A stretch of DNA of 64,000 nucleotides from Nitrosopumilus sp. LS_AOA (GTDB taxonomy: Archaea; Thermoproteota; Nitrososphaeria; Nitrososphaerales; Nitrosopumilaceae). The stretch lies in NCBI GenBank assembly GCA_001543015.1, contig LFLC01000008.1:1-64000 (forward strand). Direction: 5' to 3'. Both the position numbers and the translations under genes were made by a program. Below, one piece after another: positions 1-64,000 of this stretch; the first letter of the stretch is position 1; each line of letters opens with the position of its first letter. A model generated the notes under the pieces. It did not search any database, had not been told where the DNA came from, and was given only the letters and a program-made list of their open reading frames with translations.

Positions 1-15
1 CTTATGTAAGAAACA

Positions 16-696
16 ATGTGTAAAAATGAATCCTTAGAAGATCCATATTTCTCAAGTCCCGATAACTTCACAGAACCCTCTGATGGTATTCGTTACAACC
101 CTGAAACCCCCGAGTTTTCAGCATCCACATCTTTACTATCTGATATGGTACAAAAACACATAGATGAGGTAGGGGCAGATAAAGTGGCAATTATCTATCT
201 GGGATTTGGTGAAGTACTACAGTTTTTCCAGTCATCAGCTACACATGACACATTAAATGATGTCAGGTGGTTTGGTCCAGGTAGTATAACAAAAGAGCAT
301 CGATTAATTAATGATCCAATAGGATTAGAGTTTTCAACTAATGTATCCTTCACAACAGTTCAGGTCGGAGTATCAAAAAACCCCACATATGAACATGTAC
401 AGGAATATCTGATTAATACCATGGGTAAGACACCAAACACCTTTGTGCATTCCTCATATGACGCAGTATGGTTAGTAGGATTATCAATGTTGGAATCACA
501 GAGCAGTGATGCAAGTGAGATAAAAAAGGTGATGATAAATGTGGCAAATAGTTACAGCGGTGCAATTGGTCCTGTAAAGTTAAATGAGGCAGGAGATTTA
601 GCCCAGGCAAACTATGAGGTCTGGGGAATTCGTGATGGTACCTGGATTCTACTAGGCCAGTATAACCATTCAGATGATTCTATTACACTTAGTTAA
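16..696 (+). CDS. C-terminal part of a periplasmic substrate-binding protein (Leu/Ile/Val- or amide/urea-type ABC transporter); apparently lacks its N-terminal lobe, possibly truncated or frameshifted
   Basis: ORF resembles the second lobe of type-I periplasmic binding proteins (SSYDAVWLVGLSMLES...GAIGPVKLNEAGDLAQANYEVWGI); in-frame TAA at 7-9 just upstream; next to liv-type ABC genes. Confidence 0.7.
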   Translation: MCKNESLEDPYFSSPDNFTEPSDGIRYNPETPEFSASTSLLSDMVQKHIDEVGADKVAIIYLGFGEVLQFFQSSATHDTLNDVRWFGPGSITKEHRLINDPIGLEFSTNVSFTTVQVGVSKNPTYEHVQEYLINTMGKTPNTFVHSSYDAVWLVGLSMLESQSSDASEIKKVMINVANSYSGAIGPVKLNEAGDLAQANYEVWGIRDGTWILLGQYNHSDDSITLS

Positions 697-1429
697 TCCC
701 GAGATATAGTTTTCCTAGTTCTTTATGTTCTAATAGAGTATCAGGTTTTCCTGAAAATACGTTTTTACCGTTTGCCAACAAATACACATAATCTGCAATG
801 TGTAGTGCGCGTTTTACGTTTTGCTCAACCATGATTATGGTAATACCATATTTTTCTTTTATCTGAACTAATTTTGATAATACCTCGTCTGCTAGTTTTG
901 GGGATAGACTTGCAGTCGGCTCATCAAATAGTATGACTTTTGGTCGTCTAATTAATGCCATACCCATTGCAAGCATCTGTCGTTGTCCCCCACTGAGAAC
1001 CTCTGCCTTTCCTTGAATTTTTTCTAGTACTGGGAATGTCTCAAATATTTCAGGCAGTCTTGATAGGGTATCATTAGTTGGTATGGTGAATGAGGCCATT
1101 AACAAATTCTCTTTAATTGTAAGGTTTGCAAATACATTGTTTATCTGCGGCAGATATGCTATTTTTTTGCGCGATATGGTGTGTGGTGATAGACCAGTAA
1201 TGTTTTGAGTATTGTATAAAATATCCCCCGCATACACAGAGCACAAACCAAAGATACTTTTGAGTAACGTTGACTTGCCACTCCCATTAGGTCCTATGAT
1301 AATAGTTATCTTCCCTTTTAATGCCTCAAAGTTAACGCCATAAAGAACATGCGACTTTGCATACCCTGCATTTAGATTATTTACCGAGATAACAGAGTCT
1401 ACCATATTACACACCAAGGTATGTCTCAA
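689..1429 (-). CDS. livF: Branched-chain amino acid/urea-type ABC transporter ATPase (LivF-like)
   Basis: Walker A GPNGSGKST, signature LSGGQRQ, Walker B VILFDEP. Confidence 0.9.
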   Translation of the reverse strand: MRHTLVCNMVDSVISVNNLNAGYAKSHVLYGVNFEALKGKITIIIGPNGSGKSTLLKSIFGLCSVYAGDILYNTQNITGLSPHTISRKKIAYLPQINNVFANLTIKENLLMASFTIPTNDTLSRLPEIFETFPVLEKIQGKAEVLSGGQRQMLAMGMALIRRPKVILFDEPTASLSPKLADEVLSKLVQIKEKYGITIIMVEQNVKRALHIADYVYLLANGKNVFSGKPDTLLEHKELGKLYLGIN

Positions 1430-2159
1430 TCACTTTGGGATTTTTTATAATCTCTTGAGGACTTCCCTGAACTATAATTTCCCCCTCATCCATTGCAAAG
1501 ACATGTTCTACATACTGAAATGATATGTCTAGTCTGTGCTCTACTATACAAAATGTAATGTCCTGTGTTTGTGAGATGTTTGATATTTTCTGAAATATCT
1601 CCTTTGCCAATGTTGGGTTTACGCCAGCTATTGGCTCATCCATTAGAATTAATTTGGCTCCTGACATTATGGCACGACCAAGTTCTAACAATTTCTGCTG
1701 ACCTCCACTAAGGTTTTGCGATATTGTATCTTTTTTTTCTGTCAACCCAACCATTTTCATAACCTCTGTTGCTCTTTTCATGATTTTTTTTTCATCTTTA
1801 TGCCATGTACTAGTTGGTGCATACACAAATGACTCCCCAGAGTTCTCATCAGAGGAGAATAAAAGATTCTCAAATGTTGTTAATGTAATAAATGGTTGTG
1901 GTATCTGCCATGTGCGAACTATCCCTGTCTTGTATGTCTCGTATAGTCCCTTTTTTGTTATATCATTATTCTCATACATTATACTACCACCATCAGGTTT
2001 TAGCATTCCAGAAATTACATTAATTAAAGTGGTTTTACCACAACCGTTTGGTCCTATCATCTGGTATATCTTACCTTTTTGCAGTGACATGTTAATTCCA
2101 TTTAAAACTGGGTTCCCCCCAAAGTGCTTGTACACATTATTAACAATTAATACACTCAT
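1407..2159 (-). CDS. livG: Branched-chain amino acid/urea-type ABC transporter ATPase (LivG-like)
   Basis: Walker A GPNGCGKTT, LSGGQQKLLELGRA, LILMDEPIAGVNP. Confidence 0.9.
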   Translation of the reverse strand: MSVLIVNNVYKHFGGNPVLNGINMSLQKGKIYQMIGPNGCGKTTLINVISGMLKPDGGSIMYENNDITKKGLYETYKTGIVRTWQIPQPFITLTTFENLLFSSDENSGESFVYAPTSTWHKDEKKIMKRATEVMKMVGLTEKKDTISQNLSGGQQKLLELGRAIMSGAKLILMDEPIAGVNPTLAKEIFQKISNISQTQDITFCIVEHRLDISFQYVEHVFAMDEGEIIVQGSPQEIIKNPKVIETYLGV

Positions 2160-2214
2160 AACTGATTATATTCAGAGACAATATAAAATAAGGGTTTTCA
2201 ATGGATTATAGATA

Positions 2215-3132
2215 TTGATAGATCCGATTTTCTCTGATGCTATCATATTTGCTAGTCTTTTGGCGTTACTATCAATAGGGTTAACCTTAACATATCTAAC
2301 AACTAGAGTGCCAAACTTTGCACACGCATCCTTTGCCACAATTGGTGTATACATTGCTTTAGTAACATCCCAAATATGGAATGCCAGTCCCTACCTTGCA
2401 ATACCGATATCATTTGTAATATCTGGATTAGTGGCAGTCTCACTATACCTATTCATTCTAAAGCCGTTGATACGAAAGGGCGCATCATATGCCATACAAA
2501 TGATTGCAACTCTAGCCTTTGATTTGATAATTATTGCATTACTAAATATTTCAGCTGATTACATTATACGAACATACCAGGTACTATCAAGAGAGTTTAC
2601 ACTGCGAAGTTATGATGAGCAGTTTTTGGGGTTGCCCTTATTGGTGTTTGTCGCACCTATTACAATTGCAGTACTTGCAATAACTCTACATGTAATTATG
2701 AAAAAGACAAAGTTTGGAATTGCAATGAGGGCATCTACTGCAAACTCTGATCTTGCAGAGACAGTTGGAATTAATGTAAATCTGATATACTGTGTGTCCT
2801 GGTTGTTAGGGGGAGGAATTGCAGGAATTGCAGGGGCTCTAATGTCTTTGTGGTTTTTGGGGGATCCGAATTTAGGACCACAACTAATCCCCTCAGTATT
2901 TGCTGCAAGTATAGTTGGAGGATTTTTTAGCATTTATGGAGCGATAGCTGGCGGAATCCTTGTAGGATTAACTGAGGTTTTAGGGACAAGATATTTGGCA
3001 GGAGAGTTTGGTGCATGGCTCATTGCGTATCGTCCACTAGTACCACTAATTTTTATTGTGGTGACATTATTTTTAGCACCAAAAGGAATTGCTGGGATTA
3101 ACTGGTCAAAGTTGAGAAAAATATGGCACTAG
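2215..3132 (+). CDS. livH: Branched-chain amino acid/urea-type ABC transporter permease (LivH-like), TTG start
   Basis: Polytopic membrane protein; SIGLTLTYLTTRVPNFAHASFATIGVY and EXXGTRY-like C-terminus typical of LivH. Confidence 0.88.
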   Translation: MIDPIFSDAIIFASLLALLSIGLTLTYLTTRVPNFAHASFATIGVYIALVTSQIWNASPYLAIPISFVISGLVAVSLYLFILKPLIRKGASYAIQMIATLAFDLIIIALLNISADYIIRTYQVLSREFTLRSYDEQFLGLPLLVFVAPITIAVLAITLHVIMKKTKFGIAMRASTANSDLAETVGINVNLIYCVSWLLGGGIAGIAGALMSLWFLGDPNLGPQLIPSVFAASIVGGFFSIYGAIAGGILVGLTEVLGTRYLAGEFGAWLIAYRPLVPLIFIVVTLFLAPKGIAGINWSKLRKIWH

Positions 3133-4163
3133 AACCTGAGGTAATATTTCTAGTTGATTTACTTGCAATATTTGCAATCTATGTAATTGTTAATTTGAGT
3201 TTAAACATGGAGTTTGGATATACTGGAATTCCAAACTTTGGTAAGGTACTAGCAGTAGGGGCAGGAGCTTTTGTTGCAGCATCAATTCCTGGTAGAATAT
3301 TTGCAAGTATTGCAGGGATTAAAGGAGATTACATTACAGAGAATTTACTTATCGTATCTCAGATTAATTTATGGCTTGTTGATAATGTGGGAATTGGCTT
3401 TGCAGTATTCTTTTTGACACTAGGTGTTGCAGGTATTGTTGGCGGAGGTCTAGGATTGGTAACCTCATACCCTGTAATCCGACTACGTGGGGATTATCTG
3501 GCAATAACATTACTAGCCTTTGGGGAGAGTATCAGAATTATTGGAAATAACTTTACACCTCTAGTTGGCGGGACACTAGGAGTCCAGGTACCAGACCCGT
3601 TATCATTTTTACCTAATGAGTTGAGATTTCCTGTAGCTACCATTGGTCTGGTAAGTATAGCTGCAGTCGTTTACCTGTACAGTGAAAAGATGATGCGCTC
3701 ACCACTAGGTAGAATGATGAAGGCCATCCGTGATAATGAGATAGTAGCTGCATCTTTAGGAAAGGATACTGCAAAGATTAGAATTAAAGTAATAATTGTA
3801 TCAGCTGGGTTAGCTGCAATTGGTGGGGCATTATACGCATTTTATGTCGGGGGGACAATAGCATTTGCATACGATAGGGCTAGCTGGACATTTTGGCCAT
3901 TTTTAATGATTCTGATAGGAGGACTTGCAAATAACAAGGGAGTGTTAATTGGTACTCTAATATTTGTGGTACTACGTAAGGTTATCATATATTTTAAGGA
4001 CTCTTTTGAGGGGTATGTCCCCTTTGATGTTGTATGGCTAGACTTTTTATTGTTAGGTGGAATATTACTTGCAGTGTTACTGTATAGACCACAGGGGATA
4101 TTTCCTCAAAAACCAACTGGTATAGTGTATAGTAATGTAGCGTGGTATAGGAAACTATTCTAA
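3123..4163 (+). CDS. livM: Branched-chain amino acid/urea-type ABC transporter permease (LivM-like)
   Basis: NLSLNMEFGYTGIPNFGKV, RLRGDYLAITLLAFGE, GRMMKAIRDNE motifs; overlaps livH. Confidence 0.88.
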   Translation: MALEPEVIFLVDLLAIFAIYVIVNLSLNMEFGYTGIPNFGKVLAVGAGAFVAASIPGRIFASIAGIKGDYITENLLIVSQINLWLVDNVGIGFAVFFLTLGVAGIVGGGLGLVTSYPVIRLRGDYLAITLLAFGESIRIIGNNFTPLVGGTLGVQVPDPLSFLPNELRFPVATIGLVSIAAVVYLYSEKMMRSPLGRMMKAIRDNEIVAASLGKDTAKIRIKVIIVSAGLAAIGGALYAFYVGGTIAFAYDRASWTFWPFLMILIGGLANNKGVLIGTLIFVVLRKVIIYFKDSFEGYVPFDVVWLDFLLLGGILLAVLLYRPQGIFPQKPTGIVYSNVAWYRKLF

Positions 4164-4200
4164 GTTTAATTCACTTGCAAATGTGGGGTATATTTTTTGC

Positions 4201-4464
4201 ATGATTGCATTTAATTCAAATCTTATTCCAATTGATTCAGAAAATAAATTTACGATAAAGTTTGATGCTGATAGAGTGTTAGACATTAAACCATACAAAA
4301 ACACTGGAAAATATGAGATTATTCTAAGAGGACCTGCACAAAAACTTAAAATCCCCATAAAACTATCTAGTAATAATCCAAATTTAGCACCTCAAGGGCC
4401 AAAATATTCAAGTAAAAGTTTGTTTGATGGTGCTGATAAATTAGAGGATATATTTCCTCGATGA
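4201..4464 (+). CDS. Small hypothetical protein (start at 4183 or 4201)
   Basis: ORF only; no family recognised; an antisense ORF overlaps it. Confidence 0.4.
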   Translation: MIAFNSNLIPIDSENKFTIKFDADRVLDIKPYKNTGKYEIILRGPAQKLKIPIKLSSNNPNLAPQGPKYSSKSLFDGADKLEDIFPR

Positions 4465-4668
4465 ATACTTTTTTTATAAAATATATTTAAACTCATTTGC
4501 AGTGTTGCAGTTTTAGTTCGATACCCTCTTTTGAAATTCTCTTAAGGCGAATTGTATATTTGGTTCAAATCTATATGGATAATTTAGTTCGAATCCTTAC
4601 AGTCCTTCTGTGATTTATCCTTAGAAGATATTGGAAAAGATGATTAATCCTGTAATTATTCACATAAT

Positions 4669-5430
4669 ATGAATAAAATTAATTTTAGTTTATGTATAAT
4701 TTTGATAATAAGCATTTCAATATTATTGGGGATAAGTTACAATGTGTACGATGAAAAAGAAAATTCAAGTCTTATTTTACCAAAATTTATCTTTGAAAAT
4801 GAATTTATTCAACAAGTGATTTTAATTAGCATTCCAACAGCAAGTGCTTTTATCACATCTCTTTATATCACAAATACTTGGCAAATAAGAAAAGAAAAAC
4901 TTGAACTTCAGAGAAAAATTTTGGGTGAAGTTGATGATTCCATTGTCAATTGCCTTCAAATTTTAAAAAATTTTGATAGAATGTTGTGGAGTAAATATAC
5001 GATAGTAAACACAACCACTGAAACAACAGAGACTAAAGAAAAAACAACAGAGACTAAAGAAAAAACAACAGAGACTAAACTCTATGAAACAAAATTCCCA
5101 TCAGAAGAATCAGAATATCCTAATCCAAAATTTGAAAAAGAACATGATCTTTTTCTCATAAATTATGCTGATAAAACATTAGAATTATGGAAATTTTCGT
5201 CTACCATAAAGCTGTATTTTAAGAAGAATCTTTTTGATGATTTTAATAAAATTGTAAAAAGTTTAGATCCTACACATGGTGAATTAGAGAAATTGTATAA
5301 TTCAAAAAATGAATCTGAATTTGATTTGTTTCATAAGCAATTCATGTCAAAAAGAAAAACAATTGAATCACAAATTATAAAATTCAAAGAAGATTTAGTC
5401 CAAGGAAAAATTAATAAATTAAATGTTTAA
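4669..5430 (+). CDS. Hypothetical membrane-anchored protein, two N-terminal TM segments plus a cytosolic helical domain with an internal TTETKEK repeat
   Basis: Hydrophobic segments at aa ~6-25 and ~48-66; charged helical remainder. Confidence 0.65.
   Translation: MNKINFSLCIILIISISILLGISYNVYDEKENSSLILPKFIFENEFIQQVILISIPTASAFITSLYITNTWQIRKEKLELQRKILGEVDDSIVNCLQILKNFDRMLWSKYTIVNTTTETTETKEKTTETKEKTTETKLYETKFPSEESEYPNPKFEKEHDLFLINYADKTLELWKFSSTIKLYFKKNLFDDFNKIVKSLDPTHGELEKLYNSKNESEFDLFHKQFMSKRKTIESQIIKFKEDLVQGKINKLNV
5023..5079 (+). repeat. 21-bp tandem repeat (acaacagagactaaagaaaaa, about 2.7 copies) inside the CDS
   Basis: Exact repeats at 5023-5043 and 5044-5064, partial at 5065-5079; encodes TTETKEK. 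Confidence 0.95.
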
Positions 5431-8400
5431 TCCAGGAATTTTCTAAATTCTTCATACCCTAATGAGCCCAGAAAATTTATTATTTCTTTCATTTTTTCTA
5501 TTGCAGATTCATGCTTTGTTTCAAGTATTAATGGAAATACATTTTCAAAATGTCTCAACATAGTATACATTTCTCTTTCGGTTTGATAATGTTTAATCAT
5601 TTTACCAACACTTTCAATAGTTTGGAGAGGATATTCTTCTGCAAATGTTTCTAATTCTTCAGGAACCCAATATATCGGCGAGATTTTTCCTTTTGTTTTA
5701 TCGAGAATTGAATTTAATAATTTGATTCGTTCTGATCTTGACATTAAAGGATTCAAAAATAACCATCCTGCACTAGGATTTGATTTTATTTTTGAATATG
5801 ATAATAATTTAGAGATATTCATTTTTGGCGAAGTCTCACCTTTCCAATCTTTTAATGCTCTTCCAATCCATGCAAGATAATCTTCTAATGATTGAGGATC
5901 AGATTTTTCTAGAAAATATTCGAATAATTCATCGCTCCTATTGAGATTATGAAGATAAACTAATCCAATTTGTTGAGCAAATCGTTGTTGGGAATCATTT
6001 AATGAAGTATCTGCCCTTTTACCGTAATTTTCAATTCTATACAAATATTCATCAAATAATGCATTGAAGCTTTTTTGATAAAGTTGTTGGAATGTGTATG
6101 CCTCCCAAGATGCATTCCCAGCTTTGACATGTTGTTTATTGTGGGTGAAAATTAAATTAATTTTTGACTTTGTCCACTCATCATCTAATGCCAATAGATT
6201 ATAGAAATTATGGCCCAAAACTGCATGTATGGAAATAGATTGTTTTTGTTCCTGATTTAACATTGATTCTAAGAGAATTTTAACTTCAGGAACAAGTTCA
6301 GTAGGTGTTGAACCAGATTTCTTTAATCCATGATAACACCATACAGCATATTGCATTAGAGCATGACTTAATCTTCCAATACTACTGTTGATAGAAATCC
6401 CCATTGCGTCCCAATTTTTATCTGGATAGTTTTCAGACCAAATTGTATCTGGAGGTGCAATTTCTATAGCCTTGTTCAATATTTTCCAAATTCTGTCTCG
6501 GAAAGTAAATGGAATTGTAGTTTCATTATGAAGTAAATTATTCTGTAATAAATCTCCAAAATAATCCAATATTAAATCCAACATTTGGATTTCTCTTGGA
6601 GGAGAAGTAATTATCACATGTTCACAAAATGTTAAAATTGCATCCCAATCTAATTTTTTATTTTTTATTTTAGATAATCCATCTAAAAATCTAAAATGAA
6701 CGACTCCTGGACATACTATTAATTCAGTTGCATGTTTAGAATACTCTTCAGGGTTTTTCTCCACGTATTCTTTGAAAGTTCTCCCCGTTCCATCCTCTTC
6801 TAAGAAAATGCCTTCTGGAATCTTATACTGTTTTAAAAATTCTATTACTTGTTCAACTGTCATGTCTTCAGTTAAATCTGAAGATTCTTTAATTTGTGAA
6901 AATGATTCATGGTAACTAACAAATTCTGTCAAATTAGATCTTCCATATTGTTTTACAAGAGAATCATACTCTTCTTGTAATTCAGGTAGATGTTCTATGA
7001 TTGGAGAGAGTTTTTCTATTCTCCAATGTTTTTTGTATACCTCAAATTCTTCTTGGTTCCCACTAAATTTATCAAAGTTTGGACCTTTTGAAATAACATC
7101 CAAAATTATTTTTTTATTTTCAGATTTTAAATGAGGAAAACCATTTTTCAACATATGGTAGTATTCGTGTCTAAAACTACCCTTTTCAAAATACTCTACA
7201 CTTAATCGATTAACTTCTTCAATAAACTCCGAAGGATATTTTCCAATAAAATAAAGTTCTAATCTTCTAAAAATGTAATAATTTTGTTCTGCAAGTACAT
7301 TCAAGGATTTTTTAAGACTGTCAATTCCTGCCCTTTCAGATTTTTCCAGAGTTCTACGTATAGTGGCAACTAAATGAGAGCGTATGTCAAAATCATAATT
7401 TTGTTCATGTTCTTCAATTGCAGGTCTCCAAACAAAGGATATGTCTTGATTCGGATCTTTTTTAGGGTCATGACTAGTTTTGTTTGCAAGCCAATTGGCT
7501 TTAGACAACTTTTTTGCCAAAATTTGAATTACAGCATCATGATTCTTTTCATATAAAACAGGAATATTTTCTTTCAAAATTGTTTCATAAGCATAACGAT
7601 CTATGATACTACGTACATCTTTACGAGAATTAGAACTAATCATATCAGGAATTCCACTATCGATCAATGTGACATCTAAAAGAAAATCACAAAGTTGCAA
7701 AGATGTTTCAAATTCTGATTCAACAAGTTTGATCATTAAATCTGCAAGTTCTCTATCTAGAATTGACATCATTACTCCATCATGCCATTTTTCTTGAATT
7801 GCTTTTTCACCGATTAATTTTCCTAATTTTGGAGGCATTTTGAGTGCAGCACCAACAAAATTTCTCAACACTGTGGAATTTTTTTCTAAAACTTTTTTTG
7901 GAGTTGGAGTTTGTAAAATAATTTCTGCTACTAATTCAGATTTTTCAGAAGCAACACGTTCTAAGTAATAAGACTCAGGCCAAAACGGAAATGAGTATGA
8001 ATTCTGTTTTTTAATTACTTGGGGGATATTTTTAAAATATTTTCCATCAGCAATTAGTACTTCAAGCCAATTTTCATTTGCATGTGTGAAGAAATAATTA
8101 TAAGACTGAGTATTTTTACTCATTAAAAATTCTAATTTTTCTAAATCATTTTTATCTGGACTTGATTTTTTTATAAATTCATCAATTTCTTGAATTACTT
8201 CATAATGAGGTGTTAAAATATGACGCATGAGAGATGTGAATTCTTCTACTTTGGTTAGGTATTCTTGTTCTGAAGGAGAATGACCATGATGGGACACGTT
8301 TGTAAACCATGCGTGTAAGTCGGTAAGTTGTCTGTATGTAAATTGAAGAAAATCTGGAAGGTTTGTTTGAGGATCAGAAATTTTTTGAACTTTTGTTTTA

Positions 8401-8765
8401 AATGTCAAACCTGAAGCTGATGACATAATTTTTGGGTGACGTAATGTAACATTCATTGTTTCTCTCATAGAATGAGCAGATTGTGAAATTCTATCTGGAT
8501 TCTCTTCTATGAAATTTTCAGGGAATGGGTTAGGATCGGTTTGAGAACCTTCATCATCTGAAGTACTTTCTGAAAAAGGGCTTTCTGAAACTTGTGTTTG
8601 AATAGTATTTTTTTGACGTAAAACTATTAGTCCTGAATAATAAATTTTTCCTAAATTTGAATCGATTTTTGTTAATTCTTCAAATACCTTTTTTTCATCA
8701 TCTGAAGAAAAACTAACCACAATGTATGAAAATAATGCTAGAATTAATTTATGTCTATATAACAA
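5427..8765 (-). CDS. Large 1112-aa hypothetical protein, predominantly alpha-helical; possible helical-repeat scaffold
   Basis: Long uninterrupted ORF with coding composition; no Walker A or other catalytic motif seen by eye. Confidence 0.8.
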   Translation of the reverse strand: MLYRHKLILALFSYIVVSFSSDDEKKVFEELTKIDSNLGKIYYSGLIVLRQKNTIQTQVSESPFSESTSDDEGSQTDPNPFPENFIEENPDRISQSAHSMRETMNVTLRHPKIMSSASGLTFKTKVQKISDPQTNLPDFLQFTYRQLTDLHAWFTNVSHHGHSPSEQEYLTKVEEFTSLMRHILTPHYEVIQEIDEFIKKSSPDKNDLEKLEFLMSKNTQSYNYFFTHANENWLEVLIADGKYFKNIPQVIKKQNSYSFPFWPESYYLERVASEKSELVAEIILQTPTPKKVLEKNSTVLRNFVGAALKMPPKLGKLIGEKAIQEKWHDGVMMSILDRELADLMIKLVESEFETSLQLCDFLLDVTLIDSGIPDMISSNSRKDVRSIIDRYAYETILKENIPVLYEKNHDAVIQILAKKLSKANWLANKTSHDPKKDPNQDISFVWRPAIEEHEQNYDFDIRSHLVATIRRTLEKSERAGIDSLKKSLNVLAEQNYYIFRRLELYFIGKYPSEFIEEVNRLSVEYFEKGSFRHEYYHMLKNGFPHLKSENKKIILDVISKGPNFDKFSGNQEEFEVYKKHWRIEKLSPIIEHLPELQEEYDSLVKQYGRSNLTEFVSYHESFSQIKESSDLTEDMTVEQVIEFLKQYKIPEGIFLEEDGTGRTFKEYVEKNPEEYSKHATELIVCPGVVHFRFLDGLSKIKNKKLDWDAILTFCEHVIITSPPREIQMLDLILDYFGDLLQNNLLHNETTIPFTFRDRIWKILNKAIEIAPPDTIWSENYPDKNWDAMGISINSSIGRLSHALMQYAVWCYHGLKKSGSTPTELVPEVKILLESMLNQEQKQSISIHAVLGHNFYNLLALDDEWTKSKINLIFTHNKQHVKAGNASWEAYTFQQLYQKSFNALFDEYLYRIENYGKRADTSLNDSQQRFAQQIGLVYLHNLNRSDELFEYFLEKSDPQSLEDYLAWIGRALKDWKGETSPKMNISKLLSYSKIKSNPSAGWLFLNPLMSRSERIKLLNSILDKTKGKISPIYWVPEELETFAEEYPLQTIESVGKMIKHYQTEREMYTMLRHFENVFPLILETKHESAIEKMKEIINFLGSLGYEEFRKFLD

Positions 8766-8861
8766 GTGACTAGATAGTCATCATGTTGATTTGTATTGGA
8801 AATGAATCATGAAAAGATTAAAAGAATTTTATGAAATGCTTGAATTAGAAGAGAACAAAAA

Positions 8862-9989
8862 ATGAAAGGAAAACCTGAAGTCCTAAATGTTGATCACAAA
8901 ACTTGGAAACAAATCTGTCATGCTACTCTATACAACAGTCATTATATTTTGGAATCCGTCATGCCTAAACTCCATTTGCCTCTCTTACTTGGGTTTATTG
9001 CATTATTTGGAATTATTACATTTCCTCCAAATGCATTTGGAGCATATGTTCTTGAAGAAAGATGTCTGGGTGATGAGAATGCTAGAAAATTGGATTTTAG
9101 ATTAACTGTTGGTATTCAGGAATTTGATGAAATTTTCAAAGAAGCAGTAGTTTCTTTTGATATTGATGCTGAAGATGATGAAACAAATGAACCATTTGAA
9201 ATTCATATGAAACGATATCCGAATACTGGTGGAAGAACTATCAATGTGGGACAAGATGAAGAGCATGGAAATTATGAAGTAACTGAGAAAACTTTTACTA
9301 ATCATAGAGTGATTCCCAAATCTGTTTCTGAAATTAACATGTGGCCTTTTGAAGAATACACTATTCCAATTTTTCTGGAATTTAATGAGAATGTACAATT
9401 ATGTTATTATGATTCTGATGAAACCGATGGGGATATTCACATATACAAAGCAGGTTATTTTCCAGAAAATCCTAATTGGAAAGTTGATTTGACTTATTTT
9501 GTAAGTTCCCCTGCTGAAATAGAAGAAACAATACCTGGTGCAAAATCTTATTTTAATTCCTCTGTATTTAGATTTGATTCTGTTATTTCACATCCAGAAG
9601 GATATCAAACAAAACAGCTATTTTATGCAGCAATTGTTTTAGCCCCCATAATACTAATTATTGGTCATGCATTATTTGTCAGAACTGAAAAATTAAATTC
9701 ACATGTTACATTTTTTACAGGTATTTCAATTTTGATTCTAACTGGAATTGTAATGCTTTCTGCAATAACTCCTAGAGATCTTACGTGGTTAGAAGTAGTA
9801 TCAATTGGAAGTATTGCAACTTATGCCGTAGGGTTTTTTGTTTTTCTTGGAAAAAGACATCACACCATACAAAATGAAAATACAAGAAAAGAAATTGTAA
9901 AAAAGCAAAAAGAAGAAGAAAAAACCAAATGGGAACAAGATAGTGATAAACGACGAATTCAGGCACTGCCAAAAAAACTAGATGAGTAA
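8862..9989 (+). CDS. Hypothetical secreted/membrane protein: signal peptide, ectodomain, 3-4 C-terminal TM helices (likely start at 8961)
   Basis: MPKLHLPLLLGFIALFGIITFPPNAFGAY signal-like segment; NMWPFEEYTIPIFLEF ectodomain; hydrophobic segments near aa 245-330. Confidence 0.7.
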   Translation: MKGKPEVLNVDHKTWKQICHATLYNSHYILESVMPKLHLPLLLGFIALFGIITFPPNAFGAYVLEERCLGDENARKLDFRLTVGIQEFDEIFKEAVVSFDIDAEDDETNEPFEIHMKRYPNTGGRTINVGQDEEHGNYEVTEKTFTNHRVIPKSVSEINMWPFEEYTIPIFLEFNENVQLCYYDSDETDGDIHIYKAGYFPENPNWKVDLTYFVSSPAEIEETIPGAKSYFNSSVFRFDSVISHPEGYQTKQLFYAAIVLAPIILIIGHALFVRTEKLNSHVTFFTGISILILTGIVMLSAITPRDLTWLEVVSIGSIATYAVGFFVFLGKRHHTIQNENTRKEIVKKQKEEEKTKWEQDSDKRRIQALPKKLDE

Positions 9990-10069
9990 TTTAGAATTTT
10001 TAACATAAATGAAATGTCCATACACTTTGAGGAATTTTATGTTGTAGTGGTTTTTTTGACCATATCCAG

Positions 10070-10573
10070 TCAAGTCATCTGTGCTAACAATTTATGATAT
10101 TCATGAATCTGCCAAAATGCAAAAATACCATATGAAAGAAGTACTGCCAAAATATACCCAATTGTGATTGTAAATCTTTTTTCAAGTTTTGGCTCATTTC
10201 CAGATTTGTGTTTGAGTATCACAATCAAAAACCAAATCATGACTGCCACAACGTACACAGAAACTGCCAAAGAATAGTTTTCTGGATTTTTCATTATGAA
10301 TGAAAATATTACAACACTGGGAATGATGATCAAAAGAACCAATTGAATTGCTTCAAATTGTTCAAAAACAATTCCTTTTGATTTATTCCTAATTGCGAAT
10401 AATGAACCTCCTATCAAGGCCATGGCAATGGTTGTGAGAATATGTTTGAGATCTGAATCCAGTTCACCAAACTCTTGTGATAAATGAAAAAGCGGATTGA
10501 AATAAGCTACGAGTACCACAATTAATACAGTCAATAAAACTACAATGATGCTAATTTTGTTCTTTTTTTCCAC
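10070..10573 (-). CDS. Hypothetical polytopic membrane protein
   Basis: About five hydrophobic segments in 167 aa. Confidence 0.65.
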   Translation of the reverse strand: MEKKNKISIIVVLLTVLIVVLVAYFNPLFHLSQEFGELDSDLKHILTTIAMALIGGSLFAIRNKSKGIVFEQFEAIQLVLLIIIPSVVIFSFIMKNPENYSLAVSVYVVAVMIWFLIVILKHKSGNEPKLEKRFTITIGYILAVLLSYGIFAFWQIHEYHKLLAQMT

Positions 10574-10878
10574 ATTTCACAAACTCATATTATCATTATA
10601 AAGATTTTCCAACAAATCAAACTCTCAAATACTTCCTAGACGTTAACACAATTTCATTCACAAAGAGTGGGCGTTCTCTTTTTACTGATTGTCGATAGTT
10701 TCTTTTGTAAAAAATCCTCATAGAGAATTGAATAATCACTTTAACACCATCATAGAGTGTTATATTATCAGTTTACAACTCAGCACTAAGGAAAATATAC
10801 TATAATAATAATAATTAATCATAGTTATTATCAATTGTATGAAATACTAATGTACTTGAAATATTTACTAATCATAAT

Positions 10879-12066
10879 ATGAAATTTTTTGCAATATTAT
10901 TTGGATTACTATTGTTAGGTTCAATTTATGGAATTCATGAATCATTTGCTGAATCTGAATTGTTTACAGTAGCAGCTAGGGATTATGAAAGGAAATATAT
11001 CTCACTAATTGCGGGAGATGAAATAGAATATGTTGTGAATGTTTCAGGAGGTAAAAATAATGACATTGAATTTACCATCTATTATCCAAATGGACATGAT
11101 GATGGTGGAGGTATGATTTATGATAAATTTAGTGATGGATTTACTGCTCAAAATTCTGGAACCTATGTGTTTGAGTTTGATAGTCCTTCATTACTTACCA
11201 ACAAGAGTGTAAAATTTTCTTATGAGATTACAAAGAACACGTATTATGTTTATGTTAGTGACTTGCCAAACTATGCTGGAAATTATGCTGGAAATGTGAT
11301 ATATGATGCAACTGAATTCTGGAAAGAGAATCTACCAAAGAAAAATTTCTATATTACAGAAACAAAAAATGATGCAGATATTATAATTAATTGGGTACGG
11401 GATTTTGGAGGATTTAACGATCACATTGGTTATTCATACATTAGATTAATTGAGGTTGGTTTGGGAGATAGTAACTGTTATGATACATGGAAAGAATATG
11501 ACTCTAATTACATAACCACAATAATGGCACATGAAATTGGGCATGCCATAGGATTTGAACATAGTGATAATCCTAAGGCACTCATGTATCCAACAATAAA
11601 TCCTGATTTGAAAAGATATGGTTCACCATGTGTTTCCCCTCAATCATTGGAACGTACAGTTGAAAGTATCCAATCAATTTCACAGATTCCATCAAAATCT
11701 GCAGGGGGTTGTCTAATTGCTACTGCAATATATGGATCAGAGCTAGCACCACAAGTTCAACAACTAAGGGAATTACGAGATAATTCATTATTACAAACAG
11801 AATCAGGAACAAATTTTATGGAAATGTTCAATAATGTCTACTATACATTTTCCCCGACCATTGCAGATTATCAAAGAGAACATCCTTTTTTCAAAGAAGC
11901 AGTAAAGATTGCAATTACTCCAATGATTACTAGTTTATCAATTCTAAATTATGTTGAAATGGATTCAGAAGAATCAGTATTAGGATATGGAATTAGTTTG
12001 ATTTTACTTAATGGTATGATGTATGTTGGAATTCCAATTCTTGCAATAATGAGGTTTAGAAAATGA
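10879..12066 (+). CDS. Secreted matrixin-like zinc metalloprotease with C-terminal CFI-box module
   Basis: Signal peptide; HEIGHAIGFEH (HExxHxxGxxH) plus LMYP Met-turn; GGCLIATAIYGSELAPQVQQLRELRDN CFI-box. Confidence 0.85.
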   Translation: MKFFAILFGLLLLGSIYGIHESFAESELFTVAARDYERKYISLIAGDEIEYVVNVSGGKNNDIEFTIYYPNGHDDGGGMIYDKFSDGFTAQNSGTYVFEFDSPSLLTNKSVKFSYEITKNTYYVYVSDLPNYAGNYAGNVIYDATEFWKENLPKKNFYITETKNDADIIINWVRDFGGFNDHIGYSYIRLIEVGLGDSNCYDTWKEYDSNYITTIMAHEIGHAIGFEHSDNPKALMYPTINPDLKRYGSPCVSPQSLERTVESIQSISQIPSKSAGGCLIATAIYGSELAPQVQQLRELRDNSLLQTESGTNFMEMFNNVYYTFSPTIADYQREHPFFKEAVKIAITPMITSLSILNYVEMDSEESVLGYGISLILLNGMMYVGIPILAIMRFRK

Positions 12067-12070
12067 ATGA

Positions 12071-12241
12071 TATGCACCTCTTGGCCCATGGAAAAGACAA
12101 TCAATTCCATTACCAATATCATCCCAATATGAAAAAGTAATTGCAGAATTTAATGAATACTTTAATCAAGAAATGATACTAATTAATGATGATACACTAC
12201 AGCAAGAAATAGACATACTAAACAAGCTAGATAATTATTAA
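12071..12241 (+). pseudogene. Possible gene remnant: 56-codon open frame without an ATG start
   Basis: Frame YAPLGPWKRQSIPLPISSQYEKVIAEFNEYFNQEMILINDDTLQQEIDILNKLDNY* directly after the protease stop. Confidence 0.3.
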
Positions 12242-12385
12242 ATTTACATTAATACTTTAGATCAATATGGTTTTAGTCTGGATTTGAGTTCCAAAAATGG
12301 TTTTTGAGTTAACACCATCATATTGACTTATGAGGTGCGGTATTTCTCAAAAATGATAATAATACCCAATTAAGTTATAGTTATA

Positions 12386-12667
12386 ATGAATAAGCAATTA
12401 CAAGATCTTTTTAAATCTGAAGAACTATTTTTAATTCTTCATACAATCATGCATAATCCAAATTGTAGTACTGGTACAATTCTAAAAAGGACAAAAATTT
12501 CCAAAACTAGTACCCATAGACATTTACAGAAATTAGAAAATATGGATGTAATTATAAAATTCAAAGAAGAAAAGAATCTTAAACATAAGCGAAGTTATAG
12601 ATATAGATCAAATATTAAGAAATTACAGATTACACTAACCAAAGATAAATTTTCCATTATCACTTGA
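12386..12667 (+). CDS. Small winged-helix (ArsR/MarR-like) DNA-binding protein
   Basis: NCSTGTILKRTKISKTSTHRHLQKLENMDVIIKFKEE winged-helix pattern. Confidence 0.65.
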   Translation: MNKQLQDLFKSEELFLILHTIMHNPNCSTGTILKRTKISKTSTHRHLQKLENMDVIIKFKEEKNLKHKRSYRYRSNIKKLQITLTKDKFSIIT

Positions 12668-12805
12668 AATTGCAGTTTTTCTTAATAGTGAAAATCAAAA
12701 TTAATGCTAATCAAATTCTTGAAAAGAAAACATACGGAAAAATACTAGTGAATAAAATACTTTTTTACAAGTGGAATTATTATTCTAGTTCAAATTTCTA
12801 ACAAT

Positions 12806-12878
12806 TGATTTCCTCGAGGGGTTTGTATCAAAAAGTGTAGACCCCAAGAGTTTTAGGCGTACTGACAGCAGGAAATCA
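12806..12878 (+). other. Candidate structured RNA / nested inverted-repeat element
   Basis: 9-bp perfect outer arms TGATTTCCT (12806-12814) / AGGAAATCA (12870-12878); inner stem GGGGTTTGTAT (12818-12828) / GTGTAGACCCC (12835-12845) pairs along its length with G-U wobbles. Confidence 0.45.
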
Positions 12879-12938
12879 CTAATAAAAATCAAAAATTATG
12901 ATAATAGATATCAGATATTCTATTGTCATGTAATTAGA

Positions 12939-14363
12939 TCAACATTCCAATATTTCTACATCTAATGCGTTGGGTTCTTTGATTTTGATACCATTCTTGT
13001 AAGTAGAGAAATATTTTTTGGTCTTCTTTAATTCTGTTTTTAATTTTTTTATTCCTTCTATAGTGTATGTTTTATCTATCAATTTAGATAAATCGTCTCC
13101 ATTATTCTTTTTTAAAATAATTAATGTGAAAATGATTAATCTTGCACAATTGAGTACAAATAGCTCAACGAATTTTGGCGTCAACCCATGTTTATTTTTA
13201 CCGTCGTTCTTGGGTTTTTTTGTTGAAGTTCCATGAAAGTAATTACTTCTCCATGTATATGCTATCTTTAGTATTTGTTCGGTATCTTTATGCCTAATTC
13301 CAAGATAATACAAAAAAATAGAAGTTCTCCTTACAAATCTAGCTGTTGAATCATCATGTTCTTTGATTAACAATCCATTAATTATTTTTACTGCATATGG
13401 TGTGATTTCTGTACGAAAAGATCCTAAATTTTTTACTGCATTATGGTAAGTATTCAAAGCAATTCCAAGTTGATTTTTTTCTCCAAAATTTATTGGGTTA
13501 AAATCTAAATCTTTGTAATTTTTATTTACAAAATCAAGTGTGTTTCTTAAAAACAATACATCTTTTTTAGTAAACTTTGTTTTATAGTGTGAATTCACAC
13601 GCTCGATCATATAACCAGTTGGAATCATATCAAAATAATCAAAAGCTGTAGAATATATCCAGGTAGTATCGATACGACCAATCTTGAATACAGAAATAAT
13701 AAAATGCAGAATCTCCGTTAAGACAAGATGGTTATCACCACCATTTTTTTGTAAGAATGTTAGTTCAATGACTGCGTTTGAATTATGAAATACTGAATCA
13801 AAATTAGTTTCTTCTGCATCCATTTTTATATTATTAAAATCTCTTTGTTTGGGCTTTCTTATGACTAACGAATCATTAATTTTATAATTTCCTTGAGGTT
13901 TCCATCCTGCTGAAAATTCTTTTAAACTAGATGTTGTACCCTCTTTCTTTAAGATTTTAAAAAACCCAACTGTAATTTCCCTAATTTCATCAGTGGTAAC
14001 TTTTTTGTAAAAAACATAAGGGATAAATTTTGAGATGAAATTATAAAAACTGAAATAGGTATCAGAGTTCAACAATTCCACATGTTTAGCATATCGCTTG
14101 TAAAATGAAGAATTCATAATATGTCTTTGAAATGCCCATTTCGTTCTGTTCCAATTCTCTTCTGATTTTTTGTTAGAAAAATACACAATAGATCGATTTA
14201 ACGGTTTGGCATATTTTATTTTTGAATAGTGAAAATACTTTTTTTCTAGAGAGCAGGAATTTTCTTTGATGGAAGCAACAGTTTCAACAATTTGTTTTAG
14301 TTTGTCAAATAGATCTTTTTCATTACATTTAATCCCAGTTTTTGATTTAATATTTTCTACCAT
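12939..14363 (-). CDS. Hypothetical protein with C-terminal HEPN-like domain (Rx4H), ApeA-like candidate
   Basis: YYLGIRHKDTEQILKIAYTWRSNYFHGTS: helix followed by R-SNYF-H, as in ApeA-type HEPN. Confidence 0.55.
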   Translation of the reverse strand: MVENIKSKTGIKCNEKDLFDKLKQIVETVASIKENSCSLEKKYFHYSKIKYAKPLNRSIVYFSNKKSEENWNRTKWAFQRHIMNSSFYKRYAKHVELLNSDTYFSFYNFISKFIPYVFYKKVTTDEIREITVGFFKILKKEGTTSSLKEFSAGWKPQGNYKINDSLVIRKPKQRDFNNIKMDAEETNFDSVFHNSNAVIELTFLQKNGGDNHLVLTEILHFIISVFKIGRIDTTWIYSTAFDYFDMIPTGYMIERVNSHYKTKFTKKDVLFLRNTLDFVNKNYKDLDFNPINFGEKNQLGIALNTYHNAVKNLGSFRTEITPYAVKIINGLLIKEHDDSTARFVRRTSIFLYYLGIRHKDTEQILKIAYTWRSNYFHGTSTKKPKNDGKNKHGLTPKFVELFVLNCARLIIFTLIILKKNNGDDLSKLIDKTYTIEGIKKLKTELKKTKKYFSTYKNGIKIKEPNALDVEILEC

Positions 14364-14432
14364 CTTAATTTCCCATTATCATTTATAGTTGATTTAATGT
14401 ATATTAACAAAAATGGTAAAGACCAGTTACAA

Positions 14433-14819
14433 TCAAGAATGAAGTGTTGACTTCAATTTTGTATGATCTACTGAGTCTTCTATTTTTTCAGAAACCATCG
14501 TTGGTTCTGTTATCGTATCTAGATTTGCTTCTACTGCGTGCATAACATATTTGAATAGGCTTTCCCCCATTCCCGTATCTAGATTTGCAGTATACATTTT
14601 ATTTCTGGAACTAGTTCGTATACTTTTGATCAGTTTTTCTTCTTTCAATACAGGTAACACTCGTTGTAATGTTCGAGATGGAACACCAGACAGTTGGGCG
14701 ATATCGGATTCTGAATAGTCGAATTCTCTATTTAGAAATAGAAAATCCAACACTTTTGCGGATGGACTTCTGAATAACCTTGTCAGTGGTAAGGCTTCTT
14801 CAATGCTTTGACTTGTCAT
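14433..14819 (-). CDS. Winged-helix transcriptional regulator
   Basis: FDYSESDIAQLSGVPSRTLQRVLPVLKEEKLIKSIRTSSRNKMYTAN helix-turn-helix plus wing. Confidence 0.75.
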   Translation of the reverse strand: MTSQSIEEALPLTRLFRSPSAKVLDFLFLNREFDYSESDIAQLSGVPSRTLQRVLPVLKEEKLIKSIRTSSRNKMYTANLDTGMGESLFKYVMHAVEANLDTITEPTMVSEKIEDSVDHTKLKSTLHS

Positions 14820-14939
14820 GTTATAGCTATAACATTAATCTATTATAAGGTTTGCCAGTTATGGCTGATCATACAGCTTAAGGTTCTATTAGGCACGCCA
14901 ATTATGGCAATCTTTATTAAGCTGAGTGGCGTAACTCAG
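14820..14939. promoter_or_regulatory. Divergent promoter region with palindromic candidate operators
   Basis: GTTATAGCTATAAC (14820-14833), GCCAGTTATGGC (14854-14865), GCCAATTATGGC (14897-14908), CTGAGT-N6-ACTCAG (14922-14939). Confidence 0.6.
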
Positions 14940-14941
14940 GC

Positions 14942-15673
14942 ATGACGCAGACCGTGATATTTTGGAAACAAAGGATCCTTGAATATTTGGTTGCTCGTTC
15001 TCGCCATATCGTATATAGAACTTCATTTGAACGTGAAATGGAAAGACAGTATTCACGTTTTATTGACGATAACTACCATCTTGCTCTTCAAGAATTAAGG
15101 GATGAAGAAATATTGTATGAACGGAATATGGGAGGTTATCTTGAAACCTCATTATACATCATACAAAAGAAAGATAAAATTAGATATTATTTACGAATGA
15201 CTCCTAATGATGTTCGAGCTGAAATCATACAACCATCTTCTAAGGAATTAAAAGGATTGAAAATTATTTTTGATAGCTCAAGTGAAAGAAAATATCCTAA
15301 TCAGGGGATTTATTATTACTGTAAGAAAATTAAAGATCCTACTTTTTGGGTTGTCTTGATCAAACATTCTCCAATTAAAAAAGCAACCAAGGTTATCCTT
15401 GGATCCAATTTAGATGATTCTTCAAGAATTTCAAAAATTAAGAGAGCAACAAAATTAGTTTCACGTCTAAATAATCATAAAGATTTTGTAAGGAAAAAAG
15501 TAGAAGATATTGAACAAGCAGCATGTGGAAATAATAGAATTCCATCAAAATGCGCTTTTGATGTTTTTGTTCATGAAGGATTTTTAGAGATTACAGGACA
15601 AAAAGGATTATCTAAAAAATTTAGATTAGCTACTATTGAAAAGAAAACAGATATTGATGATAAAGGACAATAA
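14942..15673 (+). CDS. Hypothetical protein divergent from the wHTH regulator
   Basis: Intact 243-aa ORF; no family recognised. Confidence 0.65.
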   Translation: MTQTVIFWKQRILEYLVARSRHIVYRTSFEREMERQYSRFIDDNYHLALQELRDEEILYERNMGGYLETSLYIIQKKDKIRYYLRMTPNDVRAEIIQPSSKELKGLKIIFDSSSERKYPNQGIYYYCKKIKDPTFWVVLIKHSPIKKATKVILGSNLDDSSRISKIKRATKLVSRLNNHKDFVRKKVEDIEQAACGNNRIPSKCAFDVFVHEGFLEITGQKGLSKKFRLATIEKKTDIDDKGQ

Positions 15674-15700
15674 TAATCATTAACAGTGTGATGAAATATT

Positions 15701-15982
15701 ATGAATGCTGACTCTCACACACCAAAAGAAATAGCTGGTTCCATCATCTTGGGAATAATTGTAAGTTTTATAATTACATATTTTTTTGGAATTGAACTTG
15801 ATGAAACACTAAAAATAATTATCACTATAGTCCCTCCTGTTATTGTTTCTTTGTGGGCTGTAAAATCTAAAAGATTTACTGCGGTTAGATTGTGGAGTAT
15901 AATTAGTCATGGAGCCACATATGGGTTTATCAATTTAGTTGCAGAAAATACTTTTTTTGAAGGATTAGAATCTGTAGTCTAA
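15701..15982 (+). CDS. Small membrane protein (about three TM)
   Basis: Hydrophobic segments; short spacing to upstream gene. Confidence 0.55.
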   Translation: MNADSHTPKEIAGSIILGIIVSFIITYFFGIELDETLKIIITIVPPVIVSLWAVKSKRFTAVRLWSIISHGATYGFINLVAENTFFEGLESVV

Positions 15983-16312
15983 TATTTAATATAGGTTACA
16001 ATTTCAATTTGAAAATTTAGTATCCTAACTACTTCGATTCCCTCATAGGGTTTAACTCAAATAGTTGATTCCCTTAGTATTATTAACAACTTTTAATTTT
16101 TGACGATAATCAGACATATGGAAAAATGCTAAGATAAAAGATAATTAATGACAAGTACGCATATTTCGATTACACTTTAAGAGATAAATTAATACATATT
16201 CTTTGCATGGAACAATAAGAAAATGTTTCAAATCTAATATTTTGTAAATGTTTTGTTGAAAAAATACCGTTATAAAGTTTAATATATTGAGTTTTGATTT
16301 ATCGATCGAACG

Positions 16313-18430
16313 ATGTCAGCCGTGAAGAAAATTTTTGAAGAAATTATTAAAACAGATCACAAAGTTATCACTGAAGAATCATCAAAATCTATTCTAAAAT
16401 CTTATGGTGTCAAAGTTCCACCGTTTGCATTAGCAACATCTGCTGAAGATGCAGTAAAGCAAGCAAAAAAAATTGGATTTCCACTTGTAATGAAAGTAGT
16501 ATCGCCACAAATTTTACACAAGACTGATGTTGGTGGTGTCAAAGTTGGCATAAACGATGTAGCTGATGTTAAAAAAACATTCAATGACATGTTTGGTAGA
16601 CTATCTAAGAAAAAAGGTGTTAACGTTAAAGGTATTCTTTTGGAGAAAATGGTTCCAAAAGGTGTTGAACTTATTGTAGGTATTCAAAATGATCCACAAT
16701 TTGGTCCAATGATTATGGTAGGATTAGGTGGAGTTATGACTGAAGTTTTCAAAGATGTTGCATTTAGAATGTTACCAATAACAACATCTGATGCAAAATC
16801 AATGATTAATGAACTCAAAGGTTCTAAACTCCTCAAAGGATTCCGAGGTAGTGCTCCTGTTGATCTTAACATGGTTGCAAAAATGTTAGTAGATATTGGC
16901 AAATTAGGTGTAGATAATGCTGATTACATTAACAGTATTGACTTTAACCCCGTAATCGTATATCCAAAATCACACTTTGTAGTTGATGCAAAAATTATTC
17001 TAAATAAAGAATTAAGGAAAAACTCAATCTCTAAAGCAAAACCAAACATTACATCCATGGAGTCATTCTTTACTCCAAAGTCTGTTGCACTAGTTGGTGC
17101 ATCTGCAACCCCTGGTAAAATCGGTAATTCTGTATTAGATGCACTTGGAAAACAAGATTACAAAGGTAAAGTATATCCAATTAATCCTAAACAAAAATCA
17201 ATTCTTGGAATCAAATGTTATCCATCATTAGAAGAAGTACCTGGAAAAATTGATCTGGTTGTTGTTTGTATTGATCTTTCAGCATGCGGCCCAATTATGA
17301 AAGCATGTGCTAAAAAAGGAATTCATAATGTTGTAATCGTTTCTGGTGGTGGCAAAGAACTTGGTGGTGACAGAGCAGCAATGGAAGCTGAAGTAAAAGC
17401 ATTATCTATAAAACACAAAATTCGTGTAATTGGTCCTAATTGTATTGGAATGTTTAATGCAGCAAATAGACTTGATTGTGCATTCCAAGGACAAGAAAGA
17501 ATGGTACGTTCCAAACTTGGTCCTGTTGCATTTTTCTCACAAAGTGGAACCATGGGAATTAGTATGTTAGAATCAGCTGATCTATTTGGTTTATCAAAAA
17601 TGATCAGTTTTGGAAATCGTTCTGATGTTGATGAAGCAGACATGATATGGTATGCTGCAAATGATCCTCAAACTAAAGTAATTGGATTATATGTTGAAGG
17701 ATTTGGTGATGGTAGAAAATTCATCAATACTGCTAAACGTGTAATGAAAGAGACAAAGAAACCCATTGTTATTTGGAAGAGTGGAAGAACTGCTGCAGGT
17801 GCAAAACAAGCTGCATCACACACAGGTTCACTTGGAGGTTCAAATGCAATGATTATGGGTGCATTCAAACAAGCAGGAATTATTTCAGTTGATAGTTATC
17901 AACAACTAGTTGGAGTTCTAAAGGCACTAGCATGGCAACCATCTGCAAAGGGAACTCATGTTGCTATGACTAGTAATGGTGCTGGTCCAATGATTGGTGG
18001 AATGGATCAATTAGAAAGATTCGGTCTTACAATAGGAAAGTTATCACCAGAACGTGTCAAAAAAATGAAGGCTCATTTTCCAATAGCTGTTCCTATTCAT
18101 AGTGGTAATCCAGCAGATGTAGGTGGCGGTGCAACTGCAGAAGATTATAAATTTGTAATTCAACATTTCATGGAAGAAAAAAATATTGATATCGTAATGC
18201 CATGGTTTGTCTTCCAAGATGATCCGCTTGAAGAAACAATTGTTGATTATCTTGCTGATTTCCAAAAGAAAAGAAAGAAACCACTTTTAGTTGGATGTAA
18301 TGGTGGTCCATATACTGAAAAAATGGTAAAATTGATTGAGAAACATAATGTTCCAGTTTACCAAGACCTTCGAACTTGGGTTGAAGCTGCAGGTGCATTA
18401 GTTCAATTGGGCAAAATACAAGGAAAATAG
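16313..18430 (+). CDS. ADP-forming acyl-CoA synthetase; likely 3-hydroxypropionate-CoA ligase of the thaumarchaeal 3HP/4HB cycle
   Basis: ATP-grasp part ([24 protein letters not shown]) plus CoA-binding/ligase part ([19 protein letters not shown]); next to the enoyl-CoA hydratase. Confidence 0.82.
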
Positions 18431-18448
18431 ATAACATTTAAGTTCTGA

Positions 18449-19228
<780 letters not shown>

Positions 19229-19384
19229 CTGTCTCAAATTTACTTCTTATTTTATTAAATTTTTAGAATTTAATTTTTTATAATTCACTCACTATATCTC
19301 ACAGATCGCTTAAAATAATGATATTCCGTGCGCATTTCTTGAATTCATAGTGTGCTGTGTGTGAAAAGCTTATTATAATTTAAA

Positions 19385-19753
19385 ATGACATTTTTATTCA
19401 TAATGGCAACTGAACAAACACAAAAGATGATCACTGTCACAGCAAAAGCAGCTGAAAAAGTTAAAGAATTCATGAAAGAAGAAGCAGATTCCCCTGAATA
19501 CCTTAGAGTATATGTTCAAGGTGGAGGTTGTTCTGGATTATCATATGGTATGGGCTTTGAAAAAGCACCAGAAGAAGATGATATCGTCATGGAAGAAAAT
19601 GGAGTTAAACTATTAGTTGATAGTTATAGTGTTGATCATCTCCAAGGTGCAAACGTAGACTATATTGAAAGTTTGATGGGTTCTGGATTCAAAATCAATA
19701 ATCCAAACGTAACAAAATCATGTTCATGTGGTAGCTCATTTAGCACTGAATAA
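19385..19753 (+). CDS. HesB/IscA/ErpA-type iron-sulfur assembly protein (likely start 19403)
   Basis: VYVQGGGCSGLSYGMGF...SCSCGSSF conserved cysteines. Confidence 0.9.
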   Translation: MTFLFIMATEQTQKMITVTAKAAEKVKEFMKEEADSPEYLRVYVQGGGCSGLSYGMGFEKAPEEDDIVMEENGVKLLVDSYSVDHLQGANVDYIESLMGSGFKINNPNVTKSCSCGSSFSTE

Positions 19754-19903
19754 ACAACTAGAATTATTTTCATTTTTAGATTTACCTAGCGTATGCTAAG
19801 TTGATGAATTTCAAACCTTTCATCTTTTACTTCCAGTTTTTCGATACCCTCATATATCGCAGGCAAAAACCCAAAACATAATGATAAAGGAGATGAAGAA
19901 TTT

Positions 19904-21046
19904 ATGCCTCAATCAGGAATTGTCAAATATCACGTTAAACTTTCCTATGAAGTTGATGGACTCGTTGAAAGAGCAGATATAATCGGCGCAATCTTTGGCC
20001 AAACAGAAGGTCTGTTAGGTCCGGAGATGAATCTGAATGAACTGCAACGAGTTTCAAAAGTAGGTCGCATTGAAGTTAATGCAAAATCTACTTCTAACAC
20101 CACTAATGGTGATGCATTAATTCCTATGAGTACTGATATTGATACTTGTGCTTTAATTGCAGCAGGTATTGAGAGCATCGATAAAGTTGGTCCATTTGAT
20201 TGTAAATTCAGATTAGAAGGCATTGATGATGTACGAGCTGCAAAGAAAGATGAAATTGTAAAACGTGCAAAAGAAATCAAGCAACAATGGGCAACTAAAA
20301 CAGTTAGTGAGGGAGAAACTATGCTAAATGATGTTCATCAAGGTGATACTGGTAAATTATCTAAATATGGCCCATCTAACTTAACTTGTAGTTCTGGTGT
20401 TTTTGATTCTACTTGGGTAATTCTAGTTGAAGGCCGAGCTGATGTAATCAATCTTTTGAGAGCAGGATATGATAATGTTCTTGCTATTGAAGGTGCAAAA
20501 ATTGATGAATCAATCAAAGAATTATGTAGTACTAAAGATACTGTAGTTGCATTTCTTGATGGTGATAGAGCAGGAGGATTTATTCTTAAAGAATTAAAAT
20601 CCGTTGTTACGCTAGATTATGAAATACAAGCAGACAAGGATGTTGAAGTTGAAGAATTAACTCCTCAAAGAATTGATGATATTCTAAGACCTATTGCTAA
20701 TGAAATTAGAGATGGAAAACCTGCACCAGAAATAAAAAGTGAAGATGACAAACCACTTGCAGAACTAGCATCAAAGATTTTTGTAGATATCAATGAAACA
20801 CTTGAAGCAGTTGCATTAGATAAAGATGAAAAAGAAATTTTCAAAGTTCCAATTAGTGAAGTTGTTAGTAAATTATCATCTCAATCTGGAATCAAATATC
20901 TTATGTTAGATGGAATTATCACTCAGAGACTTTTAGAGAGTGCTAAAACTGCAGGTATTGAATATGTTATTGGACATAGAGTTGCAAAATTATCAAACTC
21001 TGATGGTTTGACACTAAAAACATTCAGTGATTTAGGCATATCTTAA
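19904..21046 (+). CDS. dnaG: DNA primase DnaG (archaeal)
   Basis: KYHVKLSYEVDGLVERADIIGAIFGQTEGLLG; Toprim ILVEGRADVINLL...VVAFLDGDRAG. Confidence 0.93.
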   Translation: MPQSGIVKYHVKLSYEVDGLVERADIIGAIFGQTEGLLGPEMNLNELQRVSKVGRIEVNAKSTSNTTNGDALIPMSTDIDTCALIAAGIESIDKVGPFDCKFRLEGIDDVRAAKKDEIVKRAKEIKQQWATKTVSEGETMLNDVHQGDTGKLSKYGPSNLTCSSGVFDSTWVILVEGRADVINLLRAGYDNVLAIEGAKIDESIKELCSTKDTVVAFLDGDRAGGFILKELKSVVTLDYEIQADKDVEVEELTPQRIDDILRPIANEIRDGKPAPEIKSEDDKPLAELASKIFVDINETLEAVALDKDEKEIFKVPISEVVSKLSSQSGIKYLMLDGIITQRLLESAKTAGIEYVIGHRVAKLSNSDGLTLKTFSDLGIS

Positions 21047-21054
21047 GAATATAG

Positions 21055-21738
21055 ATGACTGAACTAAAAATTCAGCATATCTTAACTCTCTCTTATCTAT
21101 TATCTAAAGGTGCAAAACATAACTATGTCACAATAACTACAGACTCACTTGGAAAAAATATAAAAAAATCACAACAATCTGCATCTAAACATCTACTTGA
21201 ACTAGAGCAGAATCAATTCATTGAGCGAATAATTAGTGGACGAAATATTTCAATAAAAATTACCAGTAAAGGTTATTCTGAAATGGTAAAACTTTCAACC
21301 ATTTTACAAAAAAGTTTGAATTCTTTTCCTTCTCATGTTGAGATCAAGGGAACATTAGTTTCTGGAATGGGTGAAGGTGCATATTATATGGGATTAAAAG
21401 GATACACAAAACAATTTAAATCAAAAATAGGATATGTCCCATTTCCTGGAACACTAAATGTCAAAATAAATCAAAAAATTCATCAAGAAGCTATCAAACA
21501 ATTTGTAAATTTGAATGGAATTGACATCAATAGTTTTTCTGATGGTAAGCGAACTTATGGTTGGGTTAAATGCTTCCCTGCAAAAATAAATAATTCAGTG
21601 GCTTGTAATTTAATTTTACTTGAGCGTACCCATCATGATAATTCTGTAGTTGAATTGATTTCAAAACTTTGTTTGAGAAAAACTGCAAAACTAAAAGATG
21701 GTTCTAAAATTTCTATTAAAATCCACATTAATTCCTAA
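21055..21738 (+). CDS. ribK: CTP-dependent riboflavin kinase with N-terminal winged helix
   Basis: IKGTLVSGMGEGAYYMGLKGY...GYVPFPGTLNVKI. Confidence 0.9.
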   Translation: MTELKIQHILTLSYLLSKGAKHNYVTITTDSLGKNIKKSQQSASKHLLELEQNQFIERIISGRNISIKITSKGYSEMVKLSTILQKSLNSFPSHVEIKGTLVSGMGEGAYYMGLKGYTKQFKSKIGYVPFPGTLNVKINQKIHQEAIKQFVNLNGIDINSFSDGKRTYGWVKCFPAKINNSVACNLILLERTHHDNSVVELISKLCLRKTAKLKDGSKISIKIHINS

Positions 21739-22352
21739 ATCCCGTGAATTGAATCCCCGTATTCTTTTTCTATTTTAGAACTAGAACTTTCAGGAATTGG
21801 GGATTGTAATCTTGCAACTTTTGCATCAAGTTTAATTTTTTTACATCCGTCTGTGATGAATTTTTCTTGGTGAGTTTGATCATACCCTAATGCAATAATT
21901 TGTGGTCTAACTAGATTAACTGTCTTGAAAATGTCATTTTCTTGCCCAATTAGGCAAATATCCACCATTGAAAGTGAATTTACTAATTCTTGTCTTTGTT
22001 CTTGATCGTGAATTGGATTTCTTTTTTTCATTTTGACTGCTGTACTATCTGTTGCAACAACCACTACTAGGACATCACCTAATGCCTTTGCTGCATTTAA
22101 TGTGTGAATATGACCTGGATGAATAATATCAAAAACTCCCCCTGCTAGCACTATGTGCAATGAATTTCGTCCAATTTCAGTAAGTGTTTTTCTATCATCA
22201 TTTACTAGTTGATTTTTTATCAATCCATCAATTTTTGAATTAATAATATCATCTGGTAACATACTTTTTTCTTTGATTAACTCCATTGATCCACTTCCAA
22301 CTATTTGAGACACATACATTGATGAGAGAATCATTTTTTCACTTTGTTCCAT
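21735..22352 (-). CDS. ribL: FAD synthase-like cytidylyltransferase with N-terminal HTH-like extension
   Basis: VLAGGVFDIIHPGHIHTLNAAKALGD nucleotidyltransferase motif. Confidence 0.8.
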   Translation of the reverse strand: MEQSEKMILSSMYVSQIVGSGSMELIKEKSMLPDDIINSKIDGLIKNQLVNDDRKTLTEIGRNSLHIVLAGGVFDIIHPGHIHTLNAAKALGDVLVVVVATDSTAVKMKKRNPIHDQEQRQELVNSLSMVDICLIGQENDIFKTVNLVRPQIIALGYDQTHQEKFITDGCKKIKLDAKVARLQSPIPESSSSKIEKEYGDSIHGI

Positions 22353-22395
22353 ATTTTTTTCTTTTACCCCCCTCTCTTTAATTCATCTATAACTG

Positions 22396-23430
22396 TCACA
22401 TTTTTGGGTCAAGGCCTTTTGCCAATCTTAATGCATCTACTAGTCCATCAGCATATCCTATACTCAAAATTGCAACTTCATCTAGCCCATCCTCCAGAAA
22501 TTTCTCTGCGTCTTGGATGTAAAGTTCTGCATTTTCTAAAATAACTTGAAATTCTTTTTGATCCTTGTAGAGTGGTATTATTTCAGCTAGTGCGTCCTTT
22601 ACCATTGGAACATATTTTTCCATCATTTGATTTGAAATCTTTTTTGTTTTCTCTGAATTATCAAAAGGCTCATCTATGCATTGACTAAATATTTTTAATG
22701 CATCTGATTCTGTAAAATGCATTCTACCTGGTATGATTATTGTATGCGGTGGCTTTCCAAAATTCTTCTTTTTGAGGCTAGATATTTTACCTGAAACAAT
22801 TTCTTGATCTTTGAATCCTATTCTTGATGCAATTATTACAAAAGTTGATGTACTAATTACATTTCTTTTTTGTCCTTTTTCTGTTTCTACTAATCCATTT
22901 AATGCATCATTTGGTTCCAAGAAAAAATCTTTGTCTTGATTGTACTCCAAAAGAAGTACAGTGTGGTTTCCTTCAATAATATTTTTGTAAATTACATAGT
23001 ATGGTGTGGTAAGTTCCATTTCACTCATTATTGTTGCAATCCTACCAACTTTGTAAAAATGCAAACCACATTCGCCTATCATTGAAGTAAGTGATGATGC
23101 TGCATGGATTGAATATGTTTTAATTTTCTGCTCAATTGCCCTTGTTCTTAATTCAATATGGGTAGTTGCAATGTATGGATCACCATAAGATAATAGTACA
23201 ACCTTCTTTTTCTTTGCATTTTTTAAAATCTCTTTACCATCTTCTACTAACCATCTTTTTGCAGGTTTGAATTCTCCTTTGGTTGCATTTTTGATTTTAG
23301 TTAAATCTGATTTTCCAATAGGGCTGGTAAATTGTTCTAAATACACAATGTCTGCTTTTGATAAAATATCTATTGCTTCATTAGGAATTGATTTGAATCC
23401 TGAAATTCCTAAACCAATAAACCACAGCAT
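22396..23430 (-). CDS. dphB: Diphthine synthase
   Basis: MLWFIGLGISGFKSIPNEAIDILSKADIVYLEQFTSP; SAM methyltransferase fold motifs. Confidence 0.9.
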   Translation of the reverse strand: MLWFIGLGISGFKSIPNEAIDILSKADIVYLEQFTSPIGKSDLTKIKNATKGEFKPAKRWLVEDGKEILKNAKKKKVVLLSYGDPYIATTHIELRTRAIEQKIKTYSIHAASSLTSMIGECGLHFYKVGRIATIMSEMELTTPYYVIYKNIIEGNHTVLLLEYNQDKDFFLEPNDALNGLVETEKGQKRNVISTSTFVIIASRIGFKDQEIVSGKISSLKKKNFGKPPHTIIIPGRMHFTESDALKIFSQCIDEPFDNSEKTKKISNQMMEKYVPMVKDALAEIIPLYKDQKEFQVILENAELYIQDAEKFLEDGLDEVAILSIGYADGLVDALRLAKGLDPKM

Positions 23431-24554
23431 TATTGCATTTTTTTGTCATGTAGTCTTTTTAAATGCTGTAAAGTTTTCTTCAAAATTTCAATACCTTTGA
23501 GATATTCTTCAATTGAAACTTTTTCGTCAATTGTATGTGCTTCATGTGGATCTCCTGGACCATACGTTACAACAGGAATGTTCCATTGATTACCTAGCAC
23601 ATTCATGTCTCCTGTACCTGTTTTTCTAATTAGAGTTGGTCTAGAATGCTCTACATCCATTACTCCAAGAGTAAATGCTCTAACTAATGGAGAATTATGC
23701 TCTGCTTCAAATGGCTCAGTTTCATCAAGTATTGAGTAAAATGCCTCTACTCCTCGTTTTTCTGAAATTTCTTTTACAACTGTTGCAATTTTTTGTTCAA
23801 CGGATTTACAGTTCATGTCTACTGGAATTCTAATGTCATAAGTTGTTTCACACTCTCTTGGAGTGACATTATGACTTGTTCCACCTTTAATTTCAGTCAT
23901 TGTTACAGTTAGTAACATTCCTTTTGTTCTACCTTCTTGTCCTGCTTCTAATTTTTCTTTAAGTTCAATTGCAAAAATTGCTGATTCTTGAATTGCATTT
24001 TTTGAAAGCCATGGTGCACTTGCATGAGAACTATCCTCAACACTAATTTTGAGATTAATTGCCAATCTTCCTTTGTATGCAATTGTAACTTGTTTAATTC
24101 CACTTGGCTCTCCAAAAATTGCATAATCAATATCCCATTTTTGTTTAACAATGTTTTTGATTCCAATAGCGTTTCCTTCCTCATCTACTGCTCCCACAAA
24201 AGTTATTGTTCCGCTATTATTTTCAATTGATGCTGCTGCAAATAACATTGCCATTAGTGGTGCCTTTGCATCAGATGCCCCTCGTCCATAAAGTGAGTCT
24301 CCTTCTTTTCTAACTTTGACTTTACCTGGAACTACATCCATGTGTCCACATAACATAATTTTAGGAGAACCTGAACCTTTCTTTGCAATAAGATTTCCTA
24401 CTTCATCAATTTGAATATCATCAAATCCTAAATCATCACATTTGTCAGCTAAAAATTCTGCCATTGGTTTTTCACTCAGTGATGGTGTGTACAATCTAAG
24501 TGCTTTTTCTAGCATCTTTGTTGCAAATCTTGAAGTTACTAAATGAGTGTCCAA
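23430..24554 (-). CDS. lysK: [LysW]-lysine/[LysW]-ornithine hydrolase
   Basis: M20 peptidase motifs LCGHMDVVPG, YGRGASDAKAPL, VDEEGNAIG; next to lysX/lysW. Confidence 0.88.
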   Translation of the reverse strand: MDTHLVTSRFATKMLEKALRLYTPSLSEKPMAEFLADKCDDLGFDDIQIDEVGNLIAKKGSGSPKIMLCGHMDVVPGKVKVRKEGDSLYGRGASDAKAPLMAMLFAAASIENNSGTITFVGAVDEEGNAIGIKNIVKQKWDIDYAIFGEPSGIKQVTIAYKGRLAINLKISVEDSSHASAPWLSKNAIQESAIFAIELKEKLEAGQEGRTKGMLLTVTMTEIKGGTSHNVTPRECETTYDIRIPVDMNCKSVEQKIATVVKEISEKRGVEAFYSILDETEPFEAEHNSPLVRAFTLGVMDVEHSRPTLIRKTGTGDMNVLGNQWNIPVVTYGPGDPHEAHTIDEKVSIEEYLKGIEILKKTLQHLKRLHDKKMQ

Positions 24555-24557
24555 TTC

Positions 24558-25400
24558 TTACTTGTCTACCTTTATTGCATAATCAAGCATTAGGGCTGGG
24601 ATATCTACATCACATACTCTAACAGTATTCTTGTATTCTGTTGTATTGTTAACTTCATGAACTACTAGCCCTTTCTCATCGCTTTCCATCAAATCTACAC
24701 CTACAATATCTCCTTGAACTGCATTTTTAGCCTTAATGCACATTTCTTCCATCTCTTGAGTAACTGGACATGGTTCTGCTACTCCACCAAGTGCCATATT
24801 TGTTTTCCAATGTTTAGAAATTCTATAAATTGCTGCAACGATTTTATCTCCTACCATTATTGCCCTAATGTCTCTTGGTGGTCTTTTTACAAATTCTTCT
24901 AAATAATGTACTTGATAAATTGGATACATTTTTTCTCTACTTTCAATAACTCCTTCAGCTGCATCTCTGTCATTTAATTTTGAAATTAATCTTCCCCAAC
25001 TTCCAACTGTTGGTTTGATTACTCTGGGAAATCCTTGAGTTTCCAATGCTTCCAAAGCTGCATCTTTTGAAAAAGCGACAGTTGCATCAGGTGTTGGTAC
25101 CCCAGCTTTCTTTAGTAACATATGTGTAAATAATTTATTTCCTGCAAATACTCCTGTGTTAAGACAGTTGATAACTTTGACACCTAATCCTTCTAATGCT
25201 GCAGTTGAATGTAAATTTCTGTAATAACTTACACATCTTTGAATCACCACTCCATACTCATCAGGTTTTTTTTCTAAATTTATCGCTAATTTTTTACAAT
25301 CCACCATCTGTATGTTGATGTTGTTTTTTTTTCCTGCTTCTAGTAGAGCTTTTTCTTCCCAACGGATGTTATCGTAAAGAATTGTAACGTCAGGACTCAC
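24558..25400 (-). CDS. lysX: ATP-grasp ligase LysX (alpha-aminoadipate-LysW ligase), probable GTG start at 25400 (track start 25409)
   Basis: TILYDNIRWEEKALLEAGKK; GFPRVIKPTVGSWGRLISK; VHEVNNTTEYKNTVRV; GTGA overlap with lysW stop. Confidence 0.85.
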   Translation of the reverse strand: MSPDVTILYDNIRWEEKALLEAGKKNNINIQMVDCKKLAINLEKKPDEYGVVIQRCVSYYRNLHSTAALEGLGVKVINCLNTGVFAGNKLFTHMLLKKAGVPTPDATVAFSKDAALEALETQGFPRVIKPTVGSWGRLISKLNDRDAAEGVIESREKMYPIYQVHYLEEFVKRPPRDIRAIMVGDKIVAAIYRISKHWKTNMALGGVAEPCPVTQEMEEMCIKAKNAVQGDIVGVDLMESDEKGLVVHEVNNTTEYKNTVRVCDVDIPALMLDYAIKVDK

Positions 25401-25564
25401 TGCCCCCAATCCTCGCCAACCGTTTGGGCGGGCTTTAGATCGAAACCATCTGAACCTTTTGCTAATTCAAAACTTGCACCACATTCTGGACATGTCACAA
25501 TTTCTCCTTCAAGTGCATCACTTGGAATAGAAATTACTGCATCACATTCTTCGCATTTAGCCAT
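25397..25564 (-). CDS. lysW: LysW carrier protein paralogue 1, ending ...VGEDWGQ; not in the supplied ORF track
   Basis: Manual translation: MAKCEECDAVISIPSDALEGEIVTCPECGASFELAKGSDGFDLKPAQTVGEDWGQ*. Confidence 0.88.
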   Translation of the reverse strand: MAKCEECDAVISIPSDALEGEIVTCPECGASFELAKGSDGFDLKPAQTVGEDWGQ

Positions 25565-25586
25565 ATCTGTTCTTCACATCTCCTCT

Positions 25587-26804
25587 TTATTTATCATTAA
25601 TTATCTTTTTTTCGAGTCTATCTTCAAGTGGAATATCAATGAGATCACCCATTCTTAGATTCTTTAATCCAGCAGCAAGAGCTTTTGCACCATCATCATC
25701 TTTTTCAAGACCTAATAATGTCATCAGGTAAGCAGCTCCTGTTTTTCCAGCTAATTCACCAAAAACTATTCTTCTTCTATTTCCAACTGATCTTGGAGGA
25801 ATGGGCTCATATGCTGCAGGATTTCTTAGAATTGCTGCAAGGTGTGTGCCTGCTTTGTGTTTGTATGCCGAAGTTCCTACAATTGGTTTTGAGTCATATG
25901 GTTTGATTGATGTGTATTCTTCAATTAATCTAGATAAATCTAGTAACATGTCTAATCTAAAATCATTTGGTGATTTGTACAGATGTGTTAATGCAACTGC
26001 AACTTCTGCAAGTGGTGGAATCCCTGTCCTTTCTCCAATTCCATCAATAGTTGTATGAATCTGATCAACTCCTGCATCACATGCTGAAAATGCATTTGCA
26101 ACTGCAAATCCAATATCATTATGAACATGTGCATCTAGTGGAACATCTACAACATCACTTACACTCTTTACAAAATTATACATTCCAATGGGGCGTAAAA
26201 TACCTACAGTATCTGGAAGACTGATTCTATCTACTCCTGCCTCCTCAATTGCTTTACAAACTTTGAGCAAAAATTCTGGCTCTGCTCTACTTCCATCCTC
26301 TACTGTAAATCTAATTTTAAGTCCATGAGATTTTGCATACTCTACAGTCTCTACTGCTCTATCTAATGCATCTTCTCTTGAAATACGTAGTTTATCTTTT
26401 AGATGAATATCTGATATTCCTAAATATGCTGCACACCATTTTGCATCACAGTCTAATGAAATATCTATATCTGATTTGAGTGCACGTCCATGAGATACAA
26501 TATCTGCCTTTAATCCTTGTTTGATAATTATCTTAGTTGCTTCTTTATGATCATTTGATATTACAGGTGAAATTTCAATTTGATCTACTCCAAAGTAATC
26601 TAACATCCATGCAATCTGAATTCTTTGTTTGTTTGTAAATGAAACACCCGGGTGTTGTTCTCCTTCTCTTAGAGTACTGTCAAGAACTCTAATTTTCTTT
26701 GGATTTTTATCGAATGCATTGTATTTGTTTGCATAGTGATTCGGATCTTTCATTGCTAAAATCGTTAACTTAAATTGATGATATAAACATATTCGTACTA
26801 ACAT
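25587..26804 (-). CDS. Homocitrate synthase (isopropylmalate/homocitrate synthase family), likely start 26753
   Basis: VLDSTLREGEQHPGVSFTNKQRIQIA; HVHNDIGFAVANAFSA; located upstream of lysW-lysX. Confidence 0.82.
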   Translation of the reverse strand: MLVRICLYHQFKLTILAMKDPNHYANKYNAFDKNPKKIRVLDSTLREGEQHPGVSFTNKQRIQIAWMLDYFGVDQIEISPVISNDHKEATKIIIKQGLKADIVSHGRALKSDIDISLDCDAKWCAAYLGISDIHLKDKLRISREDALDRAVETVEYAKSHGLKIRFTVEDGSRAEPEFLLKVCKAIEEAGVDRISLPDTVGILRPIGMYNFVKSVSDVVDVPLDAHVHNDIGFAVANAFSACDAGVDQIHTTIDGIGERTGIPPLAEVAVALTHLYKSPNDFRLDMLLDLSRLIEEYTSIKPYDSKPIVGTSAYKHKAGTHLAAILRNPAAYEPIPPRSVGNRRRIVFGELAGKTGAAYLMTLLGLEKDDDGAKALAAGLKNLRMGDLIDIPLEDRLEKKIINDK

Positions 26805-26870
26805 CGTAGGAAATAAACAATATTGATCCTAAACTAGTTTTGAATTTTAATTATGAAACGAAAATCGTTT

Positions 26871-27290
26871 TTAGATAACTTTCTTCAAAATTATTACTGT
26901 GTTTGTATCTATGACTCCTGCAATTTTTCTTAATGCATCAATACTATTGTTAATGTCTGCGATATTTGATGCACTGATAATTGTTGTAATGTCGTATTGA
27001 CCAGTAATTTCATAAACTGTTTTTACTCCTTCTAATTTTGCAAGCTTTGATGAAACTTTCGATGTGTCAGTTGCAGAATCTACTGAAACAAGAACAATTG
27101 CACTAGTTGTATTTTCTTCTCCAATCTCTACAGTAAATTTCTTAATGGTTCCACTACTTACTAAATTTTTTACTCGTCTTCTTACTGCTGATTCAGAAAG
27201 TTTAAGTTTTTTCCCAATATCTACAAATGATTCTCTAGAATCCTCTTTTAGATATTCTATAATTTTTTGATCTGTTTTATCCTTGTACAT
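26871..27290 (-). CDS. Lrp/AsnC-family regulator (possible LysM-like regulator)
   Basis: IIEYLKEDSRESFVDIGKKLKLSESAVRRRVKNLVSSGTIKKFTV; C-terminal RAM domain. Confidence 0.85.
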   Translation of the reverse strand: MYKDKTDQKIIEYLKEDSRESFVDIGKKLKLSESAVRRRVKNLVSSGTIKKFTVEIGEENTTSAIVLVSVDSATDTSKVSSKLAKLEGVKTVYEITGQYDITTIISASNIADINNSIDALRKIAGVIDTNTVIILKKVI

Positions 27291-28464
27291 TTCGCTTTTG
27301 TTCCTCTTCAGTTAGTATGGAATCAAGAGCATGTAAAACTTTTGTTACATCATCTTCAGTTATAACTAATGGCGGAAGAATTCTCAGGATATTTCTTCCA
27401 GAATATAACATCAAAACACCTTTTTTAATTAATCCCATGAGAATATCTCTAATTTCGAACTTCATCTCTATTCCTATCATGAGTCCTTTTCCACGAATTT
27501 CCCTGATCATGGTATGTTTTTCTTTTAGTTTTTCTAATCCTTCTCTAAATAATTTACCCATTTTTTCTGAATTCTCAATTAACCCATCTTCTGTTAGTGC
27601 TTTGAGAGCTGCAGTTCCTGCTGCACATGCCAATGGATTCCCACCAAATGTTGATGAATGCTCTCCCTTACTCATTGAAGATAGAATATCTGGTCGTACC
27701 AGTGTTGCACCCATTGGAACTCCACCTGCAATTCCTTTTGCAAGACACAAAATATCTGGTGCAGTATTCCAATGGTCACATGCCCATAATCGTCCTGTTC
27801 TACCTAAACCAGCTTGTATTTCGTCAAAAATTAACAGAATTCCTTTTTCATTACAAAGCTTTCTTACTTGTTGTAAAAAATTTTCTGGTGCAACAATAAT
27901 TCCACTTTCACCTTGAATTGGTTCTAAAATAATAAAAGCTGTATCATCATCAATCACTGAAAGAACTGATTCCATATCACCATATGATGCAAAAGAAACT
28001 TTCTCTACAAGTGGTGCAAATGCTTTTCTATATTTTGGACTAAATGTTAATGACAATGCACCAAATGATTTTCCATGGTATGATCCTTTCATTGCAACCA
28101 TTCCTTTTTTGCCTGTAAACTTTCTTGCAAATTTCATTGCAGCCTCTATTGCTTCAGCTCCACTATTGTTTAGATGAACTTGAGTGAGTCCTTTGGGCGC
28201 TAAACTGATAAGTAATTTCAAAAATTCTTCTCTTGTTTTATTATACAGAGAACTATGAACTGTAATAATTTTATCAATTTGTTCTTTAATTGCATCATTG
28301 ACTCTTTTGTTTTGATGTCCTACTAGTGCAACTCCGTATCCGCCCATACAATCAATGTACTCTTTACCATCAATATCCCAAACATGAGCTCCTACTCCTT
28401 TTTCAATTGTAACTGGAAATCTTTGATATAGATTTCCCATGAATTGATCTTCACTCATGTTCAA
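27277..28464 (-). CDS. lysJ: Acetylornithine / [LysW]-aminoadipate semialdehyde aminotransferase
   Basis: Class III aminotransferase motifs NSGAEAIEAAMKFAR, LLIFDEIQAGLGRTG. Confidence 0.88.
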   Translation of the reverse strand: MNMSEDQFMGNLYQRFPVTIEKGVGAHVWDIDGKEYIDCMGGYGVALVGHQNKRVNDAIKEQIDKIITVHSSLYNKTREEFLKLLISLAPKGLTQVHLNNSGAEAIEAAMKFARKFTGKKGMVAMKGSYHGKSFGALSLTFSPKYRKAFAPLVEKVSFASYGDMESVLSVIDDDTAFIILEPIQGESGIIVAPENFLQQVRKLCNEKGILLIFDEIQAGLGRTGRLWACDHWNTAPDILCLAKGIAGGVPMGATLVRPDILSSMSKGEHSSTFGGNPLACAAGTAALKALTEDGLIENSEKMGKLFREGLEKLKEKHTMIREIRGKGLMIGIEMKFEIRDILMGLIKKGVLMLYSGRNILRILPPLVITEDDVTKVLHALDSILTEEEQKRNVQG

Positions 28465-29254
28465 TCACCGTACAATTATCATGTGCAATTGCACTAGATA
28501 TTGGATTCTCTTTTTGGCCATTTGCAATTATTGCTTTTTTGACTCCCATATCTAATGCTTCAGTTGATGCTAAGATTTTCTTCTCCATACCTGGACCAAT
28601 TTTTGGTCTGATTTCTTTTGCTTCAGCTAGTGTGAGTTTTGAAACAACTTTGTCATCCATTAAGAGTCCATCAACATTTGTAATGAATAATACTTTGTCA
28701 CAGCCTACTTTACCTGCTACATAAGCTGCTGCTCTATCTCCATCCACATTTAGGAATTCAGACTCTTCACTAATTGCAATGGGTGAAATTACTGGTGTGA
28801 GTCCTTGATCTAAAAGTAATTTGATGAATTCTGAATTGATTGCTGTGATCTTTCCAGTATATCCTCCATCAATTACTTGTTTTCGCCCTTTTTCATTAAT
28901 AATTATGAGTTTCTTTTTTCTGTCAGCTTGTATTATTTTGGCATCTATTCCTGAAAGACCAATGGCATTGATGCCATTTTTTTGAAGCATTTGGACTATT
29001 GTTTTGTTTATTCTACCTGACATTACCATTGTAAAAATCTCTGCAGTTTCTTTGTCAGTGAATCTACTTTTGATTCCACTAGGTGATGTAACAAATTTTG
29101 GTTCTTTCCCTAATTGTTTACAAACTTTGGTGACCTCTTTACCTCCACCATGAACTAAAATCACACCTTCTGATTCTACTATTTTTTTAATATCTGAAAT
29201 TGTTGATGGATGTAAATCATCTACAACACTTCCGCCAATTTTGATTGTGATCAT
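28451..29254 (-). CDS. lysZ: Acetylglutamate / [LysW]-aminoadipate kinase
   Basis: TIKIGGSVVDD; VLVHGGGKEVT; NVDGDRAAAYVAGKVG. Confidence 0.88.
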   Translation of the reverse strand: MITIKIGGSVVDDLHPSTISDIKKIVESEGVILVHGGGKEVTKVCKQLGKEPKFVTSPSGIKSRFTDKETAEIFTMVMSGRINKTIVQMLQKNGINAIGLSGIDAKIIQADRKKKLIIINEKGRKQVIDGGYTGKITAINSEFIKLLLDQGLTPVISPIAISEESEFLNVDGDRAAAYVAGKVGCDKVLFITNVDGLLMDDKVVSKLTLAEAKEIRPKIGPGMEKKILASTEALDMGVKKAIIANGQKENPISSAIAHDNCTVIEHE

Positions 29255-29256
29255 TT

Positions 29257-30303
29257 CTAAACAGGAGTTAATGGGGTGTATCTTAGTCCGCTCATTTCAT
29301 CAAAACCACTCATTACATTCATGTTTTGAATGGCTGATCCTGCAGCACCTTTCATTAAATTATCTGATGCTGATAGTGCAATCAATCTATTGTTATCTTC
29401 ATCTATATCAAATCCAATATCACAAAAGTTTGAACCAACTACAAATTTTGGATCTGGGAATTTGTATAATCCTTTTTTATCTCTAATTAATCTGATAAAT
29501 TTTTCATCACCATAAGCTTCACGATATAATTTCCACAATTCTTTTTCATCAATATCTTTTTTCATGAATGTGTGATTTGTACATAAAATTCCACGAACTA
29601 CATCTACTGCATGTGGACTCATTGAAACACGAATTTTCTTTCCTGCTATTTCGCTGAGCTCTTGTTCAATTTCACCTGTGTGTCTGTGTTTTGCTGGTTT
29701 GTATGGTCTAATCACTCCTGCCCTCATTGCATGTGCCGTTCCTGAACCAGAACCTGCACCTGATGAACCAATTTTTGAGTCAACGATAATGTGATCTGTT
29801 TCAATAATGTCATTACGAATTAATGGTGCTAGTGCTAATATCGATGTCACTGCCATACAACCTGGACAAGAAACTAGCTGTGATTTTTTTATTTCTTCTC
29901 TATGTAATTCTGGAACACCAAAAACTGATTTTTCTAAATAATCTGGATGTGGATGTTCCCATCCATACCATTTGTCATATGCTTCTTGATCATGTAATCT
30001 GTAATCCGCACTCAAATCAATTACTTTGATACCTCTATCGTATAGTGCTTTAACAATTTCAGTTGCAGTTCCATGTGGTACTGCCGTAAAAACTAGATCA
30101 CACTTGTTAACTAATTTTTCATAATCCATTTCAGAGAAAGTTAGATCGGTAAAACCCTTCAAACTTGGTTGTACTCTATGGAGATATTCTCCAACGTGTT
30201 GCCTTGATGTTACCATTGCAATTTCTACTTCTGGATGATTCACAAGAAGACGTAATGTCTCTCCTCCAACATATCCTGATGCACCAACAACCCCTACTTT
30301 CAT
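29257..30303 (-). CDS. lysY: N-acetyl-gamma-glutamyl-phosphate / [LysW]-aminoadipate 6-phosphate reductase
   Basis: VGVVGASGYVGGETLRLL; VSCPGCMAVTSILALAPL. Confidence 0.88.
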   Translation of the reverse strand: MKVGVVGASGYVGGETLRLLVNHPEVEIAMVTSRQHVGEYLHRVQPSLKGFTDLTFSEMDYEKLVNKCDLVFTAVPHGTATEIVKALYDRGIKVIDLSADYRLHDQEAYDKWYGWEHPHPDYLEKSVFGVPELHREEIKKSQLVSCPGCMAVTSILALAPLIRNDIIETDHIIVDSKIGSSGAGSGSGTAHAMRAGVIRPYKPAKHRHTGEIEQELSEIAGKKIRVSMSPHAVDVVRGILCTNHTFMKKDIDEKELWKLYREAYGDEKFIRLIRDKKGLYKFPDPKFVVGSNFCDIGFDIDEDNNRLIALSASDNLMKGAAGSAIQNMNVMSGFDEMSGLRYTPLTPV

Positions 30304-30331
30304 GATAAACCTACTCGTAATGGAGTATAAT

Positions 30332-31189
30332 TTATTTCCTAACGTAGTTTAGCGCAAATTCTATCATTTCTTTTGGAATATTTCGCTGTGCAACTCTTGC
30401 CAATCCTTTGAATTCTACGGTATTGTTAACTTCATGTACCACTAGGCCTCGTTTTTCATCTTCCATCATATCAATTCCTAAAATTCCACCACCCATGGCT
30501 TTAGATGATTTAACTGCCAAATCCTCCATCTCTTTTGTGATCTCACAAATTTCAGGATCTGCTCCTAGTGCGATATTTGTTTTAAAACCACCTGATGATT
30601 TTCTATACATGGCTGCAATAGGCTCGTCCCCAACAGTAATCACTCTAATGTCTCTTGGTGGTCTGTTGATCATTTCTTGTAAATAGTAAATTCTATCATG
30701 TGGGCTATCTGTAATATCCCTAATTTCAAAAACTGCCTCCATCGTGTCTTTATCTTTAATTGGCATTACTCCTCTTCCCCAACTACCAATTATTGGTTTG
30801 ATAACTAGAGGAAATCCAACTTTTTCTAAATTTTCTGCAGCACTTTCACTTGAAAATGAAAAGTATGTTTTTGGTGTAGGAATATTATTTTTTTCTAAAA
30901 GTAAAGTCATGAACATTTTATTTCCACAAATATTTGCAACTTCAAATTTGTTTAAAACAGGAATATCCAAAAATTCTAAACATGCAGTAAAGTGTAATCC
31001 TCTAAAATAACTAACACATCTTTCTAGTACAACATTTCCAAAATCAAAATCTTCTTTTTTACTATCTGTGTTAATTTGGGTAATTTTTGCATCTAACATC
31101 AATGCATCGTGTCCTAGATTTTCTGCTTCTTTCTTAAGCATTTTTTCTTCTGACCTTAAACGGTCAAACACAATACAAACTTTTGACAT
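30332..31189 (-). CDS. argX: ATP-grasp ligase LysX paralogue 2 (probable glutamate-LysW ligase, ArgX)
   Basis: SKVCIVFDRLRSEEKMLKKEAENLG; FPLVIKPIIGSWGRGVMPI; between lysW2 and argC/argB homologues. Confidence 0.82.
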   Translation of the reverse strand: MSKVCIVFDRLRSEEKMLKKEAENLGHDALMLDAKITQINTDSKKEDFDFGNVVLERCVSYFRGLHFTACLEFLDIPVLNKFEVANICGNKMFMTLLLEKNNIPTPKTYFSFSSESAAENLEKVGFPLVIKPIIGSWGRGVMPIKDKDTMEAVFEIRDITDSPHDRIYYLQEMINRPPRDIRVITVGDEPIAAMYRKSSGGFKTNIALGADPEICEITKEMEDLAVKSSKAMGGGILGIDMMEDEKRGLVVHEVNNTVEFKGLARVAQRNIPKEMIEFALNYVRK

Positions 31190-31356
31190 TACTCTCCCCA
31201 GTCTTCGCCTACAGTTTCTGCTTGTTTAAGCTCAACATTTGATCCATCTTTTTTTGATATTTCAAAGTCAGCACCACAATCAGGGCAGGAGACTAATTCT
31301 CCTACTGAGGCATCGTCTGGGATGTTTAATTTTGCATCACATTCTGGGCAGTTCAT
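31189..31356 (-). CDS. lysW: LysW carrier protein paralogue 2, ending ...VGEDWGE; not in the supplied ORF track
   Basis: Manual translation: MNCPECDAKLNIPDDASVGELVSCPDCGADFEISKKDGSNVELKQAETVGEDWGE*; ATGA overlap with argG, TAATG overlap with argX. Confidence 0.92.
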   Translation of the reverse strand: MNCPECDAKLNIPDDASVGELVSCPDCGADFEISKKDGSNVELKQAETVGEDWGE

Positions 31357-32618
31357 GTTTTTGATTTCCTTTTCTTTTGTAATTTATTAGCTGCTGTTGA
31401 CTGCATTCCCCACAATTCTACAAATCCTTTAGCTAATCTTTGATCAAATGTAGAATCTGAACCATATGTGGCAATTTCATGACTGTAAAGAGAATATTTT
31501 GACTTTCGTCCTACAACCCTTAGACTACCCTTGTACATTTTGAGTTTCACAGTTCCTGAAACAGGTGTTTGTGATGCTTCAATGAATCCCTCCAAATCTG
31601 TTCTTAGTGGATCTTGCCAAAGTCCTGAATACACCAAATATGCCCACTCATCATCAATTAATGATTTGAATTTGTTTTCATGCTTTGTATGGACCATCTT
31701 TTCTAAATCTGAATGTGCTTCAATAAGGCAAGTTGCAGCTGGAGTTTCATACACTTCTCGAGATTTAATTCCAACTACTCTGTCTTCAATATGATCAACT
31801 ATCCCAACACCTGCATCCCCTGCTTTTTTGTTAATGTACTCAATTAATTTTTGAGATTCCAAAGTCTTTCCATCAACTTTAGTTGGAATTCCTTTTTCAA
31901 ATTCAATTTCCAAATATGTGGGTTTGTCTGGCAAGTTTTTTGTTTTTACCCAAATGAATACATCTTCTGGTGGTTCATTGTATGGATCCTCTAGTACACC
32001 TCCCTCAATTGCACGTCCCCACAAATTTTGATCAATACTGAATTTTTTTGCAACTGAATCAATTTCTATTCCGTGTTTTTTTGCAAACTTTAACTCTGTA
32101 ACCCTGTCTAAATTTTTATCTCGAATAGGAGCTATGATTGGAAGATCAGAGCCTGAACGTAATGTAATATCAAATCGAACTTGATCATTTCCTTTCCCTG
32201 AACAACCATGTGCTAATGCTGAAACTTTTTCTTTTTTTGCAATTTCTAAAACTTTTTCTGCAATTAGTGGTCGTGCAAGTGCAGTAGCTAGACAATATTT
32301 TTTCTGATAAAGTGCATTTGCTTTAATTGATGGAAAAATGTAATCTTTGACAAATTCTTTTCTTGCATCAATATTGTAATGTTTTTTTACACCAAGCTTC
32401 TTTGCTTTGGCTGCAATTTTTTTAGCATCATCTCCTTGTCCAACATCTACAGTTACTGTAATGACATCCATGTCATGTTCATCTTGTAGATATTTTACAA
32501 CAACAGATGTATCAAGTCCACCTGAAAATGCAAGAATTCCTTTTTGAGTCATGAAACATCTTTTCCGTCGTATTTTGGAATTTATCTTTTGTGATAGGCT
32601 GAAATTCATTTTTTTCAA
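31353..32618 (-). CDS. argG: Argininosuccinate synthase (likely start 32552)
   Basis: GILAFSGGLDTSVVVKYL; ALAHGCSGKGNDQVRF. Confidence 0.93.
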   Translation of the reverse strand: MKKMNFSLSQKINSKIRRKRCFMTQKGILAFSGGLDTSVVVKYLQDEHDMDVITVTVDVGQGDDAKKIAAKAKKLGVKKHYNIDARKEFVKDYIFPSIKANALYQKKYCLATALARPLIAEKVLEIAKKEKVSALAHGCSGKGNDQVRFDITLRSGSDLPIIAPIRDKNLDRVTELKFAKKHGIEIDSVAKKFSIDQNLWGRAIEGGVLEDPYNEPPEDVFIWVKTKNLPDKPTYLEIEFEKGIPTKVDGKTLESQKLIEYINKKAGDAGVGIVDHIEDRVVGIKSREVYETPAATCLIEAHSDLEKMVHTKHENKFKSLIDDEWAYLVYSGLWQDPLRTDLEGFIEASQTPVSGTVKLKMYKGSLRVVGRKSKYSLYSHEIATYGSDSTFDQRLAKGFVELWGMQSTAANKLQKKRKSKT

Positions 32619-32684
32619 ACTTTATTTCGACTAGCTTGAGCTAAAATTCGATGATTTTTTAACCATCAGATATAACGCTGTTTT

Positions 32685-33710
32685 ATGAAAACTCGATCGA
32701 TAATTTCTGCAAGTATTGTGGGTATTATCGTACTATCCGTACTTGGAATTACTCTAAATTCTGGTGAATCTACGCATGAAAACAAGTTACGTATTGCATA
32801 TTTCCCCAATATTGGACATGTTATTCCTATTGTGGGCATGGAGAATGGTTCCTTTGAAAAAAATATTGGAAACCAGACAAAAATTGAAACGAGAGTTTTT
32901 GATAGTGGACCTCAAGCAATTGAATCCCTATTTGCAAATTCTATAGATATTGCATATGTTGGACCTGGTCCTGCAATTAACGGATTTTTAAATTCTGAAA
33001 ATAATGAATTAAAAATTCTTGCAGGTGCAGCTAGCGGTGGTGCAAGCTTTATTGTTCATCCTGATAGTGAAATTAATTCTGCTTCAGATTTTGCTGGTAA
33101 AAAAATTGCAGCACCTCAAATTGGAAACACTCAAGATGTTTCATTACGACATTATCTTTCTGAAAATGGATTAAAGTCAGCTGAAAAAGGAGGTTCTGTA
33201 ATTGTTTACAATATTTCAAATCCTGATATCTACACATTATTTGTAAAAGGTGATATTGATGGCGCATGGGTTCCAGAACCTTGGGCTACAATTTTAGAAA
33301 CTGAATTAGGTGGAAAACGATTATTCCATGAAGAAGAACTATGGGGTGATAAAGAATTTGCATCTGTTTTATTAATTGGAAATATAAGTTATGTTGAAAA
33401 AAATCCAATTATAATTGAAAATTTCTTACAGTCTCATCATGAAACTGTAACTTGGATAAATGATAATCCTGTTGAAACTAGAATTATCTTTAATAATTTT
33501 CTTGATTCTCATCTGGGACAATCTTTGTCTGATGATGTTGTAGATATTGCATTATCTAATATTTTAATTACATCTGATCCTAAACTTGATTCAATTTTTT
33601 CCTTTGCTGAAAAAGCTGATGCCTTAGGATATTTGGGACGACATGGATATGATTTGTCTGGAATTTTTTACTACTTTGATACAAATTCAACTGATGAGGT
33701 AACTACGTAG
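32685..33710 (+). CDS. NitT/TauT-type ABC transporter substrate-binding protein
   Basis: LRIAYFPNIGHVIPIVGMENGSF; AYVGPGPAINGF; GKKIAAPQIGNTQDV. Confidence 0.85.
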   Translation: MKTRSIISASIVGIIVLSVLGITLNSGESTHENKLRIAYFPNIGHVIPIVGMENGSFEKNIGNQTKIETRVFDSGPQAIESLFANSIDIAYVGPGPAINGFLNSENNELKILAGAASGGASFIVHPDSEINSASDFAGKKIAAPQIGNTQDVSLRHYLSENGLKSAEKGGSVIVYNISNPDIYTLFVKGDIDGAWVPEPWATILETELGGKRLFHEEELWGDKEFASVLLIGNISYVEKNPIIIENFLQSHHETVTWINDNPVETRIIFNNFLDSHLGQSLSDDVVDIALSNILITSDPKLDSIFSFAEKADALGYLGRHGYDLSGIFYYFDTNSTDEVTT

Positions 33711-34475
33711 ATGACTAAACTTGAGGCAAAAAATATTGTAAAATATTTTACTCACGAGTCTCATAAACTAAAAGCTCTTGGCGGAATAAATCTAAAAATT
33801 GAATCCGGCGATTTTGTATGTTTAGTGGGTCCATCTGGATGTGGAAAATCTACTTTTTTACGTATAGTTGCAGGCTTGGAAACCCCTGATGAGGGTCAAA
33901 TTCTATTTGATGGACGTCCAGTTAGTGAAACTGGTCCTGATAGAATTATGATATTTCAAGAAGGTGCATTATTTCCGTGGCTGAGGGTTCAAGATAATGT
34001 AGAATTTGGATTAAAGATGGCTGGAATTCCAAAAGATGAGCGAGCAAAGATTTCTCATAGATATTTGGATATGATGCAGCTGACAAAATTTGCAGATTCT
34101 TTTACTTACCAACTTTCAACTGGAATGAAACAACGTGTAGCTATAGCTCGTGCATTGGTAATGGATCCTGACGTATTATTGATGGATGAGCCTTTTGCAG
34201 CACTTGATGCACAAACTAGGGATTTATTGTTAGTTGAAATGCAATTAATTTGGGAAAAAACAAAGAAAACAATTTTGTTTGTTACCCATAATGTTGCAGA
34301 AGCTGCAGTTCTTGGAACCAAAGTGGTAGTTTTCAGTAATCGTCCATCTATAATTAAAAAAGAATTTGAAAATAATTTTCCACGACCACGAGTTACTGAG
34401 AATGAAGCGTTATTGAAATTCCAACATAATATTTTAGCAGAATTAAGACCTGAGGTAAAAAAAAGTAGAGATTAG
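33711..34475 (+). CDS. NitT/TauT-type ABC transporter ATPase
   Basis: GPSGCGKSTFLR, LLMDEPFAALDAQTR. Confidence 0.9.
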   Translation: MTKLEAKNIVKYFTHESHKLKALGGINLKIESGDFVCLVGPSGCGKSTFLRIVAGLETPDEGQILFDGRPVSETGPDRIMIFQEGALFPWLRVQDNVEFGLKMAGIPKDERAKISHRYLDMMQLTKFADSFTYQLSTGMKQRVAIARALVMDPDVLLMDEPFAALDAQTRDLLLVEMQLIWEKTKKTILFVTHNVAEAAVLGTKVVVFSNRPSIIKKEFENNFPRPRVTENEALLKFQHNILAELRPEVKKSRD

Positions 34476-34480
34476 ATATT

Positions 34481-35239
34481 ATGGCAAAAAATTTCACACC
34501 TCATAGAATTGCATTTTATATTGGAATTGTTGTAGTTTGGCAAATTGTAGCAATGTCTGGCGTGTGGCCTGAAAATATTTTCCCAACACCCTATGAGGTT
34601 GCTGAAGATTTGGCATATGGTGCAGCTGATGGTAGTTTGTTTTATGGAATAATTACTAGTATGTGGAGATTGTCAATTGGATTGGCAATTGCTATTGCTG
34701 GTGGAGTTGTTTTGGGAATTTTTATGGCAAGAATTGAGGTAATCAACCAAACAGTTGGGTCTTTAGTTTTAGGATTACAATCTATTCCATCTATTGCATG
34801 GGTGCCACTTGCAATTCTTTGGTTTGGATTAACTGATGGTGGGATTATTTTTGTAACAGCAATTGGTGCAATCTTTGCAGTTACCATTAACACCTATACT
34901 GGTGTCAAAAACATTGATCCTCACTATATTGAGGCTGCAAGAAATATGGGTGCCAAGGGAAGTCAACTAATTACTGCAGTATTGATTCCAGCAGCATTTC
35001 CGTACATGATTTCAGGCTTTAAACAAGGCTGGGCATTTGCATGGAGGGGAGTAATTGGCGCAGAAATTCTGTTTTCATTCCTAGGATTGGGCTTTTTACT
35101 TAATGCTGGACGTTCACTAAATGATGTTTCTCAGGTGATATCAATTATGATTGTAATTATGAGCATTGGCCTTGTAATTGATAGTGTGGTATTTCAGAAA
35201 TTAGAACACAAAGTAATGTCCCGTTGGGGATTACGATAA
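34481..35239 (+). CDS. NitT/TauT-type ABC transporter permease
   Basis: EAARNMGAKGSQLITAVLIPAAFPYMISGFKQGWAFAWRGVIGAE EAA loop. Confidence 0.9.
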   Translation: MAKNFTPHRIAFYIGIVVVWQIVAMSGVWPENIFPTPYEVAEDLAYGAADGSLFYGIITSMWRLSIGLAIAIAGGVVLGIFMARIEVINQTVGSLVLGLQSIPSIAWVPLAILWFGLTDGGIIFVTAIGAIFAVTINTYTGVKNIDPHYIEAARNMGAKGSQLITAVLIPAAFPYMISGFKQGWAFAWRGVIGAEILFSFLGLGFLLNAGRSLNDVSQVISIMIVIMSIGLVIDSVVFQKLEHKVMSRWGLR

Positions 35240-36346
35240 TATTTTTTTGTTTTCTATCTTTAGTGATACTACAAATGCACAAATAATTATTGCAATTGCA
35301 AAATACATTACTGCAATATAATCAAAGAAAAATGCTATTGCGCCTCCAATTACTGGACCAATTACTGTTGCAATAGATAATGTTGAACTAAATAATCCAG
35401 ATGATGTTGAACGAGGATTGTTATCCATAAGATGGAAATTTCCTCCAATAAATAAAAATGCCCATGTTGCACCAACTAGTGCCATAAATGGCATTGCCAT
35501 CCACCACTCAGTAACAAATGTTAATCCTACAAAAACAAATGTCGTAGCACCAATACCCATTTTAAATTTGGTAACATCTGATAGATGGATTTTACTTGCC
35601 ATCACATTCATCAAGATAAATGCTGTCACTGTATTTGCAACATATACAATTGATATGTGATACAAATCCCCTCCCCATTTTTCCATAATCATTAGTGGGA
35701 GAATTACCCAAACAGCTGCTGCACCAATATGTCTTAGTAGTAATGACAAAAATAGAAATTTATTTTTTGAAATTACTTTTTTTATAGTACCTGGTTTTAG
35801 CTCTTTTTCTTGAATTGGATTTGGAAGTTTAATTGTAAATAATAATCCAATAATGAATGCCGCTGCACTAATTAAGAAAATTAATTTTAAATCATTTGTA
35901 ACTCCAGCAGCTACTATTCCTGCAAGCCATCCTAATGCGTGAAATGAAATTACAGTGGCTGCCCTTTTTTTGTCAATATTTGCCTCATAGGTATATGCAA
36001 TCATTGCAGGTATCATTATCCCAGTAGCTATTCCTGCAGCAATTCTTACTATGAAAAACATGGAAAGATCTGTAGCAAAATAATGCATTCCAAAGGCTAT
36101 AGCACATCCAACAAAGCCAATTCTGATGAATTTGAGCCTAGTTCCCTTCTTATCTGAATGTCGTCCAAAATAGATTTCAGATAATATCTGAGCAAAACTA
36201 AATGATGCAACTAGTAGTCCAATCTCAAAGATGGAATCAGTGACTCCTTGAGCAATTATAGGCATGAATACAAAAACTATTGAGATTCCAGCATGTTGAA
36301 AAAAGGTTGCACTACGAACTAAATTATTTACTTGTAACTTTGGCAT
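35231..36346 (-). CDS. Major facilitator superfamily transporter
   Basis: About 11-12 hydrophobic segments; GRHSDKKGTRLKFIRIG MFS loop 2-3 motif. Confidence 0.82.
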   Translation of the reverse strand: MPKLQVNNLVRSATFFQHAGISIVFVFMPIIAQGVTDSIFEIGLLVASFSFAQILSEIYFGRHSDKKGTRLKFIRIGFVGCAIAFGMHYFATDLSMFFIVRIAAGIATGIMIPAMIAYTYEANIDKKRAATVISFHALGWLAGIVAAGVTNDLKLIFLISAAAFIIGLLFTIKLPNPIQEKELKPGTIKKVISKNKFLFLSLLLRHIGAAAVWVILPLMIMEKWGGDLYHISIVYVANTVTAFILMNVMASKIHLSDVTKFKMGIGATTFVFVGLTFVTEWWMAMPFMALVGATWAFLFIGGNFHLMDNNPRSTSSGLFSSTLSIATVIGPVIGGAIAFFFDYIAVMYFAIAIIICAFVVSLKIENKKILS

Positions 36347-36459
36347 AAATGTACATCAAATCAACTTCTTCCTAATTTCAAGATACGTATCATTATTCTA
36401 TTTGATATGATGATCTTTCTCAAAAGAGTTAAAATCTCTTAAATCGTCTCAAAAATTAA

Positions 36460-37422
36460 TTGACTGAAAAAGAATCATTCCTTGATGCCATGAATAATAG
36501 AATTTTACTTTTTGATGGTGCCATGGGAACTGAAATTCAAAAAAATGATCCTAAACCTGAAGACTTTCCAAATGATCAAGATGGATTCAATGATGGATTA
36601 GTAATTACTCATCCTGAATGGATTAAAGAAATTCATAGAAATTATTTAGATGCAGGTGCTGATTGTATTGAAACAAATTCTTTTGGTTCAAATAAAATTA
36701 AACTTGATGAATATGGATTTGGAGATCAAACTATTGATTTTAATAAAAAAATTGCAACATTAGCATTTGATGTTTGTCAAGAATATTCTGATAAAGCACG
36801 TTATGTAATTGGGTCCATGGGGCCTACTGGATATCTTCCAAGTTCTAATGATCCTGATTTGGGACAAATACCTCTTGATGAAATACTTGAAGCATTTGAA
36901 TTACAAGCAGAGGGATTAATCCTTGGTGGTGTTGATGCATTACTAATTGAGACAAGTCAAGATATTTTGGAGGTGAAATTAGTAATTGAGGCATGTCACA
37001 ACGCAATTAAAAAAACAGGTAAAAAAATTCCAATTATTTCTAATACTACATTGGATCAATATGGTAAAATGTTACTTGGAACAACTATTCAATCTGCATA
37101 CACCACAGTTTCTGATATGGGCATTGATGTTTTTGGATTAAATTGCTCAACTGGACCAATTGAAATGAATCCAAGTGTACAATGGCTTGATGAACAAAAT
37201 GAACACAATATTCTAGTTGTCCCAAATGCTGGCATGCCTGAAAATGTGGGAGGACAGGCAGTTTACAAAATGACACCTGAAAAAATGGCTGATGCACTAG
37301 GTGATTTTCTTAATCAATACAAAAAAGTTCGAATTATTGGGGGTTGCTGTGGAACAAACCCCGATCACATCAAAGCACTAAGAAAAGTAATTGACGAAAA
37401 AGCCAATTCTCTGAATAGTTAG
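36460..37422 (+). CDS. Homocysteine S-methyltransferase module of a split methionine synthase (MetH N-terminal), TTG start
   Basis: ILLFDGAMGTEIQ; GLNCSTGP; GGCCGTNPDHIKAL zinc-binding motif. Confidence 0.88.
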   Translation: MTEKESFLDAMNNRILLFDGAMGTEIQKNDPKPEDFPNDQDGFNDGLVITHPEWIKEIHRNYLDAGADCIETNSFGSNKIKLDEYGFGDQTIDFNKKIATLAFDVCQEYSDKARYVIGSMGPTGYLPSSNDPDLGQIPLDEILEAFELQAEGLILGGVDALLIETSQDILEVKLVIEACHNAIKKTGKKIPIISNTTLDQYGKMLLGTTIQSAYTTVSDMGIDVFGLNCSTGPIEMNPSVQWLDEQNEHNILVVPNAGMPENVGGQAVYKMTPEKMADALGDFLNQYKKVRIIGGCCGTNPDHIKALRKVIDEKANSLNS

Positions 37423-37454
37423 GTATTTAGAAAAACTGAGATGATTTTACAACA

Positions 37455-39953
37455 TTGACTACCCCTCGAGTAAGTTCAGCAATGAAAGCAGTTGATCTAA
37501 AACAGATTCCTAAACCCCTAATCATTGGAGAGAGGATAAACACTCAAGGTTCCAGAAAAGCCAAGAAACTAGTTCTTGCTGATGATTATGATGGCTTGAT
37601 GGATTTGGCAAGAACTCAAGTTGAGGATGGTGCACACTGTCTTGATATTTGTGTTGCAACCACTGAACGCTCTGATGAAAAAGAATTCATGTTGAAACTT
37701 GTAAAACAACTAAGCTTGGAAATTGATGCTCCTCTAGTAATTGATTCAACTGATCCTGAAGTTATTGAATCCTCAGTAAAACAAATTCCTGGACGTCCAA
37801 TAATTAATTCAATTAATCTTGAAGGTGATGGTAGTAGATTTGAAAAGTTAGCACCATTGATGGCAAAGTATGGGCTACCTGCAATCTCTCTATGTATTGG
37901 ACCTGCTGGTATGGCTAAAACTCCACAAGAAAAATTAGAAACTGCTGAACTTTTATTTGAAACAGGAAAAAAATATGGATTAAAAATTGAACAATTTATT
38001 TTTGATGTACTTACATTTACTTTGGCAACAGGTGAGGATGAATTCATAAATGCCGGAAAAAATACTCTAGAAGGAATTCGACTAGTAAAAGATAGATTCC
38101 CAAATGCGTTTACCACTCTGGGTCTTAGTAACATTAGTTTTGGTTTATCCCCATATGCTAGAAAAATTCTCAATTCTACTTTCTTGTATCATGCAGTAAA
38201 AACTGGACTTGATTCAGCTATTGTTAATGCAAAGGAGATAGTTCCTTATGGTGAAATTGATGAAAAGGAACGAAAGCTTGCAGATGATTTAATTTTTAAT
38301 ACACATCCTGATGCCTTGTCTGACTTAATCGCACATTTTGAAAATCTTGGTCCTCAAAGTAGTAGTTCTAGCAAAAAAGTTGATGTTGATCCTTCTTGGC
38401 CTCCTGGTAAACGTGCAAATTTTAGAATTCTAAATAGACTCAAAGATGGACTTCAAAATGATGTAGTATCAGCCATTGCTGATAAATTAGGAATTGAAAA
38501 TCTCATTAAAAATAATGATGGAGTATTATCCATTGATGCTTCACAAGAAATTACTCATGATGGTGCTTTACGAACACTAAATGAGGATTTACTTTCTGCA
38601 ATGAAGGAAGTCGGTGATAAGTTTGGTTCAGGGGAACTAATTTTACCATTTGTTCTCAAATCTGCTGAATGTATGAAGGCTGCAGTAAATGAACTTGAAA
38701 AATATTTGTTACAAAAAGAAGGAACAAGTAAAGGAAAATTAGTTTTAGGAACAGTTTATGGTGATGTCCATGACATTGGAAAGAATCTAGTTAAAACAAT
38801 TTTTCAAAATAATGGCTATACTGTATATGATTTGGGTAAACAAGTTCCTTTACAAAAATTTTTAGAAAAAATTGATGAAGTACATCCTGATGCAATTGGA
38901 TTATCTGCATTACTAGTTTCTACTTCAAAACAAATGCAATTTTTTGTAGAACATGTCAGGAAAAATAACATGAATGTCCCAATTTTATGTGGTGGTGCTG
39001 CAATTAACACCAATTACATTAACAGAATTGCAAAAGCTGGTGGTATCTATGAACCTGGAGTCTTTTATTGTAATACAATGTTTGAAGGACTCAAAACAAT
39101 GGATACACTAGTCTCTGATGAAAAACCAAAACTGTTATCTCAATGGAAAGAAAAATTAGAAAATTGGAAAGAAAAATCAACTGCAAAAATTGATCCTGCA
39201 AATATTCCAAAAAGTGAAATCAAACCAGTTTCAGCTCCTTCTCCTAAAATAATTAATGAACCAATCCGTCTAAACTTGGACCAAATCAAAATGGATGAAG
39301 TCTGGCAAATGATTGACAAAAAATCATTATTCAAATTATCTTGGGGTTTGAGGGGAAAAGCAGGTGCTGAATCTGAAGAGGAACATGAAGAACTACTCAC
39401 TCAATGGAAGATTAGAATTATTCGAGATAAACTCATTGAGCCTGAAATTGTATATGGGTATTATCGATGTCACAACAAAAATGGAAAATTACTAGTTGAA
39501 AATACTAATGGTGATGATGTGGTATTTGATTTTCCACGCTCCACCAAACCTGAACATCTGTGTTTGACTGATTATTTTGGAGATGATGATATTGTTGCAT
39601 TCCAATCAGTAACTGTTGGAAATAGAGTAGCAGACATCATTGAACAATGGAATCAAGAGGACAAGTATACTGATGCCTACTATTTGCATGGATTGGCAGT
39701 TGAAATAGCAGAAGCTTTGGCTGAATGGATTAATCAAAAAATAAAGTCAGAATTGAATCTGGATAAAGGTGGTCTTAGATATAGCTGGGGATTTCCTAGC
39801 TGCCCTGATGTCGCTCAACACCATCTAGTGTGGAAACTATTACAACCTGAAAAATCTGGAATGACCCTAACTGAATCTGGACAAATAATTCCTGAACAAT
39901 CTACTGCTGCAATAGTTATTCATCATCCTCAAGCAAAATATTTTGTGATTTAG
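37455..39953 (+). CDS. MetH C-terminal modules: pterin-binding, B12-binding and activation domains
   Basis: IGERINTQGSRKAKKL; GTVYGDVHDIGKNLV cobalamin motif; RYSWGFPSCPDVAQHHLVW activation domain. Confidence 0.92.
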   Translation: MTTPRVSSAMKAVDLKQIPKPLIIGERINTQGSRKAKKLVLADDYDGLMDLARTQVEDGAHCLDICVATTERSDEKEFMLKLVKQLSLEIDAPLVIDSTDPEVIESSVKQIPGRPIINSINLEGDGSRFEKLAPLMAKYGLPAISLCIGPAGMAKTPQEKLETAELLFETGKKYGLKIEQFIFDVLTFTLATGEDEFINAGKNTLEGIRLVKDRFPNAFTTLGLSNISFGLSPYARKILNSTFLYHAVKTGLDSAIVNAKEIVPYGEIDEKERKLADDLIFNTHPDALSDLIAHFENLGPQSSSSSKKVDVDPSWPPGKRANFRILNRLKDGLQNDVVSAIADKLGIENLIKNNDGVLSIDASQEITHDGALRTLNEDLLSAMKEVGDKFGSGELILPFVLKSAECMKAAVNELEKYLLQKEGTSKGKLVLGTVYGDVHDIGKNLVKTIFQNNGYTVYDLGKQVPLQKFLEKIDEVHPDAIGLSALLVSTSKQMQFFVEHVRKNNMNVPILCGGAAINTNYINRIAKAGGIYEPGVFYCNTMFEGLKTMDTLVSDEKPKLLSQWKEKLENWKEKSTAKIDPANIPKSEIKPVSAPSPKIINEPIRLNLDQIKMDEVWQMIDKKSLFKLSWGLRGKAGAESEEEHEELLTQWKIRIIRDKLIEPEIVYGYYRCHNKNGKLLVENTNGDDVVFDFPRSTKPEHLCLTDYFGDDDIVAFQSVTVGNRVADIIEQWNQEDKYTDAYYLHGLAVEIAEALAEWINQKIKSELNLDKGGLRYSWGFPSCPDVAQHHLVWKLLQPEKSGMTLTESGQIIPEQSTAAIVIHHPQAKYFVI

Positions 39954-40687
39954 TTAATTGGTTTTTCTAAAAAGTTATTCAAACCAGTAAAGTCATTGGG
40001 CGATGTAAGTAGTATGTCCCCTGTAATTTTGTGGACTTTGTTTACAAATTCATCAAAATTTTTACTATATTCTGTCAAATCCATATTTAGAAATTTTGCT
40101 GATTTTTCATTTTTATCAGAAGGAAATAAAATAATTGGAATTATTAAATATCCTTTTAGATTATCTGCCAGATTTTGCACTTGATCAATATTTTGAACTA
40201 CTTGCGTCATGAATCCTTTGGGTTTGACTTCTAATTTTTTACTAATTTTAGAAAAATTTGGTTTGTTTGACATTGAAAGATACAAATCAATTTTTGAATC
40301 AACTCCTTGCTCTCTTAATCTTTTTACAGTTGCACTGGGAATTTGACCTAAATCTGCTTTTCCTGTTTGTGATGGGTCACCCATTAGAATTAAAATTCCA
40401 GAAAACCCTATACTGATACAATTTTCTACAAATTCTGTAATCTCTTTTTCACTCTTATCTCTAACCCTTAGACTTACTGTAATTGGTAGATTCGGAATTT
40501 CTTTTTTGATAATTTTACCCACCTTAATTGGTGACACTCTTTGAAAACCTAACACATTTTCTGTTAGGTGTATTGCATCACATTTTTTTGAAATTCTTTT
40601 TATTCTATCAATAAATTTTGCAATTGATTCATCTGTATTTACATCAGGCAAAATCTTTGGGGGATTTGCTTCATACCTGACTGTCAT
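39950..40687 (-). CDS. Methylenetetrahydrofolate reductase-like protein (short)
   Basis: FEANPP-like start, CDAIHLTENVLGFQRVSP, GILILMGDPSQTGKADLGQIPS. Confidence 0.75.
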   Translation of the reverse strand: MTVRYEANPPKILPDVNTDESIAKFIDRIKRISKKCDAIHLTENVLGFQRVSPIKVGKIIKKEIPNLPITVSLRVRDKSEKEITEFVENCISIGFSGILILMGDPSQTGKADLGQIPSATVKRLREQGVDSKIDLYLSMSNKPNFSKISKKLEVKPKGFMTQVVQNIDQVQNLADNLKGYLIIPIILFPSDKNEKSAKFLNMDLTEYSKNFDEFVNKVHKITGDILLTSPNDFTGLNNFLEKPIN

Positions 40688-40762
40688 GTTTTTTAATTTT
40701 GCAATCCTTGGTTAAAACCTTTGAATACAAAAACCCATATGGATTAGCAGAAATTACACTAT

Positions 40763-41311
40763 GTGGATTTAGCTAATTTGAAATCTGTACTTTCTACTCC
40801 AATAAATCTTGAAATAACTAATGATGGGAAATATCGACTTGCATCAGTACTTGTTGTCATTTATGGTAAAGAACCAATTATTGTAATGACTGAAAAACCA
40901 AAACACATGAAATTTCATGCAGGTGAAATTTCTTTTCCTGGTGGTAAATTAGATGTTAATGATTCAAATCTTTTAGAAACTGCATTACGTGAAACTAGTG
41001 AAGAAATTGGATTAACAATAACTAGAGAACAAGTTGTAGGACAACTAGAACCTGTTGTGACTTTGAATTCTGGTTTCTTGATATTGCCTTTTGTTTCAGT
41101 AATTAATGAGATTCCAAAACTTGAAGCAAACTCTGAAGTTGAAAAAATTTTTCATATTCCACTAGAATCATTTTTAAAAACTATGGCAAAAGATCCTGAT
41201 CCAACTCATAATCTTATTCAAGAAATGTATACTTTTGAGTATGAACATCAAATAGTTTGGGGAGCTTCTGCTAGAATCTTAAAACAGATTCAAAGTTGTC
41301 TTCAATCCTGA
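40763..41311 (+). CDS. NUDIX hydrolase (CoA pyrophosphatase-like)
   Basis: GEISFPGGKLDVNDSNLLETALRETSEEIGL Nudix box. Confidence 0.9.
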   Translation: MDLANLKSVLSTPINLEITNDGKYRLASVLVVIYGKEPIIVMTEKPKHMKFHAGEISFPGGKLDVNDSNLLETALRETSEEIGLTITREQVVGQLEPVVTLNSGFLILPFVSVINEIPKLEANSEVEKIFHIPLESFLKTMAKDPDPTHNLIQEMYTFEYEHQIVWGASARILKQIQSCLQS

Positions 41312-41348
41312 GATTCATTTAAAAAGAGCTCTTCGTGCCTGAAACTCT

Positions 41349-41507
41349 ATGGCTGCACGCAAGTCCTCACCAAGAAAGATTCGTCTATTGAAAAAAACTA
41401 GACAAGCACAACCGGTGCCAGCTTGGATCATACTCAAAACAAAAAGAGCAGTTAGAACAAATCCAAAACGTAGGGCTTGGAGATCAACTGATGTGGAGGT
41501 TGGATAG
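41349..41507 (+). CDS. rpl39e: 50S ribosomal protein L39e; not in the supplied ORF track
   Basis: Manual translation MAARKSSPRKIRLLKKTRQAQPVPAWIILKTKRAVRTNPKRRAWRSTDVEVG*. Confidence 0.95.
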   Translation: MAARKSSPRKIRLLKKTRQAQPVPAWIILKTKRAVRTNPKRRAWRSTDVEVG

Positions 41508-42095
41508 ATGTCTCAAGAATTAGAACGAGTTTATACAATTCCTCTTGGAAAAGTAAAACTTTCACAATCACAACACAGAGCCGTTAGAGCAATTAACATG
41601 ATTAAAGAATTTGCACGTCATCACATGAAAGTTGAAAATATAAAAATTGAAGAAGATTTAGCAAAACAAATTTGGGCAAGAGGTGTTCGTAGACCTCCAA
41701 GAAAAATTAGAGTTAGAATGAGTAAAACTGATGAAGGTTTTATCCTTGTTTCCCTATATGATGAAGAAATTGAAGCAGCAGCAAATGCAAAAGATGATAA
41801 AAAAATTAAAGATAAAGTAAAAGAACCAGCTAAAGAAGCACCAAAGAAAGAAGAACCAGCTAAAGAAGCACCAGCTAAAGAAGCACCAGCTAAAGAAGCA
41901 CCAGCTAAAGAAGCACCAGCTAAAGAAGCACCAGCTAAAGAAGCACCAGCTAAAGAAGCACCAGCTAAAGAAGCACCAGCTAAAGAAGCACCAGCTAAAG
42001 AAGCACCAGCTAAAGAAGCACCAAAGAAAGAAGAACCATCTAAAGAAGCACCAAAGAAAGAAGAACCATCTAAAGAAGCACCAAAGAAAGATTAA
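41508..42095 (+). CDS. rpl31e: 50S ribosomal protein L31e with long repetitive C-terminal tail
   Basis: [66 protein letters not shown] core; PAKEA repeats. Confidence 0.93.
41856..42020 (+). repeat. 15-bp tandem repeat ccagctaaagaagca, 11 consecutive identical units, coding PAKEA
   Basis: Units begin at 41856, 41871 and every 15 bp to 42006. Confidence 0.95.
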
Positions 42096-42175
42096 TTCTT
42101 TTCAATAATTTTAAAATATAATTTTATTTTGATATACTCTGCCAGATTTCATACTGACAGTAGAATAAAAAAATG

Positions 42176-42514
42176 TTAAAATCTACTTAGAACATCTATG
42201 GTATCAATTTGGTCTTGATGATCTGCCAAATAGTACAAAATCATATCTGAATCTATTTCTATCCATTCTGATTCTCCTTTGTAGTTTACAATATCTTCAA
42301 AAGAAATATCATTAATACCCCTTAGATGTAATACTGCTTTCTCATCATGAAATTTTATTGGTAATTTAATTAATTTTCCTCTTATGACACTCTGGCCTTG
42401 AATGTTAATCTTGTATTCTTCTCCGTCTATCTCCCCAATCCCAAAAAAGTGATTTGGAAACATATCTAATTTTTTAATCTTTATTGACAGCGTTTTTTTT
42501 AATTGATTATTCAT
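42176..42514 (-). CDS. Hypothetical protein
   Basis: 112-aa ORF, no family recognised. Confidence 0.6.
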   Translation of the reverse strand: MNNQLKKTLSIKIKKLDMFPNHFFGIGEIDGEEYKINIQGQSVIRGKLIKLPIKFHDEKAVLHLRGINDISFEDIVNYKGESEWIEIDSDMILYYLADHQDQIDTIDVLSRF

Positions 42515-42580
42515 TGTATTTTTTATAATTGTCTCGTATTTCTAAATTTTTTAACCCATGTAGGGCCTGTATTGTATAGT

Positions 42581-43528
42581 TTATTCTAATTGGTACAAAT
42601 CTAGTTTGAAATCAATACTACAATCAGGAGTTTCCCAATCAAGAGTATTCTCTTGAGGTATCATTCCTAGTGGATCATAATTATCGAATTTTGTCATTCC
42701 TTGAATTGATGATAGCATGACTATTTTGGATTCATTTGATGTTGATTCCATATCTATTTGTGAACTAGCTTCACTTACAATTCCCCTCGTTAGATTTGTA
42801 ATTGAATTTAATACTCCTACTGGAATATTTCCTCCACCAACTACATACAACATTGAGCGTTTAATTGAATTTGGTGGGGCATTTTCATAAAGCATTTTTA
42901 ATGAATCTCTTAGTGAATCTTCGATATTTTGACCATCTTTACTAGTTGAGAGAATGCTTGTTTCATCAGAGATTTCTGATGTACCAAGTGATTTGACTAC
43001 ATGCATAATTGCAGAATTTGCAATATCATAACATGCTTTGGGGCTCAAATCTGGATTACTTTCAAGTAATGAATCATTGTCAAGTACTATTGTGCATTCA
43101 GAGTTTTCTCTAACTCTTTTTAGTGATATTCCTGAATTGAAAATTCTATCTTTTTCATATTTGAAAGGCATAATTGCAAATGAAATTAGTCCTATGTCTG
43201 ATTCTTTGCATAACTCTGATACTACAGGGGCAATTGCTGAACCAGCTTTTCCAGCCAAGTTACTCATTAAGATAATTGTAGAATATTTTGAAATCTTTGA
43301 TTTAATCTCATCAGATACTTTGTATGTTGAACCTCTGATTAATTGAACAGATGGATTGACTACAGAATCAGTTGAAACATGAATAGAATCCTCTGATACA
43401 CAATCTTTTTCATCATTACTAATCACTAGACAATCAGAATTTAGAGACTTTTTTGCCTCAGATGCTAATTTTGAGCCTGCGCCGCCCAAACCTATAATCA
43501 AAATTGGTTCTTTTACTTTAAAACTCAT
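42581..43528 (-). CDS. Divergent FtsZ/tubulin-like protein
   Basis: ILIIGLGGAGSKLASEA N-terminus; NLAGKAGSAIAPVVSELCKE at the tubulin signature position; IVLDNDSLLE and GVLNSITNLTRGIV segments FtsZ-like. Confidence 0.75.
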   Translation of the reverse strand: MSFKVKEPILIIGLGGAGSKLASEAKKSLNSDCLVISNDEKDCVSEDSIHVSTDSVVNPSVQLIRGSTYKVSDEIKSKISKYSTIILMSNLAGKAGSAIAPVVSELCKESDIGLISFAIMPFKYEKDRIFNSGISLKRVRENSECTIVLDNDSLLESNPDLSPKACYDIANSAIMHVVKSLGTSEISDETSILSTSKDGQNIEDSLRDSLKMLYENAPPNSIKRSMLYVVGGGNIPVGVLNSITNLTRGIVSEASSQIDMESTSNESKIVMLSSIQGMTKFDNYDPLGMIPQENTLDWETPDCSIDFKLDLYQLE

Positions 43529-43601
43529 TTCTGATCTTATATCCTGATTTAGATAAAAAACCTTCTTACGTTTTTTTAATCAAATTTTAGATCGAATAAA
43601 A

Positions 43602-44870
43602 TTAGCTTGCGATCTTCCCAACAAGTCTCTTTACTGTTGCATCAATGATCTCAACAGTATATGATTGACCAATCTCTATGTGTCCATCAACAAATACAGG
43701 CTTGTATGCAAAGTTTCTACCTTTGATTCCCTCATCAGTTGTTTCATCAAAGAGAACTTTGCCTTTCCAACCGATCCATTTTTGGTTGCTCTTCATAGAC
43801 AATTTACTGATCTGTTCAAAAATTATCTTACTTCTTCGTTTTACTTCTGCTGCATCGATTTGTTTTAATTCTGCAGCATCAGTTCCAGGTCTTGCACTAT
43901 ATTTTGATAAATTTACGACATCCGGCTTTGTTTCATCAAGTAGAGCAATTGTTTTCTGAAAATCCTCTTCAGTTTCTGTTGGAAATCCTACTATGACATC
44001 TGTTGAAATGGTAAAATCAGAAAACCTTTCTTTTACTTTACTAACTATCTCTCTAAAAGTTCCTGCAGTATGACCTCTTTTCATATCATGTAGAACTCTG
44101 TCGCTTCCACTTTGAACTGGAATGTGTAAAAACTTGAAGACTTTGTCATTATCAAAAGATTCAATTAATTTTTCTTTTATTCTTGGCATATACATTGGAT
44201 TCATCATTCCAACTCTTATCATGAATTCATTTGGAATTTCAACTACTGCATTTACTAGTGATGGTAAATCTGTTCCAATATCAAATCCATAACACCCATT
44301 GTCAGTTGATGTTAGCCATACTTCTTTACATCCTTCCTTAATTTCTGTTTGAACCTGTCTGACAATATCTCCTAATCTGTAACTATTCAGATCACCTTTG
44401 GAAATTTTAGTTTGACAAAAAGTACATTCACTCATACACCCATTTGCAATTTCTACTATTCCTACTGCTGGATTTAGTCTAACTTTTGGAAGTCCAACTT
44501 TTGATATATCTGAATCCTCCAAGGCAATTTGTTTTATTCCTTTTAATGTCGAATTAATTACTTGAAGTGTTTTTCCTAAAGAATTTGGACCCAGTAGACT
44601 TGCATTTTTTGAGAATTTTTCAACTGTTTCTTTTTCTGCTTTTGGAAGACACCCTGCAACAATTAGCGGTTTTGATTTTAGTGAATTGATTTTGTACATC
44701 ATTTTATTTGCAGTTGAATCTTTAACAGAACATGTTACTACAATATTTAGATCAGAATCTGTAGCATTATCAGCTAAAGTATGACCACCATTTAGAATCA
44801 ATCCTGAAATCATTTCAGAGTCTGCAAAACTAGCAGAACATCCGTAAGCTTCTACGAAAATTTTTGCCAT
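43602..44870 (-). CDS. Radical-SAM tRNA methylthiotransferase (eukaryote/archaea-type, CDKAL1-like)
   Basis: EAYGCSASFADSE; IANGCMSECTFCQTKISKG radical-SAM CxxxCxxC; TRAM-like C-terminus. Confidence 0.92.
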   Translation of the reverse strand: MAKIFVEAYGCSASFADSEMISGLILNGGHTLADNATDSDLNIVVTCSVKDSTANKMMYKINSLKSKPLIVAGCLPKAEKETVEKFSKNASLLGPNSLGKTLQVINSTLKGIKQIALEDSDISKVGLPKVRLNPAVGIVEIANGCMSECTFCQTKISKGDLNSYRLGDIVRQVQTEIKEGCKEVWLTSTDNGCYGFDIGTDLPSLVNAVVEIPNEFMIRVGMMNPMYMPRIKEKLIESFDNDKVFKFLHIPVQSGSDRVLHDMKRGHTAGTFREIVSKVKERFSDFTISTDVIVGFPTETEEDFQKTIALLDETKPDVVNLSKYSARPGTDAAELKQIDAAEVKRRSKIIFEQISKLSMKSNQKWIGWKGKVLFDETTDEGIKGRNFAYKPVFVDGHIEIGQSYTVEIIDATVKRLVGKIAS

Positions 44871-44873
44871 AAT

Positions 44874-46253
44874 CTATCCAAATAGAGAATCAATTTCTTT
44901 GTTGCTCATTAATTTCTTTGAAACAACAAGTTCTCTAATTGTTTTTCCAGTCTTTAGTGATTCTTTGAATAGTTCTGCTGATTTTAGATATCCAATTTTT
45001 GGAGTTAGTAATGTAACAATCACTGGACTATTTTCAATGTCTGCACGTAACTTTTCTTTGTTAGCAGTTAGACCATCAATTAGATTTGCAGAAAATATTG
45101 GTAAGAAATTTTTGAGCATGTCAGTTGATTCTAACATACACTTTAGCATTCCAGGCAACATTACATTTAGCTCAAACTGCCCACTTTGTGCAGCACATGA
45201 CACCGATGTATCGTTTCCAATTATGTTAAAGCAAATCATATTCATACATTCAGCTAAAGATGGATTTATTTTTCCAGGCATGATTGATGAGCCTGCATGT
45301 ACTGCAGGAATTCCTAATTCTGCTAGTCCTGCAATTGGGCCTGATGCCATTAATCTGATATCATTTGCAACCTTTCCAATTTCTATTGCCAAGTTTCGTA
45401 AGGCACTTGAAGCATTAACTACTGCAAATTTACTTTGTAAACTATACTGCATATCTTTCTCAGGTTTTAGTGAAAGTTTTGAAATTTTTCCAAGTTCTAA
45501 AATGACTATTTTTCTAAAACCTTTTGGTGTATTTGCACCTGTACCAACTGCTGTTCCACCCAGTGCCACATTTTGAAGTTCTTTTTGTGATGAAATAATT
45601 TCATTTCTTGCTTTAGTAATTGATGTAGCAAAAGCTGCAAATTCACTACCTAAAGTAACTGGTAATGCATCCATGAGGTGGGTTCTGCCAATTTTCTTAA
45701 ATGACGAAAATTGTTTTGCTTTTTTAGTTAATGATTTTATTAAAATATCTATACCTGGAATTACATCTTTAAGATTCATCAAAATTGCAACATGCATGGC
45801 AGTTGGATATGTGTCATTACTTGATTGTGACATGTTGACATGATCATTTGGATGTAGGAATTGGTATTGCCCTTTCTTTTTATGTAAAACTTCTAGTGCA
45901 ACATTTGCAATTACTTCATTAGAATTCATGTTAAATGCAGTTCCTGCTCCAGAATTTATCATATCTACTACAAATTGATCTACATATTTTCCAGACAATA
46001 TTTTATCACATGCTGAAACTATTGCTTTACCGCGTTTTGTGTCAATAGCTTTAGTTTTCATGTTTGCAACTGCTGCAGATCGTTTAATCATTACAAATGA
46101 CTTTATCAAATTTTCATGGCTTTTGTTTCCTGTAACCTGATATTGTTTGATTGCTCTTCCAGTAAATGCTCCATAGTATGCGTCTGCTGGAATTTTCACT
46201 TTTCCAAGTGAATCCTCATCCAACCTAAACTTCATGTTGACTTTATACAACAT
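44874..46253 (-). CDS. Class II fumarate hydratase / aspartase family (probably fumarase; likely start 46235)
   Basis: GSSIMPGKINPSLAECMNM signature; TAVGTGANTPKGF. Confidence 0.85.
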   Translation of the reverse strand: MLYKVNMKFRLDEDSLGKVKIPADAYYGAFTGRAIKQYQVTGNKSHENLIKSFVMIKRSAAVANMKTKAIDTKRGKAIVSACDKILSGKYVDQFVVDMINSGAGTAFNMNSNEVIANVALEVLHKKKGQYQFLHPNDHVNMSQSSNDTYPTAMHVAILMNLKDVIPGIDILIKSLTKKAKQFSSFKKIGRTHLMDALPVTLGSEFAAFATSITKARNEIISSQKELQNVALGGTAVGTGANTPKGFRKIVILELGKISKLSLKPEKDMQYSLQSKFAVVNASSALRNLAIEIGKVANDIRLMASGPIAGLAELGIPAVHAGSSIMPGKINPSLAECMNMICFNIIGNDTSVSCAAQSGQFELNVMLPGMLKCMLESTDMLKNFLPIFSANLIDGLTANKEKLRADIENSPVIVTLLTPKIGYLKSAELFKESLKTGKTIRELVVSKKLMSNKEIDSLFG

Positions 46254-46310
46254 TCACCTATTATTCCTTTTTTTCACTTATTCTCATAAATTCCTACTTT
46301 TGGGAATGCC

Positions 46311-46322
46311 AATTATTATATA
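46311..46322 (+). promoter_or_regulatory. TATA-box candidate for the multicopper oxidase gene
   Basis: AATTATTATATA about 25-35 bp before the ATGs at 46339/46345, consistent with a leaderless transcript. Confidence 0.45.
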
Positions 46323-46338
46323 GGAATCACAAATCTCG

Positions 46339-47757
46339 ATGCATATGAATAAGCGTATTAGTATGCTCTTTACTATTGCAGCAGTCGCTGTAATGGGAGC
46401 AACCTTATTCGGAAGCACATACACCCAAACCCAAATTAGCGGAGTATCTATTGACATGTCCGAAATGGACATTGATGTAATGGATCAAATTCGTAATATG
46501 GGCGGTTTACAGCTAGTAATGCCTCAGGCATTCGCAGAAACTGATTGTGGTGCATTAGAAAGTACTGGACGAAACATCGTCGAGTTCAATCTAACTGGTG
46601 AAAGTGTTGAACTTCCAATTATGGGAGGAAAAACTTACAACGCCATGACCTTTAATGGACAAGTCCCAGGACCAACATTAAGAGTTACACAAGGTGACGT
46701 TGTTAAAATGACACTCACAATTCCAGCTGATGAAGTTACTGGACACGGTAACGACATGCACGCATCACAAATATCAGCATTGACCTTTGATTCCGTTAAT
46801 CCGGGAGAAACAAGTCAATACTGTTACATCGCTGAATCAGCAGGTGTTTTCAAATACCACTGTTCTGGTGTCCACCTAATTGGTATGGACCAACACGTAT
46901 TTTCCGGTATGTACGGAATTGCAATTGTTGATCCTGTCAATGGATACAAGAAACTAATGGTAGAGAAGACACAAGTTAACAACGGTGAAGTAACATTAGA
47001 TAGACAGTTCTACGATGCAGATGCATTAGAGTTCACACTACAGTTCAACCAACTATACCTAACAGAAGACGGTAACTATGATGCCGGTGCAATGTTCAAA
47101 CATCAAAACACTGCAACAGTTGTTAATGGTATCCAATTTGGTTATGTTCCAAACATGTTACACAACATCCTTCTAAAGGGTGATGCAGACAAAAACATCT
47201 TTGTAGCACAACCATGGAATGGTCTTGAACTAAAGAATATGCAATCACAACTCTTGTATGTTGAAAATGATCAACATGTAAGATTATTTGTTGAAAACCA
47301 TGGTAATGAGCCAGTCTTTTTCCACATTGTTGGAGAAATTCTTGACAGAGTTACACAAGGCAACAGAGTTCAATCAGCAGCAACTGAAACATGGTTGCTT
47401 GGTGGTTCACAGAACATGATTGTAGATTTGGTTTTTGATGAACCAGGAGCTTACGCACTAGTAAACCATGACTATGCAGCAATTTACACTGGCGGTATTG
47501 GTCTATTCATTGCAGGTGATCCATTTGGATTGAATCCAAGATTGGTCGATGCAGGAATTATTCCGGCACCAGTTGCCTCATATGCATATGCATTAGGTAA
47601 CCCAAGTGATGCTGTCCCACCAATGGGAATGAACAGTATTGCACATCCAGCAATTAACATTCATGGTCTATACACTGATGATGTCGTTTCTGAATTACAA
47701 GATGCAGGTATGATTTCCTTATGGGAAGTAATACCAACATTACCACCAGTACCATAG
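46339..47757 (+). CDS. nirK: NirK-like multicopper oxidase (putative copper nitrite reductase), start 46339 or 46345
   Basis: Signal peptide; FNGQVPGPTLRVTQGDVVKM; YHCSGVHLIGMDQHVFSGMYG type-1 Cu ligands; two cupredoxin domains. Confidence 0.85.
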   Translation: MHMNKRISMLFTIAAVAVMGATLFGSTYTQTQISGVSIDMSEMDIDVMDQIRNMGGLQLVMPQAFAETDCGALESTGRNIVEFNLTGESVELPIMGGKTYNAMTFNGQVPGPTLRVTQGDVVKMTLTIPADEVTGHGNDMHASQISALTFDSVNPGETSQYCYIAESAGVFKYHCSGVHLIGMDQHVFSGMYGIAIVDPVNGYKKLMVEKTQVNNGEVTLDRQFYDADALEFTLQFNQLYLTEDGNYDAGAMFKHQNTATVVNGIQFGYVPNMLHNILLKGDADKNIFVAQPWNGLELKNMQSQLLYVENDQHVRLFVENHGNEPVFFHIVGEILDRVTQGNRVQSAATETWLLGGSQNMIVDLVFDEPGAYALVNHDYAAIYTGGIGLFIAGDPFGLNPRLVDAGIIPAPVASYAYALGNPSDAVPPMGMNSIAHPAINIHGLYTDDVVSELQDAGMISLWEVIPTLPPVP

Positions 47758-47838
47758 ATTGGTACTACATTCAATCTTTTTATTATTTTTATTTTCTAAA
47801 ATCATAAGATTATATTCGGTCAATATTCGAAATGCTTC

Positions 47839-48771
47839 ATGGGCTTTGATGACTCTGTTTTAATCTGTGATGAAGTCAATCCAATTTTAAATAAAATTTT
47901 AGGAGACAATGGTTTGAAAGTTTCATACGAGCCAACAATCACTTCAGAAGAAATTTTAGAAAAAATTTCTAATTTTAATATTATAATTGTTCGAAGTAGA
48001 ACTACCATAACTAAAGAGATGATCGAGAAGGCAGAAAATTGTAAGATTATTGCACGTGTTGGGGTTGGCTTGGATAATATTGATCAAGATGCAGCCAAGG
48101 CAAAAAATATTCGAGTAATTAATGCAGTAGAGGGTGCAATGAATGCAGTAGCTGAATTAGTTTTAGGTTTAATGTTATCTTTGGCAAGACAAACAGGTCG
48201 TGGCGATAGAGCAATAAGAAATGGACAATGGCTCAAAAAGGAACTAAAGGGAACAGAACTTAGAGGAAAATATCTTGGAATTATTGGTTTAGGAAATATT
48301 GGAAAAAGATTGGGGAGACTTGCTCGTGCACTTAATATGAATATTATTGGATATGATGTAGTTCCAATTGATGAGGAGTTTTCTAAAGAAGTAGGATTAA
48401 TGAAAGCTGATTTGAATACACTTTTACAAAGTTCTGACTTTATCTCAATTCATGTTCCACTATTAGATTCAACATACCATCTTTTAGATGCACAAAAAAT
48501 GTCTACTATGAAAAAAACTGCAAAAATTATCAATACGTCTCGTGGTGGTGTAGTTGATGAGGATGCATTGTATGATGCAATTAAGAATGGCAATCTTGGT
48601 GGTGCAGCTTTGGATGTGTTTGAAAAAGAACCAGCAATTGGAACCAAATTGGCAGAATTAGATAATGTAATTTTAACTCCACACATTGGTGCTCAAACTA
48701 AAGAGGCTCAATCTTTGGCTGCAAATGTAATTGCTGAAAAAATAATTCAAATACTCCGTGGCGTTATCTAG
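47839..48771 (+). CDS. serA: D-3-phosphoglycerate dehydrogenase-like 2-hydroxyacid dehydrogenase (no ACT domain)
   Basis: ARVGVGLDNIDQDAAK; LGIIGLGNIGKRLGRLA; NTSRGGVVDEDAL. Confidence 0.88.
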   Translation: MGFDDSVLICDEVNPILNKILGDNGLKVSYEPTITSEEILEKISNFNIIIVRSRTTITKEMIEKAENCKIIARVGVGLDNIDQDAAKAKNIRVINAVEGAMNAVAELVLGLMLSLARQTGRGDRAIRNGQWLKKELKGTELRGKYLGIIGLGNIGKRLGRLARALNMNIIGYDVVPIDEEFSKEVGLMKADLNTLLQSSDFISIHVPLLDSTYHLLDAQKMSTMKKTAKIINTSRGGVVDEDALYDAIKNGNLGGAALDVFEKEPAIGTKLAELDNVILTPHIGAQTKEAQSLAANVIAEKIIQILRGVI

Positions 48772-48872
48772 TAGAATTTCTGCCTGAACTTTAAAAACAA
48801 GCAAAAAAATTGACTCATACGTGATTAATTGTCGTCTCTTTGTTTTTAACACCCTTTTGGAGGAAATCTAGC

Positions 48873-49652
48873 ATGTCAAATTATTCAGGTGTAGAAAAAA
48901 CACAATCTGAAAAACTTGGTTATTTGCCAAATGTCAATTTACTAATGAAAATATTACTTGGATTAATTCTCTTTACAATCATTTCTACTGCTCTAGTTTA
49001 TGCTGAAACTGAATCTGTAATTGTTGATGGAAATTCATATGATGTTAATTACACTGTAACTGGAATGACTGTCTCAGGAATTGAAGCAGATACTGATTTT
49101 ATCTCGTTAATTTTTACTGTTGATGTAACTGATTCTTCTGGTACTTTGGATGTTACATTTGAAAGGGTTTTCTTTGACTCTATTTTTAATGAAGCAGATG
49201 ATGATTTTATAATTCTAATAGATGGTGATGAACCAACTTTTACTGAAACTCAAACAAATTCCCAAAGTCGAACTCTTAGTATTGAATTACCTACAGGATC
49301 TGAAGAAGTAGAAATTATTGGCTCTTCTTTTAATAATTCTGTTACAACTACAACTGATGATTCTGATAGTGAAGACAAAGCAGCAGCAGACACTACAACA
49401 ATGCCTACACAATGTGGTCCTGGAACTGTACTCAAAGATGGTGCTTGTGTATTAGATGAAAGATGTGGTCCTGGAACAATTTTTGAAGATGGAGTATGTG
49501 TACTTGATTCAACTGCAACACCCACTAGTGGTACTTCTAGTAAAGGAATGGGCAAAGAACTAATCATTGCACTTGTTGCAGGAATTGCAATTGCAGGAAC
49601 AATTGGAGTTATTTTGGCAATAATTTCAAAGGTTAGTAAAAGTAGTGATTAG
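48873..49652 (+). CDS. Secreted protein with CGPGTxxxDGxCVLD repeats and C-terminal TM anchor
   Basis: ATG at 48873 preceded by GGAGG; CGPGTVLKDGACVLDERCGPGTIFEDGVCVLD; C-terminal hydrophobic helix. Confidence 0.7.
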   Translation: MSNYSGVEKTQSEKLGYLPNVNLLMKILLGLILFTIISTALVYAETESVIVDGNSYDVNYTVTGMTVSGIEADTDFISLIFTVDVTDSSGTLDVTFERVFFDSIFNEADDDFIILIDGDEPTFTETQTNSQSRTLSIELPTGSEEVEIIGSSFNNSVTTTTDDSDSEDKAAADTTTMPTQCGPGTVLKDGACVLDERCGPGTIFEDGVCVLDSTATPTSGTSSKGMGKELIIALVAGIAIAGTIGVILAIISKVSKSSD

Positions 49653-50164
49653 TTACAAGTCAAATCTTCGGCATTCATCAATTTATCAAATTCAAATCCT
49701 GATATCTGCATTGTAGTGGTGTGTGGAATTAATCCTAGAATTGGAGTGTCTACACTAATTGCAATGATGAATTGGTTTGGATCAAGTCTGATATTGCCAC
49801 CATTAAACATAAAATCAAATGTCATAAAGATATGCTGAGCTTCTGACATTCCTTCTGATTTGAAAATCCCTGCTTTTACTGTTGAATCAATGGGATCAAT
49901 TCCTATAGGTTGCACTGTAAATGTTCCCAAAGAATCTGATTGATAAAATGGTTCTATTTCAAATCTTTGAATACTGATCCAAAATGGTATGGTATTACAA
50001 AATTCCATTTCACCCTGATTTAACATTGTAAAAAAAGTAAATTTTCCTGGATTATCCCATCTGTATTCTAATTGTTGTCCTCCAATAACACTTAATCCTG
50101 AATATGCAATGGGTGCAACAATTACAATTATTGCAATTATGGTGATTACTGTATGTTTGTTCAT
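49649..50164 (-). CDS. Hypothetical membrane-anchored secreted protein
   Basis: N-terminal TM; beta-rich ectodomain. Confidence 0.65.
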   Translation of the reverse strand: MNKHTVITIIAIIVIVAPIAYSGLSVIGGQQLEYRWDNPGKFTFFTMLNQGEMEFCNTIPFWISIQRFEIEPFYQSDSLGTFTVQPIGIDPIDSTVKAGIFKSEGMSEAQHIFMTFDFMFNGGNIRLDPNQFIIAISVDTPILGLIPHTTTMQISGFEFDKLMNAEDLTCN

Positions 50165-50814
50165 ATTTCGTTTTCTATTCCAATGTTTACTGTGATGATA
50201 TTTTCATGAATCAAATAGTTTACCACTTCTGCAAATTCTTTATCTGAAACTCCTCCTTGAACCCACCAATATGCTACATTTTTTACCCAATCAGGAATGT
50301 CTATGTCGTGAATGTTTTTATCATTAATTTCAAAAGGTATCTCAATTAATTTAGAATCTACATATTTTTGAATGGCATCAATTAGATATCCATCTGACAT
50401 TTTCTCATTAAGCCATTCTATCAAAAATTGCTTGATTGTTTGTGGGATGCAGATATTATCTGAATCAATTAAATTAAATTCTGCAGTAAATTCTGAACCT
50501 GAATATTCTACATCAACAAAATATTTTCCTATTTGAAATACTTCTTTTTCAAAAGCAATTAGAGAAGGAATTGGGTTTTGCAAGTTTGATATTTGAATTG
50601 GTATTGCACTACTTCCTTTACCTGCTTCATCTCTAATGTGGATTATTGCAGGATCGCCTGTAACTTCTGAAACCTCAATTATGTAAAACAGTCTTTCACA
50701 ATAACTGTATGTTGTTTTTTCCATTATGATATTCACTGTTGGTTCAGCAAATATTGATGGAGCAAACAACCCTCCAGTCAAAATTACACTTAAAATGACA
50801 ATTCTTAAAATCAT
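50161..50814 (-). CDS. Hypothetical secreted protein
   Basis: Signal peptide LRIVILSVILTGGLFAPSIFAEPTV; DIPDWVKNVAYWWVQGGVSDKEFAEVVNYLIHENII C-terminal module. Confidence 0.68.
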   Translation of the reverse strand: MILRIVILSVILTGGLFAPSIFAEPTVNIIMEKTTYSYCERLFYIIEVSEVTGDPAIIHIRDEAGKGSSAIPIQISNLQNPIPSLIAFEKEVFQIGKYFVDVEYSGSEFTAEFNLIDSDNICIPQTIKQFLIEWLNEKMSDGYLIDAIQKYVDSKLIEIPFEINDKNIHDIDIPDWVKNVAYWWVQGGVSDKEFAEVVNYLIHENIITVNIGIENEI

Positions 50815-50919
50815 GATTTTTCAGCCAAAACCACTCAATAAAAATCTCAAATCATTACTGGGAAATCCTTTTTAATTACTTTAGAAGATCTTTATTATCG
50901 AGTTTTCTGTGGATACAAA

Positions 50920-50958
50920 TTCTTTGAGTGTGTGGTTTGTGAACTATCGCTCAAAGAA
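50920..50958 (+). other. Perfect inverted repeat upstream of rpl15e
   Basis: TTCTTTGAG (50920-50928) / CTCAAAGAA (50950-50958); stem extends two pairs inward with one G-U. Confidence 0.5.
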
Positions 50959-51023
50959 ATTATTACTAATTAGCGCTACTTAGGAATTTTTGTCGATTTA
51001 CAGTTATTAAAGGGGATTTTGCA

Positions 51024-51488
51024 ATGCCCGATATGCCTAGTTATCAAGATAAAGTGTGGATCAGACTTTGGAAAGAAAATTCCGTTGATCTACGTGAGCG
51101 TGTAGTCGGATGGCGTAAACAAAATGCTATTACTAGAATTGCAAAACCTAGCCGATTACAAAGAGCTAGAAGATTAGGCTACAAGGCAAAACAAGGCATT
51201 ATTGTTGTTCGAATGAGAGTCGGTACTGGTGGTATGAGAAAACAAAGACCTCGTGGTGGTAGACGACCAAAACATTTGGGTGTCACCAAAATCAAGGCTG
51301 ATGATAATATGAAAACTGTTGCAAATAGACGAGTTCTTGAGAGATATCCAAACATGCAATTTTTAGGTTCTTATTTTGTCTATAAAGACGGAAAACATTA
51401 TTGGTTTGAAGTTATCTTGGCTGATCCTGATCATCCACGAATTGCTCAAGACAAAGAACTAAACAGACGAATTTCAAGAACTGCATAA
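51024..51488 (+). CDS. rpl15e: 50S ribosomal protein L15e
   Basis: RVVGWRKQNAITRIAKPSRLQRARRLGYKAKQGIIVVRMRVGTGGMRKQRPRGGRRPKHLGV. Confidence 0.95.
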   Translation: MPDMPSYQDKVWIRLWKENSVDLRERVVGWRKQNAITRIAKPSRLQRARRLGYKAKQGIIVVRMRVGTGGMRKQRPRGGRRPKHLGVTKIKADDNMKTVANRRVLERYPNMQFLGSYFVYKDGKHYWFEVILADPDHPRIAQDKELNRRISRTA

Positions 51489-51489
51489 A

Positions 51490-52305
51490 TTGAAAATAAT
51501 ATTATTTGTTCCATTGCTTTTACTTTTAGTTTTTGCTCCCGCTTTTGGTCAACTGCTTAGTGATAAGACTGGACTAGTTACTCGGTTTGATGTTGAAACT
51601 AGTGGGCATTCATATGAAGTTAAAATAGTTTCAAACTTTGATGTACTTGATCATGAATTTAACAAAGATGAAAAACGATTAACTATTTTTATCAATAGTG
51701 GTATTGAAAATAATTTAGGTGAAATAATTATTCCAAAAATTTTACTTGGTGGAAATTTTACTTTTTATCTAAATGATTTAAAAATTGTACCCAAAGTAAA
51801 ATCAAATGAAAGAATTTCATTTATCACTCTTAATTTTACTGGGGTAGGAAATAATACAATTGATATTTTTGCAACAGAGGCTTTAGTTGGAGTTAAAGAA
51901 ATACCTAAACCAATTGATATTCCTTCATCAAATGGTGGTGGTTGTTTAATTGCAACTGCAACATTTGGTTCAGAATTAGCCCCTCAAATTCAACAACTAC
52001 GAGAACTTCGAGATAATACATTATTACAAACAGAATCCGGAATAGCATTTATGAAATCATTCAATGATTTCTATTACTCTTTTAGTCCCATGATTGCAGA
52101 TTACGAACGTGAAAACCCTTTTTTCAAAGAAACAATCAAAATAACAATTACTCCATTACTTTTATCACTCTCAACTCTTAATCATGTTGAGTTTGATTCA
52201 GAACAATCAGTGATAGGTTATGGAATTGGAATCATTGCCCTTAATGTGATGATGTATCTTGGTTTGCCAATAATTGGAATAGTTTCATTGAGAAAAATTC
52301 TCTAG
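51490..52305 (+). CDS. Secreted protein with C-terminal CFI-box module (TTG start)
   Basis: Signal peptide; GGGCLIATATFGSELAPQIQQLRELRDNTLLQTESGIAFMKSFNDFYYSFSPMIADYE. Confidence 0.8.
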   Translation: MKIILFVPLLLLLVFAPAFGQLLSDKTGLVTRFDVETSGHSYEVKIVSNFDVLDHEFNKDEKRLTIFINSGIENNLGEIIIPKILLGGNFTFYLNDLKIVPKVKSNERISFITLNFTGVGNNTIDIFATEALVGVKEIPKPIDIPSSNGGGCLIATATFGSELAPQIQQLRELRDNTLLQTESGIAFMKSFNDFYYSFSPMIADYERENPFFKETIKITITPLLLSLSTLNHVEFDSEQSVIGYGIGIIALNVMMYLGLPIIGIVSLRKIL

Positions 52306-52325
52306 TTAATTTGTGCTAAAATCAC

Positions 52326-52394
52326 ATGGATAATCCAAAAATTGCTGGATTTGTACTAGTTGTGCTCTCTGTGGCTGTAGTTTTGATTCGTTAA
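52326..52394 (+). CDS. Tiny 22-aa single-TM peptide ORF
   Basis: MDNPKIAGFVLVVLSVAVVLIR*; sits in the convergent gap. Confidence 0.3.
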   Translation: MDNPKIAGFVLVVLSVAVVLIR

Positions 52395-52395
52395 T

Positions 52396-53073
52396 CTAAT
52401 CTTCTTTGATTAATTTCTGAATCATTGCATCAATATGGCCTGCTTGTCCAAATGACACGTCTCTGAGAATTCCTTTCCTGTCTACTAAAATTGTTGATGG
52501 TGTACCTTTCAATGAAAATTTCTCAAAGGTTTCAGCAGAATAATCTTTTGAACTCATGTAATTTTTTACTTTTTGAATTATTTGATTTCTATAATCTTCT
52601 GGTTGTGAATCAAATTCTGGAATTTGAGGATAAATAAATTCCATTATTTTTTCTTGACTCAATTCTCCTGAAGTTTTAGTCAAGTTGTCCATTCCTAATG
52701 GGAATGGAATTTTGTATGATAATTTGTTTCCATCTTGTAATTTACCATTCATTGATAATGCTCCTTTGGTCTCCCCGATTACTTCCCCTGTTTCTGCAAG
52801 CATTTTCAAATTCTCTAATGTGTTTTTATCAAAATCTTCAAAAGCTGTAGCAATTCCTAAAACTCTGACTCCGTCTTCCTTGTATTTGTTGTAAATTTCA
52901 ATTGCTTCAGGAATTGCATGCATAAAACATCCTGGACAATTTACCTGAAAGACCTCTACTAAGACTACATGATCTTTTTCTTGGTCAAAATTAGTTGGAG
53001 CACCTTGAATCCATTCTGATACTCCAAAATTTGGTGCTTTTTCACCAATTACCGCACTCATAAAGCAGCTCAT
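52396..53073 (-). CDS. TlpA/redoxin-like thioredoxin-fold protein
   Basis: VLVEVFQVNCPGCFMHAIPEAIEIYNKYKEDGVRVLGIATAF; CPGC. Confidence 0.82.
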   Translation of the reverse strand: MSCFMSAVIGEKAPNFGVSEWIQGAPTNFDQEKDHVVLVEVFQVNCPGCFMHAIPEAIEIYNKYKEDGVRVLGIATAFEDFDKNTLENLKMLAETGEVIGETKGALSMNGKLQDGNKLSYKIPFPLGMDNLTKTSGELSQEKIMEFIYPQIPEFDSQPEDYRNQIIQKVKNYMSSKDYSAETFEKFSLKGTPSTILVDRKGILRDVSFGQAGHIDAMIQKLIKED

Positions 53074-53194
53074 ATTTTTTCTATTAAATACATATCTGAA
53101 ATTATTAAAATTTTATTAGCAATTAGAAAATCAATTAAATTTCTTATTTTGTATGTATGAAAAAATAGTATGAACATGGTATGATGTTACTTGT

Positions 53195-53704
53195 TTGAAT
53201 AGATCAAACAATCTGATAAATTCCCCCAAAATGATTCTAGTTATGCGAAAATTTCCGATCATTTTATTGGTAGATGACTCTAAAGCATTTAGATTATTTT
53301 GTAAAGGGATTATTACAAAATCTGTCAAATGGGTTCGGATAAAAGAAGCTGAAGATGGAATTGAGGGTTTAAAATTATACTTGCAGTTTAAACCAGATCT
53401 GATTTTATTGGATTTGAATATGCCTAAACTAAATGGCCGAGATGTTTTAAAGGTGATTATGAAAGATGATCGTAATGCAAAAGTAATTGTCACTAGTGCA
53501 TATGATGTAAATCAAGCTCAGAGCGTTGTTAATGAATTAATTAAATTGGGTGCTACTAGTTTTGTTCCAAAACCAATGAATCGTACCATCATGATGAAAG
53601 CCATTAAAGACGTCTTACACCAAAATTCTATTTCATTAACAAGGAAAAAATCTAAAAATTCTATAATGGAAAAAACTGTTGTATTGAGTACTAATTATGA
53701 TTAG
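53195..53704 (+). CDS. CheY-like response regulator receiver (likely internal ATG start)
   Basis: ILLVDDSKAFR, LILLDLNMPKLNGRDVL, VIVTSAYD, FVPKPMN. Confidence 0.88.
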   Translation: MNRSNNLINSPKMILVMRKFPIILLVDDSKAFRLFCKGIITKSVKWVRIKEAEDGIEGLKLYLQFKPDLILLDLNMPKLNGRDVLKVIMKDDRNAKVIVTSAYDVNQAQSVVNELIKLGATSFVPKPMNRTIMMKAIKDVLHQNSISLTRKKSKNSIMEKTVVLSTNYD

Positions 53705-53816
53705 AGTTTGATTAAATTAAAAAATAATTTTATAATTTTATTTTGAAATAATTATACTGTAATGTTTGAAATTCTTGAGTAACCTAATATAGGCCACAAG
53801 AAACTCAAAAAATGAA

Positions 53817-54305
53817 TTGCAGGTAGTTACTGAAGAACGATTATCACTTTTTGCTGAAATGGAGTTGAAATATGAGCAAAAAGATGTTGATTATTTTGTA
53901 TCTCTTTTAGAGCATCCTGATTATGTGGTAAGAACAAGAGTAGCTTGTATTTTGGTAGATTTTGGTGGGGAAGATAAAGTTGAATATATTGCTAAAGTTT
54001 TAAAAAATGATGATAATGAATTGGTTAGACATGAGGCAGCATTTGCGTTGGGTCAGATGAGTTATTCTAGTGCAATTCCTCCTCTAAATGATGCAACACT
54101 AAATGATCCAAGTATGTTTGTTAGACATGAGGCAGCCATTGCTTTGGGTGTAGTTGGCTCTAAAGATGCAAAAGATGCACTTGAAAAAGCATTAAATGAT
54201 CCTGACAAGTCTGTAGTTGAATCAGCTGTAGTTGCTTTATCAAATATTGAGTTTATGGAAAAGTTAAGTAAGAACGAAAAGTTTGCAAAGTTAACAGGTG
54301 GATGA
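53817..54305 (+). CDS. HEAT-repeat protein (TTG start)
   Basis: Repeated VRHEAAFALGQMSYSSAIPPLNDAL-type units. Confidence 0.85.
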   Translation: MQVVTEERLSLFAEMELKYEQKDVDYFVSLLEHPDYVVRTRVACILVDFGGEDKVEYIAKVLKNDDNELVRHEAAFALGQMSYSSAIPPLNDATLNDPSMFVRHEAAIALGVVGSKDAKDALEKALNDPDKSVVESAVVALSNIEFMEKLSKNEKFAKLTGG

Positions 54306-55029
54306 GATGAATTTTGCGTATGGAGTTATAGTAATTGTTGGCCTTCTAGCAGCCGTAACACTTGGATTTATTGCAATTTCCCCTGATGATATTCCAGAAC
54401 CCAGAATTGTTGAAATGACTGCCTCAAAAATTGTCGAAATTGATGAAGAATTAAAAACCATGGAGCCTATTGATAACCTCGTTGCATGCACTTTGGAATG
54501 GAATCCTATGTGTGGGGTAGATGGTGAAACATATGGAAATTTGTGTGCATTAGATGCTGCTGATATTAAATTAGATTATGAAGGTGAATGTGTAGTGCCA
54601 GAAGCAACACCAGAACCAGAAGCAACTATGGAGATGCCCGCACCTGGATTCTCTGATGTTGAAGAAATGATTGTAGAACCAACACCTGAACCAATTATTG
54701 AGGAAACTTTAGAACCTGAAGCATTACTCATGACTGGTATAGTTATAATTCCTCCAGGGGCAGCTGTTCCTGGATGCGAAAATGCTGATGAATGTTATTT
54801 GCCTTATACTATTTCTGTAGCAACAGGTGCAACTGTTATGTGGAGTAATGATGATTCAGCAGTTCACACCGTATCTAGTGGAACTGTTGATGGTGGATTA
54901 ACTGACGTTTTTGATTCTGGATTATTCATTGGAGGTGAGTCTTTTGAATTTACATTTGATAAATCAGGAACATATGATTATTTCTGTATGGTTCATCCTT
55001 GGATGATTGGCACTGTTAATGTCAGTTAA
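54298..55029 (+). CDS. Membrane-anchored Kazal-domain/plastocyanin fusion protein (start 54298 GTG or 54307 ATG)
   Basis: CTLEWNPMCGVDGETYGNLCALDAADIKLDYEGEC Kazal pattern; VMWSNDDSAVHTVSS...GTYDYFCMVHPWMIGTV cupredoxin. Confidence 0.88.
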   Translation: MDEMNFAYGVIVIVGLLAAVTLGFIAISPDDIPEPRIVEMTASKIVEIDEELKTMEPIDNLVACTLEWNPMCGVDGETYGNLCALDAADIKLDYEGECVVPEATPEPEATMEMPAPGFSDVEEMIVEPTPEPIIEETLEPEALLMTGIVIIPPGAAVPGCENADECYLPYTISVATGATVMWSNDDSAVHTVSSGTVDGGLTDVFDSGLFIGGESFEFTFDKSGTYDYFCMVHPWMIGTVNVS

Positions 55030-57100
55030 TTTCTATAACTTTACTTCCTTGCTCAGTTGATTCAAATTTGTAAATTTGCTCTACTGTTGAATCCTCAAAA
55101 ATTTCTGCATCATGTGTAATAATTAAAAACTGCATTCTAGTATCTGAACTTGAAATATTTGATAATTGAGATAAAACTCCTACCAATGATTTTTTTCTTT
55201 CTGCATCAAGATGAGTTGTTGGTTCATCAAGAATCATCAAGTTAAGATTAGATGCTCCAAGTAGACTTGCCATTCCTAATCGTAATGCTAATGCAACACT
55301 TACTTTTTCCCCTCCACTAAGGGATTCTAACTCTAAAACTTCATTTTTTGAAAAACATGCAATTGAAATGTCTCTTGATTTTTCTGATAACGCTATTCGT
55401 TGAATTTTTGTATTTAGTAGCGTTAGATATTCAGAAGCTTTAGCTGAAATTGTATTTAATGCCCATGATCTTAGGCTTGTAGCAACAGGACCATCTCTGC
55501 TAAAAACATTCATTTGAATTTCATTAAGATTTCCAACATATTCCTTTACTATTTTTAATTCAGAAATTGCATTTTGAATTAATTTAATTTGTTGCTCACC
55601 TTTGGAAATCTTTTCTAATATAGCTCCTATTTGTTGATCTAATTGAGATAAATTCATTTGTTTTTCATTAACTAATTTTTTAAGATTTGAGAATTCTTGC
55701 TCATCAAATCCTTTAGTTTCTGATTCTAATTTTGTAATGTTTTCAAAAATTATTTTTGCATGTGAATCAATTTGTGAAATTTCAATCAAACTTCCTCCAT
55801 CACTGGGAATATTTTGGATATTTTGTTTTTTTATTTTTACATCTTCTTGAATTTGCACTAATTCTTCTTTGTTGTTAATTGAATGTGCTCGAAGTGTGGC
55901 TTCTGCATCCCTTGAATGCTGTAATTTTTCTGAAAACTCTTTTCTTTTTTGATTATACATCTCTCTTTCTTTTTCTTTTGAAATAATTTCTTCTTGCAAG
56001 TGTACCATTTCTTCTTTGAGATGTTCTTCTTGGAATAATGGGTTTAGTTTTTGAACATTTGAATCACACACTGGACATTTGTTATCTTTTAGTTGAAGTT
56101 TTGATGCTAGTAATTGCTTCTCTTTTAATGATGCAATTTGGCTTGTCATTACTTGGATTTTCTTTAAAGTATCCTCAATTGCTTGTTCTACTTTTTGAAT
56201 TTTTGATTCTAAATCACTTTTTAGCACTGTATGCTCAAAACAGCCCTCACAGTCATGAATTTTACGCTCATTTTCACTGATTTGGTGCTGAATATCCTGA
56301 ATTGCCTCTTTTGCATATTTGATGAGCTCTTTTTTCCTTTGTTCTAATTGATTAATTTTATCAATTTTTGGGGCTTCGGTTTCTATCTTTTTTCTTAATT
56401 CATCAACTTCAATTTTTAATTTTTCTTGGTTTGTTTCTAATTTATTTTTCTCAGGTTTTGCCTCTTGAATATCATTTTCATGTTTTTCTAAATCTCGTGC
56501 AAGAATTTCTAAATGTGTATCATCAAATCCCACTTTTTCTTTAATTTTTTCACGAAATTCTTTATTTACTATTTTCATTGATTCTGATGCGACATCTAAT
56601 TTATCAATTCCAATGATTGCATTAAGTAATTCTTTAAATTCTTTAGGTTTTGCATTAATTATTGCATTTAATTCTCCTTGTTGTACAATTGATGCTATCT
56701 TTAATTTTTCAAAATTAAGTCCAATTCTTTTCTCAACTTCGTGAGTCATTGATTCACCAAATTGTTTTCTCTCCCCAGCTGCAATCTCTATTCTATCATC
56801 ATTGATAATTTCTGAAAATTTTGCAGACAATGTTCCTTTACTATCTATTTTTCTTACTGCTTCATACTGTTTATCATTAATTGAAAAATTAATTTTTGCA
56901 AATCCTTGATTCGAACCGCGTTTAATTAATCCCTTATTTGATTTTCTTGTATGTTGACCAAATAATGAAAATGTTATTGCATCAATAATACTTGATTTTC
57001 CTGCACCATTATCCCCCACAAAAACTGTAACGCCCTTTTGAAATTCTAGCTTTGTGCTTGAATGTGATAGAAAATCCCCCAACTCTATAGATGTAATCAT
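55022..57100 (-). CDS. rad50: DNA double-strand break repair ATPase Rad50
   Basis: FVGDNGAGKSSIIDAITFSLFG Walker A; LESLSGGEKVSVALALRL signature; CPVC zinc hook. Confidence 0.93.
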   Translation of the reverse strand: MITSIELGDFLSHSSTKLEFQKGVTVFVGDNGAGKSSIIDAITFSLFGQHTRKSNKGLIKRGSNQGFAKINFSINDKQYEAVRKIDSKGTLSAKFSEIINDDRIEIAAGERKQFGESMTHEVEKRIGLNFEKLKIASIVQQGELNAIINAKPKEFKELLNAIIGIDKLDVASESMKIVNKEFREKIKEKVGFDDTHLEILARDLEKHENDIQEAKPEKNKLETNQEKLKIEVDELRKKIETEAPKIDKINQLEQRKKELIKYAKEAIQDIQHQISENERKIHDCEGCFEHTVLKSDLESKIQKVEQAIEDTLKKIQVMTSQIASLKEKQLLASKLQLKDNKCPVCDSNVQKLNPLFQEEHLKEEMVHLQEEIISKEKEREMYNQKRKEFSEKLQHSRDAEATLRAHSINNKEELVQIQEDVKIKKQNIQNIPSDGGSLIEISQIDSHAKIIFENITKLESETKGFDEQEFSNLKKLVNEKQMNLSQLDQQIGAILEKISKGEQQIKLIQNAISELKIVKEYVGNLNEIQMNVFSRDGPVATSLRSWALNTISAKASEYLTLLNTKIQRIALSEKSRDISIACFSKNEVLELESLSGGEKVSVALALRLGMASLLGASNLNLMILDEPTTHLDAERKKSLVGVLSQLSNISSSDTRMQFLIITHDAEIFEDSTVEQIYKFESTEQGSKVIEIN

Positions 57101-58239
57101 GACTTTTTCTCCTTTTTGAATTTTTCAAAATTCTCATAAATTATTTGAGATGCTTCTTTGATTTCACCTGACACTAGAATTGGGAGTAATTCTTTGATAG
57201 CAAATTTTGCTGATTCCTCAGATCCTAGTGCATCAACTGATAGTCTAAACATTTCATCATCAATGACATTTGGTCTATCCAAAAATACTGATGAATCAGA
57301 AACTTGTTTTGTGCTTATTCTCCAAAAACATCTGAGAACTAGTGAATTTAGTCGTGCAATTTGTACCTGAATGTGGTCTGTTTCTATCTTTTCTCCTTGA
57401 ATCTTTACCTCAACTATTGGCTTTTTTCTTGAGCCTGTAATTTTTTGAGCAATCTCATCTATTGTTTTTGATAATTCCTCGTAATCTGTTTTAAATGAAA
57501 ACTGTGGTCTTGTTTCTAATTCAATCCAATTTGTACTAGCTTCACTCCCTGAGATATCAACTTCAAAGAATCCTTTGTGTGTCTCTTTAATCCCTTCACT
57601 TGTAGTTGATTCAATTGAGCCAGGATATGCGATTGGTCCATTTAGATGATTAAATTGTTTAATGTCTTTATCATGTAGATGCCCCATTGCGTAATATGTA
57701 AAATTCTTTGGCAAGTCAGTTGATTGAATCTCTCCTGCAAATTTGTTAAACTCTGTTACCCCTTGATGTAGAACCAAAATTTTATGTCCTGAATGTTCTT
57801 GTGCAGCCTTGTCAATTGCTGAAAATTTTTCTTCATAGTGTGGAATTTCTGGTTTTCTAATTTTATCAAATCCTGCTATGAGAACTCCTTTGTATTCAAT
57901 TGGGTTTCCTTGACCGATATATTTTGAGAATTCTAAATTGTGATATACATATGGAATTGGTGTGGTTCTAATTCTACTAATGTCATGTTCACCTAAAATA
58001 AAAAATGAATCAATATTATTTTGTTTTAATCTTTTAAGACCATTACCCATCTGAACAATTGCTGTTCCATTTGGATTAGGAACATGAAAAATATCTCCTG
58101 CAAATATTACAAAATCTACATGGTCTTTAATTGATGTGTCAATTGATTGATTAAATGAATCGTATACATCCTGTGCTCTTTCTTCTGCACCATACTGCAC
58201 TAATCCTAAATGCGTATCTGAAATATGAGAAAATAACAT
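57097..58239 (-). CDS. mre11: Mre11 nuclease
   Basis: FSHISDTHLG; FAGDIFH; ILGEHD; YYAMGHLH. Confidence 0.93.
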   Translation of the reverse strand: MLFSHISDTHLGLVQYGAEERAQDVYDSFNQSIDTSIKDHVDFVIFAGDIFHVPNPNGTAIVQMGNGLKRLKQNNIDSFFILGEHDISRIRTTPIPYVYHNLEFSKYIGQGNPIEYKGVLIAGFDKIRKPEIPHYEEKFSAIDKAAQEHSGHKILVLHQGVTEFNKFAGEIQSTDLPKNFTYYAMGHLHDKDIKQFNHLNGPIAYPGSIESTTSEGIKETHKGFFEVDISGSEASTNWIELETRPQFSFKTDYEELSKTIDEIAQKITGSRKKPIVEVKIQGEKIETDHIQVQIARLNSLVLRCFWRISTKQVSDSSVFLDRPNVIDDEMFRLSVDALGSEESAKFAIKELLPILVSGEIKEASQIIYENFEKFKKEKKS

Positions 58240-59772
58240 TTATTCTAATAACAAATCTTTCTGAACTAATCCTTGAGTTGATTCAACTGCAATTTCTTTC
58301 ATAGTGTCAGCTTTTGCCCATGCATCTACTGCACTTTGATCAGAGCCCATTACCTTTTCTTTTACTTCTTCAACATGTACCATTGATGGCAAATTAGTCC
58401 ATTGACCTACAAGTACTGCATCCCCAACGTTTAGTGAGGTCAATTGAGCAATTAATTCACGACTAGTAGACTCTGTTGCAGATGCTATTTGACGCTGATC
58501 ATCTTCTTGAATAATTTTCATAATAGCAAAAGAGCCCATCTGACTGAGAACATTAAGGTCTACACTTCTTGGTCTTTGAGATACAATTCCAAGACCTAAT
58601 CCAAACTTTCTTCCCTCCCTTGCAATTTTTGCAGCCCAATACTTTGCACTAGTATCATGATCTTTTGGAATGAAAACATGAGCTTCTTCAATAATTACAA
58701 AAATTGGCGAATTGAATTTGTAATTTCTTTGTCTTTTTGATCTTCCATGTTTTGCAATACTTGCATCTTTTCTATCTTTTAGTAATTGTTGTAAATAAAA
58801 TGCTAATGCAACATTTGCTTGTTTTTCTGATAACTCTGAAATGTTTAGGATATTTGCACGTCCCTCTTTAATGAAACTAATTGGATCTCCCATGTCTGGA
58901 TCTAGTATGTCTTCAAATCTTCTTTGAGATTCCTCAATAATATCTTGAACTCTATATGCTGATGATCTAATTTCTTTGATTTTTTTATCTTCTGAATCTA
59001 CAATGTATCCTACTTCGGTTTCTAATTTTTTCCAAAACTCTTTTGATTTTTTGACAGTCTCTGTAAATGCCATTCTTAATACTCGTTGTTGAACTGTAGC
59101 ACTTTCTCTAATCTCTAATACGTCTGATAATTGATCTGCATCAAGTAATCTGGGATTTATTTTTGCATCAATTACATTAATTCGTGGAATGTTGAGATTG
59201 GTGTAATCATTATGGTAATCAAAAATTATTACAGTTCCATTTAGTTTGGAAATTTGTTTTGTAATTAGTGATACAAGATTACTTTTCCCCATTCCAGTCA
59301 TTGCTAAAATTCCTAAATGTCTTGAAACAATTTTATCGAGATTTATTTTTGCATCAACTGTTTTGTTTCGTAATAGACTTCCAATCTTTATCCATCCTTT
59401 ATTTTTTGGACTGAAAATTTCTTCTAGGTCTTGTTTAGTTGGAGGAGTGATTTCTGTGCCTGGAATTGGTGGAATTGCAGGAATTATTGATTTACCTTTT
59501 CTCAAATTCTCTAAAAATCCTAAAATCCCAATATGTGCTATGAATGTTTTATCTCGCTTGTTTAGTTCTGCAATCTCTGTACTCTCTGCTGCTTCATCAA
59601 AATTTCTTACATCTGTAAATGCTGCACTAGAAATTGATGATTTTTCAACTAGTCCTAAAATTTCTCCCTCATCTGTTGCAATTTTGATATATTCTCCAAC
59701 TGACAATGCCCTTGATGTAATAGCTGTAACTGATGTTGGTCTTGATTCCCCAATTACAAAACCTAAACTCAA
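58240..59772 (-). CDS. herA: HerA helicase
   Basis: LAMTGMGKSNLVSLI Walker A; FVIIEEAHVFIP Walker B; GIVSQRPRSVD. Confidence 0.92.
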   Translation of the reverse strand: MSLGFVIGESRPTSVTAITSRALSVGEYIKIATDEGEILGLVEKSSISSAAFTDVRNFDEAAESTEIAELNKRDKTFIAHIGILGFLENLRKGKSIIPAIPPIPGTEITPPTKQDLEEIFSPKNKGWIKIGSLLRNKTVDAKINLDKIVSRHLGILAMTGMGKSNLVSLITKQISKLNGTVIIFDYHNDYTNLNIPRINVIDAKINPRLLDADQLSDVLEIRESATVQQRVLRMAFTETVKKSKEFWKKLETEVGYIVDSEDKKIKEIRSSAYRVQDIIEESQRRFEDILDPDMGDPISFIKEGRANILNISELSEKQANVALAFYLQQLLKDRKDASIAKHGRSKRQRNYKFNSPIFVIIEEAHVFIPKDHDTSAKYWAAKIAREGRKFGLGLGIVSQRPRSVDLNVLSQMGSFAIMKIIQEDDQRQIASATESTSRELIAQLTSLNVGDAVLVGQWTNLPSMVHVEEVKEKVMGSDQSAVDAWAKADTMKEIAVESTQGLVQKDLLLE

Positions 59773-60605
59773 CCTAATACCTCCCGTGAACCGATCTCAT
59801 TACTTAATCCAAGCAAACTAACCATTTTACCAAGTTCTTTATCAGATATTTTACAGTTGTTGTGTGCAAGCTTTAGTGCATAAGGATACCCGCCCACACT
59901 AGTTTTAAATAATTTATTTATGACTGATTTTACTTCACCATCACCATACCCTTCTCCTAAAAATTCTAGTTTAATTATTGGCGTTGAATCACTCAATCTG
60001 ACAAATGTGGATGATATGATTTTGTCTGCCCCGTATTTTTTTTCTACAAAAATTTTACTAAATCCTGGAGAATTAGTTACATGATTATAGTAAAAAATAT
60101 CTCCTGCAAGAGAACCTAAATTTTCAAATTGTTTTTTTGTGTTTGAAGTTTTTGCAATAAATATTACATTGTTTTTCTTTTTCATTATTCTTACAATTGA
60201 TGAACTCAAATTTGCCTGCCTCGTCATTAATTGAGAATGCAGTGAACCATCCATTAATACAAGGTCAACTTGGTCTACTGTTTTTTCACAAGCTTCAATC
60301 TCCATTTTGCTTGCTACACTTGAAATTTCATCTGCAGAACCTAATCCTGACTTGTGTAAATCAACTAGAATCTCGCCATCTATTTTTATTGAAACTGCAG
60401 TAGTTGCCCAAAGCTCAATTCCTTGAAATTTAGTATTGTTAAAACTAGAATCAATTCCTGCAGTAACTACTTCTTCTTTTGTAGGCGTAAACTCTATCCA
60501 ACTATCTCGTGCTTTTTGTAAAATTTGCTCAAATTTTGGACCTCTGAGGATTGATAGCATCTTGTCACGATTAATGATGGCATCCTTGTATACAGAATTG
60601 AGCAC
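59769..60605 (-). CDS. nurA: NurA nuclease
   Basis: VTAGIDSSFNNTKFQGIELW; LVLMDGSL; ATGA overlap with herA. Confidence 0.9.
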   Translation of the reverse strand: MLNSVYKDAIINRDKMLSILRGPKFEQILQKARDSWIEFTPTKEEVVTAGIDSSFNNTKFQGIELWATTAVSIKIDGEILVDLHKSGLGSADEISSVASKMEIEACEKTVDQVDLVLMDGSLHSQLMTRQANLSSSIVRIMKKKNNVIFIAKTSNTKKQFENLGSLAGDIFYYNHVTNSPGFSKIFVEKKYGADKIISSTFVRLSDSTPIIKLEFLGEGYGDGEVKSVINKLFKTSVGGYPYALKLAHNNCKISDKELGKMVSLLGLSNEIGSREVLG

Positions 60606-60678
60606 ATCAATACTTTGTAGGTTTGAATAAAATCTTTAGGTTATGTTAAGCATTGACTAAACTGATCCATTAAATCAT

Positions 60679-61785
60679 TCATCCTATTCTACCTTTGAAG
60701 ACAATTTTCTCATCAGTTCCTGATGGTGTAGATCTATCAATGTATCTAATTTCATACTTGTCTCCAATGTGTATTGTTTTACCATCTAATTGTCTTGGGA
60801 TTTTAATTTTCACCTCAAAGGTACTTGTGTTTGGACCCGTCTCAATTAATGAACTAGAGTTTGCATTAAATTTTGGATTTGCAAGAGTTGTTCTAATTCC
60901 TCCCTCTCCTCTAAATTCAAAAGAACTTAATGGAATCTTGTCTTCATTTTTTGAATCTCTATTTGCATCTGGTTCATAAATTCTAAATGTAAACTCATGA
61001 CCTATTCTTGAACCACCACCTGATGTTCCTACTTTGGCAAATGTTTTAGTTAAAGTAAATGATTTTGTTAATACTCTTTGCTCCCCTATATCATCTGATG
61101 CATCAAGATATTTTATCACAATTATATCATCTTGATCTAATGGGATGCCATTAATTGTACTTGGTAATTCTAGTTTCATGTAAAATTTACCTGTATCACG
61201 TCCTGTCTCAATTATTTTTTCAGGTCCACTAATTGAAATTCCATTAATTGTGAATTCAAATAACCCTGCAGTGGATATTACCTCTACTGCATTGTGGGAT
61301 ATATTCAAATCATTATCTGTTATGTAAAAATTTACTATTGACATATCTGATGCAGGTATTGTTTCTATCTCATTTTCTGATGCAATGATTGATTTGATTT
61401 GATTTGTGTCAGTGAATTTTATTGAATTATACAACATGTTTGTTTTTTGCATCTTTACTGCAGTTTCAGATTTCACACATGCAGCAAGCCCATTTATTCT
61501 AATTACCAACTCTAGTCTCTCTTTACATATGACATCCTCTGGTAGTACTCCTTGGTTCATCTGTTTTTTTGGTGATTCTATCTTTGTATTTGAAAATATT
61601 TCTTGATTTTGAGGATTCTCAGAACAAAGTCTATCACCACAAACTTTATTCGAATTTGTTTCCCAGATTGATTTTCCTGCAGCTTGCTCTACAAATGATT
61701 CTTGAATTCCAACCATCACAAGTAAAATCATTAAAACTGGCAGTAATGCCCATCTCATAATTTTGATTATGCCTATAAACCTCAT
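60679..61785 (-). CDS. Secreted hypothetical protein
   Basis: Signal peptide; two homologous beta-type segments (ETGRDTGKFYMKLELP and ETGPNTSTFEVKIKIP). Confidence 0.7.
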   Translation of the reverse strand: MRFIGIIKIMRWALLPVLMILLVMVGIQESFVEQAAGKSIWETNSNKVCGDRLCSENPQNQEIFSNTKIESPKKQMNQGVLPEDVICKERLELVIRINGLAACVKSETAVKMQKTNMLYNSIKFTDTNQIKSIIASENEIETIPASDMSIVNFYITDNDLNISHNAVEVISTAGLFEFTINGISISGPEKIIETGRDTGKFYMKLELPSTINGIPLDQDDIIVIKYLDASDDIGEQRVLTKSFTLTKTFAKVGTSGGGSRIGHEFTFRIYEPDANRDSKNEDKIPLSSFEFRGEGGIRTTLANPKFNANSSSLIETGPNTSTFEVKIKIPRQLDGKTIHIGDKYEIRYIDRSTPSGTDEKIVFKGRIG

Positions 61786-61867
61786 AAAGTATTCTACTAA
61801 TTTGAATTCAAATTATGGTGATCTAGTGGACTAGAATTAATTAAGAGATTAATTCTAAAACAAACAC

Positions 61868-62686
61868 TTGAAAAAAATAGGATTACTTGGTTGTGGGGCA
61901 ATTGGAACTCAAATTGCCTTGGCAATTGATTCAGGAAAAATTCCTGCAGTACTCACTCACGTATATGATGATTCAAAGAATGCATCAGAATTACTTGTTG
62001 CAAAATTACAAAACAAACCAGAAATTGTTGAAAACACTCATCTCTTATCCTCAAACTCTGTAAATATTATTGTAGAAGCTGCATCTCAAGATGCAGTTAA
62101 AGATGTAGCATTAAGTATTTTACAAAATAAAAAAGACTTGATGATTATGAGTGTTGGCGCACTACTTGATGAATCAATTTATGATATTTTATCAGATGCA
62201 TGTAATGATTTCAATAAAACAATCTATCTTCCTTCTGGCGCAATTGCCGGTCTTGATGGAATTAAATCAATTAAAGATGAATTAGATTCTATATCCATAA
62301 CTACAACAAAACACCCTCGTTCATTAAAGGGTGCAAAGTTTTTTGAAACCTCTGAGATTAATTTAGATAAAATTAATTCAATTACAACAATTTTTGAGGG
62401 AACTGCAAAAGAAGCAGTCTCTTTATTTCCTAAAAACATTAACGTTGCAGCACTATTATCATTAACTGGAATTGGTAGTGAAAAAACTCGCGTCAAAATA
62501 ATTGCTGATCCTAACACTGACAAAAATACTCATCACATTGAAGCTGCAGGGGCATTTGGGAAAATGACATTTAACATTGAGAACTTTCCTGATGCTAATA
62601 ATCCAAAAACAAGTAGACTGGCAATTTTGTCAGCTATTGAGACTTTGAGGAAATATTGTTCAAATGGTATTCAAATTGGTACCTAA
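61868..62686 (+). CDS. nadX: L-aspartate dehydrogenase (TTG start)
   Basis: IGLLGCGAIGTQIALAID; YLPSGAIAGLDGIKS; RIAD-like domain. Confidence 0.88.
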   Translation: MKKIGLLGCGAIGTQIALAIDSGKIPAVLTHVYDDSKNASELLVAKLQNKPEIVENTHLLSSNSVNIIVEAASQDAVKDVALSILQNKKDLMIMSVGALLDESIYDILSDACNDFNKTIYLPSGAIAGLDGIKSIKDELDSISITTTKHPRSLKGAKFFETSEINLDKINSITTIFEGTAKEAVSLFPKNINVAALLSLTGIGSEKTRVKIIADPNTDKNTHHIEAAGAFGKMTFNIENFPDANNPKTSRLAILSAIETLRKYCSNGIQIGT

Positions 62687-62874
62687 GATGAGTATACTTT
62701 ATGACTATATGATTTAGATAACAAGAAAATGAAAACTAAATTTTACACCTATTTACATCTCAATTTATCCACTAGAAATACTCAAGCCTTAATGGATTCT
62801 AATCTTTGAAGCAAAAATATGGTATATTGTTTAGTTAACACAAATTTTATTTTATTAATGATGTAAAATAGTAA

Positions 62875-63807
62875 ATGGTAATGAGAAAAATTCTTTTTAT
62901 TCCTATACTCCTCGCAGTAATTGCAATTATTTCGTTTTCAGTATTGACTCCTTCTACCACAGAAAACCCCACATTATCTATTGTTGAGCCTATTGATTTT
63001 GATACTGTCCCCATACGAATTGGTACTATTGGAGATAGTGCAACTAAACTAATTATTAGATTTCAACCAACAGCTAACTATCTTGCAGAACATCTAAGTG
63101 ATGAACAGACACAGTATTCTGGAAAAGTTGTAATTGCAAAAACAATTGATAGTATGATTACATTATTGAATAATAATGAATTAGATATTTTTGTTGAAAG
63201 CCCATTTACCACAGTCACAATAATGGAACATACTGAAATTACTCCATCATTAATTCGTTGGAAACAAAACTCCCAATCATACCACACTGTATTTTTATCT
63301 CTCATTGATTCAAACATTACATCAATTAGCGATTCTACTATTGAAACTTGGATCTTTGAAACTAAAGAATCAACAAGTGGTTATTTGTTACCTCTAGCAT
63401 ACATGTCTGAACAAGGAATTTTTTCTTCGTCAAATGGAAAAAAGCAAAATTTTATTTTTAGTGGAGAGGATGAAAATACTCCAGTTTGGCTAATTGAAAA
63501 AAAGGGGGATGTTGGAGTAATGTCTAATTTAGATTTTGAAGCATTACCCGTTTCTATAAAAAATAAATTACAAATTATTGATCAAACCATGGATGTATCT
63601 AGGCATGTAGTATCTATTAATTCAAAATTAGATTTTACATTGACTGAAAAAATCTCTGAAATTCTGATAAATATGGAAAATGACCCTCAAGGAGTAAAAA
63701 TTATGTCTGATTTTAAAAATACCAAAAAATATTCTGAATTTGATTCACTAGAAATTGACACCATTAAAAAAATGCTTGATTCAATTCCTATAGGTATACA
63801 AAATTGA
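62875..63807 (+). CDS. PhnD-like (phosphonate/phosphite-type) substrate-binding protein
   Basis: IRIGTIGDSATKLIIRFQPTANYLAEHLSD; LDIFVESPFTTVTIM; GDVGVMSNLDFEALP. Confidence 0.75.
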   Translation: MVMRKILFIPILLAVIAIISFSVLTPSTTENPTLSIVEPIDFDTVPIRIGTIGDSATKLIIRFQPTANYLAEHLSDEQTQYSGKVVIAKTIDSMITLLNNNELDIFVESPFTTVTIMEHTEITPSLIRWKQNSQSYHTVFLSLIDSNITSISDSTIETWIFETKESTSGYLLPLAYMSEQGIFSSSNGKKQNFIFSGEDENTPVWLIEKKGDVGVMSNLDFEALPVSIKNKLQIIDQTMDVSRHVVSINSKLDFTLTEKISEILINMENDPQGVKIMSDFKNTKKYSEFDSLEIDTIKKMLDSIPIGIQN

Positions 63808-64000
63808 AATTATCTACACAATTTCTAATTTTGATTCTTTTTGCGGCCTTGTTTTTTGCAGTAGGATATCAATCAGTTTTTTATTTTCAAATCCAACAAA
63901 ATATTGTAGATTCTAGAGTTTCAGAGGCATCATCTATTATTCAATTATCTGGAAATGAAATGAAGGATTCAGTATATTTCTTAGATTATGAATCAATAAA
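63804..64000 (+). CDS. N-terminus of a membrane sensor protein (probable histidine kinase), cut by the window edge
   Basis: TTG start overlapping the PhnD-like stop; MKLSTQFLILILFAALFFAVGYQSVFYFQIQQNIVDSRVSEASSIIQLSGNEMKD... Confidence 0.55.
   Translation, partial: MKLSTQFLILILFAALFFAVGYQSVFYFQIQQNIVDSRVSEASSIIQLSGNEMKDSVYFLDYESI

Follow-up and report, generated by a model that had tools for sequence, protein, structure and literature searches.

A glutamine-terminated LysW carrier in ammonia-oxidising archaea as a possible pro-form matured by deamidation

Introduction

The C-terminal glutamate is regarded as the one indispensable residue of LysW, the small carrier of LysW-dependent lysine synthesis. 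In the window analysed here (the whole 64,000-nucleotide stretch from Nitrosopumilus sp. LS_AOA), one LysW gene encodes glutamine in its place. How can a carrier operate when its attachment residue is not encoded? The question reaches beyond this locus, as the glutamate is missing from the gene in nearly all sampled ammonia-oxidising archaea and in many bacterial phyla, and these organisms still require lysine and arginine. Either this basic biosynthetic pathway contains a maturation step that has been overlooked, or the substrate is attached by a different chemistry. Among openly licensed PMC papers we found nothing relevant on EDWGQ or on LysW together with a glutamine amidotransferase, and no description of a Gln-to-Glu maturation for the LysW pathway; judged from that literature, the finding is likely to be novel.

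The LysW1 gene and its operon

The minus-strand reading frame at 25564-25397 translates as MAKCEECDAVISIPSDALEGEIVTCPECGASFELAKGSDGFDLKPAQTVGEDWGQ followed by a stop. Its last codons are GAG GAT TGG GGG CAG TGA, with the stop at 25399-25397. The translation thus bears out the first-pass annotation, which had this protein (LysW1) ending in EDWGQ and a second carrier (LysW2, 31356-31189) ending in EDWGE; the latter does close with GEDWGE and a stop. LysW1 is a 55-residue zinc protein of the LysW type. The NCBIfam model of archaeal LysW/ArgW carriers (NF041070) gives it 86.3 bits and LysW2 92.9 bits, both above the cut-off of 75, and LysW1 also matches Pfam PF21344 (44.4 bits). It resembles the canonical LysW/ArgW proteins (Thermus, Sulfolobus, Thermococcus and Natrinema; PDB 3VPB, 3WWL and 5K2M) in length, in the zinc-ribbon cysteine pattern, in the acidic EDWG tail, and in its operon with LysX, LysY, LysZ, LysJ and LysK. 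As expected of such a carrier, it adjoins a LysX-family ligase with the GSWGR motif and intact ATP-grasp residues. In the canonical proteins, however, the substrate is carried by a final Glu, whereas LysW1 has Gln. Because it ends in EDWGQ, we file LysW1 as a Gln-terminated variant and not as a canonical LysW.

A complete LysW pathway lies on the minus strand, running from ArgG, LysW2, an ArgX-like ligase, LysY/ArgC, LysZ, LysJ and LysM to a homocitrate-synthase-like enzyme, LysW1, LysX and LysK. The features, by ascending coordinate, are as follows.

23430-24554, minus strand: LysK-type M20 hydrolase (frees Lys/Orn from LysW), candidate LysW-Gln deamidase; TIGR01902, 273 bits; adjoins LysX in Nitrososphaeria operons
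24558-25400, minus strand: LysX, ATP-grasp ligase adjoining LysW1; TIGR02144, 330.5 bits; GTG start overlaps the LysW1 stop; GSWGR and catalytic columns intact
25397-25564, minus strand: LysW1, Gln-terminated LysW-type carrier (putative pro-form), 55 residues, ending GEDWGQ
25400-25402, minus strand: CAG codon of the C-terminal Gln that replaces the attachment Glu; CAG in 80 of 87 genomes of the genus, GAG in five others
25587-26804, minus strand: homocitrate/isopropylmalate synthase-like enzyme; TIGR02146, 368 bits, below the cut-off of that model; probably, with its operon position also considered, the homocitrate synthase of the aminoadipate route
26871-27290, minus strand: LysM regulator (Lrp type); NF040947, above cut-off
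27277-28464, minus strand: LysJ/ArgD aminotransferase; TIGR00707, above cut-off
28451-29254, minus strand: LysZ/ArgB, [LysW]-aminoadipate/[LysW]-glutamate kinase; NF010662, above cut-off
29257-30303, minus strand: LysY/ArgC reductase; TIGR01850, above cut-off
30332-31189, minus strand: second LysX-family ligase, ArgX-like, adjoining LysW2; TIGR02144, 291.9 bits; separate clade in the LysX tree
31189-31356, minus strand: LysW2, Glu-terminated carrier, ending GEDWGE by translation
31353-32618, minus strand: argininosuccinate synthase (ArgG), by sequence and operon position

The stop of LysW1 overlaps the GTG start of LysX (25400-25398) in a GTGA at 25397-25400. The overlap was considered as a cause of the Gln codon and rejected: only the third base of CAG is common to both genes, the first base, which decides between Gln and Glu, is free, and GAG TGA would retain the GTG. 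Elsewhere in the window, at 36460-39953, the cobalamin-dependent methionine synthase appears as two adjacent reading frames, the homocysteine-binding part followed by the remainder.

Distribution of the Gln ending in the class

An exact-pattern search found EDWGQ followed by a stop in 267 of 401 genomes of the class, a count to be read with the facts that such searches overlook other tails and that most genomes are assemblies of varying completeness. Nearly every genome sampled from the window's family has the pattern, as do 80 of the 87 from its genus; it was not found in families f4-f17 or in the other orders sampled in the class search. As the reversed-pattern control gave zero in every row listed, these frequencies stand above chance. 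Dozens of assemblies made independently, closed genomes among them, show the same ending, and sequencing error was accordingly rejected. A recent point mutation, which the first-pass annotation had offered as one explanation, is ruled out, since Gln is a fixed state throughout the ammonia-oxidising archaea and turns up again in many bacterial phyla. Although CAG and GAG are a single base apart, the chance that either accounts for an ending found in so many genomes of the class, in many phyla and in closed genomes is practically negligible.

We also took LysW loci from every lineage and read their C-termini without presuming the ending. The last residue of the 180 carriers found by profile was Glu in 106, Gln in 74 and anything else in none. 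In the window's family the carrier beside LysX (W1) ends in Gln and the one beside ArgX (W2) in Glu. Both end in Gln in the Nitrososphaera-type genera g28, g25, g46 and g48 and in two of three genomes of the Cenarchaeum genus (g7), the two states are swapped between W1 and W2 in genus g30, and genera g24 and g41 have a single carrier, which ends in Gln (one g41 assembly with 6% contamination, G345, has two). A Fitch count on the LysX tree gives at least five changes between Gln and Glu; were the residue free, Gln alone would appear in five changes with a probability of about 6e-5. Codons for Lys, Asp, Val, Ala and Gly lie as near to GAR as those for Gln, so the restriction to Gln and Glu speaks against a free residue.

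Two arrangements of genes were observed along the way. Unlike the others, genus g41 (L072, L076) has one Gln carrier, one LysX and no ArgX between ArgG and ArgC, and its single LysX may serve both pathways. In a single genome of Candidatus Nitrosocaldus tengchongensis, the LysW(Gln)-LysX pair occurs twice, on separate contigs (L121, L122).

Genomes with Gln carriers only

EDWGE followed by a stop was absent from 31 of 34 genomes searched whose carriers are all or mostly Gln. One of the 31 is Nitrosocosmicus franklandus C13, a closed genome on a single contig of 2,836,447 bp with a complete operon and one LysW, which ends in VVGEDWGQ. At the site of LysW2 in other lineages, the ArgG and ArgX genes of this genome overlap, which leaves no room there for a second carrier. 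This isolate grows in inorganic medium with bicarbonate as the sole carbon source (PMC6776761). Its Gln carrier must therefore serve lysine synthesis, and the presence of ArgX makes a role in arginine synthesis most likely as well. From these genomes, Gln-LysW is not a spare copy. For Nitrosopumilus maritimus, passages of a published metabolic model name a single LysW gene, Nmar_1287 (PMC6038301); the genome that we took to be this species (G044) has two carriers, one of them ending in Gln.

The first-pass annotation had also considered a non-carrier scaffold for LysX. As a scaffold or regulator, Gln-LysW would leave all carrying to the Glu paralogue, which agrees with the retention of one Glu and one Gln copy in the window's genome and most of its family. 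With whole prototrophic genomes holding Gln carriers only (31 genomes, among them a cultured autotroph with a single LysW), and with the states swapped between the two copies in some genomes (G140), this role is very improbable, and for the all-Gln genomes it is rejected.

Reversals and the ligase

Seven genomes of the window's genus lack the Gln pattern. In five of them W1 ends in EDWGE (GAG TGA) at the same place, four of these forming one clade; no carrier was found in the other two. LysX of the genomes that reverted to Glu is about 93% identical to that of the Gln species, and no active-site column of LysX follows the switch within the genus. In the wider set, Gln and Glu carriers alike stand beside a LysX whose catalytic and GSWGR columns are intact, and wherever the flanks of a Gln carrier locus are complete enough, a LysX with an intact ATP-grasp site lies close by. 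An unchanged ligase on both sides of the switch implies that LysX seems, from its sequence, to meet the same substrate with either ending. Coevolution of LysX with the terminal residue was considered and rejected, as no active-site column tracks it and the one substitution noted, Q168E, follows lineage and not the Gln/Glu state.

An EgtC-like glutaminase in bacterial operons

When all GTDB species were scanned for EDWGQ with TAA or TAG as the next codon, 80 loci emerged, 40 of them LysW-like, with a few more truncated by contig ends. Among the lineages that have such LysW-like loci are Melioribacteraceae and other Ignavibacteria, Calditrichota, KSB1, Acidobacteria, Gemmatimonadetes, Phycisphaerae, Krumholzibacteriota, Heimdallarchaeota, Caldarchaeum and Alphaproteobacteria. 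Outside the ammonia oxidisers most are flanked by LysX, LysY and LysZ, and EDWGE with a stop occurred in none of the 32 Gln genomes that were tested by way of named loci, almost all of which belong to other lineages than the window's.

Between LysY and LysZ, Gln operons outside the ammonia oxidisers repeatedly carry a gene for a protein of about 213 residues that begins with MCR. Representative positions are the following.

L287:2915-3544, L250:6105-6749, L262:4190-4831, L289:6457-7107 and others: EgtC-like class-II glutaminase in the LysY-LysZ gap (alignment A1)

Alignment A1 shows an invariant Cys2 with HARSA and FNG motifs, and Pfam places the protein among the class-II glutamine amidotransferases (GATase_4). 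The class-II glutaminase residues of the Ntn fold are all present, namely Cys2, Arg75 and Asn101-Gly102. The predicted structure (pLDDT 93.4) has EgtC as its top PDB match (TM 0.80). EgtC, the γ-glutamyl Ntn hydrolase of ergothioneine synthesis (PDB 4zfj-4zfl), where it hydrolyses a γ-glutamyl amide, is thus the nearest solved fold and among the nearest relatives by sequence, sharing the Cys2 nucleophile, the Arg and the Asn-Gly motif. The two are only 17% identical, however, and the EgtC-like enzyme sits between LysY and LysZ in operons that lack LysK; on the EgtC equivalog TIGR03442 it scores 26.6-46.7 bits against a cut-off of 218.65. By these sequence comparisons, it is a relative of EgtC and not EgtC. 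In a hand alignment, the class-II Asp position, which binds the free α-amine of glutamine, appears to be Gly (IGAEK), which would suit a Gln whose amine is tied up in a peptide bond, the situation of a C-terminal residue.

Because loci selected for Gln would bias any association with the hydrolase, we searched 247 genomes of Acidobacteriota, the phylum of Acanthopleuribacter, for either ending and fetched their operons (L244 and L234 served as the operons of G745 and G751). The ten operons with an M20 LysK all have Glu carriers, the seven with the EgtC-like enzyme have five Gln and two Glu, and none has both hydrolases (Fisher p = 0.003 for Gln against hydrolase type, with shared descent ignored). 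The Deinococcus and Streptomyces references pair LysK with a Glu carrier, and across the bacterial sample an M20 LysK occurs with a Gln carrier in 0 of 13 cases. In many bacterial phyla and in Heimdallarchaeota, the EgtC-like enzyme therefore most likely replaces LysK as the release hydrolase, as far as gene content and sequence can tell. Since two of its operons carry Glu, its main job is probably product release; the idea that it is a dedicated deamidase only is weakened by those two operons and by its standing in for LysK. Recognition of this putative LysK replacement would aid annotation where the last step of lysine synthesis looks absent. The gene was found neither in the window nor in about 150 loci around LysW genes of the window's relatives, and plasmid records gave no match to it. 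Two loci, L408 and L413, are exceptions to the association with Gln, as they combine a Glu-terminated LysW with the EgtC-like enzyme and have no LysK in the stretch.

A proposed maturation of Gln-LysW

On balance, Gln-LysW is probably a pro-form that is deamidated to LysW-Glu before loading by LysX. LysW1 would be the working amino-group carrier of the lysine pathway, serving arginine as well in ammonia-oxidising archaea with a single LysW. It would be translated with a Gln terminus, the side-chain amide would be hydrolysed to Glu post-translationally, and LysX would then phosphorylate and load the γ-carboxylate as usual. Release of lysine from LysW-γ-Glu-Lys and release of ammonia from LysW-Gln both cleave a γ-glutamyl amide, which would make the pathway's own release hydrolase the most economical deamidase. 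That slot is occupied by the EgtC-like glutaminase in many bacteria and Heimdallarchaeota, and by LysK in the window's lineage; a glutaminase that frees lysine from LysW-γ-Glu-Lys would be expected to deamidate LysW-Gln also. Deamidation explains jointly why only Glu and Gln occur, why they interchange freely, why LysX is unchanged and why a glutaminase lies in the operons.

Deamidation had been one of four options in the first-pass annotation. It is now the best supported and has gained a genomic lead from the glutaminase and LysK operons; for the window's lineage, the enzyme is a candidate. LysK is a tentative choice there. None of its columns follows the Gln state, so coevolution of LysK with Gln was rejected, and its absence beside Gln carriers in the bacterial sample argues that M20 LysK enzymes are inherently ill suited to deamidating LysW-Gln. 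Both observations favour a separate deamidase encoded away from the operon, a variant of the same scheme that we hold to be just as likely as LysK, and hence equally tentative. Against it, Gln arose several times and reverts easily, a Pup ligase/Dop homologue (PF03136) is absent from the genome, and we know of no candidate gene.

The alternatives without deamidation differ in the atom or the reaction that they invoke. As the first-pass annotation also suggested, LysX might attach the substrate to the free α-carboxylate of the last residue, with the side chain idle and LysK an ordinary carboxypeptidase. An attachment atom common to Glu and Gln fits their interchange without change in the LysX active site, and RimK superfamily relatives make α-linkages. 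However, canonical systems are established to load on Glu54, and in Natrinema the Glu54Ala exchange abolishes the synthesis of arginine (PMC10433800). The catalytic and GSWGR residues of LysX are as conserved in Gln as in Glu pairs, and the α-linkage leaves the restriction to Glu and Gln without explanation. We consider it unlikely. Still less likely is direct use of Gln-LysW by LysX or another ligase, in which the amide is exchanged for the substrate amine through an acyl-phosphate and free LysW-Glu never forms. The glutamyl-transferase activity of glutamine synthetase offers a likeness, no partner gene is common to all Gln systems, a LysX with an intact ATP-grasp site is at hand wherever the flanks of the locus are complete enough, and Dop works on an amide carbonyl with ATP or ADP/Pi (PMC8599861). 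On the other side, the comparable ligase PafA is unable to deamidate PupGln (PMC12288473). Gln in bacteria tracks the type of hydrolase and not of ligase, and to our knowledge LysX has no transferase activity of this kind.

Comparison with known carrier systems

The proposed maturation of LysW recalls that of Pup. In many bacteria the encoded Pup ends in Gln, and PafA can ligate it only after deamidation by Dop; the removal of Pup is likewise the work of Dop, which apparently uses a single active site for both reactions (PMC8599861, PMC12288473). The terminus of Pup alternates between Gln and Glu from species to species, like that of LysW, and its ligation site is the γ-carboxylate of the last Glu. 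The alternation among relatives expected of such a pro-carrier is found in LysW, both in the 106 Glu, 74 Gln and no other endings and in the reversals within the genus. The sequences are unrelated, however, and LysW carries a metabolite whereas Pup is a degradation tag; deamidation is the proposed step in LysW. A Pup ligase/Dop homologue as the deamidase was rejected, because with PF03136 absent from the window's genome LysW1 does not belong to a Pup system and is at most an analogue. In the pearlin/PEARL system, too, an amino acid is built on the C-terminus of a small carrier (PMC9303977). The proteins there are unrelated and the bond is a tRNA-dependent α-peptide bond, so that this system bears only on the α-linkage alternative.

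Taken broadly, there may be a widespread second form of LysW-dependent amino-acid synthesis, in which the carrier starts as an inactive pro-protein ending in Gln and the amide hydrolase of the pathway itself matures it. The hydrolase would be the EgtC-like enzyme, replacing LysK, in Heimdallarchaeota and many bacterial phyla, and either LysK or some other enzyme in ammonia-oxidising archaea. We regard this wider reading as a serious possibility, a little short of probable. If true, primary metabolism would have evolved the Pup/Dop logic a second time, independently.

Two alphaproteobacterial loci stand somewhat apart. In Sulfitobacter (L231:577-594) and a second Alphaproteobacteria MAG (L256:323-340), a LysW-like protein ends in EDWGQ within clusters whose LysX, LysY and LysZ are very divergent (LysX 25-31%), and these clusters are possibly a different carrier-based pathway.
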